Source of the DNA: a virus
Length of the DNA: 31,769 nucleotides
Strand: one strand, 5' to 3'
IMG/VR virus record: IMGVR_UViG_3300036804_000343
Span: 1-31,769 of that record
A program made the position numbers and the translations under genes. Below the pieces are notes generated by a model. That model was not told the origin of the DNA, made no database searches, and was given only the letters and a program-made list of their open reading frames with translations. Numbering within the stretch: position 1 is the first letter of the stretch; each line of letters opens with the position of its first letter. Below are positions 1 to 31,769 of this stretch, one piece after another.

Positions 1-591
1 GTGCAAAAAAACTATCCTCTCTTTCTATCAGTAAGCATCTTTTTAGTAGGTTTAGGTGTTGTGTTTCACTTTCAACGGGCGGTGTTTTGGACAGCTCTTC
101 CTTCGTTGATAGCTCTCACAGGCGTGGCTCTTACTATGTGGATTGGTTTAGCGCAAAAAAGGATGGACCTTCAACATGCAGAAAAACTAAAAAACACAGA
201 GATTAGTTTTCAGGTTGATAAAGACATAGTGGTCAAACCTATCTTGGAATGGGTAAGTAATGAGGTCGAAATTATACGGAAAGTTTATTTTTTGGCTACC
301 ATCTCACCCACTCCGCCTTTACGTCCAGGTATAAGCCCAGCCGATATACAAACCCACTACGATGCAAACTTGCGGAAAAGTACATCAACTCAGGCTTTAG
401 CTTTTACACTGAAAAATGAAGAGTTATTTGCAAAAATAATTGAGCTAGGAACTCTTGTACTCAATTCAGAGAACTCAAGAATTAGAAATGACGCAAATTC
501 ACTTAGAGAATGCCACACCAACTTTGTTTTAGGACTACAATTAGCCAATGAAATCACCGAGATATTAATAAATAGTGTTAAACAAAGGTAA
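1..591 (+). CDS. Small membrane protein of unknown function
   Basis: Unrecognised 196-residue protein. It has two hydrophobic segments near the N-terminus (about residues 5-24 and 32-51), then a soluble, mostly helical, charged domain, so it is probably an inner-membrane protein with a cytoplasmic C-terminal domain. The reading frame opens with GTG at the first base of the window, so no ribosome site can be seen and the true start may lie upstream. It is followed after 80 bases by another membrane-protein gene on the same strand. Both are visibly more AT-rich than the phage structural genes, which suggests a different origin. It could be a phage accessory gene next to the attachment site, or host DNA. 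Confidence 0.6.
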   Translation: MQKNYPLFLSVSIFLVGLGVVFHFQRAVFWTALPSLIALTGVALTMWIGLAQKRMDLQHAEKLKNTEISFQVDKDIVVKPILEWVSNEVEIIRKVYFLATISPTPPLRPGISPADIQTHYDANLRKSTSTQALAFTLKNEELFAKIIELGTLVLNSENSRIRNDANSLRECHTNFVLGLQLANEITEILINSVKQR

Positions 592-620
592 CGATTGAAA
601 ATTAATTTAAAAATCGATTT

Positions 621-645
621 AATAACTTTTACTCACTAAGTTATT
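621..645. repeat. Perfect 8-bp inverted repeat between the two membrane-protein genes
   Basis: AATAACTT and AAGTTATT are separated by nine bases, 27 bases before the start of the second gene. No T-run follows on the + strand, so it is not a typical intrinsic terminator. It could be an operator or an mRNA hairpin. The surrounding DNA is very AT-rich, which makes chance occurrence easier. Confidence 0.4.
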
Positions 646-671
646 CGTCACTAATAAATAAGGCAGGAATC

Positions 672-1679
672 ATGAGTGTTTGGTATTGCTTATTCTTAAT
701 ATCCTACCCAACAGCAGTTATCGGGTTTATATATTATGCCAAAAATAAAAACTGGTTAATACTTAACCATGAAAGCTTATTCAAGCAAAATCTTTTTTGG
801 CTCGCAATTGCAGTTCCTTTTCTTACTTTCATTTCTTTTGGCGCATGGGTTTGGTTGGGTAAAATCCCAGTACTTTCTGCTCATGGATTCGAAAGGTTCT
901 TAATAATATCTAAACTCCCATTGCTGTTCTTGGCTGCATCAGTCCCTTTGACCTCTATTGTTAATAATATACATCGCACTATACAGACAGAAAAACAAAT
1001 TATCGAAGCTGAAAAGAAAAATAAGTTAGACAGCTATTATTCTCATATTAAATTTTATACCGATTACTTTAAAAGTTTGCCAGAAATAAAGATTTGCAAA
1101 ACTATCGAAGGGAAAGAGTATGAAAAAACTCTCAAAATCTCCTATCCAACACAACTTTATAAGGAATTATATCCAAAGTCAAATCCTAACAATGGTGTTG
1201 AGTACACCACAAATAGAGCACACACAGCACTAATATTGATATTATGGGGGGGAATAAACTCTCACTTTAAGAAACTAATTGAAATTAATAATTTAACATT
1301 TTCAGATCAACAAATCCCTTTCGATGAACTTCTTAGTAACTGGTACGCTTTAGAAGGGAAATTAAGGAAGCTTTCTTACCACCTTGGAATTTTATTCCCA
1401 ACATACCCCTTGTCCTTTCATATAAAATACTTTAGTACAGAATTGGTAACATCATTTAAAGACATTAGAGAAATGTATGACTTTTCGGAAGCATTGAATC
1501 ACATTAGTGTGGGTATAGTTGATTCAATAGGGGAATATACTATGAGTGAGGAAAAAATATTATCCAGAACTTCTGAATTACTATCTGACTCGCGTGATGC
1601 ATCTTATCTTGACGGGTTAATTCGAAGTGTTTGTGACATTAAGGTCGTTGAATATTCCCCTCCATTGTATTCAAAGTAA
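672..1679 (+). CDS. Membrane protein with large cytoplasmic domain, unknown function
   Basis: Unrecognised 335-residue protein. Three hydrophobic segments lie at about residues 4-23, 41-63 and 80-100. A charged helical stretch follows (about 105-120, rich in E and K), then a soluble domain of about 220 residues with no motif I can name. The start is supported by AGGA four bases before the ATG. The architecture, N-terminal membrane helices plus a cytoplasmic domain, matches that of the preceding gene, so the two may act together. The gene is AT-rich and convergent with the phage SOS-box gene (14-base gap). Membrane-anchored exclusion or abortive-infection proteins are often found at this kind of prophage position, but nothing in the sequence proves such a role. 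Confidence 0.7.
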   Translation: MSVWYCLFLISYPTAVIGFIYYAKNKNWLILNHESLFKQNLFWLAIAVPFLTFISFGAWVWLGKIPVLSAHGFERFLIISKLPLLFLAASVPLTSIVNNIHRTIQTEKQIIEAEKKNKLDSYYSHIKFYTDYFKSLPEIKICKTIEGKEYEKTLKISYPTQLYKELYPKSNPNNGVEYTTNRAHTALILILWGGINSHFKKLIEINNLTFSDQQIPFDELLSNWYALEGKLRKLSYHLGILFPTYPLSFHIKYFSTELVTSFKDIREMYDFSEALNHISVGIVDSIGEYTMSEEKILSRTSELLSDSRDASYLDGLIRSVCDIKVVEYSPPLYSK

Positions 1680-1693
1680 ATAATATAAAATAG

Positions 1694-1933
1694 TCAGAAT
1701 TTAGAATAATAATGACCAATTAAACAATCATAAGCATCCCGCTCCGAACTTAGCGGGATATATGAAAGCGATACCCATCTTTTACCATCGTGATAAGCAA
1801 CGCTCCACTCTCTTCCCATCGGCCAGCTCGCGTAAATCGGATTGCCCTGATTCCCAAAAACCTGCCTTCTGGTTAACTTTTCTCCTTTCGCCATGAAATA
1901 AATCACCGCGCTACAAATTTTCAACGAACGCAT
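1694..1933 (-). CDS. LexA-box-controlled small protein, candidate SOS antirepressor
   Basis: A 79-residue protein with no recognised domain. It is rich in aromatic and basic residues (PMGREWSVAYHDGKRWVSL in the middle) and has no membrane segment. I chose the ATG at 1933 because AGGTGG sits five bases upstream; the GTG at 1942 overlaps that ribosome site. The promoter upstream contains a LexA-type operator (1983-1998), so the gene should be off until DNA damage. The prophage CI is of the 186 type, which is not inactivated by RecA-stimulated cleavage but by the LexA-controlled Tum protein. This small SOS gene is therefore a candidate functional counterpart of Tum, although I cannot recognise sequence similarity. 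Alternatives are another SOS-induced effector such as a host inhibitor. Confidence 0.7.
   Translation of the reverse strand: MRSLKICSAVIYFMAKGEKLTRRQVFGNQGNPIYASWPMGREWSVAYHDGKRWVSLSYIPLSSERDAYDCLIGHYYSKF
1736..1759. repeat. Perfect 8-bp inverted repeat inside the 3' part of the SOS-box gene
   Basis: ATCCCGCT and AGCGGGAT are separated by eight bases, forming a GC-rich hairpin 57 bases after the stop codon of the + strand membrane-protein gene and inside the coding region of the opposing gene. Neither side has a T-run. It might slow or end convergent transcription, or be a chance outcome of coding sequence. Confidence 0.4.
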
Positions 1934-1976
1934 AAAATCCACCTTTTGCCGCTTTTGCTCTGCTGTCTCTGAAATA

Positions 1977-2006
1977 ATTTTACTGTATACAATTACAGTG
2001 TATCAA
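1977..2006 (-). promoter_or_regulatory. SOS promoter with LexA box
   Basis: On the - strand a -35 element TTGATA (2006-2001) and a -10 element TAAAAT (1982-1977) are spaced by 18 bases. The spacer carries CTGTATACAATTACAG at 1983-1998, which reads as CTGT-N8-ACAG and so matches both arms of the LexA operator. LexA bound there would block polymerase. The promoter points at the 79-residue gene starting at 1933, with a leader of roughly 35-40 bases. Confidence 0.8.
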
Positions 2007-2492
2007 TTACACAAATTTCAGTTTTACAAAATACGCACTTCAAGCCCGCAGACCGTGCCGCACCTGGCTTTCCTACATTTTGTCGGCTCATAGATTTGAT
2101 CTTCTTAACGATCCAGCAAAAGGACAAAAAGCAGATAAAACCGTTTATTTTCATATGGATGTGATTTTTTCTCGATCCTTCACAGATCCAGAAAAATGAA
2201 ATTTACTGAAATTCTTTTCAATCTTTTCAGTTTGGGAATGACGGCAGAACCCCATACACGGCGCAGGCTGGCGGTGTGGTTTGTAGAATTTCAAAACTGA
2301 AAAAAAATACCGACGCAAAAAGCGCAGGCGGGTGCGGTGTAGTGCAATTTCCGTCTGGTCTTGCTTTGTTTCGTGCCCACACGGCCGCACTGGCTCACTC
2401 AGGCGGCTTGATCGTTTTGAAAGGGTTCAGGGCGATGAATGCGACGTTGCACGTCACTGCGAGCGATTGACGCGGGTTATCTGCGGGCAATA
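2007..2492. other. Non-coding block; possible packaging site or immunity-RNA remnant
   Basis: About 480 bases with no convincing gene. An open - strand frame (2390-2151) has no ATG near its start, but its translation contains HRQPAPCMGFCRHS, a pattern I associate from memory with Ash/Icd-like frames of P4/P1-type elements; it may be a remnant or a regulatory RNA. The block also has an imperfect direct repeat, GCGCAGGCTGGCGGTGTGG at 2261-2279 and a close copy at 2322-2342, and a short hairpin GACGT-TGC-ACGTC at 2443-2455. It is the only long non-coding stretch in the prophage, so it is also the best place to look for cos, which in HP1-type phages lies between the tail genes and attP. The P2 cos sequence was not seen here. 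Confidence 0.4.
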
Positions 2493-2512
2493 AAAAACCC
2501 GCACACGGCGGG
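2493..2512 (-). terminator. Intrinsic terminator of the leftmost - strand gene
   Basis: Read on the - strand, CCCGC-CGTGT-GCGGG is followed at once by six T. It lies just downstream of the stop codon at 2526 and would end transcripts of the 82-residue gene and perhaps the whole tail operon. The upstream GCGGGTT at 2472-2478 can pair instead with AACCCGC at 2496-2502, giving an alternative hairpin. Confidence 0.7.
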
Positions 2513-2525
2513 CTTTCTTAGACTG

Positions 2526-2774
2526 CTATTTACGATTGAAATATTTATCGTCCAGCTCAAGTTGCTTTATCCATTCAGAAATTTGCTCCTTTACAAGATC
2601 CCAATTATTTGGAGGAGTAAATTTTCGCCCACGCAATAATATTCCACTGACTGATAATTTTATCGGTGGGAGATTGTAGGTAGCACCTTTCCTATTTAGG
2701 CACTCAATCAATTCATTGAGTTCTTCTGAATTAGGTTCTTTCTCAAGTTGTACTTCTTTAAGATTCTCAATCAT
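2526..2774 (-). CDS. Hypothetical 82-residue protein
   Basis: Unrecognised small acidic protein (IENLKEVQLEKEPNSEELNE at the N-terminus, followed by a basic middle and a helical, charged end). It has no membrane segment. The ATG start has GAGG about seven bases upstream. It lies about 100 bases past the end of the hub/spike gene on the same strand and is followed by a strong terminator, so it is either the last gene of the tail operon or a separately transcribed accessory gene. The upstream gap contains TATTAT as a possible -10 element but no good -35. It is slightly more AT-rich than the tail genes. Confidence 0.6.
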   Translation of the reverse strand: MIENLKEVQLEKEPNSEELNELIECLNRKGATYNLPPIKLSVSGILLRGRKFTPPNNWDLVKEQISEWIKQLELDDKYFNRK

Positions 2775-2875
2775 TTTGAAGCCTCAATAGCGAAGGGATT
2801 GTTGAGGTTCCATCATATCATGCCTAGGATTTGCCCGTTGGAACGCAGGCCATTGAATAATATGTACTAATAAAA

Positions 2876-4531
2876 TTAACCAATAACCGGATCGTACTTC
2901 TCTTTTAACGCCGTTGCCTTGCTGCCGGTGTCGGTAATAGCCAGGGCGTTCAATGGCGTGCCTGTACTGGTATGAGTATGTGCGGCCGTCAGCTGTGCCA
3001 GCTGCTTTACCACGTCCAGAGTATCAAGCATCAGTTGGCAGACGTTGATTGACTGGCTACCAATCCAGACAACCGGCGCAATCACCTCCTGGCGTGTGGC
3101 CGCTACGCTACTGCGCAACATACCGACCTTTTCGATCAGTTGGCCGATCACTGTGGTTTCTGCGTTGCCCTGGATACTGGCCACATAATTGGCCTGCGTG
3201 GCCAGGCTGTAATCTCCCTGGGCAATCTGCTGTATTGCTCCGGCCAGCAAGGTGGCTTTGCCCAGTACCGTGGTGTTGTCCGTGGCCTGCACGGTTGTTT
3301 CCCTGGCCACCAACGTGCGGGTTTCATCATCGGCCGTGACGACCCGACTCATTGAGGTTTCACGAATAACCTGATCGGTCTGGCGTTCCCAATCGCCCGC
3401 CACTGTCACCCGCTGCGATACGCCATCACGCTGCTGTTGCAGCTGTTCGCCTGGCTTCACGGCGGGCAGACTGTTGCCCTGGGCAAGGGTTTGACGCACA
3501 AACGGCTTATCAGCGCGGCCACCATTAAACCCGACTTCTACCAGCGTACCGGCCGGTGGAAACTGGAACATGCCGGATTCGCCGCCCGCCATTGGCAAAG
3601 GCAGCGGAACGGCCGGATAAAGCGGCGTGTCTTTTGCCGGATTTCCGTCTGCGTCTAACAGCTGTAAGTCCACGGCATAACGTGGCCTAAATGGATCGGC
3701 AATGTTTCCGTTGCTCACATCTTCGCTGGGCGCTTCCACCCTGGCGAACTGCGGGAGGTGCAATCCGCTGGCCAGCTCCGGATAACTGCTTTCAACCTGG
3801 CGTTGAAACGGGGTTTTCTGTAACGCCTGGCCAGTGGCTTTATTGCGCGGCGTCCAGATGATTTCCATATCGTCATTGTGCATTCTGACCTTAGTCAAAC
3901 GCTGACCGTTCACCTCTACACCGGGGCGCAAAGACTGGATCAGCGGCACGGTCATAGCATTGCCACCGGCAACGCTTTGGTTAAATTCGGCAGGAATATC
4001 CACCGGCTTACCGGCAAACAACGCATCAGCGGCCGCCCCGACAAAAACGCCACCATCAGGCAGCTGATACCACACGTAATCCGTGATGCTGAACGCTTTG
4101 CCCAGGTTGGCTAACAGCTGGTAGCCGGTGCCTGAATGAGTGAAATGCGGGATCGGCGTGTCGTTATAAACGGCATCTTTTGCCAGGCTAAATTCCAACC
4201 CGCTTTCCTCAGTCAGCCAGCCGGTGATCTGACGCAAAGTAGGATGCTGAAATGAACACGGCCAAAGGCGCTCAAACACGCCGACCAGCTCCCGGATAAA
4301 AAGCCGCTGATAGCCATTTTCCGCAGGCTGCGAACGTTCCACAAAACCGGTAAACCAGCGCAATACCAAATCGTGATAACCCACGTCCAGGCGCACCAGT
4401 TTGCCGGTGTAATCTTCCTCCGTCTGCGCGGTGATAAATCCCCGACCGCAGGCACTTAATTCTAACGCCAGATTGACATCAACCAGGTGCGTTTCCGCGC
4501 TGGATAAATACAACCGCTTAATGGGTTTCAT
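2876..4531 (-). CDS. Baseplate hub and central spike fusion (gpD/gpV-like)
   Basis: A 551-residue protein that appears to join two P2 proteins. The first ~250 residues read like a hub domain (VgrG/gpD type, beta-rich). Residues ~285-370 look like the OB-fold of gpV (RYAVDLQLLDADG, then PAGTLVEVGFNGG). The region ~375-490 is repetitive and V/T/Q-rich, as in a triple-stranded beta-helix shaft. Near the end AHTHTSTGTP (His518 and His520) resembles the HxH metal-binding tip of contractile spikes. In P2, V and D are separate genes far apart, so a single hub-spike chain is notable. The protein should sit at the tail tip and pierce the outer membrane. It starts three bases after the preceding gene ends. 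Confidence 0.75.
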   Translation of the reverse strand: MKPIKRLYLSSAETHLVDVNLALELSACGRGFITAQTEEDYTGKLVRLDVGYHDLVLRWFTGFVERSQPAENGYQRLFIRELVGVFERLWPCSFQHPTLRQITGWLTEESGLEFSLAKDAVYNDTPIPHFTHSGTGYQLLANLGKAFSITDYVWYQLPDGGVFVGAAADALFAGKPVDIPAEFNQSVAGGNAMTVPLIQSLRPGVEVNGQRLTKVRMHNDDMEIIWTPRNKATGQALQKTPFQRQVESSYPELASGLHLPQFARVEAPSEDVSNGNIADPFRPRYAVDLQLLDADGNPAKDTPLYPAVPLPLPMAGGESGMFQFPPAGTLVEVGFNGGRADKPFVRQTLAQGNSLPAVKPGEQLQQQRDGVSQRVTVAGDWERQTDQVIRETSMSRVVTADDETRTLVARETTVQATDNTTVLGKATLLAGAIQQIAQGDYSLATQANYVASIQGNAETTVIGQLIEKVGMLRSSVAATRQEVIAPVVWIGSQSINVCQLMLDTLDVVKQLAQLTAAHTHTSTGTPLNALAITDTGSKATALKEKYDPVIG

Positions 4532-4534
4532 CCC

Positions 4535-5074
4535 TTACCCCAATGCATCATTGACCGGTTTTAGCACTTTGCGCTCAAACCACGTCAGTTTTTCGTCACT
4601 CTCGGCCGCCGCGTTGCCACTTCCATTGGCTCCGCCCGCCCCCTGTTTTGTTGCTGCTGTTTTACTGCCTGCGCGGGCTTCTTTCTTTTCGGCCACGCTG
4701 ATTTTTTCACGCAGGGTAAACGTCACCAGCCAGGCCATTTTATTATCCTGTTGCGGTGCATCAATCGCCCCGGTAAACGTCCCTTCACGAAAGTTGATCG
4801 TCTGCGCGGTTAGATTGGCCACACGGTAAACCTGCAACGAACCGCTGGCAGATTTTGCCTCTGCCAGCTCAAATAACCGCTTTAACGTCGCCGCATCCCG
4901 AAATGACACCGTACCGGACACGCGCAATTCTTTGGCTTTAATTCCCTGTTCTGCATTAGCCGTGCTCGATGACTGCCCGGACTGGTCTTTTTCCGCAAAC
5001 TGCATAGTTGGCGTGACTTTCAGATTCATCAGCGGGATGGCTTCGCCATTAAGTGCCAGTGTGGTAATCGTCAT
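4535..5074 (-). CDS. Baseplate complex protein
   Basis: A 179-residue tail protein of the kind found beside the hub gene in HP1/K139-like phages. Residues 1-125 form a compact, beta-rich domain (LALNGEAIPLMNLKVTP near the start, FTLREKISV at its end). After that comes a low-complexity A/G/K linker (about 130-158) and a short helical tail. The role is inferred from position between baseplate genes and the general fold; I cannot name its exact partner. The start has GGAGG nine bases upstream and overlaps the previous gene by 26 bases, suggesting coupled translation. Confidence 0.6.
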   Translation of the reverse strand: MTITTLALNGEAIPLMNLKVTPTMQFAEKDQSGQSSSTANAEQGIKAKELRVSGTVSFRDAATLKRLFELAEAKSASGSLQVYRVANLTAQTINFREGTFTGAIDAPQQDNKMAWLVTFTLREKISVAEKKEARAGSKTAATKQGAGGANGSGNAAAESDEKLTWFERKVLKPVNDALG

Positions 5075-5771
5075 GGATCATCGCCTCCAGCGTTGATAAA
5101 TCCGCCCCGCTAAACAGCGTGGCCAGCGTATACACCGAATCCTGATTAGGGATGTTTTTGCGCAGCTCTCCGGCCAGATACGTGCCGTTACCTTTGGCAG
5201 TAAATACCCACGCCGGGGACGTCTTGCCTTTCAGGTCAGATAACGCATCGGCGGCAGCGGCCAGGGCAGATCCCCGCGCTGTGGTGAAGTCTTTTAACGC
5301 AGACAACAAACCGGCCGCACTGGCACCCATTGCCGCCTCTACTTTGGCGGCCGCAACACGCTGGGCATTGACCGCCAGACGATTGGTGGCGGTGGACAGC
5401 GGCAGCGCGGCAGGCAACCCCCCGGATAACTTGGCGGGAATTTGCATTTTGGTAATGGCCAGTGCGGCAGCTTCCTCTGCCCTGCGCTTTACTTGCGAGA
5501 TCACCGGCAGCGGCAGCACGCTGGAATAATCAGACAGCATCCCCATAAATTCAGAATGCGTCGGGGCATTGAGCATATGCACCACAATGCTGGTTTCTTC
5601 ACTGACGTTTTCCAGCTTTTTAGCCAGGTATTCCGTGGCGTTAACCGGGCTTAAATAATTGCTGTCACCCGCAGCCTGGCCAACACCATAAACCCACGGA
5701 TGAACCGGCAGCACAGAACAGGTTAACGCGCTCATGTTGTCCGGGATGCTTAACGTTGCTTTACGCCACAT
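5049..5771 (-). CDS. Hypothetical tail-associated protein
   Basis: A 240-residue protein without a family I can name with certainty. The N-terminal ~75 residues look like a structured domain (IPDNMSALTCSVLPVHPWV). Residues ~90-185 are alanine-rich and predicted helical, possibly a coiled rod. The end is a short mixed domain. It lies between the fibre assembly protein and a baseplate protein, so a part in the baseplate or in fibre attachment is likely. GGAGG lies eight bases before the ATG, and the start overlaps the end of the fibre assembly gene by 11 bases. Confidence 0.6.
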   Translation of the reverse strand: MWRKATLSIPDNMSALTCSVLPVHPWVYGVGQAAGDSNYLSPVNATEYLAKKLENVSEETSIVVHMLNAPTHSEFMGMLSDYSSVLPLPVISQVKRRAEEAAALAITKMQIPAKLSGGLPAALPLSTATNRLAVNAQRVAAAKVEAAMGASAAGLLSALKDFTTARGSALAAAADALSDLKGKTSPAWVFTAKGNGTYLAGELRKNIPNQDSVYTLATLFSGADLSTLEAMIHDDYHTGT

Positions 5772-6192
5772 CGTCAGGCACCTCCGGCCAGGTGATCTCC
5801 GGCGCTGTTGATAAATCCAATCGGTTTAGTGCAACCCGGTATTTTTTCCAGGCTGTCAGACTCGCCAGTTCCCTTTCAGTAACCTCACCAATATCTACAG
5901 CATCTTGCAAAGGGGTCACAGCTGCGTTGGCTTTCGCCATCAGTGCTTCACGCTGGTTTTCTGCATTTGTTAATAATTCTCCGGTAGTTGGCAAAGGTGG
6001 ATCCGTTAGGACGGGTTTACCTTTTTTATCAGCGGTAATCACTTTTCCGCTGGTTTGTCCGTCAAATAATTCAGTATATTTTTCATCGGTAACGGCCACG
6101 GCATCCACTGGCCATGTTCCGGCTTCCTCGAACAACGCCTGATTCTCGGATGAATAAAAGCCGTTTGTTGATGCGCTAAAATAATTCGTCAT
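5761..6192 (-). CDS. Tail fibre assembly chaperone
   Basis: A 143-residue protein of the caudoviral tail fibre assembly family (T4 gp38 / lambda Tfa / P2 G type). The typical layout is visible: an N-terminal part with FYSSENQALFEEAGTWP, a central VLTDPPLP segment, and a C-terminal helical region ending in WKKYRVALNRLDLSTAPEI, close to the usual family ending. It helps the fibre trimer fold and may stay bound at its tip. It follows the fibre gene directly with one base between stop and start. Confidence 0.9.
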   Translation of the reverse strand: MTNYFSASTNGFYSSENQALFEEAGTWPVDAVAVTDEKYTELFDGQTSGKVITADKKGKPVLTDPPLPTTGELLTNAENQREALMAKANAAVTPLQDAVDIGEVTERELASLTAWKKYRVALNRLDLSTAPEITWPEVPDDVA

Positions 6193-6193
6193 G

Positions 6194-8479
6194 TTAATAC
6201 CCTATCGCCATATATCTGATCAGTTGCGCGTTGGCAAAACCCTCGCCGTTGTTTGAGTCAAGGTTGATAGTTCCACCCGACGCATTCAGCCCCAAAATGG
6301 CGGGTACTGCGACATAGCCATTTGAATTGACACCGCTTGTGCCTGGCGTAGCGACAACAGACAACAGGACATTGGGGAAGGTCGTCGGGAAAGAAAAGGA
6401 GGCTGTTGCCGTTCGCTTGCCCGATGCCGGTACCGTCACCGTTCCCCACTGCGTAATCAGTCCCGTCGTCCCGTCTTTAGACCAGCCATTCGCCAGACGC
6501 GACGCGGTGTTTTTTAAGTTATAGCGGGCATCAGATTCAGTTTTCGTGTAAGCGCCGGTTTTTGCCATATATGCGGCATCTGACTGCGCCTTAAGGTAAT
6601 AGCGGTTATCAAAGTTCGAATAGTTACCTGGGGTAATAGTGCCCGTGCAACTGATGGTGCCGTCCGAAGAAACGGGGATCCCTGTCCCAAAACTTACCGC
6701 CCCTGTCTCGAGATTAACTCTTATAGGGCGAAGGTCGTTATAGCTGCCGTAAGCGTCCCCTGCCTTAGTAAGCATAAGATAAAGATTGGTACTATCCTGT
6801 CGCCAGAACGAACCATAGTCCCCCTGAACAATTCGATAGGCGTTTGCGTTTGTTGACTGAAACTCTGCTGAATTTCGCACAATGCCACTTACCGCAGTGC
6901 TGCCAGTAATAGGGATTGCCTCCACGTCTGAGGCGGTCGGTTTATGCTTTGCATCATAGACCGGCACCCAGTCCCCCCACACACCTCCGGTTTTTAACCG
7001 ATAGAACATCTGAGCGTTCAGTACGCCCGCAGGCCAGCCGATTTGTTTTGCCGAATTTTTATCATATTGGATATGAATAATTTCACCTGCGGTATTCCCC
7101 TGCGGGCCATGAACGCCTGCGCTGCTGACAGCGTAAAACCCGTCTTTACTGATGGTATTGGCATCCGCAACCACCTGGGCATCCTCCCCAACCCCGAACG
7201 CACCGACCTGCATAACATTGCCGGGTTCTGTGCCTACATTTTTTGTGGCCGCAGTTCCTAGGCCACCAATATTTCCCGCAGAAAGGGCAATGTCGGACGT
7301 TCCGTCAAAGGCGACACCGGCAATTTTTCGCGCCGTGGCGAGTTTGGTTGCAGCAACCGCCGTGCCGCCCGCAGGCAGTGCGCCCACGTTCGCGGGCGGA
7401 ATGCTGATATCCGCCGTGCCATCAAACGCCACACCGGCAATTTTACGTGCCGTAGCCAGTTTAGTGGCCGCCGCTGCCGTGCCGCCCGCTGGTAACGCGC
7501 CCACATCTGCGGGGGATAACGTAATATCCGCAAAGAGAGGTTTGTCATTAATTTTGCGGGTTTTCGGTACACCGTTGAGCGTATCCAGTGCCGCAACCGG
7601 ATCCGCAACATCAGACAGGTTTTTATCTCTGCGCAAATACAGGCTGCTGCCTTTCGGGCGCAAATCGGTGATCACGCCGTTGACGTCGATGCTGGCCAGC
7701 GCAAACACGTAATGATTGATGCCGCTTTGGGCATAGTTGGCCAGCGTGGTGGCAAGCGTAAATTTAATGTCCGTCTGGTAGGCGCTGGTCAACGTGCCGT
7801 GATAGCTCACATCCGCCCACACCTTCACCGGCTTAGTGGTCACGGTGATATTGGCATTTGCTGCCAGAGCCGCACGCAGCCCGCCAACGTAACCCGCGCC
7901 TGCGGTCACAAAATATTGCGTCCCGGTTTTGTTCACCAAAAACCCGGTATCAAAGAAGGCTCCGGCGCCGTAAATATCCAGATTGGCCAGGCGCAGCGCC
8001 TCATCCATTCCGGCAAGGCGGGCGGTAAAATCAATCTGCCAGGTTTCGGCGGGCGTGCTGATTAGCGTCTGCGCTTCCGCGCCGTTGTACTCCATCAGGA
8101 AAGAACGGGTTAACACGTTGCCCTGCTGACCGTTCGCGTTTTTAACTTTGCTCTGTAACGGCGCATGAACCACCATTGCCAGCTTGCCGGTGGCCTTGTT
8201 AGTCAGACCAATCCAGTTAAACGAAAAATCGCCTACGTCCGCGCCCAACGTCACCGAATACACCACGGCGTTTTCATTCACCAGCCCGGTTTTTTCCACC
8301 GCCTGACGGTAAACAATCTGCGCCGCGGCTGGCATCCCGGCCGAGCGGTCAATCGGTGCGTTAACATCGAGGTTTGGCACATTGGCAAACACAAATTCAT
8401 CCAGGACAACCGCCTGGCCATTGGCGGCTTGCTGGGCTTTCCATTGCTCAAAGGCTTCTGTAATGACTGTCTGTGACAT
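6194..8479 (-). CDS. Tail fibre, receptor-binding protein
   Basis: A 761-residue side tail fibre. Residues ~1-160 resemble the phage tail-collar fibre domain (P2 H N-terminus), which attaches to the baseplate. Residues 322-399 hold two 39-residue repeats containing GALPAGGTA and TARKIAGVAFDGT. The C-terminal ~130 residues contain KTESDARYNLKN and LITQWGTVTVPA and end in MAIGY, as in knob domains of enterobacterial fibres; this end should decide host range. The start has AAGGA upstream. No inverted fibre segment or invertase gene is seen, so there is no sign of host-range switching by DNA inversion. Confidence 0.9.
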   Translation of the reverse strand: MSQTVITEAFEQWKAQQAANGQAVVLDEFVFANVPNLDVNAPIDRSAGMPAAAQIVYRQAVEKTGLVNENAVVYSVTLGADVGDFSFNWIGLTNKATGKLAMVVHAPLQSKVKNANGQQGNVLTRSFLMEYNGAEAQTLISTPAETWQIDFTARLAGMDEALRLANLDIYGAGAFFDTGFLVNKTGTQYFVTAGAGYVGGLRAALAANANITVTTKPVKVWADVSYHGTLTSAYQTDIKFTLATTLANYAQSGINHYVFALASIDVNGVITDLRPKGSSLYLRRDKNLSDVADPVAALDTLNGVPKTRKINDKPLFADITLSPADVGALPAGGTAAAATKLATARKIAGVAFDGTADISIPPANVGALPAGGTAVAATKLATARKIAGVAFDGTSDIALSAGNIGGLGTAATKNVGTEPGNVMQVGAFGVGEDAQVVADANTISKDGFYAVSSAGVHGPQGNTAGEIIHIQYDKNSAKQIGWPAGVLNAQMFYRLKTGGVWGDWVPVYDAKHKPTASDVEAIPITGSTAVSGIVRNSAEFQSTNANAYRIVQGDYGSFWRQDSTNLYLMLTKAGDAYGSYNDLRPIRVNLETGAVSFGTGIPVSSDGTISCTGTITPGNYSNFDNRYYLKAQSDAAYMAKTGAYTKTESDARYNLKNTASRLANGWSKDGTTGLITQWGTVTVPASGKRTATASFSFPTTFPNVLLSVVATPGTSGVNSNGYVAVPAILGLNASGGTINLDSNNGEGFANAQLIRYMAIGY
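7283..7516 (-). repeat. Two tandem 117-bp repeats in the tail fibre gene
   Basis: Two adjacent copies encode 39-residue units (residues 322-360 and 361-399) that differ at few positions; both contain VGALPAGGTA and KIAGVAFDGT. Such fibre repeats can change in number by recombination and alter fibre length. Confidence 0.85.
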
Positions 8480-8488
8480 GTTATTTCC

Positions 8489-9076
8489 TTATAACTTCGC
8501 GCCAAATGTGGCGTTCCCTGTTTCACTCACGCCCAGGCTGGCGGGATAGCAAACATATTCCCCCTGGTTCCATCCGGCACGGATACGCAATCCGGACGTG
8601 GTGATCACTTCAAACTGATAACGGCGGCAAGTGCGGCCATACTGGCGGATAATCTGTAAGAGCAAATCGGCATTGTTGGAAATCTGGCTGTCCGTCACCC
8701 GGACAATAATCACATCCCAATCAATGCCCGCCTGGCGTTCCAGCAATTCAACGTACCCGATCCCCAGCCGTTCAAAGATGGCAATAAACCCGGAAACTGA
8801 ACCCGCGTCCTGTGCATTGATAAACGCATACGCCACGCGCTTGCGGAACAACTCCAGAGGTTCACCGTTGAACCGTGCAATATCCCGATCATAGGCCAGC
8901 AGGTTTAACAACGGTTCGGCGCAGGTGAGCGGGTCGAATTGCTGTAACGGCCAGGTCACCCAGCCCACAATCACCGTCCAAAATGCCCGGCTGGCTTTCA
9001 GCAACTTGGCCGGTTCGCCCCGGTTCATCCATGAAGGCAGCTTCAGACCTTTTAATTTCGTGGCGAAATCAGACAC
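8489..9076 (-). CDS. I: Baseplate protein, gpI family
   Basis: A 195-residue protein resembling P2 gpI (Tail_P2_I). Typical traits are the tryptophan-rich N-terminal part (FWTVIVGWVTWPLQQFDP), the acidic LLAYDRDIARFNGEPLELFR segment and the helix after it. gpI completes the baseplate wedge together with gpJ, which lies just upstream. The start codon is GTG at 9076 and overlaps the gpJ stop by eight bases, so translation is probably coupled. A tail fibre gene follows, matching the J-I-H order of P2. Confidence 0.8.
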   Translation of the reverse strand: MSDFATKLKGLKLPSWMNRGEPAKLLKASRAFWTVIVGWVTWPLQQFDPLTCAEPLLNLLAYDRDIARFNGEPLELFRKRVAYAFINAQDAGSVSGFIAIFERLGIGYVELLERQAGIDWDVIIVRVTDSQISNNADLLLQIIRQYGRTCRRYQFEVITTSGLRIRAGWNQGEYVCYPASLGVSETGNATFGAKL

Positions 9077-10253
9077 CTTTCACCCCCACAGTCAGGGACG
9101 CCAGGCGCGGCACGCTCAGCTCGCTGACGATATCGCCCAGCGAAAATTCCAGGGATTCGATATCGTCAAATTGCTTATGCAGATCTCTGGCCAGATTGGA
9201 AAACGAGAAGCGCGAATATGGCCAGGTGCGCTTTACGTCATAGTCGGCATTCTCGCGGAAAGCACTGCGGATCAGATCGGTGACGCCTGCCACCAAAGCG
9301 GCTTTTTCTTCTGTCGTCATGTTGTCCGGGTTCATCACATACAGGGTGACCGAAAGGGCGTGCTGCGTTTCCGGCATGGCCATACATTGCATGTCGTCGC
9401 CGTGGCCGTGATGCCCCTGGGTATTGATATAATCGTTCACGGCATCAATAAACGGCTGCGAGATTTCCCCGCTGTCCAGCAACAGATAAGCGTTGGCCGT
9501 TCCGGCTCCGCGCGGCGCATCATGCTCGAAGAAAATGCGGTCAACACTCAGCCCAACCACACCGGCAATCATGCTGCGGTAAACCGCATCCGTGTGGTAG
9601 TTACCTACCAGGTTGAACTGATTGCGGCACCTGTCCCGTAAATCATCGTCGGATTCTTCATCGGCACCCGGCGTTAACAGCCAATCATCCTCATTCACCG
9701 CTTTGCTGATCCCGGTGACGGCCACCGGCAAAATGCGGTAATAACCCGGTGCCAGATTGAAAGCGTTCCCGGCCGTCGTGGCCGTCACCGACACCAGCCC
9801 GCTGGCCACACCCGCCGCCAGCGTGGTATCCGCATTCACGGCCACCGTGTAGGTCACCCCATTAATCCGCTCTGTCTGGATGAAAGTTCCGGCCGGAACG
9901 GTGACCGCCTGGCTGGCATTTTCTTTATAAAAACGGATCACACCCTGCGCCGCGCTGGCCGGTTTCGCCGTCAGGTTTACCCCCCAGGCCAGCATCCGCA
10001 GCATCGATCCGCTGGCCGTGGCCAGATACATATTGGCTAATACGGTATTCACCAACACATCTTTAATCCACAGCACCGGCGTGGTCACAATGGCGGTGAT
10101 AAGCCGCCAGAACGGAGACATGCGGGAGGTGTTAGTGATCAGCCCTTCCGCTTTCACAATGGCGGTGAACTGCTTATTGATTTCAGCCTCGGTGACCGGC
10201 ATTCCGCTCTCACTGAGTACCGCCTCAAAATCAATGGTCGGTTTCTCACTCAT
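9069..10253 (-). CDS. J: Baseplate wedge protein J
   Basis: A 394-residue baseplate J-family protein (P2 gpJ, Mu gp47, T4 gp6 type). Visible family features are the early EAEINKQFTAIVKAEG, the middle GADEESDDDLRDRCRNQF with its conserved acidic/arginine run, and the later ADYDVKRTWPYSRF. It forms the ring of wedges around the hub. I start it at ATG 10253, which has GGGG six bases upstream; a TTG two codons earlier is less likely. It overlaps the preceding gene by eight bases. Confidence 0.9.
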   Translation of the reverse strand: MSEKPTIDFEAVLSESGMPVTEAEINKQFTAIVKAEGLITNTSRMSPFWRLITAIVTTPVLWIKDVLVNTVLANMYLATASGSMLRMLAWGVNLTAKPASAAQGVIRFYKENASQAVTVPAGTFIQTERINGVTYTVAVNADTTLAAGVASGLVSVTATTAGNAFNLAPGYYRILPVAVTGISKAVNEDDWLLTPGADEESDDDLRDRCRNQFNLVGNYHTDAVYRSMIAGVVGLSVDRIFFEHDAPRGAGTANAYLLLDSGEISQPFIDAVNDYINTQGHHGHGDDMQCMAMPETQHALSVTLYVMNPDNMTTEEKAALVAGVTDLIRSAFRENADYDVKRTWPYSRFSFSNLARDLHKQFDDIESLEFSLGDIVSELSVPRLASLTVGVKGV

Positions 10254-10578
10254 AATCAACCCCAGTGGAAATGTTCCCGAAATCGTAGGTGCTCGCCGTT
10301 GCCCACAGGCGCTTTGCAGATTCTTCCGTGATATTCACCGTGCCGGGAATAATGCGTTCATCACTTTCAATTAAGAGGATTAATTGCGTGATCACATCTG
10401 CGCGTAATGTCGGGCTGCGTTCGGCCACTAATAACGTGGTCAGCCCGCTTTCAATAATGGCGTGGACAATATCCTGACCAATACTGATCCGGTTATTGCA
10501 TAAGCCCGGTTCATTCCCGGCATTGAGCGTAAAATCCCGTCCGGTGATCAGAAGATCGATATACAGTAAATCCGTCAT
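10246..10578 (-). CDS. DUF2590-like baseplate protein (gpW/gp25-like position)
   Basis: A 110-residue protein like the DUF2590 family of HP1-type phages. It lies directly before gpJ, where P2 has W, a gp25-like wedge protein, and the short DLLYIDLLITGRDFTLNAG start, the RISIGQDIVHAIIESG helix and the later RADVITQLILLIESD fit a wedge component of that kind. I start it at ATG 10578, where TAATG couples it to the tape measure stop. The role is inferred from family and position. Confidence 0.7.
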   Translation of the reverse strand: MTDLLYIDLLITGRDFTLNAGNEPGLCNNRISIGQDIVHAIIESGLTTLLVAERSPTLRADVITQLILLIESDERIIPGTVNITEESAKRLWATASTYDFGNISTGVDYE

Positions 10579-12893
10579 TAATTTAATTCCTGCCATTCCA
10601 TTAGCTCGGCCGGTGTTAATCCTTTTGAAGGATGAATATTCACAGTGCCGATTTTTTTACTGTTATCAATTGAGGTTTTCGCGTTGGTATTGATTTCCTT
10701 TTTCAATCCACCCCGATCCACGCCTTTTACAACTCCGCCCGTTGAAATCTCATTACCCAATCCCTGCGGCGCTTGCGGCAAGGCGTTACTGCTCCCGGCG
10801 TCGGGCAGTCGTCCGGCCACGCCGTTATAACCCGCTGGCAATCCCGCAGAGGTGGCAGCCAGCGCCGCCGCGTTTGGCATCGCACTGGTTGGAGGCGTCC
10901 CTTTTGGCGTTGCCGTCACCGGCACTTCTTTCAGCTCAATATTGACGCCGGGAATTTTATTCAGCTTTTCGACGATCCAGTTATATGTCCCAGTAAACGA
11001 CGATTTCAGCGTATCCCACAGCTTGCCGAAAACGCCCCCGATTACACCGGCGATTTTGACAAAGGACTCCACCGGCGAATTGATATCAAAAGAACTGACC
11101 ACTTCCGCCCAGCCATCCGACACGATCCCGAACATTTCAATTACCGTTTGGATGGCATGGTAGACCAGCTCAAACGGCGTCAGGATAAGCCCAATCGCCC
11201 CGGCCACAATCCGCCCGAACGTTTCCCCTGCGCTGGTAACGTTAGTCAGTTGCCCTTCCGTCATTTGGATCGGGGTCAGTAGGTCACCGAACCAGCCGAC
11301 CAACGTTTTTACGCCGTCCCACACCCAGCCAATTGCCCAGGCAATACCGGCAAACAGACCTTTGAATGGGGTCAGCGCACCGGCCGCCTGGCCGAACCCG
11401 CTGATAAATCCGCTCACAAAAGCTTTAATAGGTTGCCAGAACTTGATCACGGCAATGACCACCGCAGCGATAGCGGCCGCAATGGCCACCACCGGCGCAA
11501 TCATCAGCAGGAAAGACGCAGAACCCATGCGGGCGGCAATACTGGCGGCCAACAACGTGGCACGCAGGCCACGCAATCCGGCGCTAAACAGCTGCGTCAC
11601 GGCATTACTGGCCACCATTGCCAGACGGTTAACCCCTAACAGCTTGGCCATCGGTGCCAACAAGCGGGTTACGCCCATCATCACAAACCCGTGAATACCC
11701 ATCACGATATTGGCGATAGCCCCCACGGCCGCGAAACTCAGCAACGCCAGCGTGGCGTAACCAATGACGCGGGCAATGTTCGGGAACAGCCGCATCCAGC
11801 GCGTGAGTTTTTCGCCACCGTCTGCAATTTTATTCACCAGCGGATACAGCACAGGCAACAACGTGGAACCGATAGCGGCACGCATGGCAAACCAGATAGC
11901 CGTCAGCCTGTCCCAGGGGCGCGTCATTTTCTCGGCCATCTCGGTGGCTCGTTTCATGCCGTCGTTGCTGCCCAGCTCGGTGATGTTGCGTTTCAAAACG
12001 TCAACGTTGCCGTAAAGCTGCTTAATCACCGCCGAACTGTCACCAAAGGCATCATCTAATTCAGCCTGCGCCTTGAGATTGCCCTCGATACTCTTACCGT
12101 ATTTACCCTGGAGTTTTTCTAGCATGGCGGGCAATGACAACATATGCCCCTGCACGTCTTTGAAGCTCATTCCCAACTTTTGGGCACCGGCCTCGGCTCC
12201 GCTCATGAATCCCTCATAAGATCCGCTCGCTTCCGTGCCCAATGAACGTTGCAACTCTCCCATCACGGCCAGTTGTTCATCCATGCCGACGCCGTAGTTG
12301 GAACCGACACCCCGCGCCCCTTCCATCAGGTCTTTGATAGTGGCCATGTCCGTGCCGAACTGGTTTTTCATGTAGGCCATTTTGCCCGCCAGTTCTTCCG
12401 CGAACTGCACTTTGCCCACCTCCGCCGCGTAGCCGCTGAACTGGGTAAACATCTGCCCCATGAATTCCGACGCTTCCCCGGCCGTGCTTTTCAACGCCTT
12501 GGCGGCGGTATTGGCCACCACGGTAACGCGAGGTAATTCGGCATTCGTCAGCCCGGCCACGGCGGCGTTGATATCCGCAGAGGATTTGACGAACTCCACC
12601 GCCGATTCCCCGTAGCGCATACTGAATCTCAGGGCGTCGTCCGTGACCTTGGCCAGTGCATCATCATTAATGCCGCGTGCGCTGGCTTCCTGCATCGCAT
12701 CAAACATCTGAATAGCCGGGTCTAATGCGGACTGAATGGAAGCCCCCACGCCCCACAGCGCCGCCGCACCGATGGCCACTTTGCCAAAGGCGGCCGCACT
12801 TTCCTGGGCGAACCCGCTCACAGAGGATTGCACCTGGCGAAGGGGGCGTGTCATGTTGTCAATTAAACTGAGTGTGAAATCTAAATCAGCCAT
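10578..12893 (-). CDS. Tail tape measure protein
   Basis: A 771-residue tape measure protein that sets tail length and probably helps DNA cross the inner membrane. The N-terminus (LDFTLSLIDNMTRPLRQVQ) and following helical part match the phage minor-tail/tape-measure family. Several hydrophobic stretches lie in the middle (about residues 380-420, 465-500 and 515-555). The C-terminal 120 residues are G/P/A-rich and less ordered. It follows the frameshift-linked chaperone genes, as is standard, and its ATG overlaps the stop of the extension frame by one base (TAATG). Confidence 0.93.
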   Translation of the reverse strand: MADLDFTLSLIDNMTRPLRQVQSSVSGFAQESAAAFGKVAIGAAALWGVGASIQSALDPAIQMFDAMQEASARGINDDALAKVTDDALRFSMRYGESAVEFVKSSADINAAVAGLTNAELPRVTVVANTAAKALKSTAGEASEFMGQMFTQFSGYAAEVGKVQFAEELAGKMAYMKNQFGTDMATIKDLMEGARGVGSNYGVGMDEQLAVMGELQRSLGTEASGSYEGFMSGAEAGAQKLGMSFKDVQGHMLSLPAMLEKLQGKYGKSIEGNLKAQAELDDAFGDSSAVIKQLYGNVDVLKRNITELGSNDGMKRATEMAEKMTRPWDRLTAIWFAMRAAIGSTLLPVLYPLVNKIADGGEKLTRWMRLFPNIARVIGYATLALLSFAAVGAIANIVMGIHGFVMMGVTRLLAPMAKLLGVNRLAMVASNAVTQLFSAGLRGLRATLLAASIAARMGSASFLLMIAPVVAIAAAIAAVVIAVIKFWQPIKAFVSGFISGFGQAAGALTPFKGLFAGIAWAIGWVWDGVKTLVGWFGDLLTPIQMTEGQLTNVTSAGETFGRIVAGAIGLILTPFELVYHAIQTVIEMFGIVSDGWAEVVSSFDINSPVESFVKIAGVIGGVFGKLWDTLKSSFTGTYNWIVEKLNKIPGVNIELKEVPVTATPKGTPPTSAMPNAAALAATSAGLPAGYNGVAGRLPDAGSSNALPQAPQGLGNEISTGGVVKGVDRGGLKKEINTNAKTSIDNSKKIGTVNIHPSKGLTPAELMEWQELN

Positions 12894-13084
12894 TATTCGC
12901 CTTTAAACGCCAGGGCAATGCCATTTGCTACAGCTATGCGTTGATATTCCCAATGCCGGTTATCCAGCCACACGGCGCGGGCTAAGTTTTCCGGGTCGTC
13001 ATTTTCGTGCGGTAAATAATGGCGACGCAAAATAAGGTATTGCTCCAAACCATTACTTTCGATTGCGCGTACCCGCGCCGTTAG
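12893..13084 (-). CDS. Tail chaperone extension, made by -1 frameshift (E'-like)
   Basis: This frame has no start codon of its own and is open in the -1 frame from the end of the upstream chaperone gene to a TAA that overlaps the tape measure ATG. It encodes 63 residues beginning LTARVRAIESNG and ending ANGIALAFKGE, and would be joined to the 85 residues of the upstream gene to give a 148-residue product. The slippery heptamer A AAA AAC and a hairpin sit at the junction. This matches the E/E' or G/GT tail chaperones of P2 and lambda, where a small share of ribosomes shift to make a long form that binds the tape measure. Confidence 0.85.
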   Translation of the reverse strand, partial: LTARVRAIESNGLEQYLILRRHYLPHENDDPENLARAVWLDNRHWEYQRIAVANGIALAFKGE

Positions 13085-13090
13085 TTTTTT
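13065..13090 (-). promoter_or_regulatory. Programmed -1 ribosomal frameshift signal
   Basis: Read on the - strand, the heptamer A AAA AAC (13090-13084) lies directly before the in-frame TAA stop. Its codon phase is right: the zero frame reads AAA AAC. After a five-base spacer comes the hairpin GCGCG-GGTA-CGCGC (13078-13065), which could pause the ribosome. Both parts have the usual spacing for a -1 frameshift site. Confidence 0.85.
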
Positions 13091-13338
13091 AGTTCGATAT
13101 CCAGTTTCGGCGCGTACTGGTCATTCACGAACCCGACGATTTGCAATGCAGAACCCGGATTTTCCAGAATGGTGTCCAGTGCTTCTTTGCACTCGGTGGA
13201 CACAATGCGGCGCAAATAGTTATTTGCCGGTGCCACTTTATTATCCATCGCCATTTCATTAATGAATTTGTTATAGGCGGTAGTGTTTGGCTCAAAAGTC
13301 AGCGCAGTGCCATTTACGGTTAATGTAATTTTGCTCAT
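13081..13338 (-). CDS. Tail assembly chaperone, short form (gpE-like)
   Basis: An 85-residue protein in the position of P2 gpE, between the lysis genes and the tape measure. It is small, helical and acidic at the end (ITLTVNGTALTFEPN at the start, then VGFNDQYAPKLDIELKN-type ending with asparagine). It should bind the tape measure protein during tail assembly. The stop codon follows directly after a slippery sequence, so it also gives rise to a longer form. It overlaps the end of the outer spanin gene by four bases (ATGA). Confidence 0.8.
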   Translation of the reverse strand: MSKITLTVNGTALTFEPNTTAYNKFINEMAMDNKVAPANNYLRRIVSTECKEALDTILENPGSALQIVGFVNDQYAPKLDIELKN

Positions 13339-13625
13339 TGTTTTATTTCCTTCCGTTGGTTTATTTCATCGACTAATTGATTATGACGCGCCGCACAGTC
13401 TGAATATTGCGGGGTCAGTATTAATAAAGGTTCTGCAATATCTTTGCCGGTTACCCCATTAATGCGCGGGAGTTTTTCCGGGCATTTGGTTAACAGATTT
13501 TCCTGATAGGGCACGTTCGGCTTTGTCGGCAGCGGCGTTGTACAGGCTGACAAAATCAGCAGACACGCAGACATTGGTAAACACCGGCTTAACCACTTCT
13601 GTGCGAATTTCAGTAGGCTGCGCAT
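13335..13625 (-). CDS. lysC: Outer-membrane spanin lipoprotein (Rz1/LysC-like)
   Basis: A 96-residue lipoprotein. From the ATG at 13625 (GGAGG nine bases upstream) it has a basic N-terminus, a hydrophobic stretch and the lipobox LLILSAC with Cys28, followed by Thr, so it should be sorted to the outer membrane. Its first 167 bases lie inside the inner spanin gene in another frame, and it extends beyond it, the usual arrangement for overlapping spanin genes. With the inner spanin it fuses the two membranes in the last step of lysis. Confidence 0.85.
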   Translation of the reverse strand: MRSLLKFAQKWLSRCLPMSACLLILSACTTPLPTKPNVPYQENLLTKCPEKLPRINGVTGKDIAEPLLILTPQYSDCAARHNQLVDEINQRKEIKQ

Positions 13626-13830
13626 CTCGCAATGCCTCCAATTTATCTTCCAGCCTGCGGGCTGATTCACTGGCCACCTGCTCACCGGCCACACGGGAGG
13701 CTTCCCCCGCCGTGTGCGCGGCGTTGCTGATCACCAGATCCACACTGTCGCGATACCAGGTATTTACCTGCCAGCCCGCTGCGAACGCAGCCAACAATGC
13801 CAGGGCGGCAATCACCAGCTGCTTGGCCAT
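13459..13830 (-). CDS. lysB: Inner-membrane spanin (Rz/LysB-like)
   Basis: A 123-residue protein with an N-terminal signal anchor (about residues 4-21, LVIAALALLAAFAAGW) and a periplasmic, charged helical region with EASRVAGEQVASESARRLED, fit to form a coiled coil. It is the partner of the nested lipoprotein gene. P2 literature calls this gene lysB, with an effect on lysis timing. The start is ATG 13830, overlapping the endolysin stop by one base (TGATG). Confidence 0.8.
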   Translation of the reverse strand: MAKQLVIAALALLAAFAAGWQVNTWYRDSVDLVISNAAHTAGEASRVAGEQVASESARRLEDKLEALRDAQPTEIRTEVVKPVFTNVCVSADFVSLYNAAADKAERALSGKSVNQMPGKTPAH

Positions 13831-14171
13831 CACTTCACCCCGTTATGTTCCAGGCTAAAGTGATTGCCGTCCGGGCGGGATTTGAAGCGCCCGCCCCAGG
13901 CACCGCCCAGCGATTCCCAATATTCCCCCAGCGGCAAATATGCCTCGGTGCTGGTCTGGTACTGACCGTTGATGAACAGATTAAAATCCACAGCCAGGCG
14001 TTGCGTGTGCAACGAATTGGCGATACCCGCGCCGCTTTTGGCGTTGAGTTTGGCCTGCTCCGGCGTGCGGTAAGCTTCGCCAAATGTCAGGCGGTAACCG
14101 TGATTTCCTGCCCATTCGATCAGCTGGCCAATCAGCTGCACGAACAATTGTTGTTTTTCACTTAACGTCAT
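13830..14171 (-). CDS. Endolysin, M15 peptidase
   Basis: A 113-residue zinc peptidase of the M15 (VanY/D-Ala-D-Ala carboxypeptidase-like) family, which cuts the peptide part of peptidoglycan. The zinc ligands are visible as SLHTQRLAVDF (His55, Asp62) and DGNHFSLEH (His104). The N-terminal FGEAYRTPEQAKLNAKSG carries the conserved R-T-P-E-Q run of the family. It replaces the lysozyme-type K gene of P2. There is no signal peptide, so export depends on the holin encoded just upstream (four-base overlap). Confidence 0.9.
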   Translation of the reverse strand: MTLSEKQQLFVQLIGQLIEWAGNHGYRLTFGEAYRTPEQAKLNAKSGAGIANSLHTQRLAVDFNLFINGQYQTSTEAYLPLGEYWESLGGAWGGRFKSRPDGNHFSLEHNGVK

Positions 14172-14464
14172 TTCAGTTTTCCTTTCCCTGGTAAATAACG
14201 ACTTCCCTTTTTGCGTAGCCAGATTTCAACGGCCTGGTGGCCAGCAATCCCCAGCGCCGCGCCCAACCCGGCAATGGCCAGCGGCGAAATATCCGGGATC
14301 CAAATCAGCGCCGCCGCTGCCACCATTGAGGTGGCCGAACCCAAAATAATGCGACCAAAAAACAGCTTCCCGGTCATGGGTTCACTGCTCACTAACATCT
14401 GTCCCAGGGCAATCAGTGCGCCCAACAAAATCAGACTCAATAAACTTTTTTCGTGCTCTTGCAT
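14168..14464 (-). CDS. Holin
   Basis: A 98-residue protein with three hydrophobic helices (about residues 7-26, 34-57 and 62-85) and a basic C-terminal tail ending KGSRYLPGKGKLK, the profile of a class I holin. It lies directly before the endolysin with a four-base overlap and after the tail tube gene. I start it at ATG 14464, just after the tube gene; earlier in-frame ATGs lie inside that gene. It would form the holes in the inner membrane that release the endolysin and set lysis time. Confidence 0.8.
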   Translation of the reverse strand: MQEHEKSLLSLILLGALIALGQMLVSSEPMTGKLFFGRIILGSATSMVAAAALIWIPDISPLAIAGLGAALGIAGHQAVEIWLRKKGSRYLPGKGKLK

Positions 14465-14477
14465 CCCTGCAATATCC

Positions 14478-14930
14478 TTATCCAATGAGGTTGCGCGTAT
14501 CTTCATCTTCCAGATACGGCACGCCGTTAATGCGCACAAACTGCGGGCTGGTGACCATGTATTTAATTTTATGGCTCAGCGTGCTGCCACCCTTCGGATC
14601 GTTATCCAGAAGATTGCTCAATACCAACTTGCAGCCAAAGGCTTCAATCTTCAGTTCTTCATTCCCCGCCTTGGCGTAGAACATCAGATCCACCGGGTCA
14701 ATACCGCGCCACGAACCGGCACGCCGTGCAATGGCGGTCAGCTGCGTGAGCACTTTGGTAGAGATTTCAATCTCACCTTCGGCCGCCACGTCACCGGACA
14801 CATGGCCATCAGGCACGCCCTGAGTGGACGCCGCCGCCGTGTTATCCGTGATATCCAAACTGACTTTTTCAATGTGGATCAGGTCACCGTCAATTCGCAC
14901 ATCGGTGGACTGGCCTGAAATACGTTTCAT
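14478..14930 (-). CDS. Tail tube protein (DUF2597-like)
   Basis: A 150-residue protein next to the sheath gene, where P2 has FII. The sequence (RISGQSTDVRIDGDLIHIEKVSLDI at the start, split here only for description; later HVSGDVAAEGEIEI) is of the DUF2597 type found in HP1-like phages, with a beta-rich tube fold expected. It should polymerise into the rigid inner tube. GGAG lies nine bases before the ATG, and the gene starts two bases after the sheath stop. Confidence 0.8.
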   Translation of the reverse strand: MKRISGQSTDVRIDGDLIHIEKVSLDITDNTAAASTQGVPDGHVSGDVAAEGEIEISTKVLTQLTAIARRAGSWRGIDPVDLMFYAKAGNEELKIEAFGCKLVLSNLLDNDPKGGSTLSHKIKYMVTSPQFVRINGVPYLEDEDTRNLIG

Positions 14931-14932
14931 CG

Positions 14933-16060
14933 TTAATTACTCCCTGTCAGGCTGGTATCCAGCAACAAGCTCACCGTGATGCCTTTCGGGCATTCGTACG
15001 GGCGGATCACGATATACACCGCCACCTTGGTGGATGACTGCCAGGTGATCGTCACATCCTCATCCTGCGGCGGCTTTACTTCGCCGGGGAAGGTGATGCC
15101 GTTAATCTGGCTGGAAATCGACATCTCACGCAGCACCTTGGCGAAATACGCCTGGTGGGCGGCAATGCTGGACGGTGTGCTGTTCAGTGAACGGTCTGCG
15201 ATTTTCGCAATCGCCTGTAAACGCACGCGGCGGGCGGCTTTATCTGCAATGCGCAGGTACTCGATCGCCTGGTAATCCCCGCCCTCGGCGTCCAGCGTCA
15301 CCCCGTCCGCCCAGTAATACCCGTCATAGTCGGGATACCACATTGGCACGCTGAAACGCTGCGCCTGCAAGGCTTGCAGGGTGGCCAACTCTAATGCCAC
15401 GCCGGTGCCGTCAAGCGGCATATCATCCGAACCCAGCGATACCAGCGCCCCGGTTTTCACCCGCGCCGGGCTGTCAGCAATGGTCACGGCGCGACTGCAA
15501 AGACGCCCCGCCAGCACACCAGGCTCATTACCAAACAGGCGCGGCACCAGCTGCACGGCCGGGGCAGAAATCTGCGCCTGCAATGCGCTGACGCGGGTCA
15601 GATAATCCGCCCACACTTCATCTTCCTGGGGCGGCTGGACTGACAAAATAAACCACTGCCAGCGCGAAAACGTGGCCAGCAATTTGGCACGCAGTTCCGC
15701 CGCTTTATTGATAGGCGCTTTCGTCGCGATATCATCCAGCAACACCACACCTTCAAAAGAACCCGCCGACTGGGCTGACAGAACGGCATCAGCCCAGGCG
15801 TTTTCCTCCGCGTCTGCGGCCAATACATGCACGTAACCACTCCAGTTAGATCCGGCGTTGAGCATGGCCGCATTCACGTTACTTTTTAGAACACTTTCCC
15901 CCGCGCCCAGCAGCGCATCCAAATCACTTTGGGTATTCACCGCCAGCGTTTTGCCCGCGTTGGTTGTCCCCGTTCCGACATAGAGCAACACGCGCTCAAT
16001 CTCGTTTGTTTCACCCTGTAGCTGATTGACCTGATTTACATCGACCGTTGGCCACGCCAT
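14933..16060 (-). CDS. Contractile tail sheath (DUF2586-like)
   Basis: A 375-residue sheath protein of the HP1/K139 kind (DUF2586). It begins AWPTVDVNQVNQLQGETNEI and ends with a beta-rich domain (VYIVIRPYECPKGITVSLLL), which fits the conserved C-terminal sheath core. It surrounds the tube and contracts on infection. The size is close to P2 FI (about 396). The ribosome site AAGGGGA stands clearly before the ATG. It precedes the tube gene, as is usual in contractile phages. Confidence 0.85.
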   Translation of the reverse strand: MAWPTVDVNQVNQLQGETNEIERVLLYVGTGTTNAGKTLAVNTQSDLDALLGAGESVLKSNVNAAMLNAGSNWSGYVHVLAADAEENAWADAVLSAQSAGSFEGVVLLDDIATKAPINKAAELRAKLLATFSRWQWFILSVQPPQEDEVWADYLTRVSALQAQISAPAVQLVPRLFGNEPGVLAGRLCSRAVTIADSPARVKTGALVSLGSDDMPLDGTGVALELATLQALQAQRFSVPMWYPDYDGYYWADGVTLDAEGGDYQAIEYLRIADKAARRVRLQAIAKIADRSLNSTPSSIAAHQAYFAKVLREMSISSQINGITFPGEVKPPQDEDVTITWQSSTKVAVYIVIRPYECPKGITVSLLLDTSLTGSN

Positions 16061-16069
16061 AACTTCCCC

Positions 16070-16759
16070 TTAGTGTCCTGCGTCTGCGCCAAACCCGATG
16101 CCCTGGAGTTGCCGCGCTAACGCTTTATTAAAATCGTCTTCCGTGATGCCCAGGAAAGGACGGGATGGAACATCGACTGACCAGGAGGCTTTCGCCGCTT
16201 TTCCTGATAATTTCCGGATCAACAATCCGGCTTTGGCCATCGTCATGCCTTCCTGAATTTCTTTAAACGGCGGCTTTCGCCATCGCTTGCCTTTTTTAAC
16301 TTTGTACCCCAGCGCCCGCAGGCGTTTGGCCTGTCGCTGACTGGCGGGCAAACTCTCCGCTCTGCCTTTGCGCTCCACCTGACGGCGGCTGACCGTCACG
16401 TTCATGCCGTTTTGCTGGGCATACCCCACTGTCCCCACTGCCACGGTCTTTTTGCCGTTGCGGTATCCGCCGCCGCTCAGGTAAATGCGTACCCCGTCGA
16501 TTTCCGGCATTTCCCGGATATGCAGCAGCTTTGGCATGTTGCGCAGCATCTTGCCTTTGCGCTTCGTCTGGCGTCCCTGCCATTTCTGGCCATCCGGGCT
16601 GGCCTGATTTCTGACGTTACGTTTAGCAGCCGGGATCAATCCGTATTTCCCCAGCCGCCACATCAGCCGTTTACGCTTGGCCGGTGGCAACTCCAGACTG
16701 GCCAGTTTTTTGCGCACCGCCTTGAGTTGCTCCCGGTCTAACTCACCCCGGATAATCAT
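16070..16759 (-). CDS. S: Virion morphogenesis protein, gpS-like tail completion
   Basis: A 229-residue very basic protein of the phage virion morphogenesis family (P2 gpS, Mu gpG). Family traits include PPAKRKRLMWRLGKYG, then NVRNQASPDGQKWQGR, and PSRPFLGITEDD near the end. The family acts at tail completion so that the tail can join the head. It is longer than P2 gpS (about 150) because of a basic insert at ~115-180 (RQVERKGRAESLPASQRQ and on). It overlaps the previous gene by four bases. Confidence 0.8.
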   Translation of the reverse strand: MIIRGELDREQLKAVRKKLASLELPPAKRKRLMWRLGKYGLIPAAKRNVRNQASPDGQKWQGRQTKRKGKMLRNMPKLLHIREMPEIDGVRIYLSGGGYRNGKKTVAVGTVGYAQQNGMNVTVSRRQVERKGRAESLPASQRQAKRLRALGYKVKKGKRWRKPPFKEIQEGMTMAKAGLLIRKLSGKAAKASWSVDVPSRPFLGITEDDFNKALARQLQGIGFGADAGH

Positions 16760-17262
16760 TTTTCACTGCCAAGCATCGCGCCCTGCTCATCAACGCCATA
16801 CACCACGGCTTCACTGGCAAACCAAATAGTGGGATCAGCAAGCCGCCATTGCTCCCCGTCCAGGGGAATTTTGCCGTTGTCGTCCTTCACCAGGTTTAAC
16901 GTTTCCACCATCGGTAACGTGATCACCACCACGGCGGTTTCCTCATCCACCAGATCGATATCAAAATCAGGTAACTCGGTGTCTATGCCGAATTCTTCAA
17001 ACAGATCCCGGTCAGACTCCATCAGCCACACCAGCAGCAGCGCAGCCAGATTACGCGGGTCATACAGCCGGTACGGAAACCTGTCCCAGGCTAAAACCGC
17101 GTTGTAGCGGATCACCGCCAGCCGGTACTGTTCCAGCCCTAAATCCCGTTGTGCGGGAATAAAACTCAGCTCATCCATATAACTGGAAAAACCTGCCCCC
17201 TTGAATGTCCTGGCGGGCATACTTTTGGTGACGAACGTACTCAGCGCATCTAACTGGCTCAT
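16756..17262 (-). CDS. R: Tail completion protein, gpR-like
   Basis: A 168-residue protein in the place of P2 gpR, between L and S. It contains AVIRYNAVLAWDRFPYRLYD and LLLVWLMESDRDLFEEFGI, which fit the GpR family, followed by an acidic beta-strand part (DFDIDLVDEETAVVVITLP). It should work with gpS in finishing the tail. Both ends overlap neighbours by four bases (ATGA), so it is translated as part of the L-R-S unit. Confidence 0.7.
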   Translation of the reverse strand: MSQLDALSTFVTKSMPARTFKGAGFSSYMDELSFIPAQRDLGLEQYRLAVIRYNAVLAWDRFPYRLYDPRNLAALLLVWLMESDRDLFEEFGIDTELPDFDIDLVDEETAVVVITLPMVETLNLVKDDNGKIPLDGEQWRLADPTIWFASEAVVYGVDEQGAMLGSEK

Positions 17263-17711
17263 ATTTTCCTTACCGTCACGCGGCGCAATCCCTTGATTGC
17301 CCGGATGATGATCGAACCCTCAGCCAGTAACCCGGCGCGGGTCTCCGCGCTTTCCTGTCCTGGATGCGACTCCCTGCGCCCCTGGCTCGCGAACTCGGGG
17401 ATCAAATCGGCCTTTGCGCGGGCAAACACTGCTTTTTTATAACGAGCACAAAGCAGGTTTTCGCCAGGGCGACCGATACCCGGCACCGCGCTGGCCTGGC
17501 CAAATCCCTTGGCCAAATACCCATCCTTGACGGTCTGCAACAGGTCATTCACTTCCCCGGCCGCCGTCAGTAGCGCCTCGGCTACTGTCCCGGCTGCAAC
17601 ATCGGCGGGGATGCTGCGCTGTTCCTGGAAATCCGCCAGATTCAAATCTGGCCAAAATCCGTCATTCGTTAACGGTTCATCCTGGTAATCAATCGGCTTG
17701 CCGCTAAACAT
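17259..17711 (-). CDS. L: Head completion protein, gpL
   Basis: A 150-residue protein of the GPL family. FSGKPIDYQDEPLTNDGFWP at the start and later GRPGENLLCARYKKAVFARA are typical of P2 gpL, which finishes the head-tail connector side after packaging. I start it at ATG 17711 because GGAGA lies about six bases upstream; the frame stays open for 17 more codons, but without a good start. It overlaps gpR by four bases. Confidence 0.85.
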   Translation of the reverse strand: MFSGKPIDYQDEPLTNDGFWPDLNLADFQEQRSIPADVAAGTVAEALLTAAGEVNDLLQTVKDGYLAKGFGQASAVPGIGRPGENLLCARYKKAVFARAKADLIPEFASQGRRESHPGQESAETRAGLLAEGSIIIRAIKGLRRVTVRKI

Positions 17712-17804
17712 AAAATTCTCCGTAAGAAACGGGCAGACCGGGATCCACGGTACATAACCCAAAGGTATTACCTTCCCCGCGCCCGTTCCGGCTTGCGGTA
17801 GTCT

Positions 17805-18500
17805 TTACTTACTCAGTGAGCGAATACGTGCGGCAATCTGATTGCGCATCGTGTTGACGCCACACTTTGAATGCAGTTTTTCAGCTCTGGCCAGCAGCGC
17901 GTCCACGCTACGCAGCAGCTCCACATCGTCGGTCACAGTGGGGCGCGGTAAGCCGCTTTCGTCATACAGCTGACGCATACCGGCGAACTTGAGCCACTTA
18001 GCCTGGATCACTTCATACAGCGCCCACTTTTCCGTAACGTTGGTAAATGTGCGGGAAAAGTAAGGCTCAATAGGGTGGCCATCCTTAGCCTGTAATTCCG
18101 CCCACTCCAGAACGGTATCCGCCACAAAGGTGGTGAAATTACTTTTCAGCTCACGCGGGGTGTCCTGCCCCTGCTCGATGGCGATATCTGCCAAATCCAG
18201 CGCGGCGTCCATGTCGCCAACGTCAAAAAGCCAAATCACACACCATGCCAGGATTGGATTGCGGTAGACCTCCCCGCCATCCAGGTACTTTTCAACGGTG
18301 GGCATCCAGCGCGGCAACAAATCATCGCGCTTTAACGCCACCTTTTGCGCCAATGTCAGCCCGTGCAACGAATCCACATCATTGGCCAGCGCCGCACTGA
18401 GAACGTGCAAACTCTCTGCCCCTTCAAGCGCCTGGCGTTGTCTCAATTTCGTTTCTGCCGCAATACGGGCACTGTGTCGCTGCGCGGGTGACAGGCTCAT
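17805..18500 (-). CDS. M: Terminase small subunit (endonuclease subunit), gpM
   Basis: A 231-residue protein of the P2 gpM family. Visible traits are SPAQRHSARIAAE at the start, the central NPILAWCVIWLFDVGDMDAAL, and WALYEVIQAKWLKFAGM. With gpP it forms the terminase that cuts concatemers at cos and starts packaging. It follows the capsid gene after two bases, giving the standard P2 order O-N-M-L. A 93-base gap separates it from L. Confidence 0.9.
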   Translation of the reverse strand: MSLSPAQRHSARIAAETKLRQRQALEGAESLHVLSAALANDVDSLHGLTLAQKVALKRDDLLPRWMPTVEKYLDGGEVYRNPILAWCVIWLFDVGDMDAALDLADIAIEQGQDTPRELKSNFTTFVADTVLEWAELQAKDGHPIEPYFSRTFTNVTEKWALYEVIQAKWLKFAGMRQLYDESGLPRPTVTDDVELLRSVDALLARAEKLHSKCGVNTMRNQIAARIRSLSK

Positions 18501-18502
18501 GC

Positions 18503-19537
18503 TTACTCTCCGCCCACGGGTTCGGATGGCTCGGCAACGGTGCCGATAGTCACAGCAGATTCATCAATCGCCGCATACAGTTCCGGGTATTCCACCGCGT
18601 AACCTTCATTGCGCAGGTACTTGTTTTCGTACTGCTTACGGTCTTCAACAAACTCCGCTTTACGCTGGCGGGTATTACGCTGCGTATAAATGTGAAGGTT
18701 CGCGAGCGTGGTCACGACCATGCGTTTACCCGGCATAAATGGCGGGATAATGGCCTGACGGCCTGCAATAGAATCCTGCAACATCTGCGCGGCGATTTTC
18801 TCGCTCGGGCGGTCAGCGGCCTGGTACAAGCGGTACTGTTCAGCTGCCACCAGGTCAGCACCGACCAGGACAACCAGACGCGGATCGTTTCTGTATTCCT
18901 GCGGAATTTTGGCGTTGATAAGGTCTGACGCCATCGCATCCAGTGACTTGTAATCACCGTTCTGATCCAGCGTGACCGCATCGGTCATGATTTGCTGTGC
19001 TCGAATCTTGCGAACAATTTCATGCCAGCCAATGTTCACATCTTCGCCATTCGGGTTTTCTTCGTAATTGGTAGACGTCGCCACAGACTTACCGTTAAAG
19101 CCGATACGCAACATATCCAGGGCAAAGGTCTGCGTGGTAAATGCGGTGACGCGCTGGAAAAATTCTTCCTCAGAACCAGCATTTGCCCAGATGGAAAGCA
19201 GATCCCAACGCAGCGCGGCGCACGAATCCGTTTCAACCAGCTTGTATTCATTACCCGATACGCCCACGTTGCGACGAAAACGCCCGTCAGCAATACGGCC
19301 GGTATGCAGACCAGACGCGCCCACGCTGACAACCTGGCCAGAAAGCTGGTCAACGTCAGCCACGGTGATCCAGTTCAGGAAATCCGAACTTTCCAGCAGC
19401 GCATCACGCAGCTGCGTTTCCTTCGGATCAGACAGTGAGAAATAATTGCTTTCCTCCCCACCGTCCAGACCGTTAGCCGCCGCAAGTCCCGCGCCGAATT
19501 GCTTTAAAAAGCCACGCGCTTTTGCATTTAAAATCAT
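18503..19537 (-). CDS. N: Major capsid protein, gpN
   Basis: A 344-residue major head protein of the P2 N family. Motifs include ARGFLKQFGAGLAAANG at the N-terminus, PKETQLRDALLESSDFLNWI, and RVTAFTTQTFALDMLRIGFN. In P2 the first ~31 residues are removed by the gpO protease during maturation, and a similar processing is expected here. AAGGA lies ten bases before the ATG, just behind a small hairpin. It follows the scaffold gene after 66 bases. Confidence 0.95.
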   Translation of the reverse strand: MILNAKARGFLKQFGAGLAAANGLDGGEESNYFSLSDPKETQLRDALLESSDFLNWITVADVDQLSGQVVSVGASGLHTGRIADGRFRRNVGVSGNEYKLVETDSCAALRWDLLSIWANAGSEEEFFQRVTAFTTQTFALDMLRIGFNGKSVATSTNYEENPNGEDVNIGWHEIVRKIRAQQIMTDAVTLDQNGDYKSLDAMASDLINAKIPQEYRNDPRLVVLVGADLVAAEQYRLYQAADRPSEKIAAQMLQDSIAGRQAIIPPFMPGKRMVVTTLANLHIYTQRNTRQRKAEFVEDRKQYENKYLRNEGYAVEYPELYAAIDESAVTIGTVAEPSEPVGGE

Positions 19538-19550
19538 TATTTATTCATCC

Positions 19551-19572
19551 TTAATCGCTATTCAGCGGTTAA
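19551..19572 (-). other. Hairpin between scaffold and capsid genes
   Basis: TTAATCGCT and AGCGGTTAA flank a four-base loop, with one G-T pair. In the - strand RNA it ends right at the capsid ribosome site (AAGG). It may stabilise the capsid message or help give the high capsid-to-scaffold ratio. Confidence 0.35.
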
Positions 19573-19603
19573 TGTTTTTCCCTGGCGAAAGCCTTATAAA
19601 TGC

Positions 19604-20443
19604 TTATAAGAACTGGAACGGTTTACGTGAACCCTTCGGATTCTTACTCGGCAATGTGGTCACTTTTTTATCCAGCTTGCTAAATTTGCTGACGATATTG
19701 GGTAACTCATCGCGCAGGCGGGCAAATTCTTCCGTATCCACCACGTCTTTCACTGTTTCAACATCGCTCTGAATATCCGTGACGGTTGAATCCGTTTCTT
19801 CCGTTTTCGTTTCCAGTGCAGCAACGCGATTTTCTAACGCGGCCAATGCCTCTGCCAGCGCCTGTAATTGGTCGCTTCCCTGCGGTGCGTCTTCCTGAGT
19901 AGTAGTTTCATCTTCAAGACTGAACATACTGCGCCATCCTGATTTTGCTTTAATCTTCCCTGCCATCTTCATTTCCTTAACTTCGTTAATTACCAACGGA
20001 ACGCTATTACCAATAAAGTAATTATTTTTCCGTTTATTAAATCGCATTCGCGTAGTGCCTACGCTTGCGGGTTCATTTGTAACGCCCAGTCCTTCAAGGT
20101 AATAACGGCCAGTACCGCGAAAGTTTCCATCCGGCGTTAATTCCACTGATGTAAATAAAAGCTGAAAATCTCTATTTGCCCTGACCAGATCAGTGGAAGG
20201 ACACAGCCGGGCGAAAAGCTTTACCCGGCCTGCCTCGTCTTCCGACCAATCAACCTCTAACACTTCCCCCGCATTACCGAAGCAGCGTTCATGCTCTGGC
20301 CAAAGTAATGCGGTATACATATTTTCAGGATCGTAAGTTTCAGCAGCATCAATTAACATCTTCCTTGTCAATTCGCGCTTATCGACTGTTTCCCCTTCGG
20401 TAGCGATACAAAGCCAATTCGTCATTAAATGTGAATCTGCCAT
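19604..20443 (-). CDS. O: Capsid scaffold and maturation protease, gpO
   Basis: A 279-residue protein with two parts. Residues ~8-130 are the gpO serine protease: Asp21 in EGETVDKR, His51 in WPEHERCF and Ser99 in FTSVELTP line up with the P2 catalytic triad. The second part has a long coiled coil (about 195-235, LAEALAALENRVAALETK) and a basic end, which is the scaffold. It cleaves capsid, portal and itself during head maturation. The start is uncertain: ATG 20443 gives the length closest to P2 gpO, but GTG 20485 and other in-frame ATGs are possible. Confidence 0.85.
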   Translation of the reverse strand: MADSHLMTNWLCIATEGETVDKRELTRKMLIDAAETYDPENMYTALLWPEHERCFGNAGEVLEVDWSEDEAGRVKLFARLCPSTDLVRANRDFQLLFTSVELTPDGNFRGTGRYYLEGLGVTNEPASVGTTRMRFNKRKNNYFIGNSVPLVINEVKEMKMAGKIKAKSGWRSMFSLEDETTTQEDAPQGSDQLQALAEALAALENRVAALETKTEETDSTVTDIQSDVETVKDVVDTEEFARLRDELPNIVSKFSKLDKKVTTLPSKNPKGSRKPFQFL

Positions 20444-20593
20444 GCCGGAATTCATCTCCATTGTTTCCGTGGAATGCAGTATCACTAATAATTAACCCCA
20501 CCGCATTAGGCAGAATTCGGATATAACCCCATATCCGATTGCATCAGATATTTACTTAACGAAATAGCCGAAACATCCCCGCATAATTGCCAA
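20444..20593. promoter_or_regulatory. Divergent late promoter region
   Basis: This gap separates the leftward O-N-M-L operon from the rightward P-Q-ogr operon, so it must hold two divergent late promoters. In P2 such promoters are turned on by Ogr at a TGT-N12-ACA dyad; I do not see this dyad here. A perfect inverted repeat CGGATAT-N6-ATATCCG at 20518-20537 lies in the middle and is the best candidate for the binding site of the local Ogr-like activator. Confidence 0.45.
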
Positions 20594-22381
20594 ATGGCTA
20601 AATACACAGATGAACTAAAACGCGTTGCCCGCGCATTATATTTGCGCCGTGCCACACCAAAGGAAATTGCTCAGGATTTAAATCTGCCAAATACGCGGAT
20701 CGTTTACTACTGGGCTGAGAAAGGGAATTGGGCTGATTTACTCAGCCACGAATCAACAGAGGAAGCCATTGAACGCCGCTACCAGTTATTAGTTGGTCGG
20801 GATAAAAAAACAGAGCTGGAATTAAAAGAGATAGATGTGCTGATTGCTCACGCTGTGAAACTGCGTGCGCAGACGAATAAGCATAAAGAGAAAATGGCCG
20901 CCGCCAAATCTGGCAACCAGGGAGGATATGACAGCCAGGGCGGGAACGGTGACGGCGCAGAGCCGGCGAAGAAGCGCAAATATAAGAAAAACGATATCTC
21001 CGGCATGACGCAGGAGGATTTTGACGCTTTCGCAGAGGAACATTTATTCGGCTATCAGAAGCACCTGCGTAACAACCTGGCACAGCAGATCAGGAACATC
21101 CTGAAAAGCCGCCAGATTGGTGCCACCTGGTACTTTGCTTTTGAGGCTTTTGAAAATGCCGTCATGACCGGCGATCCGCAAATTTTCCTTTCAGCCTCCA
21201 AAGCACAGGCGGAGGTTTTCCGCTCTTACATCGTCAACATCGCAGAGCAGTATTTCGGCATCACGCTGACCGGCAACCCGATCAGATTAAGCAACGGCGC
21301 AGAGCTGCGCTTTCTGTCCACCAACAAAAACACCGCGCAGTCATACAGCGGCCATTTGTACTGCGACGAATACTTTTGGGTACCGAACTTCGCCAGGCTT
21401 AACGAGGTGGCCAGCGCAATGGCCACGCATGACCACTGGCGAACCACCTACTTTTCAACGCCCAGCGCCAAAACGCACCAGGCATACCCTTTCTGGACGG
21501 GTGAAGAATGGAAACGCGGCGATAAGAAACGCGAAAAAGTGGCCTTTCCTGGCTTTGATGAAATGCGCGACGGCGGCCGTCTCTGCCCGGATGGACAGTG
21601 GCGGTACATCATCACGATGGAAGACGCGATCAAGGGCGGGTTTAACCTGGCCAGCATCGAGAAGCTACGCAACCGCTACAACCGTGACACGTTCAACATG
21701 CTGTATATGTGCGTGTTCGTGGACAGTAAAGACAGCGTTTTCAAATTCAGTGACCTGGAAATCTGCGGCGTGGATGTGGCCGACTGGCAAGACCATGACG
21801 CAAATGCTGATCGGCCGTTTGGTAACCGTGAAGTATGGGGAGGCTTTGACCCGGCGCGCTCCGGCGATACATCCACTTTTGCCATCGTTGCCCCGCCACT
21901 TTATGCCGTGGAGAAATTCCGCGTTCTCTGCCTGTTTCACTGGAAAGGGATGAATTTCGCCTACCAGGCAGCGCAGATCAAAAAGCTGTTCGGAAAGTAC
22001 AACATGACTTACATAGGCGTTGACGTGACCGGCATTGGCCGGGGTGTATTTGAACTGATTGAACACTTTGCCCTGCGTGAGGCGGTGGCTATTCACTACG
22101 GCATGGAAACCAAAACCAGACTGGTTTTAAAGATGATCGACGTAATAGGCGCAAAACGTCTGGAATGGAACAAAGACAACCGGGAAATTGCCGCGTCTTT
22201 CCTGTCCATCCGACACACCAGCACGGCCAGCGGCAACGCCATGACGTTCAAAGCAGATCGCACCATTGAAACCGGCCACGCCGATGCCTTTTGGGCAATC
22301 GCGCACGCCATCATTAACGAGCCGATCAACTTTGAGCACAAGCGTAAATCTAAATGGAAATTAGGAAAAAAAGCAGCATGA
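20594..22381 (+). CDS. P: Terminase large subunit, ATPase gpP
   Basis: A 595-residue large terminase of the P2 P type (P2 gpP has 590). The N-terminus has a helix-turn-helix (residues ~17-45, ATPKEIAQDLNLPNTRIVYYW). The deviant Walker A is KSRQIGATW (about 171-179), Walker B is HLYCDEYFW (254-261), and nuclease-domain acidic residues appear in GGFDPARSGDTS, GVDVTGIG and HADAFWAIAHA. It drives DNA into the procapsid and cuts at cos with gpM. It opens the rightward late operon and overlaps the portal gene by four bases. Confidence 0.95.
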   Translation: MAKYTDELKRVARALYLRRATPKEIAQDLNLPNTRIVYYWAEKGNWADLLSHESTEEAIERRYQLLVGRDKKTELELKEIDVLIAHAVKLRAQTNKHKEKMAAAKSGNQGGYDSQGGNGDGAEPAKKRKYKKNDISGMTQEDFDAFAEEHLFGYQKHLRNNLAQQIRNILKSRQIGATWYFAFEAFENAVMTGDPQIFLSASKAQAEVFRSYIVNIAEQYFGITLTGNPIRLSNGAELRFLSTNKNTAQSYSGHLYCDEYFWVPNFARLNEVASAMATHDHWRTTYFSTPSAKTHQAYPFWTGEEWKRGDKKREKVAFPGFDEMRDGGRLCPDGQWRYIITMEDAIKGGFNLASIEKLRNRYNRDTFNMLYMCVFVDSKDSVFKFSDLEICGVDVADWQDHDANADRPFGNREVWGGFDPARSGDTSTFAIVAPPLYAVEKFRVLCLFHWKGMNFAYQAAQIKKLFGKYNMTYIGVDVTGIGRGVFELIEHFALREAVAIHYGMETKTRLVLKMIDVIGAKRLEWNKDNREIAASFLSIRHTSTASGNAMTFKADRTIETGHADAFWAIAHAIINEPINFEHKRKSKWKLGKKAA

Positions 22382-23409
22382 GAAAACGCAAACCAGCCCG
22401 CCAGGTTAAGAAGGAACAGCCTGATCGCAGCAAAAAAATGAGCATCATCAGCATGGGACGCCCGGAACCCATTCTGACCACCGGCACGAATTACCGGGAT
22501 ATCTGGTATGACAATGAATTCGATCACTACACCCTGCCGATTGACCGTCTGGCACTGGTTCAGCTGACGAACTTAAACAGCCAGCACGGCGGCGTGATTT
22601 ATGCCCGTCACAATATGGTTGCATCAGATTACCAGGGCGGCGGGTTGACGCATGAGCAGCTGCGCGGCGGCGTGTTTGACTATTTATCCTGCGGTGACCT
22701 GGCCATTTTAAAAGTGCGTTCGGGATGGGGTGACGTTGTGGATTTGCTGCCGCTCCCGTCTCTGTATTTGCGCGTGCGTAAAACGGGTGAATTTGTGGTT
22801 CTGCAGGACGGCGAACCGCTGGTATACAGCCAGGATGATGTGATTTTCCTAAAACAGTACGATCCGCAGCAACAGATTTACGGCCTGCCGGATTACATCA
22901 GCGGCATTCACTCGGCATTGCTCAACAGTGAGGCAACCATTTTTCGCCGTCGTTACTATCACAATGGGGCGCACACCGGGGGCATCATCTACACCAATGA
23001 CGCGAACATGACCGATGAAGTAGAGGAAGAAATTGCGCAACGCCTGGAAAGCAGCAAAGGGATCGGGAACTTCTCAACCATCTTTGTGAACATTCCCCAG
23101 GGCGGAGAAAAGGCGATCCAGTTTATTCCGGTGGGGGATATCGGCGCGAACGACGAATTCAACAACGTGAAGAACATCAGCGCGCAGGATGTGCTGAATG
23201 CCCACCGGTTCCCGGCTGGCCTGGCGGGCATTATTCCGCAAAATACGGGCGGCTTACCTGACCCGGATAAATCCCGGACAACGTACCGAAAGGATGAAGT
23301 CATTCCGTTGCAGCGCATGCTCATGAATGCGGTCAACAGTGACCCGGAAATCCCGTTACATCTGCGGCTTAACTTCGCCTTTGACACAACATCAGAGGAT
23401 GAAAAATGA
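22378..23409 (+). CDS. Q: Portal protein, gpQ
   Basis: A 343-residue portal (P2 Q has 344) of the PBSX/P2 portal family. Typical segments are YTLPIDRLALVQLTNLNSQHGG, LKQYDPQQQIYGLPDYISG, and NVKNISAQDVLNAHRFPAGLAG. It forms the 12-fold ring through which DNA enters. I start it at ATG 22378, coupled to the terminase stop by ATGA; an ATG 24 bases earlier is possible. The stop overlaps a possible upstream start of the ogr-like gene. Confidence 0.95.
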   Translation: MRKRKPARQVKKEQPDRSKKMSIISMGRPEPILTTGTNYRDIWYDNEFDHYTLPIDRLALVQLTNLNSQHGGVIYARHNMVASDYQGGGLTHEQLRGGVFDYLSCGDLAILKVRSGWGDVVDLLPLPSLYLRVRKTGEFVVLQDGEPLVYSQDDVIFLKQYDPQQQIYGLPDYISGIHSALLNSEATIFRRRYYHNGAHTGGIIYTNDANMTDEVEEEIAQRLESSKGIGNFSTIFVNIPQGGEKAIQFIPVGDIGANDEFNNVKNISAQDVLNAHRFPAGLAGIIPQNTGGLPDPDKSRTTYRKDEVIPLQRMLMNAVNSDPEIPLHLRLNFAFDTTSEDEK

Positions 23410-23459
23410 GCCGCAACAGGCTAAAATCACGGGGTTATCACTTCCCTGGAGCCAACAAC

Positions 23460-23720
23460 ATGCGCGTGATGAAAGTCATCTGCCCCGAATGCGGCGCGAA
23501 CTCAGTCATAAAAAAAACGTCACGCAAACACCGCCAGATTTCAGACCTGTACTGTGCGTGCTCTGACTTTGAATGTGGCCATACTTTTGTAATGAATATG
23601 ACCTTTTCACACACCATCAGCCCCAGCGCGAAAAGCCAGGGCAGTTTACTGCGTGGCTTAGTGGATTCTCTGAAATCCGACGATAAGCAAATGTTGCTTT
23701 CGCTACTGCAACAAGCCTGA
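23460..23720 (+). CDS. ogr: Ogr/Delta-type zinc-finger late activator
   Basis: An 86-residue protein of the Ogr/Delta family. The zinc-binding cysteines are ICPECG (Cys8, Cys11) and CSDFECGHTF (Cys34, Cys39), matching the C-X2-C ... C-X4-C pattern of P2 Ogr. It should activate the late promoters through contact with RNA polymerase. I chose ATG 23460 (GGAG eight bases upstream, giving the usual short lead before the first Cys); ATG 23406, coupled to the portal stop, would add 18 residues. In P2 and 186 ogr follows gene D; here it follows the portal gene Q, an unusual place. Confidence 0.85.
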   Translation: MRVMKVICPECGANSVIKKTSRKHRQISDLYCACSDFECGHTFVMNMTFSHTISPSAKSQGSLLRGLVDSLKSDDKQMLLSLLQQA

Positions 23721-23909
23721 ATCACTGCCCCCGCCTTGGGGGTTTTTCTTTTCTGCCTGCCGCAGGTTTTCCAGCAATTCAGCATTCAACTCTGCCAGCC
23801 AATCCAGTGCGATGGCTTTATCTTCCTGATTGCATATCCCTATTGATACCAAACGAGACATCATCTCCATCCGCTGCACAGCGATTGTCTCAAAAAACAA
23901 ATCCCGCAT
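23703..23909 (-). CDS. Second LexA-box-controlled small protein, Tum-position candidate
   Basis: A 68-residue protein, helical and acidic in the middle (EDKAIALDWLAELNAELLENL), with a G/S-rich end and no known domain. A perfect GGAGG lies seven bases before the ATG, and a near-consensus LexA box lies 24 bases before it. It is read in the same direction as gene A and lies between A and the packaging genes. In phage 186 the SOS-controlled tum gene, whose product inactivates CI, lies beyond A near the phage end, so this gene is the positional counterpart. Its last codons overlap the ogr-like gene and its terminator on the other strand. Function is inferred from control and position only. Confidence 0.7.
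   Translation of the reverse strand: MRDLFFETIAVQRMEMMSRLVSIGICNQEDKAIALDWLAELNAELLENLRQAEKKNPQGGGSDSGLLQ
23728..23752 (+). terminator. Intrinsic terminator of the P-Q-ogr operon
   Basis: CCCCC-GCCTT-GGGGG is followed by TTTTTCTTTT, seven bases after the ogr-like stop codon. The hairpin lies within the 3' coding part of the convergent 68-residue gene, so it does double duty as coding sequence. Confidence 0.9.
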
Positions 23910-23932
23910 ATCTCACCTCCTTAACATATTCA

Positions 23933-23948
23933 CTGTATGTATATACAG
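23933..23948 (-). promoter_or_regulatory. LexA box, near consensus
   Basis: CTGTATGTATATACAG differs from the enterobacterial consensus CTGT-(AT)4-ACAG at one central base and has the usual flanking A and TA. It lies 24 bases upstream of the 68-residue gene, so LexA should repress that gene. The promoter elements themselves are not clear. Confidence 0.85.
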
Positions 23949-23969
23949 TATCGCAAACTGTTACAGAAT

Positions 23970-23992
23970 AAAAGCAAACCGAGCGTGCTTTT
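23970..23992 (-). terminator. Possible terminator after replication gene A
   Basis: AAAAGCA and TGCTTTT with a nine-base loop lie about 19 bases past the gene A stop. The stem is AT-rich and the T-run is part of it, so it is a weak terminator at best. It would separate the early operon from the SOS gene downstream. Confidence 0.4.
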
Positions 23993-24010
23993 GCGAGTTT
24001 TTACCTTGCA

Positions 24011-26167
24011 TTAAATCCCTAAAACTTCAAACGCCCGGTTTACAGCTTCACTCTGATCGGCTTGCAAAACATGACCATCGGCACACCCCCAGCAGACACC
24101 AGGGGAATCAAATGACTCATTTTCAGGCGTGATAACTTCCCTGCATTGTCTGCAATAATCTTTCCGCCGCCTGACCACCAGCCGGTTACCCTCTAATTGC
24201 ATTTCTGTTTCCCCATCCAGCGGCACAATATTGCCCCTGACCAGCGCCGTAGCCATCTGTTCCGTATCTTGGGACTGAATACCGATGCCCTTTTTCAACT
24301 CGGTGATCGTACTTTGAGTACAGTTATTGACAGAACTCCAAGGGGCGGCGGTGCCGCCAGGAAAAGCAGCCTCCGCTGCGCTGTCGGCCAACTTCGGAAC
24401 AATCGCCCATTTGACCAGGCGTGTTAATACCTCTGATTCCTGACCCGATAACGGCGAATAAACCCCCTGAATACGCTGAACGGCTTCCCCGTATTCATTG
24501 CCGCATTCCGTGATTTCATACATCAGGCGCACAACCAGATCACGACGCGCCACCAACGCCCCGCCCTGTGCCTGGGTATAGGATGCCCAGCACCCCACAT
24601 CCGCAGCAGCCAGCACGGCATCCATAGATTTATTTTCCAGGGTGATATCACGCATACGGCGCAGCTCACGCCAGACCGTTACCGGCGCACCGCCGATTTG
24701 CTGAAACTGACGGATCCGCCAGCGGCTTGCCCAGGCAGATACCGCTCTGGCCATATCTTTCAAATTTTCGCCGGTTTCGTCGTCGGCTTCCCCGTCCAGG
24801 GCGTAACCGTCGATATTTTTGGAAATGTATTTAGCGATGTAGCCGGTTGCGCTGCCCTTCTCCGGATCGATAGGCTCAACGTGAAAACGCGCCTTAAGCG
24901 CGTATTCGGATTGCAGTTCTTCGGAGTCTTCAAGGCGGGAGTAGTAACAGAGAATATCCCGCACCTCGGCCACGTCTGACGGGCGCATGAACAGCAACAT
25001 ATGCCAGTGCGGCGTCCCGTCGTGATGCGGTTCGACTACGCGAAAACCAAAGACATGGATCCCGGCGCGGGAAAACGCAGCGCGGGCTTTTGCCCACACT
25101 CCGCAAAGGTATTTTTGTGTTTGCTGCGGGCTGGCCGCGTTCCACTGAGACACGAACCCGCCCTTGCTATGCACGGCGTGATATTTTGACGGCGCGGTGA
25201 TCGTGTAAAACTCTCCGGCCATCCCCATTTCAGTGGCCAAATCTTCAAACCCACGCATACGAACCATCAGTTCACAACGTCGTTTAGCCGGGTTGGCGTT
25301 GCTGCCGTCCACCATGTCAGCCAGGGAAATACGTTCCCCTGTTTCCTGATTTTCTAAATCACACGATTTGAAAAACTCTCGGTTACGTTTCTTTTGCTCC
25401 ACCCATTCACCTTGCGTGGAACGGCTGACATACGCCGATGCCGCCTTTTGCACCTGACCAACGGCGATGGCCATATGCTCACGCTGGAGATCACGGCGGC
25501 GCTTTAACTTAGTACGCCACCACTCCGGTGCAACCATTCGCAATAAACCGGATTCTGCGGTGCGGGTTGTGAAGGTGCGACCTGAGAGAAATTGCTGCCA
25601 GTATGGCGGCGTGATACCCGCCATACTGGCCAGCTTGCCAAGGTGTTCAAACGTGGCATAAGTGCGGCGTGTCATTTCTTTCTGATCAGCAGCTGCGCCG
25701 TCAAAAGCCAGATCAATAAAATCGGTGAATGACTCAGACATAAAATCAGCAACGCGGTGCGCGAGATTACGCAGTTCATCACGCCCAAAGGTAGGAAGTT
25801 TTTCAAGGTCAGTCAGGAATGGGAAAGGGATCACCCCCGCAGCCTGGTGTTTCGTTGTGTACTGTTCGCAGACATTGCGCAGACGTGGCAATACGCTCTT
25901 ACCCACCGTAGTGCGTAAAAACGTATTGGCACGGCGGCGGCCATTATTGCCACCCTCCAATAACTTGCTGTAGCGATCGCCAAAATAGCGCGCCAAGAAA
26001 TCCGGCATTTCGCCAAGATACTCAGCACGCCAATCGTGGTCGGCTTTATTAAGGTGCCATAACTGCCGCTCGGTCAGGCTGATTTCATCAGGTGCGCCAG
26101 GGGCAAATTGCTCTTGCTGCCACTGGCGGGTTTCATGATGCTGCCCGTTAAAAGCAAAAAGCTTCAT
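24011..26167 (-). CDS. A: Replication initiator, gpA HUH endonuclease
   Basis: A 718-residue rolling-circle initiation protein of the P2 gpA family. The metal-binding HUH motif is GTPHWHMLLFM (His387, His389). The two catalytic tyrosines are Tyr443 and Tyr447 in GYIAKYISK, four apart as in P2 (450 and 454). The enzyme nicks one strand at the origin, which in P2 lies within the A gene itself, and stays bound to the 5' end. The C-terminal part carries two CxxC pairs (CRQC and CWGC, about 665-700), a possible zinc site. The ATG overlaps the stop of the previous gene by one base (TAATG). Confidence 0.95.
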   Translation of the reverse strand: MKLFAFNGQHHETRQWQQEQFAPGAPDEISLTERQLWHLNKADHDWRAEYLGEMPDFLARYFGDRYSKLLEGGNNGRRRANTFLRTTVGKSVLPRLRNVCEQYTTKHQAAGVIPFPFLTDLEKLPTFGRDELRNLAHRVADFMSESFTDFIDLAFDGAAADQKEMTRRTYATFEHLGKLASMAGITPPYWQQFLSGRTFTTRTAESGLLRMVAPEWWRTKLKRRRDLQREHMAIAVGQVQKAASAYVSRSTQGEWVEQKKRNREFFKSCDLENQETGERISLADMVDGSNANPAKRRCELMVRMRGFEDLATEMGMAGEFYTITAPSKYHAVHSKGGFVSQWNAASPQQTQKYLCGVWAKARAAFSRAGIHVFGFRVVEPHHDGTPHWHMLLFMRPSDVAEVRDILCYYSRLEDSEELQSEYALKARFHVEPIDPEKGSATGYIAKYISKNIDGYALDGEADDETGENLKDMARAVSAWASRWRIRQFQQIGGAPVTVWRELRRMRDITLENKSMDAVLAAADVGCWASYTQAQGGALVARRDLVVRLMYEITECGNEYGEAVQRIQGVYSPLSGQESEVLTRLVKWAIVPKLADSAAEAAFPGGTAAPWSSVNNCTQSTITELKKGIGIQSQDTEQMATALVRGNIVPLDGETEMQLEGNRLVVRRRKDYCRQCREVITPENESFDSPGVCWGCADGHVLQADQSEAVNRAFEVLGI

Positions 26168-26427
26168 TAAAAGGCGCGGCCAAACTGTTCCGATTCCTGC
26201 CGCAGCAACTCCACGGCTTCCGATGCATTTAATCCCTCTGTCACGATGTATGCCGCCAAACGTTCAAGGCGGCCTGAATATTTAACAGCGGCATCAGCCA
26301 TCGATTCTGCGCGGGCATTCTTTAATATATTGTCCAGATTTTCAGCGTCCTGATAAGCCGGTGATGATTGGTCAAAACCTCGCAGCACTGGCGTGCGTTT
26401 CGGGCGGTCATTTCGGGATAGATTCAT
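26167..26427 (-). CDS. DUF2732-like early protein
   Basis: An 86-residue helical protein. The segment KYSGRLERLAAYIVTEGLNA followed by SEAVELLRQESEQF is typical of the DUF2732 family found just before gene A in P2/186-like phages. Its function is unknown; its position suggests a part in replication. The start is ATG 26427 with GGAG upstream. Confidence 0.75.
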   Translation of the reverse strand: MNLSRNDRPKRTPVLRGFDQSSPAYQDAENLDNILKNARAESMADAAVKYSGRLERLAAYIVTEGLNASEAVELLRQESEQFGRAF

Positions 26428-26500
26428 GGGACAACTCCAAATTTTGGCAGCAAGAAACCCCGGCAACCTGGCGGAAGCCGTGGGCGTTCGAAAGATTTAA

Positions 26501-26932
26501 TTAATGAAAACTATGTAGGGAAATCGTTGCTTCGTATTTTTTATGCAGCGGCGCAAGCGGTGATAGGTTAAGCGCCCCCATGCCGTGCAATTCCTTGGTC
26601 GTATCAAACCAGGTGCTGATCAGCGCATGAGCATGACCTTGCCCCAAAGAACCGGCCAAAAAATACAGGGCGCGAATGCTGGCCATTGTTTCGACTTGTT
26701 CGACCAACGTCTCAGACTCACGATAGGCACGAACCCAAAATGCAGCATTGGCCACAAACCATTGGTGCGGGTTATCAAGGTGAACCGTGTCATTGAACAT
26801 GAAAGGCGTCAGCGCAACGCGGCCTTTTGACACGTGGCATTTACTCAGGAATAAACGGCTGTAATTGAACTTAACGCCAAAAGCTGCGAATGATTCGATC
26901 AAACCAATTTCGTCTACGGTGATAATTTTCAT
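26501..26932 (-). CDS. Hypothetical early protein
   Basis: An unrecognised 143-residue soluble protein. It begins MKIITVDEIGLIESFAAFG and has a helical, aromatic middle (PHQWFVANAAFWVRAYRESE). I start it at ATG 26932, which has GAGGG four bases upstream and stands seven bases after the previous stop. It is part of the early lytic operon, in the stretch between cII and A where P2-like phages carry small, exchangeable genes that often act on the host. A 73-base gap follows it. Confidence 0.65.
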   Translation of the reverse strand: MKIITVDEIGLIESFAAFGVKFNYSRLFLSKCHVSKGRVALTPFMFNDTVHLDNPHQWFVANAAFWVRAYRESETLVEQVETMASIRALYFLAGSLGQGHAHALISTWFDTTKELHGMGALNLSPLAPLHKKYEATISLHSFH

Positions 26933-26939
26933 ACTTCCC

Positions 26940-27266
26940 TCAGTGCATCGGATTTGAAATTTTTTGTTCGTCAGCTCTACGGCTAACACTACAAACAACC
27001 ACGCCTTTGAAATCTTCCGGCGTCAGCGAACGGGTTTGTTGCTGCATTTTTCTGACCTTCAAAACGCCCTGCCACAGCGCGATTTTTTCCGCCTCGGTCA
27101 AATCGTCCCAGGGGCATTTCACATGGCGGCTTTTCAGTTGGGAGAGGAAACAGAGATCGCGGCGTTCATCTTCTGGAAGATTTTCCCAATAATGTTTCAC
27201 CCGGTTTTCAGTGCCTGAAATCATCTTTCTGGCTTCACTAATCCATTTCGGCAATTGCTGTTCCAC
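26940..27266 (-). CDS. Hypothetical early protein
   Basis: An unrecognised 108-residue basic protein, mostly helical (KHYWENLPEDERRDLCFLSQ, then CPWDDLTEAEKIALWQGV). I start it at GTG 27266: it stands two bases after the stop of the gene before it, and AAGGGGG overlaps that stop at the right distance. It belongs to the early operon. No motif for enzyme activity is seen. Confidence 0.6.
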   Translation of the reverse strand: MEQQLPKWISEARKMISGTENRVKHYWENLPEDERRDLCFLSQLKSRHVKCPWDDLTEAEKIALWQGVLKVRKMQQQTRSLTPEDFKGVVVCSVSRRADEQKISNPMH

Positions 27267-27268
27267 GC

Positions 27269-27472
27269 TTACCCCCTTAATCCCATCAGTCGGAACCACC
27301 AAGGGCGGCTCTTAATCTTCACCATCGGGTGATGCTGACCACTTAGAAACGTCACTTTGCTGGCGGCAGGCTGCCAACGCTGGCCGTTAGGCAATTCAAG
27401 CCAGCCGTGGCCATAGCTTTGCAGCTGGGCGGTTGGCGATTGCTGCTTTAATAGTTGTGCGAAAACTTTCAT
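27269..27472 (-). CDS. Fil-like (DUF2724-like) early protein
   Basis: A 67-residue protein. The layout LLKQQSPTAQLQSYGHGWLELPNG and QRWQPAASKVTFL resembles the Fil / DUF2724 family that follows cII in 186-like phages. 186 Fil slows host cell division when overproduced. The family assignment is from memory of the pattern and needs a profile search. GAGG lies seven bases before the ATG; the gene starts nine bases after cII. Confidence 0.55.
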   Translation of the reverse strand: MKVFAQLLKQQSPTAQLQSYGHGWLELPNGQRWQPAASKVTFLSGQHHPMVKIKSRPWWFRLMGLRG

Positions 27473-27481
27473 CGAATAGCC

Positions 27482-27991
27482 TCAATTCAGGCCAGGCATG
27501 ACGCCGCATGAACCTAAAACGTCCATTGCAGATGCCAGCACAGGCGTGGTGTGAAAACGCGACTCAACAGACACAACGAGCAAGGACAGATCGCGGATCG
27601 CCTGATTGGCTCGGTCTAAAATGGCGTTTCTACGTGATTGCGTCATTGGAGCAGGGGAAATGGTTTCACCGGCAATTACACCGATGGCGGCCGTAGCACT
27701 TAAGGTATGCAACGATAAATTATCGGGCTTCGCTTCATTTACGGGCACAGCAGGTAAACATTTCAGTTGCGCCAGTAAACCGTCTAATACCGTTGAGTCA
27801 TCGGTTATATCGGTAAGCATGATCAGCTCTTGTAGAGTTAAACGGTGTGGCTGGTCTGGATTCAGTTTGTTGCGTAACACCTGGGCTGAGACGCCCATAA
27901 CCGCAGCAACCTCAGTAAGATTGTGAGCCAGAGAAAAACGGCGGCAAGCCGTTTCAAGGTGTGGATGTATAGAGGTTTGATAATCAAACAT
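27482..27991 (-). CDS. cII: CII regulator, 186 CP76 family
   Basis: A 169-residue protein, the same length as 186 CII. It shares its layout: HPHLETACRRFSLAHNLTEV, helix-turn-helix around residues 25-45 (VAAVMGVSAQVLRNKLNPDQ), then LTLQELIMLTDITDD and LDGLLAQLKCLPAVPVNE. In 186, CII promotes the establishment of lysogeny by activating leftward transcription of cI and int. AGGGGAAA lies before the ATG. It is the second gene of the rightward (early lytic) operon. Confidence 0.9.
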   Translation of the reverse strand: MFDYQTSIHPHLETACRRFSLAHNLTEVAAVMGVSAQVLRNKLNPDQPHRLTLQELIMLTDITDDSTVLDGLLAQLKCLPAVPVNEAKPDNLSLHTLSATAAIGVIAGETISPAPMTQSRRNAILDRANQAIRDLSLLVVSVESRFHTTPVLASAMDVLGSCGVMPGLN

Positions 27992-28020
27992 TGTCGCTTT
28001 CCCCTAATCTGGGCAAGTTA

Positions 28021-28242
28021 TTAAGCAGAAAGCGCAATGTCGCATTCACTCAAAGCCTGGACAGTAAGGGCTGCCATATTAATTTCTATTAAGCCTTTCT
28101 TTTGTAAACCTTTTGGCTTAATTGGTAGCTTCCCATACTCGATTAGATTACGAGCAGTTTCGACGGCCATACCGGTACGACGGCAATATTCAGCGAGAGG
28201 TAAGTAAGGTTCGGGGATGACAATTGTAATATTTGGGCGCAT
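28021..28242 (-). CDS. Cox/Apl-like excisionase and repressor
   Basis: A 73-residue DNA-binding protein. PYLPLAEYCRRTGMAVETAR followed by NLIEYGKLPIKPKG is a winged-helix/MerR-like helix-turn-helix (residues ~13-42) as in HP1 Cox and 186 Apl. Such proteins direct excision by the integrase and repress the lysogenic promoter. I start it at ATG 28242 because AGGAG stands eight bases upstream; an earlier in-frame start exists at 28275. It is the first gene divergent from cI, the expected place. Confidence 0.85.
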   Translation of the reverse strand: MRPNITIVIPEPYLPLAEYCRRTGMAVETARNLIEYGKLPIKPKGLQKKGLIEINMAALTVQALSECDIALSA

Positions 28243-28382
28243 AAGGCAAACTCCTGTCTTGATAGGATACGGCAATATCCGTCAATAATCGTTAATAACT
28301 ACAAAACGGAGCTAGGTTAACTCGCTAAAAACTACAAATCAATATTTTTGTAGCTTTTTGAGTGGTTATCCTTCGTGAAATC
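28243..28382. promoter_or_regulatory. Immunity switch region with CI operator candidates
   Basis: This gap holds the divergent lytic and lysogenic promoters. A repeated half-site CTACAAA occurs three times: 28299-28305 and 28332-28338 on the + strand, and 28347-28353 inverted (TTTGTAG). The last two form an inverted repeat extended by A-runs and T-runs (28327-28359). A possible lytic promoter on the - strand is TTAACC-N17-TATTAA, whose spacer contains the first half-site. The half-sites are likely CI or Cox operators; which protein binds is not decided by the sequence. Confidence 0.55.
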
Positions 28383-28964
28383 ATGTCTAAATTTATCTTC
28401 AACTTTGACGGCGAGAGCGCCCCAGTATTGGATCGCGTTTTAGATGCCTATGGCTTTAGTTCCAAAATTTTACTGGCTGAGCATCTTGGTATTGCTTCGA
28501 GCAGTTTGGCGGGACGTTACAAACGCGGTGGATTTCCTGCAGATATCGTAGTGCGGTGCGTTGCCGAGACAGGTGCAAATCTTGAGTGGCTTGCTACTGG
28601 ACATGGCAAGAAATTTGAAGACAGCGAATTGGACATCATGCGATTCCCTCGCAAAAAGCTAATAGAAGGCCAGCTGTATGAGTCAGGCTATTTACTGTTC
28701 GATAAAGTTTTGTTCCTTCCTGGTACTCAGATACCAGAAGATCCAATCTGCGTAATTGATGGTTCAACACAATTCATCGTCGAGCAAAAATTCCCTGAGA
28801 TTTATGATGGTGAGTGGTTGGTAGATATCGAAGGAAAGGTAAGCATCAGAACACTGACAAGAGTCCCAGTGAAACGAGTTCGGGTTAGTGGCGTCGGCAT
28901 GGCTTTTGATTGCAATCTGGACGACATAACAGTGTTCGGCCGCGTTGTTATGACGTGTAAATAA
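28383..28964 (+). CDS. cI: CI repressor, 186 type
   Basis: A 193-residue repressor (186 CI has 192). The N-terminal domain VLDRVLDAYGFSSKILLAE then HLGIASSSLAGRYKRGG is a close relative of the 186 CI helix-turn-helix, and ETGANLEWLATGHG follows as in that family. The C-terminal domain is the oligomerisation domain; no Ala-Gly cleavage site or Ser-Lys pair of LexA/lambda CI type is seen. Inactivation should therefore need an antirepressor. I start it at ATG 28383 by comparison with 186; the ribosome site is poor, which might mean weak translation. int follows after two bases. Confidence 0.9.
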   Translation: MSKFIFNFDGESAPVLDRVLDAYGFSSKILLAEHLGIASSSLAGRYKRGGFPADIVVRCVAETGANLEWLATGHGKKFEDSELDIMRFPRKKLIEGQLYESGYLLFDKVLFLPGTQIPEDPICVIDGSTQFIVEQKFPEIYDGEWLVDIEGKVSIRTLTRVPVKRVRVSGVGMAFDCNLDDITVFGRVVMTCK

Positions 28965-28966
28965 TC

Positions 28967-29995
28967 ATGCCCGTAAGAAAACTTGAAAACGGCCAATGGG
29001 AAGCCGATTTTTATACTGAGAACCGCAGTGCCGGGAAACGCGGTAAACGTGTTCGCAAGAAATTCAGCACCAAAGGCGAGGCTCTGACTTTCGAGCGTTA
29101 CACCTTAGAGAAAGCGCAAAGCACTCCTTGGAATGGCGAAAAGAAAGAAACAAGACGCTTAAAGGATATTGCCAAACTTTGGTATGACCAACATGGCATT
29201 ACTTTGAAAGACGGGCAGAGACGGCTTGAAACAATGGAGTGGGCAGCAGAATGCATGGGTCAACCCCTTGCTACTGAATTTAATGCTCAACTATTTTCTG
29301 CCTATAGGTCAAAGCGTTTATCGGGGGAGTACTCCAGAACCAATCGCATTTCTCAGATCACTCCCCGCACCATAAACTTAGAACTTGCCTATTTTCGAGC
29401 TGCATTTAATGAGCTTCGCCGCTTGGGAGAATGGCAACTCTCAAACCCTTTGGAAAATGTGAGAGCATTTCGTACTGAAGAAAATGAAATGGCTTTCTTA
29501 AACCACGAACAAATTAGTGACCTGCTGCGAGAATGTAAAAATAGCAGTGCTAAAGACTTGGAAATTATTGTAAAGATTTGCTTATCAACAGGCGCTAGGT
29601 GGAGCGAAGCGGAAAGTTTAACTAAGTCACAAATATCAAATAATAGAATTACATTCACTAAAACAAAAAGCAAAAAAAACAGAACAATCCCTATTACAAA
29701 AACCTTAGCAGAATCCCTACCCACTAATAAAAAAGGTCCTCTTTTCGAACCTTGCTATTACGCTTTTCGTTCGGCTTTAAGCCGCACAGATATTCTTCTT
29801 CCAGACGGGCAATTATCTCATGTATTGCGTCATACTTTCGCCAGTCACTTTATGATGAATGGGGGCAACATCCTAGTTTTACAAAGAATTCTTGGTCACG
29901 CAGATATTAAAATGACAATGCGATATTCACATTTCGCTCCTGATCATCTTGAAGATGTTCTTCATTTCAATCCTTTAAATAACCCAAAGAGCTAA
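28967..29995 (+). CDS. int: Tyrosine integrase, HP1/186 type
   Basis: A 342-residue phage integrase. The N-terminal arm-binding domain covers ~1-55 and the core-binding domain ~60-160. The catalytic residues are Arg211 (STGARWSEAE), His285 and Arg288 (HVLRHTFASH), His311 (LGHADIKMT) and nucleophile Tyr320 (RYSHFAPDH); their spacing follows HP1 integrase. It integrates and, with the Cox-like protein, excises the prophage. It is co-transcribed with cI. In P2-like phages attP lies near the 3' end of int; here another gene begins one base after the stop, so attP must be further on. Confidence 0.95.
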   Translation: MPVRKLENGQWEADFYTENRSAGKRGKRVRKKFSTKGEALTFERYTLEKAQSTPWNGEKKETRRLKDIAKLWYDQHGITLKDGQRRLETMEWAAECMGQPLATEFNAQLFSAYRSKRLSGEYSRTNRISQITPRTINLELAYFRAAFNELRRLGEWQLSNPLENVRAFRTEENEMAFLNHEQISDLLRECKNSSAKDLEIIVKICLSTGARWSEAESLTKSQISNNRITFTKTKSKKNRTIPITKTLAESLPTNKKGPLFEPCYYAFRSALSRTDILLPDGQLSHVLRHTFASHFMMNGGNILVLQRILGHADIKMTMRYSHFAPDHLEDVLHFNPLNNPKS

Positions 29996-29996
29996 A

Positions 29997-31769
29997 ATGG
30001 ATAATATTACTCAGTTCAAGGAATATATCAATTTCTATAAAAATCAAAAAAATCCAGGCTACGCAGTTTTAGTGACCGGAGAGTGGGGTTCGGGTAAAAC
30101 TTATCAAATAAAGAATACACTGAATGCCGATGAGTATTATTATATTAGCCTTTTTGATTTAACTTCAGTAGAGGACATATACGCTTCTGTTTTTTATAAA
30201 ATGTCGCCAATAAAGGCCTTTACCAAAGGTGCTGCTGAAGGTTTAAGCGATTCGAGCTTAGCAATAGATACTGCAACATTTGGCTTAGGGAAATTGATTG
30301 GTAAGATAGCAAATGCAGTAATAAAAGAAGATGTGAAAAATGATCGAGTTATTGTTTTTGATGATATAGAGAGATGCGCCGTTCCAATCAATGCAATACT
30401 AGGAGTGATTAATAAGTATATTGAGCATCATAATTGCAATGTCATTGCAATTGCTCATGATGAAAAGATAAAAGACACGTTCGATGAATCCAAAGAAAAA
30501 GTAATAGGCCAAACATTAAAAATAGAGCCTAATATAAACGAAATTTTCGATTATTTTATAGCAGCAGATACGTCAATCGAAATCCATGAGTCAATAAAAA
30601 ACGCAATATTAAGTACTTTTATTGCATCCAACTGCAGATCAATGCGTATTTTAAAACATACTTTAAAAGATAATTCCCGTTTATTTGAATGCATCGAAAC
30701 AAAATATATAAACAACGAAGTTGCAATGTGCGAGATATTTACTTTCTTTACAGCGCTATCCATAGCGTATAGATATGGAAAATTAAAAGAAAGTGATATG
30801 CTTTCAAGGTCTGCAACATCAATAAAATACTATATCAATAAAAACAAGGAAGGGGCAGTAATTCCAGCAATAGTTCAATTAAATGAAATTTATAAAAAAA
30901 ATGGGATTTTAATAGATTTAAGTCGCAACATCCTTCAAGATGAAACAATTATCAATTGTTTCGTTAAAGGTCATTATGATAAAAATGAGATATCTAAGGA
31001 TATAGAGGCAAATGAAAAATTTAACCCAGGAAAAACCGAGCCTTGGCTAAATTTAATTAATTTTGACAGACACACAGCGGATGAAGTTAGAGACGCAATA
31101 TGTGAAATTGACAAGCAACTAAATGCACTCTCCGTAGTTGAGGAGGGTAAGATATTACATATATTTAACTTAAAACTTTTAATGGTTAAAATAGGTGTCT
31201 ACCCGTTGAATTATGATGATATTTATAAAGAATTTTGCAGATATTTGAATAAACTATTACTAAATGATCTTGTCGGTCCATATGACCCTGATAGCCGGTT
31301 CTCAAACTTCAGAGACTCGTCATTTGGTCACGGGTACTGGATAGAAAAAGAATATCAAAAAATCTCAAAAAAAATGTTTTCCTTCGCTGAACATATAAAG
31401 AAAAAAGCACAGCAAAAAAAATTCCCTCAGTATAAAGATGAAATAATTACCGCTTTAAAAAATACCCCCTTAGAATTTAAGAAACTAGTCTCATCTGGAT
31501 ATGTTGGTGAGGGGAAGTATGCTTACATTGAAATAATGAAATATATCAAACCTCAAGATTTCGTTGAAGCATGGTTAAACTGTCATATTAGCCATTGGCA
31601 ATCTATTTGTGAGGGATTAGATGCCAGATATGCGACAGGTATGTTACACAATCAGCTATCTGGCGAAAGGAAATGGATACGTAGGGTAAATTATCTGCTA
31701 ATGCACCGTGCTAAAAAATATTCAGGATTTGATCGTTTGAGAATTGAAAGGCTGCGCATCCGCTACTAG
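29997..31769 (+). CDS. KAP family P-loop NTPase, candidate conversion/defence gene
   Basis: A 590-residue protein of the KAP P-loop type. Walker A is GEWGSGKT (28-35), Walker B is VIVFDDIER (118-126), and a sensor-like IAIAHDEKI follows at ~150-160. Then comes GQTLKIEPNINEIFDYF, common in the soluble KAP branch. Residues ~200-590 form a helical domain without a known motif. I see no clear membrane insertion in the NTPase domain, unlike many KAP proteins. The gene is much more AT-rich than the phage core, and its ATG stands one base after the int stop, with no promoter space, so it should be expressed with cI and int in the lysogen. KAP NTPases occur in several anti-phage systems (for example QatA), so a role in excluding other phages is plausible. 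The reading frame ends with TAG at the window edge. Confidence 0.8.
   Translation: MDNITQFKEYINFYKNQKNPGYAVLVTGEWGSGKTYQIKNTLNADEYYYISLFDLTSVEDIYASVFYKMSPIKAFTKGAAEGLSDSSLAIDTATFGLGKLIGKIANAVIKEDVKNDRVIVFDDIERCAVPINAILGVINKYIEHHNCNVIAIAHDEKIKDTFDESKEKVIGQTLKIEPNINEIFDYFIAADTSIEIHESIKNAILSTFIASNCRSMRILKHTLKDNSRLFECIETKYINNEVAMCEIFTFFTALSIAYRYGKLKESDMLSRSATSIKYYINKNKEGAVIPAIVQLNEIYKKNGILIDLSRNILQDETIINCFVKGHYDKNEISKDIEANEKFNPGKTEPWLNLINFDRHTADEVRDAICEIDKQLNALSVVEEGKILHIFNLKLLMVKIGVYPLNYDDIYKEFCRYLNKLLLNDLVGPYDPDSRFSNFRDSSFGHGYWIEKEYQKISKKMFSFAEHIKKKAQQKKFPQYKDEIITALKNTPLEFKKLVSSGYVGEGKYAYIEIMKYIKPQDFVEAWLNCHISHWQSICEGLDARYATGMLHNQLSGERKWIRRVNYLLMHRAKKYSGFDRLRIERLRIRY

Follow-up and report, generated by a model that had tools for sequence, protein, structure and literature searches.

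KAP-family NTPases commonly, though not universally, have an NTPase domain interrupted by transmembrane segments, and one member of the family, PifA, acts alone against phages. PADLOC additionally lists PDC-S49, a candidate defence family recognized, like other PDC families, by association only. Searches found no paper in PMC naming PDC-S49 and no protection assay in the literature for this family or for the protein described below. Tmn is a KAP-family NTPase that acts alone against phages and possesses two transmembrane segments (PMC11846954), and QatA of the qatABCD system binds DNA and forms 7-8-mers (PMC13279940).

Prophages of the P2 type are known to harbor variable cargo at defined positions. 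The relevant passages of PMC9122126 describe a defence hotspot between gpA and gpQ, and those of PMC9519451 a second hotspot locus with fun; the slot between int and attP that is considered here is not named in those passages of either paper. A slot between cI and int is named for K139-like phages in Rousset 2022. In the Staphylococcus aureus phage 80alpha, the defence gene tha is carried on the cI transcript, being on in lysogeny and off upon induction (PMC11087260).

The DNA analysed here, hereafter the window, corresponds to one entire IMG/VR record of 31,769 nt and constitutes a P2/ESSI-2-like prophage, with megablast matches to members of the Peduoviridae, namely Cronobacter phage ESSI-2 and Escherichia ESSI2_ev phages. 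Its matches to phage records were weak and partial, and no DNA match to E. coli genomes was found. The window carries a KAP gene that we interpret, from sequence comparison, as a phage-borne accessory (moron) gene, most likely a single-gene anti-phage defence made during dormancy; we put the probability of this reading at roughly 0.6. Like PDC-S49, it is a single gene with the same KAP N-terminal module, matched full-length. It is a lone KAP NTPase as Tmn is, but the two transmembrane segments of Tmn have no equivalent in any of 28 aligned family members. No partners of the qatBCD kind are seen adjoining it, though the record ends at its stop codon. The P2 hotspots likewise hold variable defence cargo in P2-like prophages, whereas the slot in question lies between int and attP. 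With Tha it would share the theme of a defence gene in the cI operon, although Tha itself is an unrelated HEPN protein and has an antisense inhibitor, ith, of which no counterpart was identified for the KAP gene.

The KAP gene and its family

The KAP gene (29997..31769, + strand) runs from ATG to TAG without an internal stop and encodes 590 aa, whereas the longest stop-free run in composition-shuffled versions of the same stretch averaged 81 codons and never exceeded 160 (500 shuffles). Walker A, GEWGSGKT, occupies residues 28-35 and includes K34 (30078..30101, +); Walker B, FDDIER, occupies residues 121-126 (30357..30374, +). G28, W30, G31, G33, K34, T35, D122, D123, E125, and R126 are invariant across the aligned family members (n = 28). 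The GC content of the gene is 0.328 (GC3 0.288) compared with 0.535 for the phage core. The original prediction of an intact 590-residue NTPase bearing these two motifs, in a gene more AT-rich than the phage core, is thus borne out. Alignment with the KAP gene of an Ewingella prophage gave identities of 0.78, 0.86, and 0.49 at the three codon positions, the differences being mostly at third positions, which indicates purifying selection and maintenance as a protein; the codon-position identities are quoted alone since dS between the two copies is saturated. Two small antisense ORFs within the gene (30194-30391 and 30551-30763) are likely due to chance.

The protein scored 31.1 bits against Pfam KAP_NTPase (PF07693), above the gathering cut-off of 20, and has both Walker A and a KAP-type Walker B. 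Its full-length match to PADLOC PDC-S49 (residues 5-586 on model positions 7-604 of 624, E 3.6e-122) supports assignment of the gene to this catalogued candidate single-gene defence family; in PHROGs it matched phrog_4740, a family without known function. The QatA profile gave no match at E<=1, which is a weak test. No strongly hydrophobic 19-residue segment was found, the maximum hydropathy being 1.46 in the window protein and 1.67 among the 28 aligned members.

Relatives of at least 30% identity were found mostly in phages rather than in the non-mobile host contexts that would have counted against a prophage defence gene. One P2 phage (L144; loci are numbered with the prefix L) has a relative at the gpQ-gpA hotspot (Rousset 2022), flanked by the portal gene and gpA, and in L149 another adjoins tail genes S and R. 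A lone reversed gene is the arrangement in Pseudomonas-type prophages (L003, L004, and some eight IMG/VR records of similar layout); in L003, from Pseudomonas sp. Irchel s3b2, this gene has lysozyme-type lysis genes on one side and antiterminator Q on the other. Distant chromosomal relatives (25-30% identity) adjoin SIR2-HerA, Septu PtuAB, FRG PDC-S15, and a PD-T4-6-like kinase whose PADLOC match is to a broad family; these defence neighbors were picked by eye, without a background rate.

Position and probable expression at the int-attP junction

The KAP gene is preceded on the same strand by a gene for a cI-like repressor, the first of the lysogenic operon (28362..28964, +; the ORF opens at GTG, and the ATG at 28383 is the likelier start), and by int, encoding a P2-type tyrosine integrase of 342 aa (28967..29995, +). 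The gap between cI and int is 2 nt, and a single base separates the int stop (TAA, 29993-29995) from the KAP start codon at 29997, in agreement with the arrangement first described. The last base of the window record is that of the KAP stop codon. As the record was apparently cut at gene boundaries, this end does not represent an att site, and the window alone is silent on whether KAP lies inside the prophage. Neither att repeats nor tRNA genes were found within its 31,769 nt.

The prophage of Ewingella americana E4 (L002) is colinear with the window through the end of KAP (72.8% nt identity) and is bounded at both ends by an exact 67-bp direct repeat (attL/attR), the right copy lying about 0.1 kb past the KAP stop. 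The repeat corresponds to the 3' end of a tRNA gene whose anticodon is CAU (tRNA-Met according to ARAGORN, possibly tRNA-Ile2). In L122, L125, L134, and L143, the tRNA att core is found 139-155 nt past the KAP stop. Three cargo-free relatives (L010, L016, and L026) have the arm repeat TGTCGCAAAAGTGTCGC and att core directly after int, with the core 107 nt past the stop, and in L002 and L041 the same arm repeat comes after KAP instead. The att beyond KAP in relatives and the arm directly after int in cargo-free phages together identify KAP as phage cargo in an int-attP slot: the insertion lies within the phage, bordered by the int stop on one side and the attP arm on the other, with the boundary in the window inferred from its relatives. 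The original claim that KAP is prophage cargo therefore stands, since in relatives att follows KAP and does not separate it from int, and the same att copies rule out a host gene adjoining the prophage.

Adjacency to int, together with the presence of TnsC and MuB among the best structural matches to the N-terminal module, could be taken to indicate a TnsC/MuB-like AAA+ ATPase that works with the adjacent integrase in integration or excision. We reject this as highly improbable: close integrases with the same att arm carry no cargo or unrelated cargo, and family members occur away from this P2-type int, between portal gene and gpA (L144), beside tail genes (L149), and beside the lysis genes of Pseudomonas-type prophages.

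KAP is flanked by int upstream and by the record end in the window, and is followed in Ewingella by the att copy and an integrase remnant. The remnant is a second one; together with an AbiU/AIPR gene it is enclosed by two further att copies (L092 2371-5052; Ewingella C36 ~82370-85052), making up a degenerate element arranged in tandem at this tRNA site. A gene carried by a single phage group at a single tRNA(CAU) site that hosts tandem elements, as this Ewingella locus does with its second int remnant and AbiU between extra att copies, might serve a narrow superinfection-exclusion or anti-satellite role, directed only at competitors for the tRNA att site or for helper functions, be they related P2-like phages or P4-like satellites. 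This seems unlikely: members of the family are also carried by Pseudomonas-type prophages, which are unrelated, and more distant ones (25-30% identity) sit in chromosomal loci among general defence genes, a distribution that suggests a broader target.

A possible ribosome-binding site for KAP, AAAGAG, was read by eye within the end of int (29986..29991, +). On the + strand of the int-KAP junction, a pattern search matched neither a promoter-like nor a terminator-like site, which, with the gaps of 2 and 1 nt between cI, int, and KAP, leads us to infer co-transcription from the repressor promoter. In Ewingella, a 10-pair + strand terminator was matched just past the att copy that follows KAP. 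A cI-int-KAP transcript from the repressor promoter would thus end at the tRNA terminator beyond attR, and the lysogen would keep KAP on, with induction turning it down.

Other parts of these prophages also attracted attention. At the left end of the window, an AT-rich ORF of 335 aa with hydrophobic N-terminal stretches (672-1679) matches phrog_17460, the function of which is not known. Its 91% relative in L150 is linked to the same baseplate end, marking the ORF as left-end phage cargo. Upstream lies an AT-rich ORF of 196 aa (1-591), also with hydrophobic N-terminal stretches and without a family match; the similarity of L150 to the window begins only at 566. Two 117-nt direct repeats, 74% alike (7290-7523), are contained within a tail-region ORF of 761 aa (6194-8479). 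The left end of the Ewingella prophage carries a reverse-transcriptase ORF (L090 11488-12246; RVT_1, 1.7e-18).

Occupants of the int-attP slot

The slot was surveyed in 80 relatives retrieved through their int genes, with ESSI-2, ev040, and Ewingella added. An ORF of at least 100 aa was present downstream of int in 45 loci, though not every such ORF is cargo since loci can extend beyond att; in 20 of the 45, a same-strand ORF starts between -30 and +25 nt of the int stop. Homologues of KAP next to int in other P2-like prophages, which the original prediction proposed to look for, were found in L002 (71% identity to the window protein), L018 (58%), and L035, L022, L041, and L019 (36-39%), and in L066 (31%) a homologue is the second gene. 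A profile search of IMG/VR added L119 (62%), L121 (55%), L125, L126, L134, and others. In L122 (6697-8462), the KAP relative in the int slot is split into two ORFs (199 + 376 aa) by an apparent frame break.

Other occupants of the slot include AbiU (3e-91), ShosA together with its partner (5e-157; Shosta), Abi_C/AbiJ-like and putAbiC/AbiP-like proteins, FRG PDC-S15, PIN and DzbB-like proteins, and TIR proteins, for which, as for some other neighbors, the PADLOC match is to a broad family; the AbiU match in Ewingella adjoins the second int remnant. Some relatives are empty, and several occupants match no known family or no defence model. In L017, L023, L032, and L033, proteins of one family, 251-269 aa long and with N-terminal stretches that are hydrophobic, lie flush with int, the L017 member being without a Pfam or PADLOC match; these proteins are further defence candidates from the slot.

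On the int tree, the KAP label required 7 changes compared with a mean of 7.2 for shuffled labels, and slot contents were no more clustered than shuffled ones, so that slot content does not track integrase ancestry; the int genes of L016 (empty) and L017 (occupied) are nearly identical. As in P2-type hotspots, variable cargo is found at a fixed site within the prophage, and known defence genes are present in several slots. Many non-defence morons also occupy variable slots in phages, and the occupants that matched no defence model would suit a KAP gene that benefits the host outside phage defence, as a stress or signaling NTPase. We judge this quite improbable, given that, in several unrelated contexts, the family repeatedly appears in hotspots or together with defence genes.

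Predicted structure and probable function

An AlphaFold2 model, run on the alignment of 28 family members (mean pLDDT 84), comprises an N-terminal NTPase module with an AAA+/ORC/TnsC-like fold (residues 1-260; 29997..30776, +) and an all-helical C-terminal domain with no confident known fold (residues 262-590; 30780..31766, +). The N-terminal module matched AAA+/ORC/TnsC/MuB chains, reaching a VIA Z of 14.2 over 218 residues, a shared fold that shows no function, and heptameric RdrA with Z 11.3. Since the best structural matches extend the NTPase module to about residue 260, the C-terminal part first put at ~390 residues is actually about 330. Modelled alone, the C-terminal domain was again all helical (pLDDT 87); its best hits in the PDB had a Foldseek E of 0.84 and a VIA Z of 6.5 over 96 residues, which is in the range of unrelated helical folds, and a weak or missing match of this kind does not mean a new fold. 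The conserved residues W350, R544, E557, W448, and W560 are candidates for a binding surface in the model. By sequence the protein had no meaningful match in the PDB, and no nuclease domain was recognized in it.

The position of KAP in the int-attP exchange slot lets it travel with the phage and remain behind cI and int after integration. If KAP is a defence gene as we propose, the N-terminal KAP/AAA+-like module would bind ATP and assemble into a ring or filament, a step postulated from the example of other KAP or AAA+ ATPases in defence such as the QatA 7-8-mer; the shared AAA+/ORC-like fold does not in itself show oligomerization. The conserved helical C-terminal domain would sense the invading phage through one of its products or its state, and the activated assembly would then block that infection or stop cell growth. 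Because neither a nuclease nor a membrane-like segment was recognized, we propose that the assembly itself or a host partner acts as executor. The sensing and assembly part is the weakest step of this scheme and is somewhat doubtful. The first reading of the gene as a defence or exclusion system is partly supported and likely right in kind.

More broadly, P2/ESSI-2-like phages may possess a dedicated int-attP dock with precise exchange, in which cargo starts within ~30 nt of the int stop, is carried on the repressor transcript, and is bounded at attR by the terminator of the host tRNA, with PDC-S49 being a soluble KAP immune sensor that has an undescribed helical sensing domain; we regard this full picture as possible rather than probable. 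The int-attP slot is the new part and is more interesting than the KAP protein itself. It offers a rule for finding candidates, namely to read whatever P2-like prophages carry from the int stop to the attP arm. The candidate family PDC-S49 is now placed in a mobile, exchangeable slot alongside known defence genes, and their presence among its other occupants provides strong grounds to assay PDC-S49.
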